Notes under the pieces: model-generated
The model's database searches: none
What the model was told of the DNA's origin: nothing
What the model saw: only the letters and a program-made list of their open reading frames with translations
Shown here: in pieces, positions 1 through 52,498 of the stretch
How positions within the stretch are numbered: the first letter of the stretch is position 1
Layout of the letters: each line of letters begins with the position of its first letter
Assembly (NCBI GenBank): GCA_938074335.1
Contig: CALJEL010000096.1
Span: 1 to 52,498, forward strand
DNA: 52,498 nucleotides
Origin: an uncultured bacterium
Lineage (GTDB): Bacteria > Nitrospirota > Thermodesulfovibrionia > Thermodesulfovibrionales > CALJEL01
Reading direction: 5' to 3'
Made by a program: the position numbers and the translations under genes

Positions 1-110
1 CCTCAAAGTCTTTACAATGCGACAATCTTTATTTATTATGTAACAAAAGTTCATCACTTAAAAAGGTGAAGTCAGTTATGTATAGTAAGCTTATTAATAG
101 TATTACACTA

Positions 111-236
111 AGGTGTCGCAGGTAAAGCCATTAGAGCACGGGGTGAAGACAAGCTTCACCCCGTGAACCCCGAAATATGGGCAGCCTGCCAGTTTTTATT
201 GAAGGTTTATTATAAATTTCTATTGGCAGATTGCGG
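111..236 (-). repeat. Composite hairpin repeat, copy A (shortened)
   Basis: Reverse-strand copy of the element also present at 32835-33000 and 52303-52469. It contains the hairpin at 137-165 (arms CACGGGGTGAAG and CTTCACCCCGTG), then the conserved block that includes AATTTATAATAAACC on the plus-strand complement side. Compared with the other two copies it lacks the second hairpin block between the main hairpin and the terminal GCGACACC segment, so it looks like an internal-deletion form. No gene is supported in 1-311; the minus-strand ORF here is only the repeat read through. Confidence 0.85.
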
Positions 237-271
237 GGAGTTAATAAGGACTGCTGGTCTGCCCTCCAGTG

Positions 272-280
272 TGATATAAT
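272..280 (+). promoter_or_regulatory. Extended -10 promoter for the yggT operon
   Basis: TGATATAAT is a perfect TATAAT hexamer preceded by the extended -10 TGN motif, 31 bases before the yggT start codon. No good -35 is visible at the usual distance, which is typical for extended -10 promoters. A start near 287 would give a leader of about 25 bases containing the GGGAGG ribosome binding site. Confidence 0.5.
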
Positions 281-311
281 TAACTTAATAATCTTTAAAA
301 GGGAGGTCTTC

Positions 312-611
312 ATGTTTGTGATAGGGAATCTTTTAATTGCCCTTGCTGATATACTTGACATAGCCCTTACCATATATATGTGGGTCATAATAATTGCTGC
401 CCTTGTTAGCTGGGTAAATCCAGATCCCTATAATCCTGTGGTAAGGATACTTTATGGCCTTACTGAGCCTGTCTTAAGACCCGTGAGGAGGCTTATTGGC
501 TTCAGGCTTGGTCCTGTGGACATCTCTCCCATGATTGTAATCCTTTTAATCTATTTCATAAAAAAATTTCTGATAGTCACACTCATTGAACTGGGGTATA
601 AATTGAAATAA
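312..611 (+). CDS. yggT: YggT family integral membrane protein
   Basis: A 99-residue protein with two hydrophobic membrane spans, one near the N-terminus (about residues 8-40, including WVIIIAALVSWVNPDPYNP) and one at the C-terminus (about 72-92). The NPDPYNP segment and the following EPVLRPVRR motif are typical of the YggT family, a small membrane family often found near cell-division and cell-shape genes. The start at the ATG at 312 is chosen because AAAGGGAGG sits just upstream; the open frame extends further upstream but without a binding site. It is followed at 17 bases by a divIVA-like gene, the arrangement seen in many bacteria (yggT/ylmG-divIVA). Its biochemical role is not established. 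Confidence 0.85.
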   Translation: MFVIGNLLIALADILDIALTIYMWVIIIAALVSWVNPDPYNPVVRILYGLTEPVLRPVRRLIGFRLGPVDISPMIVILLIYFIKKFLIVTLIELGYKLK

Positions 612-628
612 AAAGGAGGTATTAAAAA

Positions 629-1102
629 TTGAGGATAACACCCCTTGACATCCAGCAAAAACAGTTTCCGATAAGATTCAGAGGCTTTGATGTAGAGGAG
701 GTCTATGCCTTTCTGGAGATCGTGAGGGAGGAGATGGAGAATCTCCTCAGAGAAAACGCCTCCCTCAAGGAACAGATTCAAAGGCTTGAAAGTCAGCTCA
801 AGGAATACAGGGATATGGAAACAACACTCAGGGAAACACTCATGACAGCACAGCAGATGGTGGAGGAATATAGAAACAATGCAAGGAAACAGGCAGAGCT
901 TATGATAAAAGAGGCTGAGCTGAAGGCAGAGCAGATGGTCAGAGAGGCACAGGACAAGGTTATAAAGATACATGAGGACATAATGGACCTTAAAGGAATA
1001 AGACAGCACATAAAGGAAGAACTAAGAAGGCTTCTTGAGAGTCATATGAGGATGCTTGAATTTGACGCCGAACGGGAGAAGGGCAAGACTGATGAAGTTT
1101 AG
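629..1102 (+). CDS. DivIVA-domain coiled-coil protein
   Basis: A 157-residue protein starting at TTG with a strong AGGAGG eight to ten bases upstream. The N-terminus (ITPLDIQQKQFPIRFRGFD, then EEVYAFLE) matches the DivIVA membrane-curvature-binding domain, and residues about 30-140 are a long heptad coiled coil rich in E, K, Q and R. DivIVA proteins localise to curved membrane at poles or septa and recruit partners. The gene follows yggT and overlaps hisS by 11 bases. It is shorter than Gram-positive DivIVA, like the Gram-negative homologues. The particular partner here cannot be told. Confidence 0.85.
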   Translation: MRITPLDIQQKQFPIRFRGFDVEEVYAFLEIVREEMENLLRENASLKEQIQRLESQLKEYRDMETTLRETLMTAQQMVEEYRNNARKQAELMIKEAELKAEQMVREAQDKVIKIHEDIMDLKGIRQHIKEELRRLLESHMRMLEFDAEREKGKTDEV

Positions 1103-2327
1103 CAGGGTAAAGGGTGTCCATGATATATATCCACCAGAGGTATATGTTTATCAGAAGATTGAGGAGACCTCAAAGGAAATATTCAGGGTATATGGTTTTA
1201 AAGAGATAAGGCTCCCTATTATAGAGCATACTGAATTATTCCAGAGGTCTATTGGAGCAACCACTGATATCGTTGAAAAAGAGATGTATACATTTAACGA
1301 CAGGGCTGGAAGAAGCATCACCCTCAGGCCTGAAGGCACTGCTGGTGCAGTCAGGGCCTATATAGAAAATGGTCTTTACAATCTTCCCTCTCCTCAGAAG
1401 TTTTATTATATGGGTCCCATGTTCAGATATGAAAGACCTCAGGCAGGTAGATTCAGGCAGTTTCACCAGATAGGGGTTGAGGCCTTCGGGATCGCTGAAC
1501 CACGGATGGATTTAGAGGTGATACTTCTTCTTCAGGCTTTATTAAAACGACTCGGTTTTAACAGCCTGATATTTGAGCTCAACTCCCTTGGCTGTCCTGA
1601 GTGCAGGCCACGATACAGAGAAAGGCTTATAGAATTTTTTTCTCAAAAGATAGGTGCCTTCTGCAGTGACTGTCAGAGGAGATTTGAAAAAAACCCATTG
1701 AGACTTCTTGACTGTAAGGTCCCTAACTGTATAAAAGAAAGAACTGATGCACCCTCGATCCTCCAGTTTCTCTGTGAGGGATGTATCAAACATTTTGAAA
1801 AATTAAGAACCTATCTTGAAGATACTGATATTACTTATACCATAAGGCATGACCTCGTCCGTGGGCTTGATTATTATACAAGGACGATCTTCGAAATCAA
1901 AGGCGAGACCCTTGGTGCACAGAGTGCTATTGCTGCAGGTGGAAGGTATGACAACCTGGTGGAGGAATTTGGAGGGCCACCAACACCGGCCATAGGTTTT
2001 GCCATAGGCATGGAGAGGCTTGCAAGCCTTATAAAAACAGAGCTATATGATAAAGGTCCAAAGGCCTACATAGCCTTCCTCGGAGAAGGGGCAGAAAAGG
2101 TATCAATGAAGATTGCTGAAAGCCTGAGAGCCAGGGGATTCTGGGTAGAGCTTGGTACAGGTGGCTCCCTTAAGGCCCAGTTGAGAAGGGCAGATAAACT
2201 AAAAGCAGAATATGCCATAATAATAGGTGAAGAGGAATTAAAGAGGTCTGTCCTCAAATGGAAAAGGCTATCAGATGGCTCTGAAGGAGAGGTCATGGAA
2301 GAAGAGATTACAAAGGTAATATCATGA
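1092..2327 (+). CDS. hisS: Histidine--tRNA ligase
   Basis: A 411-residue class II aminoacyl-tRNA synthetase that charges tRNA-His in the cytoplasm. Visible family marks are the N-terminal RVKGVHDIYPPE, motif 2 with FYYMGPMFRYERPQAGRFRQFHQ, the histidine-binding signature LVRGLDYYTRTIFE, motif 3 IGFAIGMERL, and a C-terminal anticodon-binding domain (about residues 325-411). The start at 1092 gives the canonical N-terminus and has GGGAGAAGG upstream; an upstream in-frame ATG at 1056 would add 12 uncharacteristic residues. It overlaps the preceding gene by 11 bases and the following gene by ATGA, so translation is probably coupled. Confidence 0.97.
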   Translation: MKFSRVKGVHDIYPPEVYVYQKIEETSKEIFRVYGFKEIRLPIIEHTELFQRSIGATTDIVEKEMYTFNDRAGRSITLRPEGTAGAVRAYIENGLYNLPSPQKFYYMGPMFRYERPQAGRFRQFHQIGVEAFGIAEPRMDLEVILLLQALLKRLGFNSLIFELNSLGCPECRPRYRERLIEFFSQKIGAFCSDCQRRFEKNPLRLLDCKVPNCIKERTDAPSILQFLCEGCIKHFEKLRTYLEDTDITYTIRHDLVRGLDYYTRTIFEIKGETLGAQSAIAAGGRYDNLVEEFGGPPTPAIGFAIGMERLASLIKTELYDKGPKAYIAFLGEGAEKVSMKIAESLRARGFWVELGTGGSLKAQLRRADKLKAEYAIIIGEEELKRSVLKWKRLSDGSEGEVMEEEITKVIS

Positions 2328-3271
2328 CTGCAATTCTTCTATCCCTGCTAATAGCACTCCTATCCATGGGGATGAGCTCCATTCATCCAAGTCTTGATAG
2401 CCTGGTCCTGTCAATAATCCTCGGCATGCTTATTGGAAATCTCTTTAAAAAAAGGGTTTTTCTACAGTCAGGTCTTAATATATGCATAAGAACCTGCCTG
2501 CCAGCTGGCATCATTCTTTATGGTAGCCAGCTTACAATCAGTGGTAGTACCATGTTTCATTTTGCCGTTGTACCTGTCATATTTATAGGTACTTTCAGCC
2601 TGACATTATTATTTGGTCATCTCCTGAAGATAAGAAGACCCTTTTCCTTACTTCTTGCAACTGGTTTATCTGTCTGTGGTGCCTCTGCCATAGCGATCAT
2701 CTCACCTCTCATTGGCACAAAAAAGGAGGAGACCTCCATTTCTATCATCTCCATAATGGTTATAGGTCTGATTGGACTCATTGTATATCCTCTGTTTGGA
2801 GCAGACTCAGGGCTCAGCAATGAAGGCATGGCCCTCTTCACAGGTACAACCCTTCCAATGCTTGGACAGGTAAAGGTTGTGGGCAGTATGCTTGGTGAGA
2901 TAATCCTTCAGAAGGCTGTCACCTATAAACTCCTCAGGATATCACTCCTCATGGTACTCATAATATGGTTTGGCCTTTTCATAAAAGATAATAAAGAGAA
3001 TGGTTTCATCTCCTTTCCATATATCCTCAGGTTAATACTGGTAGCAGGCTTTCTTGCGATGGTAATAGTGGCAAACACAGCAGGACCACCTCTTCAGAGA
3101 GTCCTTGAACCCTTCAGTAGATTCTTTCTTACAGTAACACTCTCTGCTATAGGACTCAGTGTTGACTTTGAATCAATTGCCGATATAGGACCGAAACCTC
3201 TATATGCAGTTTTTATCTCCTGGTTATTAACTGTCATTCTGGTCTATTTATTCAGTCTTTACTATGTATAG
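2324..3271 (+). CDS. YeiH/UPF0324 family membrane protein
   Basis: A 315-residue, strongly hydrophobic protein with roughly nine to ten membrane spans. It carries the family hallmarks GMSSIHPSLDSLVLSIILG, the central LATGLSVCGASAIAII, and a C-terminal LSAIGLSVDF. These fit the YeiH family (UPF0324), annotated in databases as putative sulfate exporters, although the substrate is not experimentally firm. The start overlaps the hisS stop (ATGA), and its own stop overlaps the histidine kinase gene by eight bases. The assignment to the family is confident; transport of sulfate or sulfonates is only a family-level guess. Confidence 0.85.
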   Translation: MTAILLSLLIALLSMGMSSIHPSLDSLVLSIILGMLIGNLFKKRVFLQSGLNICIRTCLPAGIILYGSQLTISGSTMFHFAVVPVIFIGTFSLTLLFGHLLKIRRPFSLLLATGLSVCGASAIAIISPLIGTKKEETSISIISIMVIGLIGLIVYPLFGADSGLSNEGMALFTGTTLPMLGQVKVVGSMLGEIILQKAVTYKLLRISLLMVLIIWFGLFIKDNKENGFISFPYILRLILVAGFLAMVIVANTAGPPLQRVLEPFSRFFLTVTLSAIGLSVDFESIADIGPKPLYAVFISWLLTVILVYLFSLYYV

Positions 3272-6200
3272 ATTAAAATTCATCTATGTAATTCTTCTGG
3301 TGTTATTCCTTGTAATAGGCCTTACAATAACACCTTTAGTATTTCTGCTGAAGGTCTCCCTTGGAAAGGAACTTTTCAATGCAGTAACAGAACGACTGCT
3401 TATCATTACATTCTACAGTCTCATACTCTCCTTTATCCTTTCACTCTTTATCTCAAGAAAGATAACAAGGCCACTCCATATACTCCAGGAGGCAGCCATA
3501 AAGGTTAGAGAAGGAGATTATAATTTTGAAATCCCCTACAGGGCAAGTGATGAATTCGGTGAACTCATTAAGACCTTCAACATAATGCTCAGGGGGCTGA
3601 AGGAGACAACCGAGGAGCTCAAAAAAAAGGAATCTTATATAGAAAGTATGACAGACCCGCTCATTGTTATTGATGATCAGAAAAAGATCATAGATATAAA
3701 TCCTGCCTTCACAAGACTTCTGGGTTATGAAAGAAAGGAGATACTCGGTTTAAGGATTGAAAGGCTCTTAAGCTCAATCCATGGCATTGAAGATATTGAG
3801 AAAACAATTGAGGTGAATCTTACCTCAAAGACTGGAGAGTCTATACCATTTCTTATCTCAGCAACTCCACTAACAATTTATGGCTCCAGATTTCTCATAT
3901 TAACTCTAAAGGACTTCAGGGAAGGTCTTGCCCTGAGAGAAGAAATCAGGCTCTCAAGGGATTACCTTGAGACCATCATGAACAGCATACAGGATGAGCT
4001 TCTTGTAATAGACAGGGACTTCAGGGTTATAAAGGCAAATGATGCTGTAAAAAAGAGGATAGGTGTAAACCCTGAGGGGAAATTCTGTTATTCAATCTCC
4101 CATCTCCTTGAAAGGCCCTGCATCTATATTGAAGGTAAAGATATAAAATGCCCGCTAACTATGGTCTTCAATACAGGAAGACCTTTTGTTACAGAGCATG
4201 AACATAAGGACTCATCAGGAAAAAGCCGTGTCTATGAGATTATAGCCTATCCAGTTACAGGAGAAGATGGGAATATAAAAAATGTAATAGAATTCATGAG
4301 GGATATCACAGAAAAAAAATCCATAGAGGAAGAATTAAGAAAAAAGAATAGAGAACTGGGCCTTCTTAATGAGATATCAGCACTCCTTTCAAAGTCTCTC
4401 AGGGCAGAGGAGATTTTCAATGCAGTAATAGAGAAATTAACAGATACCTTCGGGATGGATGGCGGAGGTATCTTTATCCTTGACAAGGAAACCCTTGTAT
4501 GCAGATACCACTCAGGCATATCTGAGGAGTTTGTAAGGCAGGCAGGCCGTGTTCCTCTTGGAATTGACATACCTGGAAGGGTTGCCCAGTCAGGGATGGT
4601 TATTACAACCCCTGATGTATCAAAGGACAAGAGGCTTGAAAGATCAATCCTCAGACATTCAGGTATAAAAGGATACTGCTGCATCCCCATAAAGGGAAAG
4701 GAAAAGATTAAAGGTGTATTTTGCCTTTTCAGTTTTAAACCCCATGAATGGACTGTGGATGACGAGGATATCCTGAGGGCTGTTGGTGAGCTCATAGGTC
4801 TTGCCTTTGAGAATATATCTCTTTATGAAAAGGGCCAGACCCTTTACAGGACCCTTAAGGATAAAAGGCAAAAAGAACTTGAAGACCTTTCAATAATGGT
4901 GGACATACTTTCTGGCACAAGGGGGCTTGATGAATTAATAGAAAACTCCCTCTTATTTATAAAGGAAAGGCTCAATACTGACCTCGTGGCCCTGATAAGA
5001 CCGGACAACTCGGGAAATCTCTTACTGAGAAGGCTTATACCTTCCGTTCACGGGTTTAAGGAACCGACTGTGCTCTATGCAGGGAATATTAGCTCACAGG
5101 AAGGTCTTTCAATAAAGGAAAGTGTCATAGTTCAGATTAGGAATATAGTTCAGGAACCAAGATTTTATTATCATGAAGTCCTGAAGGGTAATTATACCTC
5201 CTCCCTTACAATCCCCCTTACCTCTGGTGAAAGAACAATCGGATGTCTCAGTCTTTATTCAAAGACTGCGAGGGAATTTACAGAAGAAGAGATTCACTTC
5301 TTAAAGATATTCTCAACTGTGCTTGGATTAGCCATGGAAAGGTCAGAATCCTATGAAGTGCTTCTAAGGCAGGAGGCCCTGTCCACAACTATCCTTGATA
5401 GTATTGAAGATGGTGTGTATACAGTGGACATAGATGGCTATATCAGCTCCATGAACAGGGCTGCTGAAGAGATCTTTGGTCTGAGGAGGGAAAGGGTTAT
5501 AGGAAAGAGATGTAAAGACCTGATTCTCCATGGTGCTGAAAAAAAACTCTGCGGAACTGATGAATGTCCTCTCACTATTGCCCTTAAAGGAAGTGGTTCA
5601 TCCACTGAGGTGGAGTATATAAATCCCAAAGGCAGAAGATTTATACTCCAGCTGAGCTCCCTGCCCCTTAGAGACCCTGCTACAGGAAATATAACTGGTG
5701 CTGTTCAGGTATTCAGGGATGTGACAAGGCAGAAAGAACTTGACAGGCTCAAGACAGAGATAATAAGGTCAGTATCCCATGAATTTAGGACACCATTGAC
5801 TGCCATAATAGGCATGGCAGAGATGATCCTTTCTGGAGATGTCTCAGGTGAAAGGGCAAAGGAATATCTTAATATAATGTATAAAGAGGGCTTGAGACTA
5901 TCAAAGATGATATCCGAACTTCTTGACATATCAAGGATTGAAAAAAGGGAATTGTTCCATATCGGTCCTGTTGATTTCAAAAAGATCATTGAGTCCATTA
6001 AAGAGGGTTTTTCTGATATAATAGAAAAAAAGTCTGCCCTGATAGCCTTCAGGGTGGAGGGAGATATTTCGGGTTTCAAAGGTGATGAGGTGAGGATTGA
6101 ACAGATGCTACGAAACCTTATTGATAACTCCCTGACCTATTCGGATAAGGGAGTGAGGGTCTCAATGCTATTGAGGAGATTGAATGACAGGCTGGAGATA

Positions 6201-6425
6201 ACGGTAAAGGATACAGGCTGGGGCATTCCTGAAGAGGATCTATCTCACATTGGAGAAAAGTTTTACAGGGGGAGGCATGGTGAAAGGACAAAGGGTACAG
6301 GTCTCGGCCTAAGTCTTGTAAAGGAGATAGTTAAACTTCACGGAGGGGTTCTTTCTATAGAAAGTGAGCTCGGCAAAGGCACATCAATACAGATAAGCCT
6401 TCCTTTCCAGGGTAATGTAGCATGA
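3264..6425 (+). CDS. Large multi-sensor histidine kinase (HAMP-PAS-PAS-GAF-GAF-PAS-HisKA-HATPase)
   Basis: A 1053-residue membrane sensor kinase. Two spans lie near residues 6-28 and 43-65, followed by a HAMP domain (SRKITRPLHILQEAA). Then come PAS domains at about 124-230 and 234-352, two GAF domains at about 365-520 and 545-690, and a third PAS at about 708-825. The HisKA H-box is SVSHEFRTPLTAI, phospho-acceptor H839, and the catalytic domain has LRNLIDNSLTYSD (N box), DTGWGIPEEDL (G1) and GTGLGLSLVKEIV (G2). The second and third PAS segments carry cysteine pairs (RPCIYIEGKDIKCPL; CGTDECPLTIA), so cofactor or redox sensing is possible. The gene overlaps its neighbours on both sides, and the response regulator directly downstream is the likely partner. 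The signal is unknown. Confidence 0.93.
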   Translation: MYRLKFIYVILLVLFLVIGLTITPLVFLLKVSLGKELFNAVTERLLIITFYSLILSFILSLFISRKITRPLHILQEAAIKVREGDYNFEIPYRASDEFGELIKTFNIMLRGLKETTEELKKKESYIESMTDPLIVIDDQKKIIDINPAFTRLLGYERKEILGLRIERLLSSIHGIEDIEKTIEVNLTSKTGESIPFLISATPLTIYGSRFLILTLKDFREGLALREEIRLSRDYLETIMNSIQDELLVIDRDFRVIKANDAVKKRIGVNPEGKFCYSISHLLERPCIYIEGKDIKCPLTMVFNTGRPFVTEHEHKDSSGKSRVYEIIAYPVTGEDGNIKNVIEFMRDITEKKSIEEELRKKNRELGLLNEISALLSKSLRAEEIFNAVIEKLTDTFGMDGGGIFILDKETLVCRYHSGISEEFVRQAGRVPLGIDIPGRVAQSGMVITTPDVSKDKRLERSILRHSGIKGYCCIPIKGKEKIKGVFCLFSFKPHEWTVDDEDILRAVGELIGLAFENISLYEKGQTLYRTLKDKRQKELEDLSIMVDILSGTRGLDELIENSLLFIKERLNTDLVALIRPDNSGNLLLRRLIPSVHGFKEPTVLYAGNISSQEGLSIKESVIVQIRNIVQEPRFYYHEVLKGNYTSSLTIPLTSGERTIGCLSLYSKTAREFTEEEIHFLKIFSTVLGLAMERSESYEVLLRQEALSTTILDSIEDGVYTVDIDGYISSMNRAAEEIFGLRRERVIGKRCKDLILHGAEKKLCGTDECPLTIALKGSGSSTEVEYINPKGRRFILQLSSLPLRDPATGNITGAVQVFRDVTRQKELDRLKTEIIRSVSHEFRTPLTAIIGMAEMILSGDVSGERAKEYLNIMYKEGLRLSKMISELLDISRIEKRELFHIGPVDFKKIIESIKEGFSDIIEKKSALIAFRVEGDISGFKGDEVRIEQMLRNLIDNSLTYSDKGVRVSMLLRRLNDRLEITVKDTGWGIPEEDLSHIGEKFYRGRHGERTKGTGLGLSLVKEIVKLHGGVLSIESELGKGTSIQISLPFQGNVA

Positions 6426-6790
6426 AGAAAAAGATAATGGTCATAGATGATGAACCTTTTATCTCGATGATGATTGAGGATAAATTCAAAGATAATTTCC
6501 AGGTGCTCTCTATAAGGGATAGTACATATGCCCTTGATGCAATAAAGAGAGAAAGACCTGACCTCATAATTCTTGACTGGATGATGCCACGGATAAGCGG
6601 TCTTGATATATTAAAGGCAATAAAGGCAGACCCAGGGCTTAAAGATATACCTGTATTCATGCTCACTGCAAAAGGACAGGAGGATGACGAGCTTGCAGGA
6701 ATCAAATATGGTGCTGAAAGATACATAACAAAACCCTTCAGCCCAAAAGAGCTCCTTGAGCTCGTCATTGAGAGGATTGGAAGAGATTAG
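6422..6790 (+). CDS. Single-domain response regulator (CheY-like receiver)
   Basis: A 122-residue receiver domain with no output domain. The acidic pair D9/D10, the phospho-acceptor D52 (LIILDWMMP), the conserved T82 (MLTAK) and K104 (TKPFSP) are all present, so it should be phosphorylatable. The start overlaps the histidine kinase stop by ATGA and its 3-prime end overlaps the HD-GYP gene, giving a kinase-receiver-effector cassette. It most likely relays phosphate from the kinase, perhaps to act on the neighbouring HD-GYP protein by contact; that last step is inference. Confidence 0.92.
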   Translation: MKKKIMVIDDEPFISMMIEDKFKDNFQVLSIRDSTYALDAIKRERPDLIILDWMMPRISGLDILKAIKADPGLKDIPVFMLTAKGQEDDELAGIKYGAERYITKPFSPKELLELVIERIGRD

Positions 6791-7862
6791 TTCATTAAAA
6801 AGAGACCTTGAGCTCACCATAAAGGAACTCTCCGGGACCTATGAAGAGTTATCCCTTCTGTATAGTATAACCTCTGAACTCATTGGCCTTGATGTGGATG
6901 AGATAGCCCAAAAGGTCCTCCATCTCGCAGAACGTATCTTTGGATATAAAAACTCTCTTATACTTTTCTTTGATAGGAACAGGGAACTCTATCCAAAGGT
7001 CTACAGAGGTGAGATTGACCTTGAAGAGATAACGAGGGAGAAGACTTTGATTGAAAAGACATTGAAGGATAAAAAGACAAAGGCATTCTGCAAACTCCTT
7101 AATGGTCAGAAAGAAGATGTATCCATGCTCGTAAGTCCACTGATAGGCAAAAAAACAGAGATAGGAGCCCTTATTATCGTCCAGAGACCTTCAAAGGAAT
7201 TCTTTGCTAATGAGATAAAGCTGATAAATACCCTTACAGGCCAGGCGGGATTATTTATAGAGAATACGCTTATATATTCTGAGTTTGAAGAACTCCTTAC
7301 AGGAAGCATAAACTGTCTTATAAAGGCACTGGAGGCTTCTTCATCCTGGACTGCCGGTCATACAGAAAGGGTTGTTCATTATGCAATGGCAATCGGAAGA
7401 GAACTCAATTTATCAAGGGCTGAGCTTGAGAGATTAAAGATTGCTGCGCTTCTTCATGACATTGGAAAGATTGGCGTCCCGGACTATATCCTGAATAAGC
7501 CAGGGAAACTTGATGAGGAGGAAAGTATAATTGTAAAGGGACACACCATGAAGGCAGAAGAGATACTCCATCCGCTGAGGCCCTGTGGCGATATAATCCA
7601 GGGGATAAAATATCATCATGAAAGATGGGATGGCAAAGGATTTTATGGAATCGGAGGAGAAAAAATTCCCTTTATAGCAAGGATAATAGCGGTTGCTGAT
7701 GCCTTTGATGCAATGACAACAGACAGACCTTATAGAAAAAGACTATCCTTTCAGGAGGCAGCCTCAGAGATTGAAAGGTCCTCTGGAACGCAGTTTGACC
7801 CCTTGGTTGTGGATGGCTTTCTCAGATGGTTCAGCCGACAGCATCAAGCCTCCTTATTTTAA
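6756..7862 (+). CDS. GAF-HD-GYP phosphodiesterase-like protein
   Basis: Up to 368 residues: a short coiled coil, a GAF domain (about 35-175) and an HD-GYP domain (about 185-360). The HD dyad is H234-D235 in LLHDIGKIGVPDYIL, and downstream metal ligands are seen in KGHTMKAEEIL and KYHHERWDGKG. In active c-di-GMP phosphodiesterases the GYP segment reads DGKGYPxGLxGxxIP; here it is DGKGFYGIGGEKIP, so the GYP triad is altered. The usual AVADAFDAMTTDRPYR follows intact. The start is uncertain: the TTG at 6756 overlaps the receiver gene by 35 bases, other TTG codons occur at 6768 and 6777, and none has a strong binding site. Its end overlaps the convergent TatD gene by 32 bases. Confidence 0.88.
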   Translation: MSSSLRGLEEISSLKRDLELTIKELSGTYEELSLLYSITSELIGLDVDEIAQKVLHLAERIFGYKNSLILFFDRNRELYPKVYRGEIDLEEITREKTLIEKTLKDKKTKAFCKLLNGQKEDVSMLVSPLIGKKTEIGALIIVQRPSKEFFANEIKLINTLTGQAGLFIENTLIYSEFEELLTGSINCLIKALEASSSWTAGHTERVVHYAMAIGRELNLSRAELERLKIAALLHDIGKIGVPDYILNKPGKLDEEESIIVKGHTMKAEEILHPLRPCGDIIQGIKYHHERWDGKGFYGIGGEKIPFIARIIAVADAFDAMTTDRPYRKRLSFQEAASEIERSSGTQFDPLVVDGFLRWFSRQHQASLF

Positions 7863-9186
7863 GGGATACGCCAAGGGATTCTGCAAGCCTCTTACAGGCA
7901 TCTATATCCACACCTTCCATCTCCACCACTGTAGCAACAACATGAGGTATATATCTCTTAGCCTCCCTTATAAAGTCAATAACACCCTGATAGGCTCCCT
8001 TTATAAGAGGTCTGCAGAGCCTATTATATGTCTCTTCATCCTGGGCATTAAGACTTATTGAGAGAGAATCTACAAGCCCCTGAAGCTCTGGAAGGATATT
8101 TCTTTTATTAATCAAATTACCATGTCCATTGGTATTTATCCTAACCTTTCCACCCCTTTGTTTTATCCATTGAGAGACCTCCTTTATTACATCGAGCCTG
8201 AGGGTTGGCTCTCCATATCCACAAAAGACAATCTCCTTAAACCTTGTTGGATCACCTATCTGAGCTATAAGCTCCTCTGAAGTGGGTTCCTTCATGAGTC
8301 TCAGGTTGTGACCCTTCACATAATCAGTATGGAATCTTATGCAGAAGGTGCAGACATTAGAGCACCTGTTTGTAATATTAAGATAAAGATTATCCCTTAT
8401 CTTATAGGCAATGGTTGGCTCAGGAAGTGAATTCAGTCTGAAGAATTGCTTTGCATTGACTGTTGTAATCCTGTCTATATCCTCGAGGCTGACCCCTCTT
8501 AAGTCTGCCACCTTCCTGGCGGTATGAATTAAAAAGGCAGGTTCATTCCTTTTGCCCCGCTCAGGCACCGGGGTAAGATAGGGCGCATCTGTCTCAATAA
8601 GGATAAACTCATCGGGTACCTCCTTTACTATCTCAGGAAGTCTTCTTGAATTAAGGAAGGTAACAGGACCAGCAATGGAGATATAAAGCCCTCTTCTTAC
8701 TGCCCATCTGGCAAATTCAAGGCTACCTGAAAAGCAGTGAAGCACAGCCCTTCTCACATCAAACTCCTCTATTATCTTCATTGTATCTTCTGCTGCATCC
8801 CTTGAATGAATTATTAATGGAAGCTCAACTGATCGGCTCAGCTCTATATGTCTCTTAAAGACCTCTCGCTGGATATCCCTTGGAGACCTGTCCCTGTAAT
8901 AATCAAGCCCTGTTTCACCCACCGCAACTGCCTTTGGATGCTTCAATATATCAAGGAGTGCCTTATAGGTATCATCATTAAAATCCTTTGCCTCATGGGG
9001 ATGGATACCAGCAGAAAAATATACAGAAGGAAAATCCTCTGCTATGCTGATAGCCCTTCTGGCATCCTCAAGGTCAGTAGCAACAGTAATAATAATATCA
9101 ATCCCTGCCATACGGGCCCTCTCAATAACAGAGGCCCTATCTCTATCAAAATCCTTCAGTTCAAGATGGCAGTGGGTATCTATCAT
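7831..9186 (-). CDS. TatD-family hydrolase fused to a radical SAM domain
   Basis: A 451-residue two-domain protein. Residues 1-255 are a TatD metal-dependent DNase-like TIM barrel with [53 protein letters not shown] and [11 protein letters not shown]. Residues about 262-451 are a radical SAM domain whose cluster motif is [10 protein letters not shown] (C275, C279, C282), followed by [10 protein letters not shown]. Stand-alone radical SAM proteins encoded next to tatD are a known pair, so the fusion supports a shared role, but the substrate is unknown. The start overlaps the apgM stop (ATGA), placing it last in the dapL-tig-clpPX-apgM operon. Confidence 0.93.
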
Positions 9187-10388
9187 GCACCGAATTTTTT
9201 CAGCTTGAGGCTATTGGCAAGGACAAGGCTCATAAGATAGACTGTGGGAAAGATGCCGAGTTCTCCCTTTGCACATTCCCGTTCAGTAAAGGAAGAGCTC
9301 AGACCTCCAAGCACATAGGGAGAATAAAGTAGCACAGGCACAGGATGCCAGCTATGGGATCTTAAGAGACTCGGGGTGGAATGATCGCCTGTGATAACAA
9401 GGACATCAGGCCTCAATGCAAGTATCTCCGGCAGATACTTATCAAACTCTTCAATCTTTTTTACCTTTCCTTCAAAGTCTCCGTCTTCACCATAGGAATC
9501 GACCTTCTTTATATGGACAAAAAAGAAATCATATCTATCATAATACTTCTTTAATGCATCTATCTCCTCAGGGATATCACCCTTTACATCAAGGAGATTC
9601 ATGCCTATGAGCCTTGCAAGCCCCCTGTACATTGGATAGGTGGCAATACAGATGGGCCTCAGTCCATAGGTGCTGCCAAAATCAGGAAGCTCAGGTACCA
9701 TTGAGATTCCCCTTAAAAGCACATAATTGGCAGTTTCTCTGTTCTTTAAATAAAAAAGTATCCTGTCGAGAAGTTTTTTTATAATCTCGGCAACCCCTTC
9801 TGCCTCTACTGAACTAGCCCTGACAGGTAAGGGCTCCCTCCCCTCTTTCTGTGGATCAGTGTCCTCAATATTATCAGAACCAGGTTTCAATGCCTCGGGG
9901 AACCTGAGCACAATGGCAAACCTGTGTTCCATCCCTGGTTTGAATATGACCTCAACACCCTCTATCTCTTTAATGTTTTCTGAAAGATATTCTGTGATCT
10001 TGGCACTCTGAGAGGTAGGGATCCTGCCAGCCCTCCTGTCAACTATAAGGCCATCCTTTAATGTAGCATAGTTTGCCCTTATTGCTATGTCCCTTCTTGT
10101 AAGCTCCACACCAAGTCCAAGGGACTCAAGTACGCCACGACCTATCTGGTATCTAACGGGGTCATACCCGAAGAGGCTCAGGTGACCGGGACCACTTCCA
10201 GGTGTTATACCTGGAAACACAGGCATGTGAAGACCGCAGGCAGATATCCTTGCAAGTTTATCAAGCCCGGGCTTATTAGCTGCTTCAAGCTCTGTCCTTC
10301 CATTTACAGGAAGACCACCAAGCCCATCAAGCACAACAAAGACTATCTTCCTTTCATTCTTCTGAATAAGGGATTTGATCAGCTCCAT
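9183..10388 (-). CDS. apgM: 2,3-bisphosphoglycerate-independent phosphoglycerate mutase, archaeal type
   Basis: A 401-residue enzyme of the alkaline phosphatase superfamily that interconverts 3- and 2-phosphoglycerate. It has the metal-binding N-terminus [21 protein letters not shown], the catalytic region [28 protein letters not shown], and the C-terminal metal ligands [21 protein letters not shown]. Length and motifs match the ApgM type first described in archaea, rather than the 510-residue GpmI type. The start overlaps the stop of a 23-codon micro-ORF (TAATG) and its stop overlaps the TatD-radical SAM gene, so it sits inside a translationally coupled operon. Confidence 0.95.
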
Positions 10389-10459
10389 TATGGGCCTTCA
10401 ATCGTGCGGTCATTGCGACCATCTATCCTGTGTCTCTGTGGCACTATCACACCTTTCAT
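10388..10459 (-). CDS. Putative 23-residue micro-ORF between clpX and apgM
   Basis: An open frame of 24 codons begins at an ATG that overlaps the clpX stop (ATGA) and ends at a TAA that overlaps the apgM start (TAATG). The peptide begins [13 protein letters not shown] and is basic and arginine-rich. It fills the clpX-apgM gap exactly, as expected for a translational coupling bridge. No homology is recognised, and at this length coincidence remains possible. Confidence 0.4.
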
Positions 10460-11691
10460 GCTGATTCAACGGTATGCCGGTAAATCAGGAGGGGCTTTTC
10501 CTTCTTAAGCACCGTATCTTCATTCACTATACACTCCGATACATCCTTCAAAGAAGGTATCTCATACATTACATCCAGCATCAATTCCTCCAGTATAGCC
10601 CTCAACCCCCTCGCACCGGTCTTTCTCTGCATTGCAAGCCTCGCAACAGCAGATATGGCTCCATCAGTAAATTTGAGTTTTACATTATCAAGGGCAAGGA
10701 GTCTCTGGTATTGTTTGATCAATGCATTCTTTGGCTCTGTAAGGATCTTTATAAGGGCTGCCTCATCAAGTTCATCAAGTGTAGCAACAACAGGAAGCCT
10801 TCCAACAAATTCAGGTATCAGTCCATACTTGATAAGGTCCTGAGGCTCCACCTGTCTTAATAGTGATCCGATCCTTTTATCTTTAAAACTTATCACATCT
10901 GCACCAAAACCAACTGATTTCTTTCCAACCCTTTTTGCAATTATCTCTTCAAGACCAACAAAGGCACCACCACAGATGAAGAGTATGTTTGTGGTATCTA
11001 TCTGGATATATTCCTGCTGTGGATGCTTTCTTCCTCCCTGAGGTGGTACATTTGCCACAGTCCCTTCCAGTATCTTAAGAAGTGCCTGCTGGACACCCTC
11101 ACCTGAAACATCCCTTGTTATTGAAGGATTCTCGGATTTCCTGCTGATCTTATCTATTTCATCAATATAGACTATGCCTCTCTGGCAGCGCTCTATGTCA
11201 TAGTCTGCAGCCTGTAACAACTTGAGCAGTATATTCTCCACATCCTCACCAACATAACCTGCCTCTGTAAGGGTTGTTGCATCAGCTATGGCGAAGGGCA
11301 CATCCAGGAGTTTTGCAAGGGTCTGGGCAAGGAGTGTCTTTCCTGTGCCTGTTGGTCCTATAAGAAGGATATTTGACTTCTGAAGCTCCACATCACCAGC
11401 ATGGGGAGAATATATCCTCTTGTAATGATTATGGACTGCCACAGAAAGGATCTTTTTTGCCCTCTCCTGACCAACAACATATTCATCAAGAAACTGATGA
11501 ATCTCCCTTGGAGTCGGCAGCCTCATGCCAGAGGCAGGGATTGCCTCATAAACCTCCTCTGCTATTATTTCTCTGCAAAGCTCCACACACTCATCGCAAA
11601 TAAACACAGAAGGTCCTGCAATGAGTTTTTTAACCTCATCCTGAGGTTTTCCGCAGAAGGAACATCTAAGTGAAGGATTCTTCTTTGCCAT
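10456..11691 (-). CDS. clpX: ATP-dependent Clp protease ATP-binding subunit ClpX
   Basis: A 411-residue AAA+ unfoldase that feeds substrates to ClpP. The N-terminal zinc-binding domain uses C10, C13, C32 and C35 ([14 protein letters not shown]). Walker A is GPTGTGKT at 112-119, Walker B is [13 protein letters not shown], and the [13 protein letters not shown] and [19 protein letters not shown] sensor regions are intact. It is preceded by clpP at 11 bases and shares an ATGA with the micro-ORF that follows, in the usual tig-clpP-clpX order. Confidence 0.98.
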
Positions 11692-11702
11692 CTATCAATA
11701 CC

Positions 11703-12296
11703 TCATTTATTCTTTTTTAATGTTGTTATCACAGAATCAACGATCCCATAATTTAAGGCCTCTTCGGCAGACATAAAAAAATCCCTCTCTGTATCCTGCT
11801 GTATCTTCTCATAGGGCTGACCTGTATGAGAGGACAGGATTCTGTTAAGGGTCTCTTTCATCTTAAGGATTTCCTTTGCATGGATCTCCACATCAGTGGC
11901 CTGACCATAAAATCCACCCATAGGCTGGTGTATCATTATCCTTGAATGGGGAAGGGCATATCTCTTCCCCTTACTTCCTGCTGAAAGGAGCAGGGCTCCC
12001 ATACTTGCAGCCATACCAATGCAGTAGGTGGCAATATCGCATTTCACATACTGCATGGTGTCATAAATAGCAAGCCCGGCTGAGACAGAGCCTCCAGGCG
12101 AATTGATATACACATGGATATCCCTTTCCGGATCCTCTGATTGAAGGAACAATAGCTGGGCAATAACCAGATTCGCTATGTAGTCATCTATTGGTGCACC
12201 GATAAAAATTATCCTGTCTTTTAAAAGCCTTGAATAGATATCATAGGCACGCTCTGTCCTGCCTGTCTGTTCTATTACAATCGGTATTATGCTCAT
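11703..12296 (-). CDS. clpP: ATP-dependent Clp protease proteolytic subunit
   Basis: A 197-residue serine protease that forms the tetradecameric chamber of ClpXP. The catalytic triad is S98 ([14 protein letters not shown]), H123 (MIHQPMGG) and D172 ([13 protein letters not shown]). The oxyanion-hole motif [18 protein letters not shown] is present. The sequence starts [28 protein letters not shown], in the processing-site context usual for ClpP (first residues shown only in part as evidence). It lies four bases after tig and 11 bases before clpX. Confidence 0.98.
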
Positions 12297-12300
12297 TCTT

Positions 12301-13539
12301 TTAACCTTTCTCTATTATTTTTTTGTGGATGGTGTCAAGGACCTTTTCTTCATAAACAGCCCTTCTTAAGGCATCCCTCTTTTCTTTATCACTCATATAA
12401 TATTTTACAATAAACTCAGGGCTCACAAGCAACCTCTGACTCAGGTCAACTATATAGGATTTTATATCCTGCTCATTAATCTCAATATTCTCTCTTTCAC
12501 CAATCACCTCCAGAAGGATGGATGCCTTAACCTTTCTTATAGACTGAGGCCTTAATTCTTCCATGACCTCCTCATCCTTTCTCTGATCATCTGGGACCTG
12601 CCTTCTCATGTCTTCAAGGTCTGCCATGAGCTGTTCCTGAAGGAGCTGTTCAGGGATCTCAAAATCAACAGCATCCACAAGTTTATTAAGAAGCTCACCC
12701 TTCTGCCTGAAGGCCTCTTCCTTCTCCTTTTTCTTTAAGAGATTCTCCCTTATCCTTGTCTTAAGCATTTCAAGGTTATCAAAACCCACATCCTTTGCCA
12801 GCTCATCATCTATCTCCGGGAGTTCTCTCCTTTTAACCTCCTTCACAGTAACCTTTACCTTTACCTTCTTATCAGCGAGGTCCTCATTCCTGAAATCAGG
12901 AGGAAACTGGACCTCAAATTCTACAGAATCTGACTTTTTTAAACCGGTAAGTTGCCTTGAAAATTCTTCAGGAAAAAGGTCTGTACCTATCTTGAAGACC
13001 TGGTCTGAATAACTTATGTTTAACTCTGGTATCTCATAATCCATGATTACAAGATCATCTTCCCTTACTGGTTCATCAACAGGTTTATATACTGATCTGC
13101 TTTCCTGAAGGCCTTTCAGGGTTTCTTCAATCTCGGAGTCATCCACCTTGACCTCTTTTCTTTCTATTACAATAGAATCATAATTTATATCCTTAATATC
13201 CGGTCTTACCTCTACAAGAAAGGTGAGTTTAAGTGGAGACTTTCTTTCAAATTTAAACTCCTCCTCAAGAACCGGCATACTGACAGGCCTGATAGCTGTC
13301 TCCTGAACAGCCTGTGCATAATATTCAGTAACGATCTCCTCAATAACCTCCTGTTCTATCTCCTTGCCAAATTTTTTCTCAATGATATCAAGAGGCACCT
13401 TCCCTGGTCTGAAACCTGGCATCTTTAACTTCTTCTGGGTATCAAGAAGTGCCTTTTTTATCTTCTCCTCAATTGCAATGGCAGGTATCTCAATCTTCAA
13501 CCTCTTTTTCGTCCCGCTTATGTCCTCAATCTCTACCAT
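12301..13539 (-). CDS. tig: Trigger factor
   Basis: A 412-residue ribosome-associated chaperone. The N-terminal ribosome-binding domain ends with the signature [18 protein letters not shown], which includes the L23-contact GFRPGK. A PPIase-like FKBP domain follows at about 150-235 ([11 protein letters not shown] ... [15 protein letters not shown]), then a highly charged helical C-terminal arm domain. The start has GGAGGT in the dapL-tig gap. It stands immediately upstream of clpP, the common bacterial arrangement. Confidence 0.96.
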
Positions 13540-13543
13540 TTAA

Positions 13544-14722
13544 TTACCTCCATATCTGTTTTATTCTCTCAGCAGCTTCCTTAATCCTCTTTAGCTCTGC
13601 CGTAAGGGCAAATCTTACATATCCCTCTCCTGCATCACCAAAGCCAACACCAGGGGTAGCAAGTACATGGGCCTTTTCAAGCATCTTTTTAACGAAATTA
13701 GTTGAATCATATCCATCAGGCACCCTTGCCCATACATAAAAGGTTGCCTCAGGTTTTATGGCCTTGAGGGGAGTGCTCTGAAGACCTTCAAGAAGGGCAT
13801 CCCTTCTTTCCTGAAACCTCTTCCTCAGTTCAGAAAGGACACTGTCTTCAGTATTCAGGGCAACAACTGCAGCCTCCTGAATTGCCTGAAATACTCCTGA
13901 GTCAAGATTTGTCTTTATCTTGCCAAGACCTGCTATGACTTCTCTGTTTCCAGCAGCAAAACCTATCCTCCAGCCCGTCATACAATAGGTCTTTGAAAGC
14001 GAATGGAATTCTATCCCGACCTCTTTTGCTCCATCAACACTCAAAAAACTTAAGGGCCTCTTATTGTCAAAATATATCTCTGAATAGGCTGCATCATGAC
14101 AGACTATGATATTGTACTTTGCTGCAAACTCTATAACTTTCTTAAAGAAATCCTCTTTTGCAGTTGCTGCTGTTGGATTGTTTGGATAGTTTATAAACAT
14201 AAGCTTTGCTTTCCTTGCCACATCCTCAGGTATGGCGTCAATATCTGGCAGAAAGCCATTCTCCTCCTTAAGGGGCATGAAATAACTCGCACCACCGGCA
14301 AAAAGTGTTCCTATGCTATAGACAGGATAGCCCGGAGACGGCACAAGAACTATATCCCCCGGGTTTACAAAGGCAAGGGGGACATGTCCAATACCTTCTT
14401 TTGAACCAATCAGTGATAACACCTCTGTGTCAGGATCAAGCTGTACATTAAACCTCCTTTTGTACCACTTAGCAACTGCATCCCTGTAACTCTGCATCCC
14501 CTCATAGGATGGATAGCGATGGTGCTCTGGTTTTTCAACTGCCTTTTTCATTGCCTCCACAATATGCTGGGGAGTGGGGATATCAGGATCCCCGATACTC
14601 AGGTCAATGAGGTCAGCACCTTCTTGAAGGGCCTTCCTCTTCATTGCATCAATACGGGCAAAAAGATATGGTGGCAGATTACGCACCCGATCAGCAAGCT
14701 CAATATGCAAAGAATACTTCAC
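13544..14722 (-). CDS. dapL: LL-diaminopimelate aminotransferase
   Basis: A 392-residue fold-type I PLP aminotransferase that converts tetrahydrodipicolinate directly to LL-diaminopimelate, for lysine and peptidoglycan. Marks are the N-terminal [50 protein letters not shown] and the PLP lysine K244 in [16 protein letters not shown]. The longer frame begins at a GTG at 14728, but that codon overlaps the AGGAGG sequence itself; the GTG at 14722 has the correct five-base spacing and is preferred. The protein resembles the DapL2 branch of methanogens and deep-branching bacteria. It is the first gene of the dapL-tig-clpPX-apgM operon. Confidence 0.92.
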
Positions 14723-14757
14723 AGGCACCTCCTCAGGATTTGAAAGTTGAATTAATA

Positions 14758-14787
14758 ATTATAATATTTAAGACCATAGAGTTTCAA
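14758..14787 (-). promoter_or_regulatory. Promoter of the dapL operon
   Basis: On the minus strand, TTGAAA (14787-14782) and a perfect TATAAT (14763-14758) are separated by 18 bases. The predicted transcript would start near 14751, about 29 bases before the GTG start of dapL. Confidence 0.6.
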
Positions 14788-14802
14788 TTACACAAATACG
14801 AC

Positions 14803-14878
14803 GTGTGGTTACTATATTGAAATGTCACACATAATTACTATTTTAAAATGTCACATATATGGTAGTCTCCTTCTTAAG
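14803..14878. repeat. Insertion-sequence end, copy 1 (76-bp direct repeat)
   Basis: A 76-base sequence that recurs at 16642-16717 in the same orientation with one visible mismatch. It holds two spaced copies of AAATGTCACA, a subterminal repeat pattern expected of a transposase-bound end. The second copy leads into a transposase start remnant, which identifies this as the 5-prime end of the same element. Here no transposase codons follow. Confidence 0.8.
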
Positions 14879-14908
14879 TAGGTAGCCGAAGGCTTCCAGC
14901 CTGCGATG

Positions 14909-15145
14909 TCAAGCAAGTCCTGCACCTCGTAGGTGCAGTTTTTTGTGATAAAGCCTAACACTATGTCGGGGGTGCTCAATTGGAGACTGTGAGGCGATCA
15001 TAATACCATATTCCTCTGAGGAGACATGGCAATGAGGAAACACCTTTTTTAATGAATTATAAATGGTTCCATTTAATCTTTGAAGTGGTCTGACTTTTCC
15101 AATGCCTGATATAAGATCTGGAAGAGTTGACTTTATCCTTTCCAT
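14909..15145 (-). pseudogene. Possible remnant of a spermidine-synthase-like protein
   Basis: A 78-codon open frame whose central part (about 14976-15090) reads TIYNSLKKVFPHCHVSSEEYG followed by IMIASQSPI. This resembles the C-terminal part of spermidine synthase-like proteins, where a YxSLxxVFPHVxVxxxE stretch is common. The catalytic Rossmann core is absent. The 3-prime end of the frame runs into a repeated hairpin at 14920-14938. It sits between the two insertion-sequence ends in decayed DNA, so it is read as a fragment and not as a working gene. Confidence 0.4.
14920..14938 (+). repeat. CTGCACCT hairpin followed by T-run, copy 1
   Basis: CTGCACCT-CGT-AGGTGCAG is a perfect 8-bp stem followed on the plus strand by TTTTTTG, so it has terminator-like form. 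The same hairpin recurs at 15356-15372 and, with the complementary loop, at 44971-44991. Confidence 0.7.
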
Positions 15146-15159
15146 AGGAAGGGGTGTTT

Positions 15160-15190
15160 CACGGGGGTGAAGCTTGTCTTCACCCCCGTG
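15160..15190 (+). repeat. Covarying hairpin of the composite repeat, solo copy
   Basis: Arms CACGGGGGTGAAG and CTTCACCCCCGTG around CTTGT. Compared with the hairpins at 137-165 and 52373-52401 there is one extra G in the left arm and one matching extra C in the right arm, so pairing is kept. The rest of the composite element is missing here. Confidence 0.8.
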
Positions 15191-15245
15191 CTGAAGTACC
15201 TAAGGATCTGGCACCTCAAGTTCCTGCTAAGCAGGAATGTCCGAA

Positions 15246-15325
15246 GACAAAGTAGTGCGACAGAGCGACAGAACGACAGTGCGACGTAAGGGTGTTCTGT
15301 GTAGTCTATTGCACTATCGCACTAT
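15246..15325. repeat. Degenerate GCGACA tandem units with inverted partner
   Basis: Short units such as GTGCGACA, GAGCGACA, GAACGACA and GTGCGACG follow each other from about 15249 to 15285. A reverse-complement partner (TTGCACTATCGCACTA) follows at about 15309-15324. The same unit type appears at 40894-40926, so it belongs to the tandem-repeat family seen in the other islands. No coding potential is seen between 15199 and 15514 apart from a 32-codon frame listed among the rejected items. Confidence 0.65.
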
Positions 15326-15355
15326 GGTGAGGCAACCTGCCAGTAAGGTAAAACT

Positions 15356-15399
15356 TGCACCTCGTAGGTGCAGCTTTTTGTGAATAGGTGCAGTTTTTT
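15356..15399 (+). repeat. CTGCACCT hairpin, copy 2, with a partial third copy
   Basis: TGCACCT-CGT-AGGTGCA at 15356-15372 is followed by a T-run. A half copy, AGGTGCAGTTTTTTATG, follows at 15386-15402, so the hairpin has been partly duplicated in tandem. Confidence 0.65.
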
Positions 15400-15514
15400 A
15401 TGATATTTTCCAATGCAAGCTGTGATACTCCTACAGCAGCAGGAAGTTTCATAAGAAGCCAGATCGAGACAATGCAGGCAAAAAAGAGGACATGGTAGAC
15501 CAGGTGCAGCAGGG

Positions 15515-16219
15515 CTAGAAGGCCAGCCCTGCTGTAAGATAGGTATAATGGAAGGGAATTTTTTCTATAGAATAGATGCTGTATCTAAGAGATGATACGA
15601 ACCTTTTATAGCCATACTTAAGTTCCAGTCCATAACCCAGATTTGTTGTATTATAGAGCTTTTTCTTTCTTTCAATGTTAGCTATTTTAAATTCGAAATC
15701 TACATGGCCATCTATGGGAATAAACGCCTCAGCCATGAATTCAAGCATATGGGGACCAGAAGCCTCTTTAAAAAACAATCCCTGTGATATATAGAGCTCT
15801 TCTATTTTAAGGTCAAACTTACCTTTTATTTGGGGGTATGCAGTAGGTCCACCTGTTGCATCCATATGTGTAATCCTGTAGACAGGTCCTATATAGATAC
15901 TTTCAAAAGTAATACCTGTTCTAACAGTTGCAGTACTTATATTCCATGATGATTGTGTTCCGTATTTTTCTATTCCTTCCTTATCACTGATAGTACCAAT
16001 AGCTTCTGTCCTTACCTGTAAATCATTGCCAAGTTTTATATAATTTACTGCCCTTAAGCCATATAGCTTGTAATACAGTTTTATAGTACCTTCTTCATAT
16101 CCGATATTCTTAACCACTGCAGTTCCTGTGACAGCCTCTACATGCGTTTCAGCATAGGAAGCACCGTAAAAAACTGCTGTGATCATAAATACGATCAGTA
16201 AAGTAATAAGCTTCTTCAT
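15515..16219 (-). CDS. Exported beta-rich protein, possibly outer membrane
   Basis: A 234-residue protein with a clear signal peptide: MKKLIT, then a hydrophobic core, then FYGASYA with probable cleavage before ETHVEA. The mature part is rich in alternating polar and aromatic residues, and the C-terminus is LTAGLAF, ending in phenylalanine as in many outer-membrane beta barrels. No family is recognised. The start has AAAGGAGG seven bases upstream. A 10-bp stem hairpin (CAGCAGGGCT/AGCCCTGCTG, about 15508-15534) spans the stop codon. The gene lies alone between two direct repeats of an insertion-sequence end. Confidence 0.75.
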   Translation of the reverse strand: MKKLITLLIVFMITAVFYGASYAETHVEAVTGTAVVKNIGYEEGTIKLYYKLYGLRAVNYIKLGNDLQVRTEAIGTISDKEGIEKYGTQSSWNISTATVRTGITFESIYIGPVYRITHMDATGGPTAYPQIKGKFDLKIEELYISQGLFFKEASGPHMLEFMAEAFIPIDGHVDFEFKIANIERKKKLYNTTNLGYGLELKYGYKRFVSSLRYSIYSIEKIPFHYTYLTAGLAF

Positions 16220-16641
16220 GTTGCCTCCTTTTTACTCTATAAGTTTTACATCTAATGAATTGCTTTTTGACCTCTTGGTAAATATGTCCCATCAGCAAAT
16301 TGACTGCCTTCACAGGTCATGTCTGGCATTGGTACATTTTGTGCCGATACAGGCGAAAAAAACCATGATAAAAAATAAAAGAAGGCATAAAAGCTCTACT
16401 GCAACCCTAATATACTGTCCTTATGAATACTTTATCAACACACTAATCTATACTGACGGTTTCTGTCTCCATCATAACCACCATTCACTCTCACCTAAGA
16501 CATATTCTTCTGTCGGCAGTTTCTCTAAAAGTCTTTAAAGGCTGTTCCCCAACAGCAATAGTATAAGTATGCTCGCCAGTATCCCCACTTTAGCAGCAAG
16601 TATACCATATATTGCTTATAATTAAAAAGAGTGAAAGATTT

Positions 16642-16717
16642 GTGTGGTTACTATATTGAAATGTCACACATAATTACTATTTTAAAATGTCACATATTTG
16701 GTAGTCTCCTTCTTAAG
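16642..16717. repeat. Insertion-sequence end, copy 2
   Basis: Near-identical to 14803-14878 in the same orientation. About 15 bases after it a ribosome binding site (AAGGAGGAG) and a transposase-like start codon follow, which shows it is the transposase-proximal end of an element. No other gene is supported in 16220-17065: 16220-16640 holds only a short hairpin (GCTGTT-CCCC-AACAGC, 16541-16556), and 16821-17030 shows nothing recognisable. Confidence 0.8.
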
Positions 16718-16743
16718 GATAAGAACATTTTAAGGAGGAGGCT

Positions 16744-16820
16744 ATGCAGAAAAGATACATTATCACGAGGAAGAGATGAAAAGGTATGAAGTTTTAAGGG
16801 ATGATGAGGATTTATTATAA
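16744..16820 (+). pseudogene. Transposase N-terminal remnant (ISNCY/IS1202-like)
   Basis: After AAGGAGGAG, an ATG opens MQKRYIITRKR and stops. Shifting frame gives EEEMKRYEVLRDDEDLL and then a stop, so the first ~25 codons are recognisable across a frameshift and the remainder is gone. The MKRYEVL start resembles helix-turn-helix transposases of the ISNCY/IS1202 group; the family name is tentative. Together with the 76-bp end just upstream this is a dead insertion-sequence fragment. Confidence 0.6.
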
Positions 16821-17030
16821 AACTGTTGCTCTGTGGTCAGCTAACCTTTCCCATGCTATTATTTTATCCATAATTTTCAGAGGGATAAGAATCTATATTG
16901 ACCTATCTTTTCACTCAGAAGCCCGAGGAAGGTAAATAAGGAAAATATGGCAAATATACTGAATGACTTAATCAGTTGCTTACTTTAAAAATCAGTTATC
17001 ATTCAACATTTATCTGTCCTGAAGGACTTT

Positions 17031-17059
17031 TTCCCGGGCCCCATGACAGGACCCGGGAA
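17031..17059 (-). terminator. Hairpin just after cooS
   Basis: TTCCCGGGCCC and GGACCCGGGAA form an 11-bp stem with one mismatch and a seven-base loop, seven bases past the cooS stop. There is no T-run after it on the minus strand, so it is more likely a 3-prime-end stabiliser or a factor-dependent stop than a textbook intrinsic terminator. Confidence 0.45.
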
Positions 17060-17065
17060 GTTTCT

Positions 17066-19090
17066 TTATCCAAGCCCTGAATGGGCCTTCGCAATCCTGT
17101 CAAGCTCACGCCTTGCAGCCATATCCATAAGGACACGCTCTGTGCCAAATCTTCCTGGCTCGTATTTCCTGAGTTTTAGTGCAGCCCTTGCATTGTCAAT
17201 ATACTGGAGTGCAAGCTGTAACATCCTTTCAGGATCAGGCTCAAAATACATGGAACCCTTGAATCTCTCCCACCAGACCTCTGTCATTATCCTTGTAACC
17301 TCTTTAGAGGCACCAACTGGTGATTCTCCGCCAAAGATAACCGGAACACCTGATGCAGCAAAATAGGCACCTATAGCAATTGCCTTTTCACTCATCCACT
17401 CAGGGGCAATACCAACTGCAGGCATACCACCTATCTCATCAGAGAGACCTCCTTCATGTGCCATGGCAGTTGCTATGGTAAGTATTCTTGAATTGTCAAC
17501 ACAGGCACCAACATGAAGTATCGGTGGTATTCCAATTGCCTCGCAGACCTCCCTCAAGCCCGGTCCTGCATGCTCAAGTGCCATCTCTGGTGTAAGATAA
17601 CCTGCAGTTCCACAGGCAGCAGAACCACAGCCTGTGGAGACAATAAGGACATCATTTTTTATGAGCTCTATTGCGAGGAATCTATGAACCCCTGTTGATG
17701 GAACCCTTGGATTATCGCATCCTGCAAGTCCCACAACTCCACGGATCCTTCCAGCCATTATTGCATCATTAAGTGGTCTGAAGGAGGCACGCCATCTTCC
17801 ACCCTGCATGTATTCAATGTATTCATGGGAGAATCCTGCAATAACAGGATATCTATCAGTAACATAACCACCTTTTGTCTTTCTGTTAGGGAAATTATCT
17901 ATTGCCAGTTTTACAATCTGCCTTGCTATCTCCTTTGCCCTGTGCTCATCATATTCAATGTGAATGGCACCTGGTATCTTTGCCTTCTCTGATGTGGTAA
18001 TAACCTTTGTGTGGAATCTCTTTGAAAGCTCTGCAATAGCCGGCATTATGCACTGCACATCCACTGTAATGGCATCAACAAGGCCTGTCATGATGCCGAG
18101 TTCCTGATTCGTAAATCCACCTGCAGTTGGAATACCATGCCTCATAAGGACCTCATTGGCTGTACAGCACATACCACCAAGGTTTATTCCCTTTGCACCT
18201 TTTGATCTTGCATAGGCGATCATCTCTGGTTCTGATGCCACATCCACTATCATCTCTGCAAGGGATGGCTCATGACCGTGGACTACAAGATTCACCTCAT
18301 CCTCCTTGAATATTCCAAGGCTTGCCTCTGCCTTTACAGGCCTTGGTGTTCCAAAAAGGATATCTGTCACATCAGTGGATATCATACATCCGCCCCAGCC
18401 ATCTGCAAGGGCTGTTCTTAAGCCATGAAGAAGGAGGCTGTCAGGATCGTGGTCAACACCCACTGATGTCCTGTGCATTGCCTCTGCAACCTCTCTGTCT
18501 ATATTTCTCGGGACAATACCCCATTTCCTCCATCTTTCCTGTGTCTTCTTTGGTGCCCTCTTTATATAATTAAGCTCTCCTTTCTGCCTTGAATAATCCT
18601 CAAGGAATTTTAATGCCACATCCCTTGCAACTTCCTTTACAGGTCTTCCCTCAAATTCAACACCAAGTATCTCTGCCACTCTGTAAAGTTTTCTTACATC
18701 CTTTATCTCAAAGTCCTTTGTCTCTCCAAGACTCACCGCCAGGAGTGTAAGGACCATGTCCCTTGCATGGTCACTGTGGGCAGCTGTTCCTGCAGCAATC
18801 ATCCTTAAGAAATTTCTCGCCACTACTGTTGAAAGGGGTGCACCACATACTCCCTTTGCCTCTTCCTCAGCATTTGGACCCACAAGCCTGCATGGACCCA
18901 TATGACAGTGCTTGCAACAGGCACCTGTCAGTCCTATTGGACATGGCTTGAGTCTTTCTGCCCTTTCAAAACAGGTCTCAAGCCTCTGGGATTCTCCCCA
19001 TTCTATAATCCTTTCTGCTGCTTCATTTGCGCTCTTTATAAGTTTTTTATCCATGATATTGCCTCCTTTCTTCATAAGTTTTTTATCCAT
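17066..19090 (-). CDS. cooS: Anaerobic carbon monoxide dehydrogenase catalytic subunit
   Basis: A 674-residue (or 662-residue) Ni-Fe enzyme interconverting CO and CO2 with low-potential electrons. The N-terminal cluster motif CPIGLTGACCKHCHMGPCR, the GVCGA segment, CCTANEVLMRHG, GCDNPRVPSTG, STGCGSAACGTAG and HVGACVDNSRI supply the expected B-, C- and D-cluster ligands. It is last in the acsE-D-C-B-cooS operon, so it most likely supplies CO to acetyl-CoA synthase. The start is unusual: a 36-bp direct duplication leaves two in-frame ATG codons (19090 and 19054), each with its own GGAGGC site and each opening MDKKL. No nickel-insertion protein (CooC/AcsF) is in the window. Confidence 0.97.
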   Translation of the reverse strand: MDKKLMKKGGNIMDKKLIKSANEAAERIIEWGESQRLETCFERAERLKPCPIGLTGACCKHCHMGPCRLVGPNAEEEAKGVCGAPLSTVVARNFLRMIAAGTAAHSDHARDMVLTLLAVSLGETKDFEIKDVRKLYRVAEILGVEFEGRPVKEVARDVALKFLEDYSRQKGELNYIKRAPKKTQERWRKWGIVPRNIDREVAEAMHRTSVGVDHDPDSLLLHGLRTALADGWGGCMISTDVTDILFGTPRPVKAEASLGIFKEDEVNLVVHGHEPSLAEMIVDVASEPEMIAYARSKGAKGINLGGMCCTANEVLMRHGIPTAGGFTNQELGIMTGLVDAITVDVQCIMPAIAELSKRFHTKVITTSEKAKIPGAIHIEYDEHRAKEIARQIVKLAIDNFPNRKTKGGYVTDRYPVIAGFSHEYIEYMQGGRWRASFRPLNDAIMAGRIRGVVGLAGCDNPRVPSTGVHRFLAIELIKNDVLIVSTGCGSAACGTAGYLTPEMALEHAGPGLREVCEAIGIPPILHVGACVDNSRILTIATAMAHEGGLSDEIGGMPAVGIAPEWMSEKAIAIGAYFAASGVPVIFGGESPVGASKEVTRIMTEVWWERFKGSMYFEPDPERMLQLALQYIDNARAALKLRKYEPGRFGTERVLMDMAARRELDRIAKAHSGLG

Positions 19091-19102
19091 GATGCCTCCT
19101 TA
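19038..19102 (-). repeat. Tandem duplication of the cooS translation start
   Basis: A block of about 29-31 bases containing GGAGGC, a start codon and MDKKL codons occurs at 19074-19102 and again at 19038-19068, offset by 36 bases (12 codons), which preserves frame. The inner copy has a three-base insertion between binding site and ATG. Confidence 0.85.
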
Positions 19103-21316
19103 CTTTATCATTGGCTCCATCTCAAGGGCTGGATGCCCCACCTGTGTAAGAAACTCAAGGAGTTTTTCTGAATCCTCACATATGGTCTCATCAGCAATCT
19201 TTTCAAGAAGGTCAGGAACACCCTCTTCCTCTGCCCTCTTTTTAAAGGCCTCTCTTATCCTTTCTTTAAGTGCCTTTGGCATCCATACTATCCTCTTTAA
19301 TCCACCATCTCCATAGAGGAACTTTTTACTTGTAATAAAATTCACTCCTATGCCCATGAATCCTGGTGTCTGCATTCCACCACCTACAGTCCCGGCAAGT
19401 GTGGAAAATTTCATTCCTATTGGAGTCATCCCTGTATGACCCCTGTTTACAATCATCACACCATTTGCCTCAGGAATGATCGCAACGATACATTCAAAGC
19501 ATCCACAGGATGTCATGGGGTTTTCCATTATGGTATAAAGGTTTAATGTCTCAACAGCACCGCCAGAGGCCTTTTTAAGATATTCATCCACACCAGTGTA
19601 CCTGCCATAGGTTGGGTCAATAAGCTCTCCTTTCGGCACAGGCTGGTTACCACCTGTAGGGTCTATCTCAAAGGCTGCCTTTGCATCAAGCCAGTTGTAG
19701 GCACCGCAGAGCCCGAGCCTCTCAGGTGTTATTACACAGACATGGCTTGGTGCAAAGCTCTGACACAGCAGACATGAATAGAATGTATCAACCGCCTCAT
19801 CTGTAAGGGTACCAAGCCTCTGATCCCTTTCCCTGTAGGCCTGTCTTGCCTCTTCCATTACCCTTAATACATCAGCCTCTTCTGTATATAAAGTGACCTG
19901 AACCTTATCAACAATGGAGCTGAATCTATTCTTCATCATGGTGGTCTGTATAATTCCAAGATGCTCAAGGGTTATACCTGCATTCTTTGCAGCATGGCTT
20001 ATCCTTATCCAGTTTATATCCCTCTGGCCCATATGCCAGAGCCCCTGTGCCTCATTGATATTGTGATGGACCTTCCTTTCTATAACTGCCTCAAAATCCT
20101 TCTGCATCTTTCTTCCGGCTACCTCTATAACTATTCCAAGTGGCATCTGACCACCCTTTTCATAACGCTCCTTCCAGTTATCACCAACAATTATTACTTT
20201 TCCATCCTCTATTTCATCAAGCTCCCTCATCCTCACCCATTCAAAGGCAGGTGTCCTCTGACCACCGAATTCTATGAATGTATCTTCCTTTCTTATCCTC
20301 TCACCTTCAAAGGCCGGACCATAGGAGACAGGTATAGGTGGCTTTGTAACTATTACCTTAAGACCTCTGACTTCTATTGCCTTCTGCACGATCTTAGAAT
20401 GGTCAAGCTCCCTGTCAACCTCTTCATAGGTGCAGACACCTGTTGGATGTATTACAGGTACCTCTGTATCGCAAATAGCAGGATATCCCATATTTATTGC
20501 ACCTGCTCCTGTTGACCACTTAATGTCATCAAGCTCACCAAGCACCAGTGCAAAGGCAAAGACCCTGTCCTTTGTATATTTAAGATGGGCCTTATAATCT
20601 CCAGGCTTATTACCACCAAATATCAGAGATGCCCTTATGGACCAGTCAAGGGCATAAAGTGTGTGTTCTGTATCAGGACCAAGGGGAACAATATAGGTGT
20701 CCCATCCAAGCTCTACTTTTTTATTGAGAAGCTGTTTTGTTACACTTGTAAGGTTTCCATTTTTATCATGGGCCTGTCCTGAGAGGAATATAAGGATATT
20801 CTTTTCCTGAAGCTCCCTTACTATATGGACAGCTATATCCTCATCAGGTGCAGCACCAATAATTGCAGCAAATCCGGGCATCCTTCCATCAACAAGCTGT
20901 ATACCAAGATTCCTCTGAATCGTATCAGTAATAAATCCATTATAGACATACCCAGTATCAGGGTCTTTTGCAGGCTCCTGTCCATTAATATATCTCAGGG
21001 CAAGCAGGATCTCCTCAGCAAAGAGTGTTGCCATTCCTGAATCAAGTGCCTCTCCAAGATAGGGCCTCCAGATATGGTCTTCTGGTTCAGGATGAAGGAG
21101 CTCCTTTGCAAATCCAAGGGCTACCTTCATATCCTGAAGGGTCTTTACAGGAAAACCAGTAATTGCATAAACCATTGGAAGGTAAAAGGCTGTATCAGGA
21201 AATTCAAACTGAAAATCTTTCCCTTTTTCGCTGATTGCCTTTTCAAGGGCCTCTTCCGCCTCTTTTACGAGCCTGTGTGCTCCCCTGATAGCTGCTGAGG
21301 CAATAATCTTGGACAT
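19100..21316 (-). CDS. acsB: CO-methylating acetyl-CoA synthase
   Basis: A 738-residue enzyme that assembles acetyl-CoA from CO, a methyl group on the corrinoid protein, and coenzyme A. All six A-cluster cysteines are visible: C515 and C518 (CLLC), C527, C537, C604 and C606 (SCGC). Their spacing equals that of the Moorella enzyme (506, 509, 518, 528, 595, 597) with a constant offset of nine, so the bacterial three-domain type with an intact N-terminal CODH-binding domain is present. It ends nine bases before the first cooS start, with the cooS binding site between them. Confidence 0.98.
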   Translation of the reverse strand: MSKIIASAAIRGAHRLVKEAEEALEKAISEKGKDFQFEFPDTAFYLPMVYAITGFPVKTLQDMKVALGFAKELLHPEPEDHIWRPYLGEALDSGMATLFAEEILLALRYINGQEPAKDPDTGYVYNGFITDTIQRNLGIQLVDGRMPGFAAIIGAAPDEDIAVHIVRELQEKNILIFLSGQAHDKNGNLTSVTKQLLNKKVELGWDTYIVPLGPDTEHTLYALDWSIRASLIFGGNKPGDYKAHLKYTKDRVFAFALVLGELDDIKWSTGAGAINMGYPAICDTEVPVIHPTGVCTYEEVDRELDHSKIVQKAIEVRGLKVIVTKPPIPVSYGPAFEGERIRKEDTFIEFGGQRTPAFEWVRMRELDEIEDGKVIIVGDNWKERYEKGGQMPLGIVIEVAGRKMQKDFEAVIERKVHHNINEAQGLWHMGQRDINWIRISHAAKNAGITLEHLGIIQTTMMKNRFSSIVDKVQVTLYTEEADVLRVMEEARQAYRERDQRLGTLTDEAVDTFYSCLLCQSFAPSHVCVITPERLGLCGAYNWLDAKAAFEIDPTGGNQPVPKGELIDPTYGRYTGVDEYLKKASGGAVETLNLYTIMENPMTSCGCFECIVAIIPEANGVMIVNRGHTGMTPIGMKFSTLAGTVGGGMQTPGFMGIGVNFITSKKFLYGDGGLKRIVWMPKALKERIREAFKKRAEEEGVPDLLEKIADETICEDSEKLLEFLTQVGHPALEMEPMIK

Positions 21317-21367
21317 CTCTACCTCCGAATTTATTAAGTTTATTATTAATTATTTAACTTAATTCTG

Positions 21368-22711
21368 TCAACTCATCCTCTGCCTCAAAAAGGCAGGGAT
21401 ACCATTTGCCTCCTTTGGACCGACTGTCACCTTCCAGCCAGGGAGTTTTTCCTCTATTGCTCCGCTCAAGATAGCCACATACCCAGGAATGATGAGCTCC
21501 CTGTGGCTGATCTCATTTTCTATCCCGCTTTCCTTTATAAACTGGGCTATCTTCGCTGCAGTAAATTTACCTGCTGCCCAGGCTGTAAGCACAGAAAGTC
21601 CCTCACAGTCCATAACAGCGAGTCTTGAAGGAACCTTGCTATTTTCAATCTCACCTGAGACAATAAAATATGTAAGGGAGAAGTTTGTTGTAATAAGCAG
21701 TGGTGACTCCGGTCTTGGTTCTCCGATCTTGTATACCTTCTGTTCCACCTGCATGGGTACCTGGGGATCTGTATAGATGTTCTGCCTGAGGGTAAAGAGG
21801 CTCAGGTTCTTCCACTTCTCAACACTGCTGAGCACCACTATGGATGAATATTTCATAACCCCAAGGGAAGCTATAAGTGCCTCAAGTATCTTATCCTCCC
21901 TCTGGCAGAAGTTTATGACAGGGTATCCAAGGGGCTTAAAGTTCTTCTTGAGTGCAGCCCTTCTTATCAGAGTATTATGCTCAATGATATCCTTTGCCTT
22001 CATTGCACCACTATCAATCACGAGGTCCTCCACTCCAAGAGACTTTATCTTTTCTGTAAGTGAAGATAATGCCTCAAGGCCATCAGCCTTCACACCAAGA
22101 GGTACCTTATAGGTCTTTGCAATATTTGCCATCTGTTCTGCATTATCTTTGTTAGCCCCATAAAGAAGAGGCCTCCGGGAAGCAACGATCTTCAGTGTAG
22201 CCTCTGCTGCCTCAGGATTTCCTGTAGCGATTATCAGGGGAACATTCGGCGCCTTTTCTGAAACATTTTTTACAACAGCCTCAAAGCGTGAAGCCTCTCC
22301 AGATACATTATTTATAAGTATAGCGTCAATCCTGAGTTTCTGACCAACCCTTTCAATCTCTGATGAAAGCACATCCTCCACCACTGAATTAATCCTGTCA
22401 TCACTTTCTGTATCCTTAATCTCAACGGCAAAGGCTGCAGGATTTACAAACTTCTTTTCATGTCTGAAAAGGACCATCTCCTCACCCATCTTCAATGTCC
22501 TGTCACCGGAGCCAAAACTCACAGGCCTTATGGGTGGTGCCGAGGCTTCACCGAGAATCCTCTTTGCCTCTTCAGAGACATCAGGACACTGATCAAGAGA
22601 TGCCTGCCTCTGGGCAAGCTTCATTGCAAAGGCAAGACATGTGGGATGTCCGCATTTCTTACAATTGGTCTTTGGAAGAAGTTTAAATATCTCTACACCT
22701 GTAAGGGCCAT
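21368..22711 (-). CDS. acsC: Corrinoid/iron-sulfur protein large subunit
   Basis: A 447-residue subunit of the methyl carrier of the Wood-Ljungdahl pathway. The N-terminal [4Fe-4S] motif uses C17, C20, C25 and C42 (CKKCGHPTC ... DQC), followed by a TIM barrel and a C-terminal cobamide-binding region (about 320-447). It pairs with the small subunit encoded directly upstream (ten-base gap). The protein delivers the methyl group from the AcsE methyltransferase to the AcsB A-cluster. Confidence 0.97.
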   Translation of the reverse strand: MALTGVEIFKLLPKTNCKKCGHPTCLAFAMKLAQRQASLDQCPDVSEEAKRILGEASAPPIRPVSFGSGDRTLKMGEEMVLFRHEKKFVNPAAFAVEIKDTESDDRINSVVEDVLSSEIERVGQKLRIDAILINNVSGEASRFEAVVKNVSEKAPNVPLIIATGNPEAAEATLKIVASRRPLLYGANKDNAEQMANIAKTYKVPLGVKADGLEALSSLTEKIKSLGVEDLVIDSGAMKAKDIIEHNTLIRRAALKKNFKPLGYPVINFCQREDKILEALIASLGVMKYSSIVVLSSVEKWKNLSLFTLRQNIYTDPQVPMQVEQKVYKIGEPRPESPLLITTNFSLTYFIVSGEIENSKVPSRLAVMDCEGLSVLTAWAAGKFTAAKIAQFIKESGIENEISHRELIIPGYVAILSGAIEEKLPGWKVTVGPKEANGIPAFLRQRMS

Positions 22712-22721
22712 CTTTACCTCC

Positions 22722-23663
22722 TTATTGCATTAATTCATCAATAAATCTCTCCACCGCCACTACAGCCTCTGGATGTCTCATAATAAGAAGCTCTGCACCT
22801 GCCACAAGCATTGCTGCTGCTGTAACAGCCTCCCAGGTTATGGACCTCTCCTTGAGTGAACCCCAGGATGGAAGTTCTGTCTCACTTGCCTGTGTCTCCT
22901 TAACCTTCCACACATAGGTGCCCACATCACCAAGCAGCGGTGGTTGCATAACAGCATCATTCTGTGTGAGTGCAGCAAGCCTGATCCTTTCCATAACAGA
23001 ATAGGTATATTCTATCCCATACCCAAGGGCTGAACACATGGGGTCTGTTATAAGCCTTTCTTTCGGAAACCCCATCTGTGTTATAAGAATATTGAGCTGT
23101 TTTGAGAGATTTATGTCAAGCTCGGACATGGCAATAAGCTTGTGATTATGAGCCATGGCAGCAGCAGTAATGGTCTTGTAATTTCCCTCCTGAGCCTTAC
23201 CAATAATGCAGTTCCTGTCTTTTGCCGCCTCCGCCACTGCCACAAGTACCTCGGAGTCCTTCTCCACATGATTGCTCCCGAGGATAATAAGTGGAACCTT
23301 TATGGCTGAAAGTACATCGCTGACAACCTTTTTTGCCTCCTCTGGCCCTTTATTCTCTCTATCAGGATGGGTTCCTATGAGCCTAAGGGCTATTGCCTTT
23401 GCATTGAGTTTATCTTCACAGAACCTTGCCCAGGAGACAGGATCAGATGATACACCTTCATAAACTGACCTCACAGTTTCAGGCCAGTCCTCTGGTGGCA
23501 CATCCTGTATCTCGTAGGCAATAACAGGTCTATGAGGTACCGTCCCCTCAAAGGAATGAAAAGGAAGGACATTCTCACCACCAAAACTTATGGCTTTATC
23601 CGTACCAATGGTGACCTCAAAGACCTTTCCTGAAAATGTTTCTTTTGGTGCAACAAATGCCAT
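22722..23663 (-). CDS. acsD: Corrinoid/iron-sulfur protein small subunit
   Basis: A 313-residue TIM-barrel subunit that pairs with AcsC and helps bind the cobamide. Family features include FEVTIGTDKAISFGGENVLPF, then PHRPVIAYEIQD near the N-terminus, and LITDPMCSALGYGIEYTYS in the C-terminal half (given in two parts as evidence). It lies 12 bases downstream of acsE and has a good GGAGG-type site. Length agrees with the family. Confidence 0.96.
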   Translation of the reverse strand: MAFVAPKETFSGKVFEVTIGTDKAISFGGENVLPFHSFEGTVPHRPVIAYEIQDVPPEDWPETVRSVYEGVSSDPVSWARFCEDKLNAKAIALRLIGTHPDRENKGPEEAKKVVSDVLSAIKVPLIILGSNHVEKDSEVLVAVAEAAKDRNCIIGKAQEGNYKTITAAAMAHNHKLIAMSELDINLSKQLNILITQMGFPKERLITDPMCSALGYGIEYTYSVMERIRLAALTQNDAVMQPPLLGDVGTYVWKVKETQASETELPSWGSLKERSITWEAVTAAAMLVAGAELLIMRHPEAVVAVERFIDELMQ

Positions 23664-23675
23664 TTTTACCTCCGT

Positions 23676-24533
23676 TTACATCTCTAAATAAGAATGGGCA
23701 TAAAGGGTCTTGCCCAGAATTATATCAATGGTCTTTTTCATAACCATCTCTTTTTTTGGATCTCCAATATTGTCTCCAAAAAGCACTTTCTCAAAAAGCG
23801 GCCTTTCCTCCATTGCCTCTGCCATTTCTTTTGGATCAGCTATTGCTGCATCAAGACCGGCATCAAGGAGCATGAGGAAATAATATTTATTAATAACAGG
23901 TCTCAATTGTTTAGGACAGCCATTAGAAATATTACTCAGTCCAACAACGGTCTTCATAGGAGGGTCATTCATCTCCTTAAACATCTTTATTGCCTCAATG
24001 ACCTTCTGGGCATGGTCCTGTGAAGTAGCAATCTGAAGGACAAGTGGATCCAGATAGAGGTCTTCAAGAGGCACACCATATTCCATAGCCCTTGCCATTA
24101 TCTCTGCAGCTATTGCAGCACGCTCTTCTGCATCTGCTGGAAGACCACCCTTGCCAACCGTAAGCCCTATTATCTGACAGTTATACCTTGCAGCAAGCTC
24201 AAGCATGGGAAATCTCTCGGGGTCATTAGAGGTTGAATTAATAAGAGGTCTACCCCATTGATTGTTATGAACCTTAAGGCCTGCCTCTATGGCCTTATAA
24301 TTTGTTGTATCAAGACAAACAGGTAATGGCACAACCTCCTGGATTGTTGTAACCATCCATTCCATAAGAGCCTCGCCACCGTCTTCAGCAGGTCCGATAT
24401 TCGCATCTATCATCCCGGCTCCTGCCATCCACTGCTCCTTGGCTATCTCCTGGATAGGGGCCTTATCCCTTTTCAGCATCGCCTCCCTTACCCGCTTTGC
24501 AATAATACTGAGCTTTTCCCCTATAATGAGCAT
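23676..24533 (-). CDS. acsE: Methyltetrahydrofolate:corrinoid/iron-sulfur protein methyltransferase
   Basis: A 285-residue pterin-binding TIM barrel that transfers the methyl group of methyl-tetrahydrofolate to the corrinoid of AcsCD. The start MLIIGEKLS, the GAGMIDANIGPAEDGG segment, CLDTTNYKAIEAGL, the pterin site INSTSND, and VVGLSNISNGCP are characteristic. It is somewhat longer than the 262-residue Moorella protein, mainly at the C-terminus. AGGAGG stands six bases before the ATG. It is first in the five-gene acs operon, behind a promoter and a 25-base dyad in the leader. Confidence 0.95.
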   Translation of the reverse strand: MLIIGEKLSIIAKRVREAMLKRDKAPIQEIAKEQWMAGAGMIDANIGPAEDGGEALMEWMVTTIQEVVPLPVCLDTTNYKAIEAGLKVHNNQWGRPLINSTSNDPERFPMLELAARYNCQIIGLTVGKGGLPADAEERAAIAAEIMARAMEYGVPLEDLYLDPLVLQIATSQDHAQKVIEAIKMFKEMNDPPMKTVVGLSNISNGCPKQLRPVINKYYFLMLLDAGLDAAIADPKEMAEAMEERPLFEKVLFGDNIGDPKKEMVMKKTIDIILGKTLYAHSYLEM

Positions 24534-24571
24534 CCATACCTCCTGTTCATTGCAGGTTTAAAACTGAGTAT

Positions 24572-24596
24572 CACTGTTCAGGCTGCCTGAACAGTG
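24572..24596. promoter_or_regulatory. Perfect 12-bp dyad in the acs operon leader
   Basis: CACTGTTCAGGC and GCCTGAACAGTG are perfect inverted arms with a one-base spacer. It lies about 39-63 bases upstream of the acsE start and downstream of the predicted promoter. It lacks a T-run, and with so short a loop a protein-binding operator is more likely than a terminator. Confidence 0.55.
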
Positions 24597-24632
24597 AAAA
24601 TGGATTCTCCACTGTAAAATCTTAAGTCTATA

Positions 24633-24661
24633 AGAATAGCATAAACTCTTTTTAAAGTAAA
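24633..24661 (-). promoter_or_regulatory. Candidate promoter of the acs operon
   Basis: On the minus strand TTTACT (24661-24656) and TATTCT (24638-24633) are 17 bases apart, and TGC directly before the -10 gives an extended -10. Each hexamer matches four of six consensus bases. The leader would be about 90 bases long and contain the 24572-24596 dyad. Confidence 0.4.
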
Positions 24662-24719
24662 GATTTTTTAGAATTTTTTTATCTTATAAACTTATAATTG
24701 CAACCAGGGGTAACAGCGG

Positions 24720-25502
24720 TTACTTTTTTTCAATAATCTGGCTATCTTTTTTAAATATCCAGATAATGCTGAATGTCCTTTCCTGATAAGCCCTTATCAG
24801 ACCGAGTTTAATAAGCTCAAGGATCGCAAGGAATGTCACAATAAGGCTATCTCTGGTTTTTAAGCCATCAAAAAGGTCATCAAAGCTAACAGATTCTCTT
24901 TGCTCAAGTATATTAAGGATATGGGATATCCTGTCCCTGACAGTAAGGGTTTCGGCAGTTATTTGAATGGTTTCAGGTGGAAGCCTGTCAAGCAATCTTT
25001 TAAAGGCAGTGAGGAGGTCAAAGATATTCACATCAAAAAGAAGAAGCTCCTCTGGTTCCTCCTCAAGGCTCATGGAAGGCCTGGATAGAACACCAGACCA
25101 TTCTTCCTCCCTTTCCTTCAAACCAAGGGCTGCCTCCTTCATTGCCTGATATTCTATAAGCCTTTCAACAAGCTCAAGCCTTGGATCCTCCTCCATGACC
25201 TCTCCTGATTCATCCTTTGGAAGGAGCATCCTTGATTTTATATAGATAAGGGTAGCAGCCATAACAAGGAACTCTGATGCGATATCAAGATTCAGTTCCC
25301 TCATCATCTCAAGGTATTCGAGATATTGTCTTGTGATGAGGGCAATGGGGATGTCATAAATATCAATCTTATTTTCTCTTATTAAATGAAGTAAAAGATC
25401 AAGCGGCCCTTCAAAAACAGGTATCTTAACACTATAAAGTAGGTCCTGAGTCTCTGAAATGCTGGGACTTCGGGTAATCATATCCTGCCTGATTTCTTCC
25501 AT
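24720..25502 (-). CDS. scpA: Segregation and condensation protein A
   Basis: A 260-residue kleisin subunit of the SMC-ScpAB chromosome condensation complex. The N-terminal SMC-binding region KIPVFEGPLDLLLHLIRENKI, given here as FEGPLDLLLHLI, and DIYDIPIALITRQYLEYL are diagnostic, and a C-terminal winged helix with SFDDLFDGLKTRDSLIVTFLAILEL binds SMC. ATG at 25502 has no binding site; ATG at 25481 has AGGCAGGA upstream and may be the true start. The partner scpB is not in the window. Confidence 0.93.
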   Translation of the reverse strand: MEEIRQDMITRSPSISETQDLLYSVKIPVFEGPLDLLLHLIRENKIDIYDIPIALITRQYLEYLEMMRELNLDIASEFLVMAATLIYIKSRMLLPKDESGEVMEEDPRLELVERLIEYQAMKEAALGLKEREEEWSGVLSRPSMSLEEEPEELLLFDVNIFDLLTAFKRLLDRLPPETIQITAETLTVRDRISHILNILEQRESVSFDDLFDGLKTRDSLIVTFLAILELIKLGLIRAYQERTFSIIWIFKKDSQIIEKK

Positions 25503-25564
25503 TTAAAAAGTTTAACCCGAAGGGGTTTAAAAACTCAACAGCCCAGAATGGCAGGTATAAAATT

Positions 25565-25957
25565 ATGATATACTTTAACATGGAACTTAAAGATATTGCA
25601 GAAAAGTTTGATCTTGACTTTATACTCCTTTTTGGCTCAAGGGCAAAAGGGAGGCAGACAGAGGAAAGTGACTTTGATATCGCTGTCTATGGAAGACACA
25701 TTCTTTCTGAAGAAGAAAAAATTGTCCTTTCCAGTGAATTGAGCTATATATTGAAGTCTGAAGATATAGATGTTGTAGATATTAAAAATTCATCACCCCT
25801 GTTGAGAAAAAGGATATTTGATAGCTATAAGGTCCTTTATTGCAGATCAGCTTTTTTACTTTATCAGGTTGAACTGGCAAGCCTTTATGAATACAATGAG
25901 GCAAGGATTCTTTATGAAATGAGGCATGAACGCTTAAAGGCATTTATAAATGATTGA
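25565..25957 (+). CDS. MntA-type minimal nucleotidyltransferase (antitoxin)
   Basis: A 130-residue nucleotidyltransferase of the DNA polymerase beta superfamily. The active-site motif GS-X10-DxD is intact (G24, S25, D36, D38 in GSRAKGRQTEESDFD), and a third acidic strand (DIDVVDI) follows. Proteins of this type AMPylate and silence a HepT-type HEPN toxin, and the next gene, overlapping by eight bases, is a HepT homologue. A TATAAA box four bases before the ATG suggests either a leaderless transcript or initiation at the second ATG (25580). Divergent from scpA. Confidence 0.85.
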   Translation: MIYFNMELKDIAEKFDLDFILLFGSRAKGRQTEESDFDIAVYGRHILSEEEKIVLSSELSYILKSEDIDVVDIKNSSPLLRKRIFDSYKVLYCRSAFLLYQVELASLYEYNEARILYEMRHERLKAFIND

Positions 25958-26375
25958 TAAAGAATTCATAGAACAAAAACTTTCTTATATCCAGACTCAT
26001 TATTATGAAATGGAAAGGCTTCTTTCTTTTACTGATGAAGAGATTAAAAAAGATTTTATAAAGCTACGGGCTTTTGAAAGAATCCTTCAGCTCATAGTGG
26101 ATGAGATCATTGATATAAATAATCATATAATTCGTTATACTCCTCTGAAATTACCACCTGATTTTCAAAGTGGCTTTACTATACTGGCAGAAAATAACAT
26201 CATCCCTGAAGGTTTTGCAAAGAAGATTGCACCCGTAGTTGGCCTGAGAAACAGGCTGGTTAATAGATATGAAAAGATAGATTTAGACTTGATGCTCCAG
26301 AGCATTCGGAAAAACAAAGAGGATTTCAAAGAATACATCAAATATATATTTTATTTTTTGGAAAAGGGTGGATAA
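25950..26375 (+). CDS. HepT-like HEPN protein with altered catalytic motif
   Basis: A 141-residue all-helical protein of the HepT/DUF86 family, which usually are RNase toxins paired with MntA. The family motif is R-X4-H-x-Y; here it reads R100-NRLV-N105-R-Y107, so the catalytic histidine is replaced by asparagine while the arginine and the AMPylated tyrosine are kept. Loss of this histidine is expected to abolish RNase activity, so the pair may be a silenced toxin module or may act by another mechanism. The start overlaps mntA by eight bases. The 3-prime end is three bases from the convergent menG gene. Confidence 0.82.
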   Translation: MIDKEFIEQKLSYIQTHYYEMERLLSFTDEEIKKDFIKLRAFERILQLIVDEIIDINNHIIRYTPLKLPPDFQSGFTILAENNIIPEGFAKKIAPVVGLRNRLVNRYEKIDLDLMLQSIRKNKEDFKEYIKYIFYFLEKGG

Positions 26376-26378
26376 GAA

Positions 26379-27065
26379 CTATCCTCTTTCTGCAATAAAT
26401 AGATTCACCGCCCCACAGGTTAAAGACCTGACCTCAAGCACCTTAAATCCATTATTTTTAAGGAGCTGGAGGAATTGACCTTTATTGTAAAATCCCTCTA
26501 TGGATGCTGGAAGATACTTATAAGGCACAGGGTCTCCCACGATAAGTCTGCCTGCAAGGGGTATTATCTTAAAAACATAAAACTTCCACAGTGGTGCGAA
26601 AAACCTGTTTTCTGGTTTCATCAGCTCAAGACATATAAGCCTTCCGCTATACTTTAAAACCCTGTGGATTTCTCTCAATGCCCTTGAGGGCTCGGATATA
26701 TTTCTTATTCCAAAGGCTACAGTAACAGTATCAAAGGTTTGAGAGGGGAAAGGGATATCCCTTGCATCAGCCCTTAAAAAAGACAGATTCCCAGGGTTAT
26801 TCTTAATCTTCTGCCTTGCAACCTGGAGCATGGTATCATTTATATCAATTCCTTTTACCGAACTCTGTTTGAGCCTTTTTGAGATGAGAAAAGCCAGCCT
26901 TCCTGTACCTGTGCATACATCAAGAACATCCTCTCCTGGATTTATATAAGAGGTAACCTTTCTTCTCCAGTAATTATCCAGACCAAGACTGAGGAATGTG
27001 CTAAGGAAATCAATATGAGGAGCAACAGTGGAAAAGATATTCTTTATAAATTCATCCCTGCTCAC
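26379..27065 (-). CDS. ubiE: Demethylmenaquinone/ubiquinone-type methyltransferase
   Basis: A 228-residue class I SAM methyltransferase, here most likely acting as MenG in the last step of menaquinone synthesis. It has DVCTGTGRLAF (SAM motif I), GIDINDTML, LRADARDIPFPSQTFDTVTVAFGIRN (shown here only as DARDIPFP and AFGIRN), and RVLKYSGRLICLE. The start is GTG with no clear binding site, so its N-terminus is a little uncertain. mqnC at 35008-36048 indicates the futalosine pathway, which fits a MenG role rather than ubiquinone synthesis. Confidence 0.88.
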   Translation of the reverse strand: MSRDEFIKNIFSTVAPHIDFLSTFLSLGLDNYWRRKVTSYINPGEDVLDVCTGTGRLAFLISKRLKQSSVKGIDINDTMLQVARQKIKNNPGNLSFLRADARDIPFPSQTFDTVTVAFGIRNISEPSRALREIHRVLKYSGRLICLELMKPENRFFAPLWKFYVFKIIPLAGRLIVGDPVPYKYLPASIEGFYNKGQFLQLLKNNGFKVLEVRSLTCGAVNLFIAERG

Positions 27066-27123
27066 GGGATATTATAACTGAATAAATAATTTATAATAAG
27101 CCTAAAATAAAACTGGAGTTTAA

Positions 27124-27155
27124 CAGCTCAGGCTTTATGAACTTCACCTGAGCTG
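27124..27155 (-). terminator. Hairpin after the NuoG-like gene
   Basis: CAGCTCAGG and CCTGAGCTG form a perfect 9-bp stem, followed on the minus strand by TTAAACTCCAGTTTTATTTT. It lies about 105 bases after the stop of the NuoG-like gene and before menG. It is a plausible but imperfect intrinsic terminator. Nothing else is seen in 27066-27259. Confidence 0.45.
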
Positions 27156-27259
27156 AAAGGCTACTCTCCCTTATACCTTAAGCCTATTAAAGATATCAGC
27201 TCCCAGTAGAATTATCTGACCCTTACTGCTCGAATATTTCTGACCTGTGATTTTATACC

Positions 27260-29269
27260 TTAAACCACCACTCCTGCCTCTTTAAGCCAGAGGAGTCTTG
27301 AGCCCTTTATTACTGAGGTATTGAGGGATTCTATGAATCTCCTTGCATCAATGTCATAGCCTTCTTTCTTCTTAAAGGGTGAAGCCTTTACCTTCTTTGG
27401 CAGTTTTATTAGCTTTTTGACCTCTGTTGATTTTGGCAGCTGAAGTGTTGCCTTCATAGTCTTTGCAAGGTCCTTAAGAATCTCTCTATGAGTCTTTACA
27501 TCAACAGGTTCTATCACCCTGTTTAAGCTCCTCAACCTTCCAAGATAGTCCAGTATTGTTCCATCCTGCTCAAGATAGGTTGTCACAGGAAGGACAATGT
27601 CTGCAGCCTGTGCAAGCTCTGTCATGTAGGAGCCTTGATAGATAAGGACCTCTACATCTGGCCTTGACTTAAGTGGTACATCGCCTATTACATAAAGAAG
27701 TTTAACTCCTCCTGATGCCATCTCCTTTATAGTCTTTTCCTGAGGAGTTATCCCCATCAATACCACTCCCTTTGCATTTGCCTCAAGCGGGACTGATATT
27801 GCCTTTCCTTTAATAAGCTCAAGGTTTGCTGAGGCATTATAAAGCCTTGGAGAGCTGAGTATAAGAGGTGATCTCGAATCTGCCAGTAGCCCCGCTATCT
27901 TTTCAATCTCTTCGGAGACCGCTGCGCCTGATGCCACTTTAATAAGACCGCTATCTTTTGAAAGACCTTTATCAATCAGTGCCTTTGCTATGGCCCTTAA
28001 GGTCTCTGCCTCATCTCCTTTAATACTCACTGTTGCTATTGATGAAAGTGGTATATCCTCTGAATTTATCACCACAAGCTTTGCACCAGCATTGACCTTT
28101 TTCCTTATTATTGCATCAAGGGAGGCGAGTGCCCTTGTCCACTGAGAGGGATTAAGGTCAACTACCATCAGCAGGTCTGCCTCTCCTATATCAGCCTGTG
28201 ATGAGATAAGGCTATCTCTGTCTCCATAAAGACTTACTGTGGAATCAAGGTTCTTTGATCTTGCCACCTTTGAGACAAAGTTCTTTATTGTAAGGGCATC
28301 TTCATTTGTAATAGAGCCTGTTGTAATGAAACCTGAGTCCCTGCCAGCCTTTTTAAGGGCCTTTGCTACTGCCTCAAAGGCCTCCTGCCATGTGGCTTCT
28401 CTGAGCCTTCCCTCCTCTCTTATTAAAGGTGTCCTCAGTCTTTCATGTGATTCTATAGAGTCATAGCCAAATCTTCCATAGGCACAGATGTATCTTTCAG
28501 GGGAGGCTTCAGATGCACCAGCGTTTATCTTCATTATACGATTATTGAGTCTGCTTACAGTAATGCTGCAGGCACCGCCACAGAGAAGGCATATAGAGCT
28601 CTCCCTTTCATAATCCCATTCTCTCCCCTTACGCCATCTGTCTGCCTCAAGTATGGCATTCACAGGGCAGACATCTATACAGCTTCCGCAGAAGGTGCAA
28701 CCTGATTCCTGAAGGGGTCTGTCAGCTGCAGTGGTAACCTTTGCACCCACACCCCTACCCATAAAGTCAAGGACATTTGTTCCCTGTGCCTTGCATATCC
28801 TCACACACCGCCCGCAGAGGATGCAGTAATCAGGGTCACGCTTTATAAAGGGATTCCCTTCATCAGGAGAAAAACCAAATCTCTTTCTTGTGAAGCTTGA
28901 CTCCTTTATCTCAAAACCGTATGCATAGTCCTGAAGTTTGCATACACCAGCCTTTGTACAGGTCATGCAGTCAAGTGGATGCATTGAGACAATAAGGTCT
29001 ATGACAAACTTTCTTATCTCCTCTATCTCAGGAGTTGATGTCTTTACAACCATGCCATCCTTTACCCTGGTAGTGCAGGCAATCACAGGTCCTTTTGTAC
29101 CCTCTATCTCTACCATGCAAAGCCTGCAGGCACCTATCCCACGCATTCCCTTTATATAGCAGAGATTCGGTATATGCATACCTCCAAGCTCTGCTGCCTC
29201 TATCAGGTTCATTCCCTCAGGAACCTGTAATGTCTTACCATTAATTGTGATATTCACAAGGTTTGCCAT
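27260..29269 (-). CDS. NuoG-like iron-sulfur/molybdopterin-fold subunit without catalytic Cys/Sec
   Basis: A 669-residue protein. Domains in order: [2Fe-2S] plant-type domain (GIGACRLCMVEIEG), His-Cys3 cluster (HPLDCMTCTKAGVC), two [4Fe-4S] motifs (CILCGRCVRIC; CTFCGSCIDVC), the cluster of the molybdopterin family (CLLCGGACSI ... YICAYGRFG), and a shortened molybdopterin oxidoreductase domain. In formate dehydrogenases the active Cys or Sec lies in an NNxDxCAR[C/U]HSP segment; the matching place here (NLDSTVSLYGDRDSL) has no cysteine. It is therefore most likely an electron-wiring subunit like NuoG, not a formate dehydrogenase. It is last in the nuoE-F-fdx-G order. Confidence 0.85.
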   Translation of the reverse strand: MANLVNITINGKTLQVPEGMNLIEAAELGGMHIPNLCYIKGMRGIGACRLCMVEIEGTKGPVIACTTRVKDGMVVKTSTPEIEEIRKFVIDLIVSMHPLDCMTCTKAGVCKLQDYAYGFEIKESSFTRKRFGFSPDEGNPFIKRDPDYCILCGRCVRICKAQGTNVLDFMGRGVGAKVTTAADRPLQESGCTFCGSCIDVCPVNAILEADRWRKGREWDYERESSICLLCGGACSITVSRLNNRIMKINAGASEASPERYICAYGRFGYDSIESHERLRTPLIREEGRLREATWQEAFEAVAKALKKAGRDSGFITTGSITNEDALTIKNFVSKVARSKNLDSTVSLYGDRDSLISSQADIGEADLLMVVDLNPSQWTRALASLDAIIRKKVNAGAKLVVINSEDIPLSSIATVSIKGDEAETLRAIAKALIDKGLSKDSGLIKVASGAAVSEEIEKIAGLLADSRSPLILSSPRLYNASANLELIKGKAISVPLEANAKGVVLMGITPQEKTIKEMASGGVKLLYVIGDVPLKSRPDVEVLIYQGSYMTELAQAADIVLPVTTYLEQDGTILDYLGRLRSLNRVIEPVDVKTHREILKDLAKTMKATLQLPKSTEVKKLIKLPKKVKASPFKKKEGYDIDARRFIESLNTSVIKGSRLLWLKEAGVVV

Positions 29270-29287
29270 CTATGCCTCCTTTTCATT

Positions 29288-29890
29288 CTATTTTCCTGCA
29301 GGTGCTGTTGTCTTTTCAAATACCGCCCTGCTTTCAAGGACAATAGCTCCTGTTGGACAGACCTTTATGCACTCACCACACCTTGTACATCTTCTCTGCC
29401 TTATCTCAAAAGGAAGATAACCACTTAAAAAGGGCTTTCTCTTTTCTCCAAGTATTGCATTAAATTTGCATACATCCTGGCAATCACCACACATTATGCA
29501 GAGCTCTGGCCTGATCCTGTAGCGGATATGACCCCTGCACTCCATCTGAGGACATTCTCCTTTTGTATGGCTATCAAAGACATCTGAATCCATCCATTCA
29601 AGGACATATTTAGCTGTATTCTTACCCTTCATGCACATAGAGGCTGTAAGCATATAGTTCATGATCTTCCTGAGTGCCTTTATATCAGCCTCAGAGCCTT
29701 CACCATTTACAAGTCTTTCAAGCCTTATCCTTGCCTCGTATGTTCCCATCTCACAGGGAAAACACCTTCCACACATAGGGCCATTTAAAAACTCAGTAAT
29801 ATAATAAAGGGACTTTCCCACAGGACACTTTACTGTGTTGTCAGCCTCTTTTTTTATGTCCTCAACCTTTTTTTCCTTAATCTCTGTCAT
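29288..29890 (-). CDS. NuoF C-terminal-like cluster domain fused to a two-cluster ferredoxin
   Basis: A 200-residue iron-sulfur protein. Residues about 15-100 resemble only the C-terminal [4Fe-4S] domain of NuoF (CGRCFPCEMGTYEARIRLERL, cited as CGRCFPCEMGTYE, and TASMCMKGKNTAKY). Residues about 115-190 form a ferredoxin with CIMCGDCQDVC and CTRCGECIKVCPTGAI. There is no FMN or NADH domain, so it is an electron-transfer adapter. The ATG at 29890 is preferred over the GTG at 29896 because GGTGAGG has proper spacing to it. It lies 12 bases after the NuoF gene and 18 before the NuoG-like gene. Confidence 0.8.
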   Translation of the reverse strand: MTEIKEKKVEDIKKEADNTVKCPVGKSLYYITEFLNGPMCGRCFPCEMGTYEARIRLERLVNGEGSEADIKALRKIMNYMLTASMCMKGKNTAKYVLEWMDSDVFDSHTKGECPQMECRGHIRYRIRPELCIMCGDCQDVCKFNAILGEKRKPFLSGYLPFEIRQRRCTRCGECIKVCPTGAIVLESRAVFEKTTAPAGK

Positions 29891-29902
29891 AAACACCTCA
29901 CC

Positions 29903-31777
29903 TTATTTTGCCACTGTCCTCTTTGCCTTTTCTATCTTCACCGCTCCTATTGGACAGGCAAGATAGCAGGCTTTACATTTCGTGCAGTAGTCCTGGTCTA
30001 TAAAGTATCTATCTTTTGTCACCTTTACCGCATCATAGGCACAGGCCTGTTTACAGAGACCGCACTTAAAACAGGTCTCCTGATCAATGCTGAATACCCC
30101 GAGCCCCTTACAGACCTTTGCACGGCAGTACTTATCATATATATGCTCTTCATATTCTTCCCTGAAGTATCTTATAGTGGAAAGCACTGGATTGGGTGCG
30201 GTCTGACCGAGTCCACACAGTGAACCCTTCTGCACTAGCCCTCCGATTTCTTCCAGCCTTTCAATATCTCCATCTATTCCCTCACCTGAACATATCCTTT
30301 CCATAATCTGAAGCATCTGGTATGTGCCAATCCTGCAGGGTGGGCACTTTCCACACGATTCAGACTGTGTGAAGCTCAGGAAATATCTTGCCACATCAAC
30401 CATGCAGGTATCCTCATCCATAACAACCATTCCACCAGAACCCATCATGGAGCCTACCTTTGTAAGGGAGTCAAAATCAACAGGCATATCAAGGAACTGC
30501 TCAGGGATGCATCCACCAGAAGGACCACCTGTCTGGACTGCCTTAAATTTTTTGTCTCCTATGATGCCTCCTCCTATGTCAAATATTATCTCCCTCAGGG
30601 TTATTCCCATGGGAACCTCCACAAGCCCTGTGTTCTTCACCTTACCTGTAAGGGCAAAGACCTTTGTCCCGGGAGAGTTCTCTGTTCCGATGCTCCTGAA
30701 CCAGTCTGCACCTTTTTCTATTATCACAGGCACACAAGCGTAGGTCTCAATGTTATTAAGATTCGTTGGATAACCCCAGACTCCTCCACCTGGCTCAGAA
30801 AGCCTGGGTGGTCTTGGCCTGGGGAATCCCCTCTCTCCTTCAATAGATGCAACAAGGGCAGTGGACTCACCACATACAAAGGCGCCAGCACCCTCACGAA
30901 TATCTATGTCAAGGGAAAAATCTGTTCCAAGGATATTCTTTCCAAGCAGTCCAAGCTCCTCTGCCTGTTTGATTGCAATCCTCAGGTGTTTCACTGCAAG
31001 GGGATATTCATGCCTTACATAGATAAAACCATATCTTGCACCAATTGCATAGGCACAGAGAAGCATTCCTTCAAGAAGGCTATGGGGATCTCCCTCCATT
31101 ATTGCCCTGTCCATAAATGCACCAGGGTCTCCTTCATCACCATTGGCAACAACAAATTTTATATTACCTGGTGCCCTTTTTGTATGCCTCCATTTTTTAC
31201 CTGCTGGAAAGCCTGCTCCACCCCTTCCCCTAAGGTTTGCCCTGTCCACCTCATCAAGGACCTGATCAGGTGTCATCTCTGTAAGTGCCTTTTCAAGTGC
31301 CCTGTAACCACCAACCGCTATATAGTGATAGATGTTTGTTGGGTCAATCTTATCATTGTTCCTCAGGGCAATCCTCACCTGCTTTTTATAAAAGGGCATG
31401 TCCGTCATATGAGGAATGGGTTCACGAAGGATATCTTCTCTAAAAAGATTCTGTCTGAAGGGCATCCCTCCAATAAGTGTGTAACTTACGAGCCATTTCG
31501 CATTTTCAGGATTTACCCTTTGATAATATATGTTATGGGGCTCTATACGAAGATTTGGTCCCCCCTGACACATACCCTGGCAGCCTGTTTTTATAATCTC
31601 AAGTTCAATCCCCCTCGCCCTTGTCTCGGTCTCAAGGGCATCTATCACCTTTGCTGAACCAGAGGCCATGCAGGCAGTACCACAGCAGACCCTTGCCCTT
31701 GGCTTTTCAGCAAAAAATTCTGCTGAAAGTCTCTCTCTGAGTCTTCTTAATTCATCAACGCTCTTAAGCCTTTCCAT
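29903..31777 (-). CDS. NuoF/HydB-type NADH-binding flavoprotein subunit
   Basis: A 624-residue NADH- and FMN-binding subunit, longer than complex I NuoF. Order: N-terminal thioredoxin-like [2Fe-2S] domain (VCCGTACMASGS, GCQGMCQGGP), the FMN/NADH domain (RGRGGAGFPAGKKW, NGDEGDPGAFMDR, EGAGAFVCGESTAL), SLBB, the [4Fe-4S] site SESCGKCPPCRIGTYQ, and a C-terminal two-cluster ferredoxin (CFKCGLCKQAC, CTKCKACYLACPIGA). This layout is that of HydB/HndC subunits in soluble, often electron-bifurcating, hydrogenase or formate dehydrogenase complexes. No hydrogenase subunit is in the window. Confidence 0.92.
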   Translation of the reverse strand: MERLKSVDELRRLRERLSAEFFAEKPRARVCCGTACMASGSAKVIDALETETRARGIELEIIKTGCQGMCQGGPNLRIEPHNIYYQRVNPENAKWLVSYTLIGGMPFRQNLFREDILREPIPHMTDMPFYKKQVRIALRNNDKIDPTNIYHYIAVGGYRALEKALTEMTPDQVLDEVDRANLRGRGGAGFPAGKKWRHTKRAPGNIKFVVANGDEGDPGAFMDRAIMEGDPHSLLEGMLLCAYAIGARYGFIYVRHEYPLAVKHLRIAIKQAEELGLLGKNILGTDFSLDIDIREGAGAFVCGESTALVASIEGERGFPRPRPPRLSEPGGGVWGYPTNLNNIETYACVPVIIEKGADWFRSIGTENSPGTKVFALTGKVKNTGLVEVPMGITLREIIFDIGGGIIGDKKFKAVQTGGPSGGCIPEQFLDMPVDFDSLTKVGSMMGSGGMVVMDEDTCMVDVARYFLSFTQSESCGKCPPCRIGTYQMLQIMERICSGEGIDGDIERLEEIGGLVQKGSLCGLGQTAPNPVLSTIRYFREEYEEHIYDKYCRAKVCKGLGVFSIDQETCFKCGLCKQACAYDAVKVTKDRYFIDQDYCTKCKACYLACPIGAVKIEKAKRTVAK

Positions 31778-31787
31778 AGATTACCTC

Positions 31788-32285
31788 TTATTTCTCAGCC
31801 TTTACTGTCTGTATGATCTCTTCTACCTTTTTGGGACTGACTGAACCTATAACCTCTTCATTTACCGTGACAACAGGTGCAAGTCCACAACAACCCACAC
31901 AGCCAACTGTCTCAAGGGTGACCGAGAGGTCTGGTGCTGTTTCACCTTCTTCTAAGTGCAGGGTCTCCTTAAATTTCTCAAGCACCTTTGATGCACCCCT
32001 CACATGACAGGCTGTGCCCATACACACACAGACCACATTCCTTCCGCGGGGCTTAAAATAAAAGTGTTTATAAAAAGAGGCTGTGCTGTATATATCAGCA
32101 AGGGGGATCTCAAGTTTCTTTGAAAGCTGCCTTAAGACATCCTCAGGAAGATAGTTATACTCCTTCTGTATCTCCTGAAGGGCATGAATCAAAAGTCCCC
32201 TTCTTTTCTGTTTAGGTGTGGCAACCTCTGCTATCCCCTTATAAAGGGTATCTATAAGGGAATCATTGAGCTCTTCTAACTTCAT
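31788..32285 (-). CDS. NuoE/HydC-type [2Fe-2S] subunit
   Basis: A 165-residue thioredoxin-fold [2Fe-2S] protein. An N-terminal helical domain includes QEIQKEYNYLPEDVLRQL, and the cluster ligands are in CVCMGTACHVRGA and TVGCVGCCGLAPVV. It is the first gene of the four-gene NuoE-F-ferredoxin-G module, ten bases before the NuoF-like gene. It passes electrons between flavin and cluster chain in NADH-linked complexes. Confidence 0.93.
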   Translation of the reverse strand: MKLEELNDSLIDTLYKGIAEVATPKQKRRGLLIHALQEIQKEYNYLPEDVLRQLSKKLEIPLADIYSTASFYKHFYFKPRGRNVVCVCMGTACHVRGASKVLEKFKETLHLEEGETAPDLSVTLETVGCVGCCGLAPVVTVNEEVIGSVSPKKVEEIIQTVKAEK

Positions 32286-32422
32286 CTTACCTCCCTCTAC
32301 AAATATTAAATCCAGCTCTCAGAAGCTAAAAATTATTAAAAATTTCTCGCTTCTGATTTTTGAATCGTGACGCCTGTTTATGAGATACATCATACTGTTA
32401 CACCAGGTTACATATTCACTAC

Positions 32423-32458
32423 TTATGGTAACAAAAAAGATTATTTATTTTACCATAA
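32423..32458. promoter_or_regulatory. Inverted repeat upstream of the NuoE-F-G operon
   Basis: TTATGGTAA and TTACCATAA are perfect 9-bp arms separated by 18 AT-rich bases, about 140-175 bases upstream of the nuoE-like start. The spacing suits a dimeric regulator or two half-sites. It could also serve as a 3-prime structure for the small gene at 32519-32752. Apart from this, 32286-32518 holds nothing recognisable. Confidence 0.35.
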
Positions 32459-32518
32459 AAATTATTTTTTGTTCATTTTTTTATTTTATGCAATTATAAA
32501 AAGAAAGGCATGGCTTAT

Positions 32519-32752
32519 TCACCATCTCAAGACAGGATAACAGGGAGCTGAAGGCTCAATATCTTGTGATAATATGCCTTCATTACTTAAGAGGTCTGAG
32601 TGACCCCCTCCACCGAAGGATAAAAAGACCATAAATCCTCCAATAACAATACCAAAGGACACATAAAATGTAATCTCTGTGCGGGCAGAGGATTCTGCCG
32701 CATTGATAAGCAATAAGCCAGATATTATCAAAAGTATGATTATCCTCTTCAT
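32519..32752 (-). CDS. Small hydrophobic protein of unknown function
   Basis: A 77-residue frame with an N-terminal signal-like segment (MKRIIILLIISGLLLINAAESSA) abbreviated here as MKRIIILLIISG, a second hydrophobic segment (ITFYVSFGIVIGGFMVFLSFG), abbreviated FYVSFGIVIGG, and a Gly-rich and Pro/Cys-containing tail. It would be a small inner-membrane or secreted protein. No good ribosome binding site is visible, and no family is recognised. The composition is protein-like, unlike the surrounding repeats, so it is kept at moderate confidence. Confidence 0.45.
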   Translation of the reverse strand: MKRIIILLIISGLLLINAAESSARTEITFYVSFGIVIGGFMVFLSFGGGGHSDLLSNEGILSQDIEPSAPCYPVLRW

Positions 32753-32834
32753 TTAATCGTGACCAGTTCAGAATAGGTTTTACTAAAAAGTAGTATACAT
32801 CTAACTAATTACAAGAGTCAAATAGCCGAATTGT

Positions 32835-33000
32835 TCCGTAATCTGCCATTAGAAATTTATAAAAAGCCTTTAATAAAACTGGTAGAATGCCGATATTTTG
32901 GGGTTCACGGACTGAAGCTTGTCTTCAGTCTGTGCTCTAAAGGCAATACTAAACCCAGAAAATCTAATGATTTTCTGGGGACCCCGCTTGCGACACCTTA
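32835..33000 (+). repeat. Composite hairpin repeat, copy B (full length)
   Basis: About 166 bp. It starts CCGTAATCTGCCATTAGAAA, contains hairpin 1 at 32906-32934 (CACGGACTGAAG/CTTCAGTCTGTG), hairpin 2 at 32955-32980 (CCCAGAAAATC ... GATTTTCTGGG), and ends GCGACACCTTA. Relative to copies A and C the first hairpin differs on both arms so that pairing is kept. Directly after it come the 9-base tandem units. Confidence 0.85.
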
Positions 33001-33175
33001 GTAGAGCAGTAGAGCAGCAGAGCAACAGAGCAGCAGTTAATAACAGAGCAGTAGAGCAGCAGGCAATAACAGAGCAACAGAGCAGTAGCGCAGCAGAGCA
33101 GCAGTTAAATAATAAAAAGAAATTCCTCAATAAAAACTACTGCTCTACTGCTCTGCTGGTCTGCTGCTCTATTAA
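33001..33175. repeat. Degenerate 9-base tandem array with inverted arm (island 1)
   Basis: From 33001 to 33108 the units AGAGCAGTA, AGAGCAGCA and AGAGCAACA are repeated with small spacers (GGCAATAAC, GTTAATAAC). A spacer beginning GTTAAATAATAA follows, and then the reverse-complement arm (CTACTGCTCTACTGCTCTG ...) from 33137 to 33171. The spacer and arm recur at 41077-41150. ORFs on both strands are only the repeat read through. Confidence 0.85.
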
Positions 33176-33179
33176 AAGT

Positions 33180-33267
33180 AACTCAGGCATTCTTGCCTGA
33201 GAAAAGTAACTCAGGCATTCTTGCCTGAGAAAAGTAACTCAGGCATCACAGACAAGAATGTCTGTGC
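33180..33267. repeat. Tandem palindromic units plus a variant hairpin
   Basis: Two exact 28-bp units at 33180-33207 and 33208-33235 each contain CTCAGGCA-TTCT-TGCCTGAG. A third, cut short at 33247, runs into CACAGACA-AGAA-TGTCTGTG (33248-33267), a different hairpin with the complementary loop. The last hairpin recurs with a G-T wobble at 41180-41199. The stretch 33268-33591 holds a broken copy of the composite repeat (about 33300-33327) and otherwise nothing recognisable. Confidence 0.8.
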
Positions 33268-33591
33268 TACTGCTCTGATGGTCTAAGAAGACTTTGAGGC
33301 AGACTGCCAGTTCTCTAATGGCAAAATAGAGATTGTTATCCTATTTAAAGAATCTAAAGGAATGAAAACTTCATTCAAGGAGGCATAAGGACTCAAGTCT
33401 TAAGACTTTTTGGGTAAGGATTGGAATTAATAACTAATTATGCAATACGGTAAAGTTTCAAAAAAACGATTTTCCGTCTCCTAAAATAACAGAGGTTTTC
33501 AAAATAAAAGATTAATCAATTGTGCAAAAATTTGCCAGGGTTAAAATAACGAGGCAAAGACTTGCTTAATAAGCATACTCCCCTACTAATT

Positions 33592-34983
33592 TCAAGAAAG
33601 ATTATCACTCAGGATTTTCACAAGAAGTCTCACAGGTGCTCCTGAAGAGCCCTTTGCAAGGTATTCACCTTCTATTGAGGTCATCCTTGGTGCCATATCT
33701 ATATGGATCCATGGACAGCCTGCATCCTTTATAAATTGATGAAGAAAGGTAGCACCTGTTATTGCACCACCATATCTTGTCTTTCCTGTGTTTGCTACAT
33801 CTCCGAAGGTGCCCTTTATGTCTTCTTCATATTCCTCCCATAAAGGCATGGGCCATACATAATCACCACTTGCTTCTCCAAGTCTTCTCACCTTTTCCAG
33901 AATCTCATCATTATTTGAAAATACAGCCATCGCCCTTTGACCAAGGGCAACTGTTGCTGCACCTGTAAGGGTTGCCACATCAATAACCAGTGAGGGCTTG
34001 AGTTTCTTTGCATAACACAATGCATCGGCCAGGATAATCCTTCCTTCTGCATCGGTATTTAAGACCTCTATGGTCTTACCACAGGAGGTCCTCAGTATAT
34101 CTCCAGGATGATAGCTTTTTCCCGAAGGCATATTCTCCACCACAGGGATAAGTGCTATTATGTGTTTTTTGAGTTTAAGTTCATCTGCTATCTTCATTGA
34201 TGCCACCACAGAGGCAGCTCCTGACATGTCCATATGCATATCAGACATGGCATCCGCTGGTTTTAAATTCAATCCACCGCTGTCAAAGGTAACGCCCTTT
34301 CCGATAAGGACCAGTGGAGCCTTTTCCCGATTACCTCTATGCTGAAGCATGATAAATCTCGGCTCTTTCTCCGAGCCTTTACTCACACCCAGTATTCCTC
34401 CCATATTGAGCTTCTGAATATCCTTTTTATTAAAGATCTTCACCCTCACATCTGTCTTACTGAATATCCTCTTTACCTCCCTGGCAAAACTATCAGGTGT
34501 AAGGTCTCCTGCTGGAGTATTTACAAGCATCCTTGATAGATTCACACCCTCACCTATTATCTGTCCTTTTCTGAAGGCACCCTTAACTGACCCATCTATC
34601 TTTCCGGTGATTACTATCTCCTCTACAAAATTCCACCCATCCTCTGGAGGAGTCTTATATTGTGTGAATTCAAAATTGGCAAGTTCAAAATTTACAATGA
34701 GGAGCTCTGCCTTTTCCTCATCGGACAGCTTCAATTCCGGGAAGGTAAAGTCAGGAAAATTCAAGACAAGTCTCTTAAGCCTGTTTGCCTTTGCAAGGGA
34801 TATTATCTGTCTTGCAAGGAGTATAGCCCGCCTGTGATTGATCTTTTCTGGCTTTTCAATCCCTATAACAAGTGATCTTCTTCCATCTGATTTTTCAAGA
34901 AGATGACTCTCCTTCTGTCTTCTGAATTCAACCAGAACATATTCCTTATCCTCAAACCTCTCAAAAAATTTCAGTCTTATCAT
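33592..34983 (-). CDS. pepA: Leucyl aminopeptidase (M17)
   Basis: A 463-residue dinuclear-metal aminopeptidase. The metal-binding and catalytic motifs are intact: LIGKGVTFDSGGLNLKP, MHMDMSGAASV, and the family signature NTDAEGRIILADALCYA. It is slightly shorter than the 500-residue E. coli enzyme, with a divergent N-terminal domain. It works in cytoplasmic peptide turnover. It lies 24 bases downstream of mqnC on the same strand. A secondary DNA-binding role known in E. coli cannot be judged here. Confidence 0.95.
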   Translation of the reverse strand: MIRLKFFERFEDKEYVLVEFRRQKESHLLEKSDGRRSLVIGIEKPEKINHRRAILLARQIISLAKANRLKRLVLNFPDFTFPELKLSDEEKAELLIVNFELANFEFTQYKTPPEDGWNFVEEIVITGKIDGSVKGAFRKGQIIGEGVNLSRMLVNTPAGDLTPDSFAREVKRIFSKTDVRVKIFNKKDIQKLNMGGILGVSKGSEKEPRFIMLQHRGNREKAPLVLIGKGVTFDSGGLNLKPADAMSDMHMDMSGAASVVASMKIADELKLKKHIIALIPVVENMPSGKSYHPGDILRTSCGKTIEVLNTDAEGRIILADALCYAKKLKPSLVIDVATLTGAATVALGQRAMAVFSNNDEILEKVRRLGEASGDYVWPMPLWEEYEEDIKGTFGDVANTGKTRYGGAITGATFLHQFIKDAGCPWIHIDMAPRMTSIEGEYLAKGSSGAPVRLLVKILSDNLS

Positions 34984-35007
34984 AAAACCTCCTCAAAGGA
35001 CAGCCTC

Positions 35008-36048
35008 TTACCATTGCCTGAGGATATTGTAATAAGTATCCCTCTGGCAGGGTATGAATCCTGCAGCCTTTATGGAATTCACAACCCTCTCGATAAGTCT
35101 CTCTGGAGCCTCTACAGCCACCCTGTGGCCTGTGGAGGAGACCACATTTTCCTCGAGCATGGTTGAACCAAAGTCATTTGCACCAAATCTCAGGGCAAGC
35201 TGTGCAATCTCCATACCCTGTGTAACCCATGAGGCCTGAATGTTTTTTATGTTATCAAGGTAAAGTCTTGAGACAGCAAGCACCTTCAGATATTGGACCG
35301 CACCTGCCTTCCTTCCACCGAGTTCAGTATTTCCAGGCTGATATGTCCAGGGGATAAAGGCAGTAAAACCACCTGTCCTGTCCTGAAGGCTTCTTATTCG
35401 GTCGAGATGCTCTATTATGTCATCCTGAGATTCCACAGTGCCGAACATCATAGTTGCCGTGGTCTTCATACCAATCCTGTGTGCCTCTTCCATTACCCTG
35501 ATCCATTGAGAGGATCTTATCTTCCTCGGGCTGATTGTCTCCCTTACCCTGTCAGAAAGGACCTCAGCTCCACCACCTGGTATTGAATCAAGACCGGCCT
35601 CTTTAAGAATAAGAACTGTCTCTCTTATCGTGAGGTCATGTTTACCTGCCAGATACCATATCTCTGGAGGAGAAAAACCGTGGATATTGATATTAAAATT
35701 CGCCTTTATGGTCCTGAGCGTCCTTATATAAAAGTCTATGTCCAGCTCAGGATGTAGCCCTCCCTGTATGAGAATCTGTGTCCCTCCATGTCTCACAGTC
35801 TCCTCAACCTTTTTTAATATTTCATCAATATCAAGTACATAAGCCTCAGGATGCTCAGGACTTCTCCAGAAGGCACAGAACTTACACCTGTTTATGCATA
35901 TGTTTGTGTAATTGATATTCCTGTCAATAATAAAGGTGACAATGCCTTCAGGATGGAGTTCTTTCCTGAGACTATCTGCCCTTTCGCCGAGTTCATAAAG
36001 GGAGAGTTTAAAAAGTTCCTTTGCCTCTTCCTGGGTAAGCCGTTTCAT
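35008..36048 (-). CDS. mqnC: Cyclic dehypoxanthinyl futalosine synthase
   Basis: A 346-residue radical SAM enzyme of the futalosine menaquinone pathway. The cluster motif is CINRCKFCAFWR; GGTQILIQGGLHPELDIDFY, cited as QGGLHPELDID, IHGFSPPEI, SIPGGGAEVLSDRVR and FIPWTYQPGNTEL are characteristic of MqnC rather than of the related MqnE. The start overlaps the stop of the nucleotidyltransferase-HEPN gene by ATGA. Other mqn genes are not in the window. Confidence 0.95.
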   Translation of the reverse strand: MKRLTQEEAKELFKLSLYELGERADSLRKELHPEGIVTFIIDRNINYTNICINRCKFCAFWRSPEHPEAYVLDIDEILKKVEETVRHGGTQILIQGGLHPELDIDFYIRTLRTIKANFNINIHGFSPPEIWYLAGKHDLTIRETVLILKEAGLDSIPGGGAEVLSDRVRETISPRKIRSSQWIRVMEEAHRIGMKTTATMMFGTVESQDDIIEHLDRIRSLQDRTGGFTAFIPWTYQPGNTELGGRKAGAVQYLKVLAVSRLYLDNIKNIQASWVTQGMEIAQLALRFGANDFGSTMLEENVVSSTGHRVAVEAPERLIERVVNSIKAAGFIPCQRDTYYNILRQW

Positions 36049-36818
36049 CTCTCTAAATTTTTTATGATCCCGTCAATGGTCGATGCTATTTTCTCCACAA
36101 ATTCCCTTGCTATCCCCAAGGCCTCCTCTGCATCTTCCCTTGAATACCTCACAAAATCTTCATAATCTACATCCTCTCTTAATGTTTTGAGGATGGAAAA
36201 TTTTTTTGCAAAATCCTCTGGTAAAAGTCTTGCCTCCCTTATCAATTCCTTTAAAAGCATAGTCTTTACACCTTCATGAGTAGATGCCCTTATATCGTAA
36301 AGTATAAGTATAGCCCTTGAAATAGCATAAATAGCATAATAGGCCCTTGATATAGCATCATTGTAAAATCCCTGAGAAAGTAAAACCTCTGCTGCATCCA
36401 GTCTCTCATAAGCCCTTTCTTTACGATATCTTGCAAGGGCTATCCTGTCTTCCGCTTTAGAGGCTCTTTCATATAATATCTCCCCTCTTGTTTCAAGGTC
36501 TTCTAAAAAGGGACTCCCCTTTTCTTTAAATGTCCTGTACTGTGGCTCATCAAAAACATGAAGACTTAGAGGAATCCTGTAAAGTAATATCTCTCTTTCA
36601 ATCTCATCAGCAATGGAATATATGATATCTCTTAATAAAGAACTCTTCTGTTTAATAACAATAAAAACATCAATATCAGAATCTTCTCTGAATCTCCCGG
36701 CCTCCCTTGAACCAAAGAATATTATTCTAAGGAGGTCTCCTTGAAGAACTTCAAGGAGTTTCTTCTTCAATAGATCAAGGGCCTCTGAAACAGCCATCTC
36801 GGGTAGAATCTGGGGCAT
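36045..36818 (-). CDS. Nucleotidyltransferase-HEPN fusion protein
   Basis: A 257-residue protein combining an N-terminal nucleotidyltransferase with GS-X10-DxD (G36, S37, D48, D50 in FFGSREAGRFREDSDID) and a C-terminal HEPN domain (about 130-245, with FYNDAISRAYYAIYAISRA and LREDVDYEDF). In effect it joins the two functions that MntA/HepT systems encode separately. The function is unknown. The ATG at 36818 lies only three bases after a TATAAT, so the transcript could start within the codon; the next ATG (36797) is the alternative start. It is divergent from mtnA. Confidence 0.85.
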   Translation of the reverse strand: MPQILPEMAVSEALDLLKKKLLEVLQGDLLRIIFFGSREAGRFREDSDIDVFIVIKQKSSLLRDIIYSIADEIEREILLYRIPLSLHVFDEPQYRTFKEKGSPFLEDLETRGEILYERASKAEDRIALARYRKERAYERLDAAEVLLSQGFYNDAISRAYYAIYAISRAILILYDIRASTHEGVKTMLLKELIREARLLPEDFAKKFSILKTLREDVDYEDFVRYSREDAEEALGIAREFVEKIASTIDGIIKNLER

Positions 36819-36830
36819 GTATTATAATAC
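36819..36830. promoter_or_regulatory. Self-complementary -10 element between divergent genes
   Basis: GTATTATAATAC is a perfect 12-base palindrome that contains TATAAT on both strands, in a 51-base gap between divergent genes. It could act as a -10 in both directions. A second TATAAT (36859-36864) lies six bases before the mtnA ATG, which would make mtnA nearly leaderless. Confidence 0.5.
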
Positions 36831-36869
36831 CATGTAGCCTGAAACCTTTGCTCTGTTTTATAATAAAAC

Positions 36870-37895
36870 ATGCTTAAAAGTATTGAATGGAAAGATGGAA
36901 GGGTTTTTATACTGGATCAGTCACTTCTTCCTCACAGGATTGAATATATTGAATGCAATGATTATCCAGAGGTCGCAGAGGCTATCAAGACACTGAAGAT
37001 TCGTGGAGCGCCTGCCATTGGCATCGCTGCTGCCATGGGTGTGGCCATAGGTGCAGAAAGATTAAAGGTAGAGACCAGGTCTGAGTTTCTTAAATCCCTT
37101 AATTCAATCATTGAAGTTATGCTCAGGACAAGACCCACTGCAGTAAATATAAGATGGGCAATGGATCGGCTGAAAAGACTCGTGGACTCAAATTCTGGAA
37201 AGGATGTAAGTGAATTAAAGGAGATCCTTAAAAGGGAAGCCCTGAAGATACTTGAAGAAGACATTGAGACAAACAGGTCTATTGGTCTTCATGGACTCCC
37301 CCTCATAAAGGAAGGTATAAACATACTCACCCACTGCAATGCTGGTAGCCTTGCAACAGGTGGCTATGGGACGGTCACGGCACCAATGTTTATAGCCAGG
37401 GAAAAAGGTATCAGATTCCATGTCTTTGTAGATGAGACAAGACCAGTCCTTCAGGGTGCAAGGCTTACAACCCTGGAGCTCCTTAAGGCAGGCATAGATT
37501 GTACCCTTATCACTGACAATTCAGCTGGTGCCCTGATGAAAAAAGGGCTTATTGACCTCATAATAGTTGGAGCAGACAGGGTAACCAGGAGAGGTGATGT
37601 GGCAAACAAGATCGGAACATACAGCCTTGCTGTACTTGCAAAGGAAAATAATATTCCCTTTTATGTAGCCGCACCACTGAGCAGCATTGACTTTAAGATT
37701 GAATCTGCAGAGGAGATCCCCATTGAGGAAAGGCCAGCAGATGAGGTTACCACCATAATGGGTATAAGGATTGCACCTGAGGGTGTAAAGGTTAAAAATA
37801 TGGCCTTTGATGTCACACCTGCAGGATATATAACAGGCATCATAACTGAAAAGGGTATCTTCACACCTGATGAGATAAGCAGGCTTCAAGGGTAA
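36870..37895 (+). CDS. mtnA: S-methyl-5-thioribose-1-phosphate isomerase
   Basis: A 341-residue enzyme of methionine salvage that converts methylthioribose-1-phosphate to the ribulose form. The catalytic pair corresponds to C156 (LTHCNAGSLATGGYG) and D236 (VGADRVTRRGDVANKIGTY), with IRGAPAIGIAAAMG near the N-terminus. The eIF2B-like fold family also contains ribose-1,5-bisphosphate isomerase, but length and the N-terminal domain support MtnA. No ribosome binding site precedes the ATG. The rest of the salvage pathway is not in the window. Confidence 0.93.
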   Translation: MLKSIEWKDGRVFILDQSLLPHRIEYIECNDYPEVAEAIKTLKIRGAPAIGIAAAMGVAIGAERLKVETRSEFLKSLNSIIEVMLRTRPTAVNIRWAMDRLKRLVDSNSGKDVSELKEILKREALKILEEDIETNRSIGLHGLPLIKEGINILTHCNAGSLATGGYGTVTAPMFIAREKGIRFHVFVDETRPVLQGARLTTLELLKAGIDCTLITDNSAGALMKKGLIDLIIVGADRVTRRGDVANKIGTYSLAVLAKENNIPFYVAAPLSSIDFKIESAEEIPIEERPADEVTTIMGIRIAPEGVKVKNMAFDVTPAGYITGIITEKGIFTPDEISRLQG

Positions 37896-37897
37896 AT

Positions 37898-38893
37898 ATG
37901 AAAATAGATTCAAAAACCGAGCTTACATTTAATTCAATAATAGAACACTATAAAGAAGACCTGCTAAAGGTCGAAGAAGAGCTTCTTACTCTTTTCAGAA
38001 GTGATGTACCTGTTCTTCCTGTTATTGGTAAATATATAGTTGAGGGTGGTGGCAAAAGGATAAGACCCTTATTTTTACTTCTCAGCGCCGAGCTCTCTGG
38101 CTTCAGAGGAGAGGAAAGGATAAAGCTTGCTGCAATAATAGAGTCAATACATACCGCCTCGCTCCTTCATGACGATGTGATAGACAATGCAAGAATGAGA
38201 AGGGGAAAGACAGCGGCCCATCATATATGGGGAAATCAGATAGTAATACTCGTTGGAGATTATCTCTATTCAAACGCCCTGAAGGAAGCAGTGAGTTTCA
38301 GGAATCAGGAGATAATGGAGGCGTTATCAGAGGCAACAACCTTCATGACAGAAGGTGAGTTATTCCAACTAAACAAGATTGCAGATCCAGGGATAACAGA
38401 AGAGGACTATATAAGAATAGTCTCAGCAAAGACAGGGGCTCTTATCTCCTCTGCCTGCAGGATCGGAGGCATTCTGGGAAATCTTTCAGAAAAAGAAAAA
38501 GAGGCTCTTTCAAGATTTGGTATGCAGGTTGGCATAGCCTTTCAGGTCTCAGATGATATACTGGATTATGTGTCTGATGAAAATCAATTCGGGAAAAACC
38601 TTGGTAAAGACCTTGAGGAGGGAAAGATCACCCTTCCCCTTATACATTTATTGCAGAAGGTAGACAAAAAAGAAAGCGAACAGATCATAAAAATAATAAA
38701 AGAAGGGCCTCAGGACGGAGACCTTTCATGGCTTACTGAAAAATTGAAGGAATATAACTCCATTGAAAGTGCCATGGATAAGGCAAGGGAAATAATAATA
38801 GATGCCAAAAAGACCCTTTCTATATTCCCTGATTCCTCTGTCCGTGATGAGCTCTTCTATCTGGCTGATTATTCAATAATAAGGAAGGTGTAA
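37898..38893 (+). CDS. Long-chain trans-polyprenyl diphosphate synthase
   Basis: A 331-residue all-helical prenyltransferase. The first aspartate-rich motif is [16 protein letters not shown] and the second is [12 protein letters not shown], with [10 protein letters not shown] and GDYLYSNAL. Small residues before the first motif (HTASL) indicate a long-chain product of the octaprenyl/heptaprenyl class, suited to a menaquinone side chain. It starts three bases after mtnA and ends two bases before the AMMECR1 gene. Confidence 0.92.
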
Positions 38894-38894
38894 T

Positions 38895-39401
38895 ATGGAT
38901 CCACTCGTAAAACTTGCGAAGGATGCAATAGAGACCTATGTAAAAACAGGAAAGATTATAGAGCCTCCAGAAGATATTCCTGAAGAATGGAAGATAAGGG
39001 CTGGCGCCTTTGTATCTATTAAAAAAAACAGACAGCTTAGGGGATGTATAGGCACTATCTATCCCACCACAGAAAACCTTGTCCATGAGGTTATAAGGAA
39101 TGCCATTGCAGCAGCCACAGAAGACCCGAGATTTTTACCCGTTACAGAGGATGAATTATCTGAGCTCACCTATTCTGTGGATGTCCTTTCATCACCTGAA
39201 AAGGTAAGGGACCTAAATGAACTGGATCCCCGAAAATATGGTATCATTGTCTCAAAGGGTATGAGAAAGGGAGTCCTCCTGCCAGACCTTGAGGGTGTAA
39301 ATACAGTAGCAGAACAGCTCTCTATAGCCCTTATGAAGGCAGGTATAAGAGAGGATGAGGACTTTGAGGTTTATAAATTTACTGTAAAGAGATTAAGATA
39401 A
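38895..39401 (+). CDS. amrA: AMMECR1-domain protein (AmmeMemoRadiSam system protein A)
   Basis: A 168-residue AMMECR1-fold protein. The hallmark LRGCIGT is present ([12 protein letters not shown]), as are AAATEDPRF and [15 protein letters not shown]. In bacteria this domain is often found with a Memo-like protein and a radical SAM protein; neither is encoded in this window. The biochemical role is unknown. It is packed tightly between the polyprenyl synthase and the next gene. Confidence 0.9.
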
Positions 39402-39403
39402 AT

Positions 39404-40831
39404 ATGGAACTACCTTTAAGAGGAGAGCTCTCGGATTATCCCATAGCAAAGATATTCATTGAACTCAACAAACAAAGAGAGACAGGGATACTTTCTGTCT
39501 CAACACCGAGGTTCACAAAAAAGGTTTACTTCAAGCAGGGTGATGCCATATTTGCCAGTTCTAACCTTGAAGACGACAGACTCGGTGAGATGCTCCTTAA
39601 ATGGGGAAAGATCAACCTTGAACAGTATCACAGATCTGTAGAACTCCTTAAAAAGACAGGGAAAAGGCAGGGTCAAATTCTTGTGGAGCTTGGATACCTC
39701 ACCCCTAAGGAGCTTTATCAGAGCGTAAAGGCCCAGGTAAAGGAGATTATCTATAGCCTCTTTGGACTTGATCATGGAGAATATGAGTTCCTGCCAGGAC
39801 CACTGCCAACAGAAGAGGTGATCACACTCAGAATGAGTATGGGTAATTTAATATATGAAGGAATCAAAAGGTCAAGCAACTGGAGTATGCTTAAAAGGCA
39901 GATACCTGATGACCTTATCTTACAGTTAAGTTTAAATCCACTCAGACTTTTTCAGTCTATTGAATTTTCAGAAATGGACAGAAAGATTCTTACACTTATT
40001 GATGGGAAAAAGACCGTAAAACAGATTATAGATAACTCCTGGGTGAGCCCCTTTGATGCATTGAAGACCCTCTATACACTTTTTATACTTGAGGTTGTTG
40101 AGGAGGTTAAACCAGTAAAGGAGGAAGAACTCGTAACACTGTCGCTTGAGGATATATTTAAACCCATCCTGATGGAGGAAGACCTTTTTATTAAAAAGGT
40201 CAATGAACTTTATGAAAAAATAGATTCCATGAACTATTTTGAGCTTCTGGGTGTTTCTGATGATGCAGGGATAAAAACAATAACAAAGAGGTATTTTGAA
40301 CTCACCAGGGAATTTCATCCTGATAAGGCCTATAATTACTCTGATATGTCCCTGAAGGAAAAACTAACAGGCCTTGTTAATGCAATCACAAAGGCATACA
40401 ATGTCCTTAAAGATCCATCCCTGAAAGAGCAATATATGAAGAAGCTCGGACTTACAACTGTAACACCTGTTCAAAAAAGAGTGTCAGATGATTCTTTACT
40501 GAAAAAGGCAGTCTCTCTTATAAAATCCGGGCAGCACTCTGAGGCAATTCCCTTGCTTAATGAATATATCAAGACTGACAGTACAAGCCCTGAGGCAAGA
40601 AACTATCTTGCACTTGCCTATCTGAAGACAGGAAATTACAACCTTGCAGAGAAGATAATGAAAGAGGCCATAAAGCTTAAACCGAGCTCAGAATACTATA
40701 CGAATCTCGGCCTTATATACACAAAGATGGGTTTCATCAATGATGCAGTTAAGGCCTTTAAGACCGCCCTTGAGCTCAACCCATCCAATGAAAAGGCAAG
40801 ACAGCATCTCATGAAATATCAGAAAAAATAA
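39404..40831 (+). CDS. PATAN (DUF4388)-J domain-TPR protein
   Basis: A 475-residue three-module protein. Residues 1-150 form a DUF4388/PATAN domain (LRGELSDYPIAKIFIEL; KVYFKQGDAIFASSN). Residues about 278-350 are a DnaJ-type J domain (MNYFELLGVSDDAGIKTITK, FHPDKAYNY, containing the HPD motif). Residues about 365-475 hold three TPR units (SPEARNYLALAYLKTGNYN; SSEYYTNLGLIYTKMGFIN). It probably recruits a DnaK chaperone to a client or signalling complex. PATAN domains are usually tied to two-component and gliding-type signalling. Confidence 0.85.
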   Translation: MELPLRGELSDYPIAKIFIELNKQRETGILSVSTPRFTKKVYFKQGDAIFASSNLEDDRLGEMLLKWGKINLEQYHRSVELLKKTGKRQGQILVELGYLTPKELYQSVKAQVKEIIYSLFGLDHGEYEFLPGPLPTEEVITLRMSMGNLIYEGIKRSSNWSMLKRQIPDDLILQLSLNPLRLFQSIEFSEMDRKILTLIDGKKTVKQIIDNSWVSPFDALKTLYTLFILEVVEEVKPVKEEELVTLSLEDIFKPILMEEDLFIKKVNELYEKIDSMNYFELLGVSDDAGIKTITKRYFELTREFHPDKAYNYSDMSLKEKLTGLVNAITKAYNVLKDPSLKEQYMKKLGLTTVTPVQKRVSDDSLLKKAVSLIKSGQHSEAIPLLNEYIKTDSTSPEARNYLALAYLKTGNYNLAEKIMKEAIKLKPSSEYYTNLGLIYTKMGFINDAVKAFKTALELNPSNEKARQHLMKYQKK

Positions 40832-40893
40832 TTTAGGCTCATCTCGGATTATGGTGCAAAGGATAAGGATATGGTCTAAAGATGCCTAAAAGT

Positions 40894-41150
40894 AGTACGA
40901 TAGTGCGACAGTGCAACGGAGCGACAGGCAATAACAGAGCAGTAGAGCAATAGAGCAGTAGCCGCAAGCTTTAGCTTGCGTTTTTTGTATTTCCACCATT
41001 TATCGCAGGCTGAAGCCTGCGGCTACCTCCTTTTTAGACCAGCAGAGCAACAGAGCAGCAGCGCAGCAGAGCAACAGTTAAATAATAATAAGAAAAAAAC
41101 TTCCTTAATAAAAACTACTGCTCTGCTGCTCTACTGGTCTGTTGCTCTAT
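40894..41150. repeat. Degenerate tandem arrays and nested hairpins (island 2)
   Basis: GCGACA-type units at 40894-40926 pass into AGAGCAGTA units to 40960. Then come two hairpins, CGCAAGCT-TT-AGCTTGCG (40963-40980, followed by TTTTTT) and CGCAGGCT-GA-AGCCTGCG (41004-41021), and more 9-base units (41039-41076). A spacer and an inverted CTGCTCT arm (41115-41148) match those of island 1. No gene is supported in 40832-41284. Confidence 0.85.
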
Positions 41151-41179
41151 CTGTCGCACTGTAGCACTACTTTGTAAGC

Positions 41180-41199
41180 CACAGACAAGAATGTTTGTG
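41180..41199. repeat. CACAGACA hairpin, second copy
   Basis: CACAGACA-AGAA-TGTTTGTG is the counterpart of 33248-33267. One arm base has changed to T, leaving a G-T wobble pair. It is followed, as in island 1, by TGCTCT-type units and TTTTGAGGCA. Confidence 0.7.
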
Positions 41200-41284
41200 C
41201 TACTGCACTACTGCTCTGCTGGTCTAAAAAGGTTTTGAGGCATCCCCTGCCATTAAAAATGCATTTCTATCGACAAATTGAGGC

Positions 41285-41920
41285 TTAAATCAACAATCTC
41301 ACCAGAAGGCGCACCACAGGGAATATTAAAAAATCCACAATCCTTAAGATTATCAATCCTAAAAGTATCAAAAATCCAAAGGGCTCTATGCTGGCATAGA
41401 ACATTCGTAGCCTTGGCGGTAAAAGACCCATCAATATCTTGCTTCCATCAAGAGGAGGTATGGGGATAAGATTAAATACACCTATGCCTATATTAAGAAT
41501 CACTGTATATCTGATCATAAGTGCAATCGGCACAAGTAGCCTTTCAGCAATCAATGGATCTGCCTGCATGCTTAGGATAAGTCTGTAGATAAAGGATGCG
41601 ATAAAGGCAATTGCAAAATTTGCCAGTGGCCCGGCAATGGATACATAAACCATACCCTTTAGAGGATTTTTAAAATTATAGGGATTTACAGGAACAGGCC
41701 TCGCCCAACCAATGGTCCTTGTCAAGATGAAGACAATGGCTCCTATGGGATCAAGGTGTTTTATGGGATTCAGCGTAAGCCTGCCGGCCATCCTTGCTGT
41801 GGGATCACCGAGCCTGTCGGCCACAATTCCATGGGCAAGCTCATGGAATGTCACGGCGATCAATATGGGAACTGCCATTAAGGCTATCTGCTGAAAGAAA
41901 TTCATTATATCAGCATTCAT
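41285..41920 (-). CDS. Site-2 protease family membrane metalloprotease (M50)
   Basis: A 211-residue integral membrane zinc protease with HELAH (VTFHELAHGIVADRLGDPTARM) and the second metal motif FNLIPIPPLDGSKIL, with several membrane spans. It belongs to the short YwhC-like S2P branch lacking a PDZ domain. The ATG at 41920 is preferred because it overlaps the helicase stop (ATGA) and has AGGAG upstream; the longer frame adds nine residues inside the helicase gene. The substrate is unknown. Confidence 0.9.
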   Translation of the reverse strand: MNADIMNFFQQIALMAVPILIAVTFHELAHGIVADRLGDPTARMAGRLTLNPIKHLDPIGAIVFILTRTIGWARPVPVNPYNFKNPLKGMVYVSIAGPLANFAIAFIASFIYRLILSMQADPLIAERLLVPIALMIRYTVILNIGIGVFNLIPIPPLDGSKILMGLLPPRLRMFYASIEPFGFLILLGLIILRIVDFLIFPVVRLLVRLLI

Positions 41921-44223
41921 GGATTCACTCCTGTTAAATTCAGCCATCTTCTAAGCAGTGCCACCGCACCTTTTTTGTCAAGTGGCTGGTTTGCATTGCC
42001 ACACTGAGGATCCTGCACACAGGATGGACAGCCATCCTCACAGCCACATTCCTCCACAATCCTCAGGGCAGTCTTAAACCATTGAGGGATATGCTCCAGA
42101 AGCCTCTTTGTAAGCCACGCGCCTCCTTCGGCTCCATCATAAATAAATATAACAGGCCTTTTATCACCATCCATAAATAGTCCTGGATAACTCAATCCTC
42201 CTATGTCACCCTTTTCTGAGATGGCAAAAAGAGGCACGCATGAAATAACTACATGCTCAACTGCATGAAGGCTACCGGGATGGTCATAGCCCTGTGTCAT
42301 TAGATATCCTTCTGTATCCTTTTCAAGAATGAGCCAGAGTCCTTCTGTCTGGAATCTGTGTTCTGGCATCATTACAGTGTGTCTTGATATGGTCATTCCG
42401 TCAAAGAGCCCTTTCTTTTCATATCCCCTTGTCCTTCTTGTTATATCAATAATTCCCCATCTCAGGGAAAGATTTCCTGCAACGGGTCTCCTTATCTGTT
42501 CTTCAATGATCTCAATCCTTTCCTCTGTGAGTGGATGGGTATAGTATAAAACATCTGCCTCTGTAACTAAAACCTCCCTTGCCTCAGGCACTATCCTTAA
42601 GACCCTGAACTGCCTTCCTGCATGAAGATATATAGCCTCAGGATGACATTCCTTAAGTGCCCTCCATTCATCTATCTCTCCAATAAGTTCACCTGTGACA
42701 AGCCTTATGTTATAGAGAACTCCGGTAGCCCGTATAGATATGTCCTTCTGAGGAAATCTCCTTGTAGAATAAAGATTCCCCTTTTTAGACCTTCTCAGAT
42801 AGCCCTCTTTAAGAAGATCCTCTATGACTTCACCAGACCTCTTTATTAAGATATCATCTCCATCATACTGAGAAGGGCTCCTCAGTGAAAGCTCTGCACT
42901 GGCACAGAGAAGATGCTGCCTTAATATATAAGGATTTAACGGGTCTATCACCACTGCCTCAAAGGATTTATTGAAAAACTCATCAGGATGCCTCATAAAA
43001 TACTGATCAAGACTATCCTTTATGGCAATAAAAAATACTGCTGATTCCTGGCCTGACCTTCCAGCCCTTCCAGCCCTCTGATAAAAACTTGATATGGAGC
43101 CAGGATAGCCAAGAAGTATGCAGACATCAAGGCCTCCGATATCAATGCCAAGTTCAAGGGCAGAGGTTGTTATAACACCAAGGGTCTCTCCGCTGAATAA
43201 TCTCTTCTCAATTAATCTCCTTTCATCAGGAAGAAAACCAGCCCTGTAGGCACTTATCAGGTCCTTCAGCTCAGGTGCCCTCTCAGTTGACCAACGGTAT
43301 ATCAATTCAGTGATCTTCCTTGCCTTTGTAAACAGTATTGTCCTGAATCCCTTCATAACAAGCCTCAGGAACAACCTTGTGGCCTCTGTATAAGGACTTT
43401 CCAGGGGATTGATAAAAACATAATGTCTTCCTGATTGAGGGGCACCACTTTTATCTATAAGGACAAACCTCTCACCTGTTAATGTCTCTGCAAGCTCTAC
43501 TGGATTTGCTATGGTTGCAGAAGAGGCAATAAACTGAGGACCTGCTCCATAAAACCTCGCAAGTCTCCTCAGCCTCCTGAGGACATGGCTTATATGAGAA
43601 CCGAATATCCCTCTGTAGGCATGTATCTCATCTATAACTATATACCTCAGTTTTCTCAAAAAATCAGACCATTTCCTGTGATAGGCATTTATGGCCATAT
43701 GGATCATATCAGGATTTGTGAGGATAACAGGAGGTCTCCTTTCACGGATAAGCCTTCTTCTGTGCTGAGAGGTATCTCCATCGTAAACCTCAGCCCTCTT
43801 TATAGAATGACCCCTTTTTGAGATAAAGACCTCAGAAAGCCCTGCACCTTTTAAAAGATTATTAAGCACCTCAAGCTGGTTCTGCTCGAGTCCCTTTAAT
43901 GGAAATATATAAAGGCTGGTTGAGGACTGGTCTTTCAGGAGAGACTCAATAACAGGTATGTTATAAACAAGACTCTTACCAGAGGCAGTAGGAGTCATGA
44001 TTATCACATTGTGACCTTCTCTTATTTTTCCAATTGCCTCTGCCTGATGGATGAAAAGCCTTTCTATGCCCGATTGAGAAAGGGCCTTTTTCAAGGCTGG
44101 TAAGATATCAATATCAGAAAAAAAAGCCTCCTGAGGTGGGACATACCTGTGGTCAGCAATTATCCTTTTGTAATGACTGTCCTCCTTGAGGGCTTCTATA
44201 AACTCTTTGAGGGAATTGCCCAC
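41917..44223 (-). CDS. DEAD/DEAH-box helicase with DUF1998 (MrfA/YprA-like)
   Basis: A 768-residue superfamily 2 helicase. Motif I is TPTASGKS, motif II is DEIHAYRG, motif III is SSATIANP, and the C-terminal core has TSALELGIDIGGLDV and QRAGRAGRSG. The C-terminal DUF1998 domain holds a four-cysteine metal motif (CGCEDGCPSCVQDPQC). This layout is that of MrfA, a mitomycin-lesion repair helicase in Bacillus, and YprA/Hrq1 relatives. A role in DNA repair is therefore likely. It lies three bases after the upstream membrane-protein gene. Confidence 0.92.
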   Translation of the reverse strand: MGNSLKEFIEALKEDSHYKRIIADHRYVPPQEAFFSDIDILPALKKALSQSGIERLFIHQAEAIGKIREGHNVIIMTPTASGKSLVYNIPVIESLLKDQSSTSLYIFPLKGLEQNQLEVLNNLLKGAGLSEVFISKRGHSIKRAEVYDGDTSQHRRRLIRERRPPVILTNPDMIHMAINAYHRKWSDFLRKLRYIVIDEIHAYRGIFGSHISHVLRRLRRLARFYGAGPQFIASSATIANPVELAETLTGERFVLIDKSGAPQSGRHYVFINPLESPYTEATRLFLRLVMKGFRTILFTKARKITELIYRWSTERAPELKDLISAYRAGFLPDERRLIEKRLFSGETLGVITTSALELGIDIGGLDVCILLGYPGSISSFYQRAGRAGRSGQESAVFFIAIKDSLDQYFMRHPDEFFNKSFEAVVIDPLNPYILRQHLLCASAELSLRSPSQYDGDDILIKRSGEVIEDLLKEGYLRRSKKGNLYSTRRFPQKDISIRATGVLYNIRLVTGELIGEIDEWRALKECHPEAIYLHAGRQFRVLRIVPEAREVLVTEADVLYYTHPLTEERIEIIEEQIRRPVAGNLSLRWGIIDITRRTRGYEKKGLFDGMTISRHTVMMPEHRFQTEGLWLILEKDTEGYLMTQGYDHPGSLHAVEHVVISCVPLFAISEKGDIGGLSYPGLFMDGDKRPVIFIYDGAEGGAWLTKRLLEHIPQWFKTALRIVEECGCEDGCPSCVQDPQCGNANQPLDKKGAVALLRRWLNLTGVNP

Positions 44224-44226
44224 AAT

Positions 44227-44697
44227 TTAAAAAGACCCGCCGTGTCCAAGATAAACACCGGAAAACACGGCAAGGAAGCTTACAGCAAGGATAAACCAGT
44301 GAAAGATATTCAATTTAAAAAATATCTTTGAGACATCCTGTGCTGTATCCCTGAAAAGGACCTTGAAGATATTTCTCTCAAAGGTGAGTATAATGACATA
44401 GACAAGCCAGGCAAGGAGCATTATAAGAATGCCGAGCCCTCTTTTACTGAATATGCCGTGCCAGCCATTTTCAAGAAAAAGTATTACTGCTCCTGTGATA
44501 CCGGCAATAAGGGCATAGAGCCTTGCCTGACGGGCAAATCTATTCTCCACAGCCTGAAAATACCTGACCTTTTCAAGGGAATCCTCCATCCTCATAAGAA
44601 TAGGAAATATATTTACTGTCACAAAGGCCACCCCGCCAATCCAGAGGATTATGGTTATTACATGAATGGCTGTGAGAAAAGGTATTAACATCTCCAT
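44227..44697 (-). CDS. Four-span membrane protein, CopD/DUF-like
   Basis: A 156-residue protein with four predicted spans at about 7-28, 58-76, 86-106 and 128-148. The first span carries a histidine in HVITIILWIGGVAFV, and the last part has HWFILAVSFLAVFSGVYLGHG. This pattern resembles the CopD-like and other small membrane haem-protein families, but the family is not certain. AGGAGG lies eight to nine bases before the ATG. The gene lies between tRNA-Phe and the helicase on the same strand. Confidence 0.7.
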   Translation of the reverse strand: MEMLIPFLTAIHVITIILWIGGVAFVTVNIFPILMRMEDSLEKVRYFQAVENRFARQARLYALIAGITGAVILFLENGWHGIFSKRGLGILIMLLAWLVYVIILTFERNIFKVLFRDTAQDVSKIFFKLNIFHWFILAVSFLAVFSGVYLGHGGSF

Positions 44698-44740
44698 ATT
44701 TTATTTCCTCCTCAAGTCAGGTTTCCCAGTGCTGGAATTA

Positions 44741-44816
44741 TGGTGGGCAGGGACGGAATCGAACCGCCGACACGGGGCTTTTCAGGCCCCTGCTCTACCG
44801 ACTGAGCTACCTGCCC
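44741..44816 (-). tRNA. tRNA-Phe (GAA)
   Basis: A 76-nt cloverleaf on the minus strand including an encoded CCA tail (44743-44741). The acceptor arms are GGGCAGG and CCTGCCC with discriminator A; the D arm has AGCTCAGTCGGTAGAGC. The anticodon stem is GGGGC/GCCCC around CTGAAAA, giving anticodon GAA, and the T loop is TTCGATT. Downstream on the same strand is the membrane-protein gene. Confidence 0.97.
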
Positions 44817-44825
44817 GAATGAATG

Positions 44826-44854
44826 ATATAATTTTAATACATTTATACCTTCAA
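44826..44854 (-). promoter_or_regulatory. Promoter of tRNA-Phe
   Basis: TTGAAG (44854-44849) and TTATAT (44831-44826) lie 17 bases apart on the minus strand, with the -10 about ten bases before the mature tRNA 5-prime end. Confidence 0.5.
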
Positions 44855-44970
44855 TTGGAAGTCCAGAATCAGGATGTTTCGTAAATGGGCACGTAAAAAT
44901 TGACCCCAGGTAAGGCTTCAATTAGGCTGTAGGCTGAAGAATCCTTAATCCTATCGCCTCAAGCCTGATT

Positions 44971-44991
44971 CCTGCACCTACGAGGTGCAGG
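44971..44991 (+). repeat. CTGCACCT hairpin, inverted copy
   Basis: CCTGCACCT-ACG-AGGTGCAGG is a perfect 9-bp stem followed by TTTTTGG on the plus strand. It shares its stem with the hairpins at 14920-14938 and 15356-15372, but the loop is the reverse complement. It lies just past the stop of the 45008-45454 gene, where it is in the wrong orientation to have a T-run for that transcript. Confidence 0.65.
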
Positions 44992-45007
44992 TTTTTGGCC
45001 TTCCTTT

Positions 45008-45454
45008 TTATACTGCCCCTGACCTCTTCAAAAAGGGAGCATATTTTTGATCCATATTTAATACATGCTGTTTAAGCCAGTCTCTGAGATACTCTACTAC
45101 ATCAGCAGTTAGGACTGGCTTGCCCTCTGTGAATTCTTTATGTAAATGATAAAACCTTTCTCTAAAGGCCCTGTGGGCCGAGCGATGCTCCTCAAGCCCT
45201 GTATACTTATATTTCTCCATATAGCCCTCCTCGGTCATAAAATGGACAACTGAATATTCAAGTAGCTCATTAAGGGCATTACCGAGTTCCTTCACACCCA
45301 CTCCCTGATACATTGCATCCACAAGATTGTTATAAATACCAAACAGTCTTTTATGCTGGGCATCAATCTCAATGATGTCCACTTTATATTTATCATTCCA
45401 TTCAATAAAAAGCTCAGATTTCTTTCTTTTAAATATCCAGTCAAAGAGTCCCAT
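45008..45454 (-). CDS. Bacteriohemerythrin (longer form)
   Basis: A 148-residue four-helix di-iron O2-binding protein. The ligand set is seen in DAQHKRLFGIYNNLV, HFMTEEGYMEKY, EEHRSAHRAF and WLKQHVLNMDQKY. An N-terminal extension FDWIFKRKKSE precedes the domain. It is last in the 13-gene defence cluster and could store, sense or deliver oxygen to the oxygen-reducing enzymes encoded upstream. Confidence 0.9.
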   Translation of the reverse strand: MGLFDWIFKRKKSELFIEWNDKYKVDIIEIDAQHKRLFGIYNNLVDAMYQGVGVKELGNALNELLEYSVVHFMTEEGYMEKYKYTGLEEHRSAHRAFRERFYHLHKEFTEGKPVLTADVVEYLRDWLKQHVLNMDQKYAPFLKRSGAV

Positions 45455-45463
45455 GTAAACCTC

Positions 45464-46033
45464 CTATCTTAATAATCTCGTTCCTGCCTCATAAACCCTT
45501 TTCAGGGCATCAGGAACCTGAAGTATAGCACCCTTTGCATCCACTCCAAGAAAGCTCACTGTCTCATGCTCGGGTACACTTATGGTTCTGAAGAATGCCT
45601 TTGCCGTCGCCTCAGAACACTGGATACCGATCTCCTTTTTCATACCACCTACTATAATTAAGAGACCTTTCCTGCCCAGAGGACCTTCTGGTATTGGTCT
45701 TTTAAGAAGGTATCTTTCGCACCAGAAGGCCTGGCACCTGTCAATCATTGCCTTTGCCTGAGCACTTAGGCCAAAGAAAAATACAGGAGAGGCAAGGATG
45801 AACCTGTGCCCCTCCCTTATGGCATCATATATCTCAGTCATATCATCATCAATTATGCATCTACCTGTTGTGTCACAGCCACCACAATCCTGACAGGGCT
45901 TTATGTCCATGAGGTTCAGATTGAAGAGTTTGACCTCCTCACCTGCCTCATGAGCTGGCTTGAGACACTCCTTAAGAAGTATCTCTGTATTGCCCTCTAT
46001 CCTCGGACTTCCATTAAAGGCAACTATCTTCAT
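45464..46033 (-). CDS. NAD(P)H-dependent FMN reductase-type iron-sulfur flavoprotein
   Basis: A 189-residue flavodoxin-fold protein. The FMN phosphate loop is FNGSPRIEGNTE, followed by the CQDCGGCDTTGRCIIDDDM cysteine cluster region, ILASPVFFFGLSAQAKAMIDR, and a C-terminal helix. The cysteine spacing is that of iron-sulfur flavoproteins related to Isf, which in anaerobes can reduce O2 and H2O2. The start overlaps the rubrerythrin stop by one base (TAATG). Confidence 0.88.
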   Translation of the reverse strand: MKIVAFNGSPRIEGNTEILLKECLKPAHEAGEEVKLFNLNLMDIKPCQDCGGCDTTGRCIIDDDMTEIYDAIREGHRFILASPVFFFGLSAQAKAMIDRCQAFWCERYLLKRPIPEGPLGRKGLLIIVGGMKKEIGIQCSEATAKAFFRTISVPEHETVSFLGVDAKGAILQVPDALKRVYEAGTRLLR

Positions 46034-46527
46034 TATTCTATTTTCTTAAATGCCTGTTTTTTTGCTCCACAAATAGGGCACTCATCAGGTGCCTCTCCCT
46101 CAACAGTATTCCCGCAGACCTGACAGACATAGTAAACCACATCAGGATTCTTGCCAAGATTCTCAAGTGCCTTTTTGTAAAGCTGAGCATGGATCTGTTC
46201 TACCTCATTGGCAAATTCAAAACTCCTGAGCGCCCCGCCTTTTCCTTCTGCCTCTGCATCCTTTATCATCTGGGGATACATATTCTGGAATTCATAAGTT
46301 TCACCATTAATAGCAGTCTGAAGATTTTCTTTTGTGGATTTGATCCCACCCAGCTCCCTCAGATGATTCAATGCATGAACTGTCTCTGCCTCAGCAGCAG
46401 CCCTGAAGAGCCTTGCAATCTGCTTATAACCTTCCTCCTCTGCCTTTTTTGCAAAGGCGAGGTATTTTCTATTTGCCTGAGATTCTCCAGCAAAGGCATC
46501 AAGTAGATTCTTTTCAGTCTTTGACAT
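46033..46527 (-). CDS. rbr: Rubrerythrin
   Basis: A 164-residue non-haem di-iron peroxidase. The ferritin-like part has FAGESQANRKYLAFAKKAEEEG, cited as FAGESQANRKYLAFA, and AEAETVHALNHL, with later ligands in EFANEVEQIHAQLY. The C-terminal rubredoxin domain has CQVCGNTVEGEAPDECPICGA. The start at 46527 has AAGGAGG upstream; a longer frame reading upstream is really the rubredoxin gene in another frame. It reduces H2O2 to water using electrons from rubredoxin, encoded just upstream. Confidence 0.95.
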   Translation of the reverse strand: MSKTEKNLLDAFAGESQANRKYLAFAKKAEEEGYKQIARLFRAAAEAETVHALNHLRELGGIKSTKENLQTAINGETYEFQNMYPQMIKDAEAEGKGGALRSFEFANEVEQIHAQLYKKALENLGKNPDVVYYVCQVCGNTVEGEAPDECPICGAKKQAFKKIE

Positions 46528-46537
46528 CCTGACCTCC

Positions 46538-46675
46538 TTAATGAATCTTTTCAAAGGCATCCTTTGGTGCATTGCACACAGGACACCTCCAGTCATCAGG
46601 TAGTTTTTCAAAGGGTGTTCCTTCCCTTTCTTCATCATATTCATATCCGCAGATTGTGCATTTCCATACTCCCAT
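46538..46675 (-). CDS. Rubredoxin (45 residues)
   Basis: A 45-residue rubredoxin with C6/C9 ([15 protein letters not shown]) and C31/C34 (RCPVCNAP) and the aromatic core WK, YEYD and DDW. It starts at ATG 46675 with GGAGG upstream, and ends ten bases before rubrerythrin. It follows the flavodiiron protein gene by nine bases, fitting an electron donor to either enzyme. Confidence 0.93.
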
Positions 46676-46684
46676 GTTTACCTC

Positions 46685-47899
46685 CTAAAATTTAGCATGA
46701 TATTCCTTTACCATTCTGGCAAAGTCTTTCCCGAATTCATAAAGCCTTTTTTCGTCCTCAAGGGATGGCCTGTACATGACCTGAATTCCAGGCTCATATA
46801 TCTCAAGCCCCATCCTCTTTAATTCCTCGTAAACCTCCTTAACCGCACCACCTCCCCAGCCATAACTTCCAAAGGCACCTGCTATGCGGTTCTTTGGCCT
46901 GAGACCTCTCAGGTGAGTCAGGAATTCTGAAACTGAAGGATACATTATGTTATTCAATGTGGGTGTACCTATAAGGGCACCCCTTGCCTTCCAGAACTCC
47001 TTTATTGCAATACTCATGGGTGTTGCCCTGAGCTTTATCACCTTACAATCCACTCCCTCATCCCTGATACCCTGCATAATAGGAAGTGTCATCTGTTCTG
47101 TGCTGTGCCACATGGTATCGTATATAATGGCAACACTCAGGTTTGCCTTTCCATTTGCCATATCAAGATACATCTGAAGGACCTTCTGGGGATTCTGCCT
47201 CCAGATGACTCCATGGTCAGGGGCTATCATGTCTATCTCAAGGTTGAGTTTCTTTAGCTCCTCTATCTTTGACTTTATCAGATGACCAAAGGGCATAAGG
47301 ATATTGGCATAGTAATCTACCACTGCATCCTCAAGCTCGGACATGGACTCACAGGTAATGTATTCATCATCAAATCTTGCAGATGATGCAATGTGCTGAC
47401 CAAAGGCATCCTGACTTATGAGGAGCCTCTCTTCTTTTACATAGGTCATCATTGAGTCAGGCCAGTGAAGCATGGGTGTCTCAATAAAGAGCAATGTCCT
47501 TTTACCTATCTTCAGGGTATCACCTGTCTTTACTGTTTTTATATTCCATCCTGATATGTCAAAGAACCTCTCAAGTCCCTTCCTACCCCGCTCTGTTATG
47601 TAGATATCAGCATCAGGGCAGAAGGATTTAATCCTGTCAAGACCAGAGGCATGGTCATTCTCTATGTGATTTACAACAATATGCCTTATCTTTGAGGGCT
47701 CAACGAGTGCCCTGATATTTTTAAGACTGATCTCTGTAAAATCCTCTTTTACTGCATCAACAAGGGTGATCTCCTCATCAAGGATAAGATAGTTGTTATA
47801 GGTTGTACCTCTTGGTGTAATATAGCCATGAAAATCCCTTACAGCCCAGTCTATTGCACCCACCCAGTAGATACCTTCTTTTAACCTAACAGGATTCAC
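46685..47899 (-). CDS. Flavodiiron protein (O2 or NO reductase)
   Basis: A 404-residue protein with an N-terminal beta-lactamase-like di-iron domain (H78, E80, D82, H83 in HIENDHASG; MLHWPDSM; and later H ligands) and a C-terminal flavodoxin domain (IIYDTMWHSTEQM; GTPTLNNIMYPS; FGSYGWGGGAV). It reduces O2 to water or NO to N2O, using electrons from rubredoxin or F420-type donors. The start is GTG with GGAGGT upstream. It directly precedes the rubredoxin gene in the same operon. Confidence 0.96.
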   Translation of the reverse strand: MNPVRLKEGIYWVGAIDWAVRDFHGYITPRGTTYNNYLILDEEITLVDAVKEDFTEISLKNIRALVEPSKIRHIVVNHIENDHASGLDRIKSFCPDADIYITERGRKGLERFFDISGWNIKTVKTGDTLKIGKRTLLFIETPMLHWPDSMMTYVKEERLLISQDAFGQHIASSARFDDEYITCESMSELEDAVVDYYANILMPFGHLIKSKIEELKKLNLEIDMIAPDHGVIWRQNPQKVLQMYLDMANGKANLSVAIIYDTMWHSTEQMTLPIMQGIRDEGVDCKVIKLRATPMSIAIKEFWKARGALIGTPTLNNIMYPSVSEFLTHLRGLRPKNRIAGAFGSYGWGGGAVKEVYEELKRMGLEIYEPGIQVMYRPSLEDEKRLYEFGKDFARMVKEYHAKF

Positions 47900-47937
47900 T
47901 GTCCACCTCCTTCCAGAAAAAAGTTTAATCCATATTA

Positions 47938-48354
47938 CTAATCCTCAAGAAGTGTTGAAAATTGATTGTGATGCTCCTCTTCATCAGCAAGTATGGATTC
48001 AAAGAGCCTTTTTGTAACCACATCTCCTTCCCTTTCAGCAAGTTTGATTATCTCCTTATAAAGGGCAATAGCCTCCTCTTCAGCCTTCTTGTCAATTGAA
48101 AGCATCTCCTTGAGATTACCGCCAACTGTAATAGGTGTTGGCTTTGTTATTGGAACACCTCCAAGATAATCAAGTCTCTCTGCAATAGCCTCTGCATGCT
48201 TCATCTCTGTTATTGCAATCTTCTTGAACACTCCGCCAACTGCCTCTGCATTCACACCCCTAACAGTAACATGCTGCCACATATACTGAACACTTACCTG
48301 AATCTCCCTTGCAATCGCATCGTTAAGCCTGTCAAGTAATTCCTTGCTTGCCAT
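47938..48354 (-). CDS. Bacterioferritin-like protein
   Basis: A 138-residue ferritin-like four-helix protein. Ferroxidase ligands E17 (AIAREIQVSVQYMW), E50 and H53 (ITEMKHAEAI), and C-terminal FESILADEEEHHNQF are visible. It is shorter than classical bacterioferritin (about 155 residues). Its probable job is iron storage and detoxification of Fe(II)/peroxide. It has its own GGAGGT site and lies between a zinc-ribbon gene and the flavodiiron gene. Confidence 0.9.
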   Translation of the reverse strand: MASKELLDRLNDAIAREIQVSVQYMWQHVTVRGVNAEAVGGVFKKIAITEMKHAEAIAERLDYLGGVPITKPTPITVGGNLKEMLSIDKKAEEEAIALYKEIIKLAEREGDVVTKRLFESILADEEEHHNQFSTLLED

Positions 48355-48395
48355 AAAGACCTCCTGAAGAACTTAATCTTAATCTCCAAAGGAGA

Positions 48396-48578
48396 TTAAT
48401 GAACTATGGATTCTTTCCTGAAGAGATGGTATCCACAGAATATGCACTGAGTCTCTTCTTCATCTGTCCATATCTCAATGTCCTCTCCGCATTTTGGACA
48501 GGTTACAAACTCAGGAAAGGGTGCATTAAGCTCAGCGCATGCTGGCTTTTCTTTATATGCAGACCTTTCGTCCTTCAT
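48396..48578 (-). CDS. Small zinc-ribbon protein (60 residues)
   Basis: A 60-residue acidic protein with two Cys pairs (CPKCGEDIEIWTDEEETQCIFCG) cited here as CPKCGEDIE and QCIFCG, which form a zinc-ribbon or rubredoxin-like metal site. It starts at ATG with GGAGG upstream, inside the defence operon. No function is recognised; it may be an electron carrier or metal-binding adaptor. The leader between this gene and the one before carries a CCCGGGG inverted repeat. Confidence 0.75.
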   Translation of the reverse strand: MKDERSAYKEKPACAELNAPFPEFVTCPKCGEDIEIWTDEEETQCIFCGYHLFRKESIVH

Positions 48579-48596
48579 ACAAACCTCCTTTTTAAA

Positions 48597-48660
48597 CCCG
48601 GGGCTTACAAGCGGCTAACACTGAAGAAGGGCAGCCCCTGGTTAAGCCTTAAACCCCGGG
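48597..48660 (-). promoter_or_regulatory. Intercistronic inverted repeat in the defence operon
   Basis: CCCGGGG and CCCCGGG are 7-bp arms separated by 50 bases that contain a further GGCTTAA-type element. On the minus strand the stem would end just before TTTAAAAAGGAGG, close to the binding site of the 60-residue protein. This could modulate its translation or protect the upstream message. Confidence 0.35.
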
Positions 48661-48672
48661 CATGACTTTAAA

Positions 48673-49119
48673 TTATCCATAAGGTGTCTCGCTCGAGGCC
48701 TTTCTCCATCCTTCTGCCTTCAGGCGAGACATCCTTTTAATACCCCAGGACTTCAATTCCTCAAGGTACCTCTTCGGATCAATCTTTGAAAGCTCCATGA
48801 TCTTCTGTCTCTCATGGAGAGAGTCCATATAATCTGTTGGATACATTCCTCGCCATGTGCAGTATCCCTGGTCAAATAAAAACTCAGGTGTGATCTCCTT
48901 CACAGGAAGAACCCTTGAGGCGAACCTTGCTACATCCATATCATATTCAATTATCCATCCATTGTCAATAATCATCCTTGAAGGATCAAAGGAAATACCG
49001 CTGGCACATTCAGGGCAATAGAGTCTGTTTACCACCTCAGCTGGCATGATATTGTCCCTGAAGCTAAAGCTTGCAGTATATTTACCACATTCACAGGATA
49101 CCTTATAATCCATGCACAT
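48673..49119 (-). CDS. Conserved-looking Cys-rich protein of unknown function
   Basis: A 148-residue protein. An N-terminal region has CMDYKVSCECGKYTASFSF and YCPECASG, cited as VSCECGKY and YCPEC, which look like a metal-binding ribbon. The rest is unrecognised, with DQGYCTWRGMYPTDYMDSL, cited as YCTWRGMYPTDYM, followed by a basic C-terminus. The start at 49119 is preferred because AAGGAGG sits six bases before that ATG; the longer frame runs into the rubredoxin gene. It lies between a rubredoxin and a zinc-ribbon gene, so a redox-related role is plausible but unproven. Confidence 0.72.
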   Translation of the reverse strand: MCMDYKVSCECGKYTASFSFRDNIMPAEVVNRLYCPECASGISFDPSRMIIDNGWIIEYDMDVARFASRVLPVKEITPEFLFDQGYCTWRGMYPTDYMDSLHERQKIMELSKIDPKRYLEELKSWGIKRMSRLKAEGWRKASSETPYG

Positions 49120-49130
49120 AATTGACCTCC

Positions 49131-49316
49131 TTAAAGCATGGGTGAAAATCTTGATTTTGGTGCACCACAGAGTGGGCACTTATAATCATCCGGTAGTTCC
49201 TCAAAGGGAACCCCGGGCGGTATTTTATTTTTCTTATCACCCTTCAGAGGATTATAAATATAACCACACTGACCGCATACATATTCCTTAAGCTCTGTTG
49301 ATACCTTTGTCTCCAT
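49131..49316 (-). CDS. Rubredoxin (61 residues)
   Basis: A 61-residue rubredoxin with ligands C14/C17 ([14 protein letters not shown]) and C47/C50 ([12 protein letters not shown]), and an N-terminal extension of about 11 residues. The middle loop ([21 protein letters not shown], cited as [15 protein letters not shown]) is the full-length type. AGGAGG precedes the ATG. It is the second rubredoxin of the cluster and lies beside the superoxide reductase and hemerythrin genes. Confidence 0.93.
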
Positions 49317-49419
49317 CTTTAAACCTCCTTATAAATCTTAGAGCCCGCCAGAGCTCTCTTTAGTTTCTTTTACCTCTCCATCTTCAAACTCATCCATCTC
49401 TTTTCCACTATTAACATTT

Positions 49420-49842
49420 TTAACTTCTCTTAGATGTGTATTTCTGATCTTTTAAGAATCTTCCTAATTCCCTGTCCACCTTTGATATATGATTTATCCA
49501 CCACAAACCAAGCAAATCCTTCGTCTCTAAGGTTGTATAAAGTCTCCAGCCTCTCTTTCGCAATTCATCCCTTAGCTCGAGATACCTTTTTGTGAAATCC
49601 GTGTGTTCCTTGACATGGAATACCATCTGTGGATAGTTAAATTCTTTCATATATCTTTCCTCACAACTAAAATGGTCATTAATATATCTTTCAAGAAAAG
49701 CCATCATCTCATCTATCAATTCCTTACCTCTGCCCTCTCTACAAGCCTCTCTTAATTCTTTGATTTTATTCAGCAGTTCTTTATGCTGTCTGTCAATATC
49801 CGGTATGCCCACAGAAAGCTCATCGCTCCATTCAAATGCCAT
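49420..49842 (-). CDS. Bacteriohemerythrin
   Basis: A 140-residue di-iron oxygen-binding protein with IPDIDRQHKELLNKI, HFSCEERYMKEF, FHVKEHTDF and WWINHISKVDREL, the usual His/Glu/Asp ligand set. The start at 49842 is preferred because GGAGGT has proper spacing, and it lies two bases after the superoxide reductase stop. It is the second hemerythrin of the cluster. The 103 bases after it hold no recognised gene. Confidence 0.9.
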   Translation of the reverse strand: MAFEWSDELSVGIPDIDRQHKELLNKIKELREACREGRGKELIDEMMAFLERYINDHFSCEERYMKEFNYPQMVFHVKEHTDFTKRYLELRDELRKRGWRLYTTLETKDLLGLWWINHISKVDRELGRFLKDQKYTSKRS

Positions 49843-49844
49843 AT

Positions 49845-50219
49845 CTATGACCTCCACAGTCCATGAAGATTACAGTACTCCCTTGCTGTAACCTCTGATG
49901 CCTCTATCCTGAATAGGGCCTCAGGAGCCTGACCTGGCTTTAGAAACTCCCTGTAAGCCCTTCCATCAGCTATAAGCTCTATCCATTCAATATAATGTTT
50001 TTCTTCCATGGGATGAGGTACACTTCCAACCTTTACCTTATAACCTCCCTCTATCCTTTCAATAACAGGCACATGCTTTTCCTTTGATGCATCAACTGTG
50101 TTTTCCTCAAAAAGCTTCATGGGCTTGCCACAGCATACCAGTGTGCCCACTCCCTCGTGAATGATCTCAATCATATTGCCACAGACCTCACATTTATAAA
50201 CCTGCAATCTCTTTGTCAT
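49845..50219 (-). CDS. dfx: Desulfoferrodoxin (superoxide reductase)
   Basis: A 124-residue superoxide reductase of the two-iron type. The N-terminal desulforedoxin site is [12 protein letters not shown] with TLVCCGKPM; the catalytic centre has [35 protein letters not shown], cited as EKHVPVIE and [15 protein letters not shown], and C-terminal EYCNLHGLW. It reduces superoxide to hydrogen peroxide, which the peroxiredoxin and rubrerythrin can remove. It lies two bases before a hemerythrin gene. Confidence 0.97.
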
Positions 50220-50245
50220 AAAAAATTCCTCCTGTCATGGATTAG

Positions 50246-50266
50246 AGGGTGCGGAAACCGCACCCT
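50246..50266 (-). promoter_or_regulatory. Intercistronic hairpin between peroxiredoxin and superoxide reductase
   Basis: AGGGTGCGG-AAA-CCGCACCCT is a perfect 9-bp stem with a three-base loop, eight bases after the peroxiredoxin stop. No T-run follows it on the minus strand, so partial termination or RNA stabilisation between the two genes is likely. Confidence 0.55.
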
Positions 50267-50273
50267 TAATTAA

Positions 50274-50873
50274 TTATCTTAAGGCCTCATAGACCCTGCC
50301 AACGATCTCCTCTGATGGCCTGAGTGTCTTCTGCCCTGGCGTCCATTTTGCAGGACATACCTCCTCTGGCTTGTCCCAAACATAGGTGAAGGCCTCAAGC
50401 TTCCTTAGCAATTCATCAGCATTCCTTCCAACATTGTAATAATTGATCTCAGAAGCCACCAGAACACCCTCTGGATTAATTATAAATGTTCCCCTTAATG
50501 CCAGACCCGAACCCTCATCATAAACACCAAAGAGCCTTGATACCGTGCCTTTTGGATCAGCACCCATGGGATACTTAACATTCTGGATGGTCTTTTCCTG
50601 CTGATACCAGCCATAATGGACGAACTTTGTATCTGTGCTCACTGATATAACCTCTGCACCAAGTTTCTTGAGCTCTTCGTATTTTTCTGCCACATCAGCA
50701 AGCTCTGTAGGACAGATAAAGGTAAAGTCAGCTGGATAAAACACCAGGATTGTCCACTTCTTGTCCTTCTTTGCCTCAGCAAGGCTGAATTTCCCAAACT
50801 TGCCTGTTGCTGGATTATAGGTCTCCAGCTCAAAATCTGGAACACTCTGACCCACTCTTACAACCTCTGACAT
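50274..50873 (-). CDS. AhpC/Prx1-type peroxiredoxin
   Basis: A 199-residue two-cysteine peroxiredoxin. The peroxidatic cysteine is C54 in FYPADFTFICPTELAD, and the resolving cysteine is in EEVCPAKWTPGQKTLRPS. It reduces hydrogen and organic peroxides. The start at 50873 is chosen since AGGAGG is present and the family N-terminus begins here; the longer frame adds 17 unlikely residues. It is the first structural gene after perR, 61 bases downstream. Confidence 0.96.
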   Translation of the reverse strand: MSEVVRVGQSVPDFELETYNPATGKFGKFSLAEAKKDKKWTILVFYPADFTFICPTELADVAEKYEELKKLGAEVISVSTDTKFVHYGWYQQEKTIQNVKYPMGADPKGTVSRLFGVYDEGSGLALRGTFIINPEGVLVASEINYYNVGRNADELLRKLEAFTYVWDKPEEVCPAKWTPGQKTLRPSEEIVGRVYEALR

Positions 50874-50934
50874 CTTAAACCTCCTGATATTAGTTATACA
50901 GGAGCTAAAAGCTCCTCTTTTCAATTATAAAAAA

Positions 50935-51330
50935 TCATTTTTCCCTGCAGTCCTGACACAATCCATAAAGCTCAAGGTGAACCCTCTTGACCTCAAACCC
51001 CTGAATGGCGGTTTCAGGTATATGAGGACTGTAATCCATAGATATATCTATGACCTTTCCGCATCCCATACAGATCAAATGATGATGGGAACTGGTGTCA
51101 GGGTCAAACCTCTTCTTAGACGGGTCTATGTTTAATTCCTGCACAAGCCCCTTTTCTTTAAGGGTTTCAAGTATGTTATATACAGTTGCAAGTGATATCA
51201 TGGGATACCTATTCTTTACAGCCCTGTATATATCCTCTGCTGAGGGATGGCTCTTATTACCCTCAAGAAACTCAAGCACAGCCAGCCTCTGAGGTGTTAG
51301 CTTGATCCCTATGTTTCTATACTTTTGCAT
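50935..51330 (-). CDS. perR: PerR-type Fur family regulator
   Basis: A 131-residue Fur-family repressor. The winged helix has LTPQRLAVLEFL and ISLATVYNILETLKEKG, and the regulatory metal site involves DTSSHHHLICMGCGKVID and the C-terminal CQDC, a structural zinc site. The overall form and its peroxide gene context favour PerR over Fur; the diagnostic Asp of PerR cannot be proven by eye. It heads the thirteen-gene cluster, and its promoter carries Per-box-like sites, so it probably represses itself and the operon. Confidence 0.88.
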   Translation of the reverse strand: MQKYRNIGIKLTPQRLAVLEFLEGNKSHPSAEDIYRAVKNRYPMISLATVYNILETLKEKGLVQELNIDPSKKRFDPDTSSHHHLICMGCGKVIDISMDYSPHIPETAIQGFEVKRVHLELYGLCQDCREK

Positions 51331-51376
51331 AATTCTAATTTAATAAACATTATCATATTAGAATTATTCTTGTCAA
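51329..51376 (-). promoter_or_regulatory. perR promoter with Per-box operator
   Basis: On the minus strand TTGACA (51376-51371, perfect) and GATAAT (51354-51349) lie 16 bases apart. Perfect 11-bp arms ATAATTCTAAT (51329-51339) and ATTAGAATTAT (51357-51367) flank the -10. The second arm is part of TTAGAATTATTCTTG (51358-51372), a 7-1-7 Per-box-like site in the spacer, and the first overlaps the perR start codon. No gene is supported in 51377-51604. Confidence 0.7.
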
Positions 51377-51604
51377 GCCCTTGATATTGAGGGTCCTCCT
51401 GAGGATCTCCCAAAATCTTGTATCAGATTGGCATAGGATTCAAGCCTTCCGGATGAAGAGAGCATGCCCCTTGACATCGATGAACCCCTCTAACATTTAT
51501 CAAGAGAGGGATGCTCAAAGACAGCAGGTAATTCTTGCCCAAGATTAAATTACTGCCCTGTGAATAATTTCTGCATCCATCATCAATAAAGGAGGTGTTT
51601 GAAA

Positions 51605-52072
51605 ATGCCATTATGCATTGTGCCATGCGGAAAGAAAAAGATATGGGACATAAAGCCCGACCAGGGCCGTACTCCTGCAAGAGAGGCATATATAGGTCCA
51701 TTTGCTAAGACATGCATCCAGTATGCGGAACATTTTTATCAAAACTCTTACAGGATATTGTCTGCAAAATATGGTTTTCTCAAGCCTGAAGAAGAGATAG
51801 AGAACTATGACATTACTTGTGGCGATCCTGAAGCTATAGATCGTGACGAGCTTATTCAGCAGGTAATAGATAAGGATTTATTAAACTACAATCCAATTAT
51901 ACTCATTTGCGGAGCCTGCTACAGAAAAAAAGCAAGAGATGCCTTTGTGAAAGCTGCACAGAGAAGAGGGTTACCTGAACCACAAATTATAACTCCTTTA
52001 CAGGGAAAGGGGATAGGGCAAATGCTGAGGACCCTTAAAGAGGCTATAAGAAATAATGCACCTATAGAATAA
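51605..52072 (+). CDS. DUF6884-like protein
   Basis: A 155-residue soluble protein beginning MPLCIVPCGKKKIWD. The N-terminal PCGKKK, the AREAYIGPFAKTC helix, RILSAKYGFLKPEEEIENYD, cited as SAKYGFLKPEEEI, and ICGACYRKKARDAF, with a C-terminal LQGKGIGQML, fit the DUF6884 family, distantly like YaaA-type peroxide proteins. The function is unknown. The ATG at 51605 has AAAGGAGG nine bases upstream; a TTG two codons earlier is too close to that site. It is alone on its strand and divergent from perR. Confidence 0.75.
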   Translation: MPLCIVPCGKKKIWDIKPDQGRTPAREAYIGPFAKTCIQYAEHFYQNSYRILSAKYGFLKPEEEIENYDITCGDPEAIDRDELIQQVIDKDLLNYNPIILICGACYRKKARDAFVKAAQRRGLPEPQIITPLQGKGIGQMLRTLKEAIRNNAPIE

Positions 52073-52140
52073 AAATGTCTTAAAAAATAACCATCGCCCT
52101 TTGTCAGGTGGACTAATTTGTTATTAGAAAAATTGCCTGT

Positions 52141-52180
52141 CTGCCTCAAGTACAAGGTTTAACCTTTGGCTTAAGGCAGC
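52141..52180. repeat. Nested inverted repeat after the DUF6884-like gene
   Basis: CTGCCTCAAG and CTTAAGGCAG are 10-base arms with one G-T type mismatch, and inside them AAGGTT/AACCTT forms a second pair. It lies about 70 bases past the stop. There is no T-run, so terminator function is uncertain. Confidence 0.4.
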
Positions 52181-52302
52181 AGGTCAGCCTCACCTGAGCC
52201 TTTCGCCTTCAGCCTAACTAACCAGGGTGTCGGTGGTAAAGTGCGTCCCGGCATTCTTTTAAATATTCTATAGACATAAATTCGGTACTGATAACCACAC
52301 TC

Positions 52303-52469
52303 CCGTAATCTGCCATTAGAAATTTATAAAAAGCCTTTGATAAAACTGGCAGTCTGCCCATATTTCGGGGTTCACGGGGTGAAGCTTGTCTTCACCCCGT
52401 GCTCTAAAGGCAATACCAGCACCCCAGAAAATCTGACGATTTTCTGGGGACCCCGCCTGCGACACCTTA
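52303..52469 (+). repeat. Composite hairpin repeat, copy C (full length)
   Basis: About 167 bp and co-linear with copy B, in inverted orientation to copy A. Hairpin 1 is at 52373-52401 (CACGGGGTGAAG/CTTCACCCCGTG) and hairpin 2 at about 52423-52449 (CCCAGAAAATC ... GATTTTCTGGGG). It ends GCGACACCTTA and passes into TAGAGCAGTAGACCAGCAGACC units that are cut by the window end. No gene is supported in 52073-52498. Confidence 0.85.
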
Positions 52470-52498
52470 ATAGAGCAGTAGACCAGCAGACCAGTAGA

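Follow-up and report, generated by a model that had tools for sequence, protein, structure and literature searches.

The window analysed here, 52,498 nucleotides long, is the entire contig C96 of the host draft genome (G000; 2.22 Mb in 116 contigs). It contains copies of a repeat that we identify below as a MITE. The copies and their parts are as follows:

1..236, minus strand: MITE copy 1, with hairpin 1 present and hairpin 2 absent, truncated by the contig start (236 of its bases align at 99% identity with a 268-bp element that has no hairpin 2)
15158..~15372, plus strand: decayed composite containing the hairpin once taken as 'solo' (matches at 15158-15192 and 15248-15350; right-end-like GAGGCAACCTGCCAGTAAGG near its end)
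32830..32835, no strand: target-site duplication ATTGTT, left of copy 2 (sequence)
32836..33331, plus strand: complete MITE of type A, 496 bp (copy 2), both ends recognised and an exact 6-bp duplication flanking it
32836..32852, plus strand: left terminal repeat CCGTAATCTGCCATTAG of copy 2 (119 genome matches at one mismatch or fewer; 1 for the reversed control)
32906..32934, plus strand: hairpin 1 module (CACGGACTGAAG / CTTCAGTCTGTG), optional and interior (arms without covariation over 63 copies)
32954..32979, plus strand: hairpin 2 module (CCCAGAAAATC / GATTTTCTGGG), optional and interior (same palindrome solitary in other genomes of the order)
33315..33331, minus strand: right terminal repeat of type A, reading CTCTATTTTGCCATTAG on the minus strand (compare the intact IS1380 end CCCTATTTTGCCGATAG in genome G046)
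33332..33337, no strand: target-site duplication ATTGTT, right of copy 2 (sequence)
40881..41283, plus strand: degraded element of type B, left end unrecognisable (best match to a complete element at 77% identity, with the right end reading CTATCGACAAATTGAGG)
52303..52498, plus strand: MITE copy 3, truncated by the contig end (sequence matches)

The first-pass annotation of this DNA had described at least three copies of a non-coding element, with its blocks in a fixed order, plus a solo hairpin. Related copies do lie at 1-236 (reverse strand), from 32836 on and from 52303 on, and a hairpin at 15160-15190, but their extents were wrong. What had been drawn as a 166-bp element at 32835-33000 is the 496-bp copy 2, which begins with CCGTAATCTGCCATTAG, closes with the inverted counterpart CTAATGGCAAAATAGAG and has ATTGTT on both sides, and the supposed solo hairpin sits in a decayed composite that has a right-end-like sequence of its own. 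Nor is the block order fixed, as hairpin 2 is missing from copy 1 and both hairpins from many elements. Copy 2 has a predicted fold much stronger than that of shuffled sequences (z = -9.9). Within it, at 33174-33250, there is a tandem AAAAGTAACTCAGGCATTCTTGCCTGAG, a small palindromic repeat. Elsewhere in the window, a stretch with a 234-aa ORF at 15515-16219 is bounded by a 76-base direct repeat (14803-14878 and 16642-16717, 99% identical) that contains two TGTGGTTACTAT...AATGTCACA units. This ORF, a suspected insertion-sequence gene, had no Pfam match; the repeat pair may represent the ends of another mobile element.

Because the window is a whole contig and both of its ends (C96 positions 1 and 52498) fall inside element copies, copies 1 and 3 are truncated. 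Many other contigs of the draft also terminate within copies (C92, C71, C110, C23, C35, C52, C68 and C113, for example). The assembly was therefore broken by the element, which explains part of its fragmentation, and the copy numbers given here are lower bounds.

The left-end pattern CMSWAAWMTGCCRWTAG has about 119 matches in the draft genome with at most one mismatch, against 1 for the reversed pattern, and there are about 42 core copies. From the stretches around most of the left-end sites we collected 64 two-ended copies with matched terminal inverted repeats, a few of which have a common right end, their left ends being sometimes nested. Their lengths of 66-608 bp leave no room for a transposase. 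Of the 64, 29 are bordered by exact duplications of 5-8 bp, most of them 6 bp long, while 0.54 were expected from shuffled flanks. In 25 of the 64 a duplication is wholly absent, and we read these copies as decayed. Copies of 66 bp and 83 bp consist of almost nothing but ends and still have their duplications, so the hairpin modules are dispensable for insertion. Once the element and its duplication had been removed by script, 2 of 24 insertion sites fell within an ORF of at least 100 codons, compared with 348 of 480 random nearby positions. At the orthologous site of the genus-mate G001, synteny is lost immediately past the upstream gene. Related MITEs with duplications of 5-8 bp are also found in other genomes of the order. 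The repeats are short, multi-copy and gene-less, with inverted ends and target duplications, and they form a MITE family. Type I bacterial MITEs are defined as short, multi-copy elements with target duplications and with inverted ends resembling an autonomous element's, inserted mostly between genes (PMC4133298).

Three mutually related types of ends can be distinguished in this family. Type A elements run from CCGTAATCTGCCATTAG to CTAATGGCAAAATAGAG and type B elements from CCCTAAACTGCCGATAG to CTATCAGCAAATTGAGG, and type C has the right end GTATCGGCAAAATAGGG. Their interior is modular: hairpin 1, hairpin 2, arrays of AGAGCAGTAG / CTACTGCTCT and other palindromes occur singly or combined, and a simple form of 210-222 bp, without hairpins 1 and 2, is common. 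The two hairpins and the arrays were probably picked up within the arms as passengers. MITEs with similar ends and other palindromic cargo, of the GTCATTCCGAAGGAGC... and GTCATTGCGAGCACCC... types, were seen at three loci in genomes G126 and G046 (L172, L258 and L274).

The stem of hairpin 1 had been thought to covary between copies, and a structured RNA had been put forward as one identity of the repeat. We compared its arms in 63 copies (64 matches minus one spurious). A GGAC left arm is present in 6 of the 63 and a GT-type right arm in 14; only 2, copy 2 among them, have both and so show the compensated arms. Another 12 copies have the GT-type right arm alone and 4 the GGAC left arm alone. 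The two arms vary independently of each other (Fisher p = 0.61), and in the rest of the genome most changes in one arm have no partner in the other, an outcome that the first-pass annotation had itself named as refuting its reading. The covarying stem is not upheld; as a covarying RNA, hairpin 1 is ruled out by this assortment. The exact hairpin 1 pattern gave no match among named genomes, a set that may not include the host itself. A search of Rfam at gathering thresholds gave no match for the element either. We found no evidence for the structured-RNA reading. A riboswitch-like or small RNA family that had multiplied by duplication and had its functional parts in hairpins 1 and 2 would fit the strong predicted folds and the compensated stem of copy 2, but it would have to accommodate arms that vary independently, the loss of hairpin 1, hairpin 2 or both from many copies, target duplications that point to insertion as a unit, and the absence of an Rfam match. 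We consider it extremely improbable.

Hairpin 2 is a palindrome of roughly GGGGTCCCCAnAAAATC-n-GATTTTnTGGGGTGC, which is also found alone, without MITE ends, in genomes G011, G012, G027, G029 and G033. The solitary loci are L049, L050, L052-L054, L056, L061, L062, L066, L068 and L070, with no Y1 transposase nearby in the loci checked. Reading of the sequences places the palindrome at an identical position inside the elements of the host and of G001, and it was probably acquired by the elements of their common ancestor. REP/BIME sequences, to which the repeat had also been likened, are short palindromes that have neither inverted ends nor target duplications and are linked to a Y1 (RAYT) gene, and Y1 transposition leaves no target duplications. 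Taken alone, hairpin 2 does resemble a REP-like palindrome that stands by itself in related genomes, and the host has two Y1_Tnp matches, both of which would suit palindromes mobilised by a RAYT transposase. However, the MITE as a whole has long inverted ends and target duplications, contrary to Y1 transposition, so the REP/BIME likeness does not extend to the whole element; moreover, the palindrome was present in 0 of the 10 Y1 loci examined, and no Y1 link of hairpin 2 was seen. RAYT mobilisation of the repeat is thus hardly credible.

The remaining proposal, a MITE-like family mobilised in trans, is supported by the inverted ends, the target duplications, the copy number and the lack of a transposase gene inside, and a search for a transposase gene with matching ends was successful in a relative of the host. 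In contig 60 of genome G046, CCCTATTTTGCCGATAG and CCCTAAATTGCCGATAG enclose an intact 444-aa transposase that scores 243 bits with the IS1380 model, above the cut-off of 180, and these ends agree at 16 of 17 bases each with the type C right end and the type B left end of the MITEs, respectively. The left flank of this element is common to another contig. Two genomes of the Thermodesulfovibrionales, G044 and G045, contain IS1380 elements with CCCAAATTTGCCGATAG ends, which have the same end core; in G044, one putative pair of contig ends, matched to each other by their flanks, has a common 7-bp flank (ATCTACC). Other complete IS1380 elements of the order, whose inner end sequences differ, are flanked by duplications of 4-8 bp. 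The end motif CCNNAANYTGCYGATAG was detected in 41 of the 177 genomes of the order, and in four of them in high number. In G046 we also observed, on contig 149 (L199, 49-851), an IS1380 copy in which the AGAGCAGTAG filler of the host MITEs has taken the place of part of the interior, possibly an intermediate between insertion sequence and MITE.

Multi-copy elements are often missing from draft assemblies. The host draft has no intact IS1380 transposase, only a dead, internally deleted remnant at C10:3641-3757, and the genome has no PF01609 transposases. An intact source in the same genome is not necessary for MITE status, although its absence limits the claim that the family is derived from IS1380. 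Probably the host has lost the source or the draft lacks it, and a transposase of the G046 IS1380 subgroup is the likely agent that moved the host copies.

Fragments of IS256-type (PF00872) transposases are present in host contigs C34, C57, C88 and C39 (L151-L154), several of them at contig ends. They raise the alternative that another DDE transposase, for instance one of this kind, moved the MITEs, the IS1380-like ends being due to shared ancestry or coincidence. In its favour, IS256-type fragments are found in the host where intact IS1380 is not, and the MITE duplications (mode 6 bp, range 5-8) are a mild mismatch to the 4-5 bp reported for the IS1380 family (PMC12116815). Against it, each of the two unequal MITE ends has a counterpart, identical at 16 of 17 bases, in an intact IS1380 element, and IS1380 elements of the order themselves show duplications of 4-8 bp and, for the G044 pair, a common 7-bp flank. 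We judge this alternative unlikely.

Judging from these sequence comparisons, the MITE family has very likely been moved in trans by an IS1380-type transposase. In the mechanism that we propose with considerable confidence, an IS1380-type DDE transposase would act in trans on the unequal inverted ends, of about 17 bp, of these transposase-less elements; it would cut the target in a staggered manner, leaving duplications of 5-8 bp, mostly 6; and the inserted copies would survive mainly between genes.

A further property of the family, outside what the first-pass annotation saw, emerged when 22 simple copies were aligned, drawn from the host, from its genus-mate G001 and from G043, a member of a different family of the order. 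Each half of the element pairs with the other in one long stem of 40 consensus pairs, with 95.5% of cells paired. Both sides have changed in 51 cells, compared with 17.1 +/- 3.0 in shuffles (none of 500 reached 51) and at most 18 in slid registers, counts that are not to be read as probabilities, since this alignment also supplied the structure and its sequences share ancestry. For example, GCGACA/TGTCGC in the host corresponds to GCCACA/TGTGGC in G043. There is genuine covariation in the whole-element stem, across three species and two families.

Template switching between arms is known as quasipalindrome correction. The observed stem pattern would follow from any of three processes: this template switching, selection acting on the structure, or ends that evolved together. 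It is conceivable, although we hold it only tentatively and think it rather doubtful, that the long foldback, complementary in three species of two families despite sequence turnover, is functionally required, either as the cruciform or single-strand hairpin on which an IS1380-type transposase acts or as a structured segment of transcripts. If this were true, the elements would be structure-selected MITEs that also gather other palindromes as modules. Whether the arm complementarity of MITEs is kept by structural selection or by template switching between arms is now a general question that can be tested.

These results give an abundant repeat of an under-studied order, the Thermodesulfovibrionales, a likely mobiliser and clear insertion marks, and they link MITEs to the IS1380 family. 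The family is a new one of a well-known kind of genomic parasite, and is neither a new RNA nor a regulator. Within its limits, our literature search returned no MITE family derived from IS1380 and no such elements in the Thermodesulfovibrionales. IS1380-family insertion sequences are exemplified by ISEcp1 and ISPme1. The MITEs resemble such insertion sequences in ends that start with CC and that match on both sides those of the G046 element, and in staggered insertion with a short target duplication; they differ in having no transposase gene, in their length (66-608 bp as opposed to about 1.6 kb) and in duplications that are mostly of 6 bp rather than the 4-5 bp of the family (PMC12116815). 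With the Correia elements (CREE) and the Tn3-derived TIMEs they have in common the features of short, multi-copy type I MITEs, namely inverted ends, target duplications and a mainly intergenic location, but they are set apart by their IS1380-type ends, by an interior built in modular fashion from repeat arrays and optional palindromes, and by a long stem that covaries across three species.
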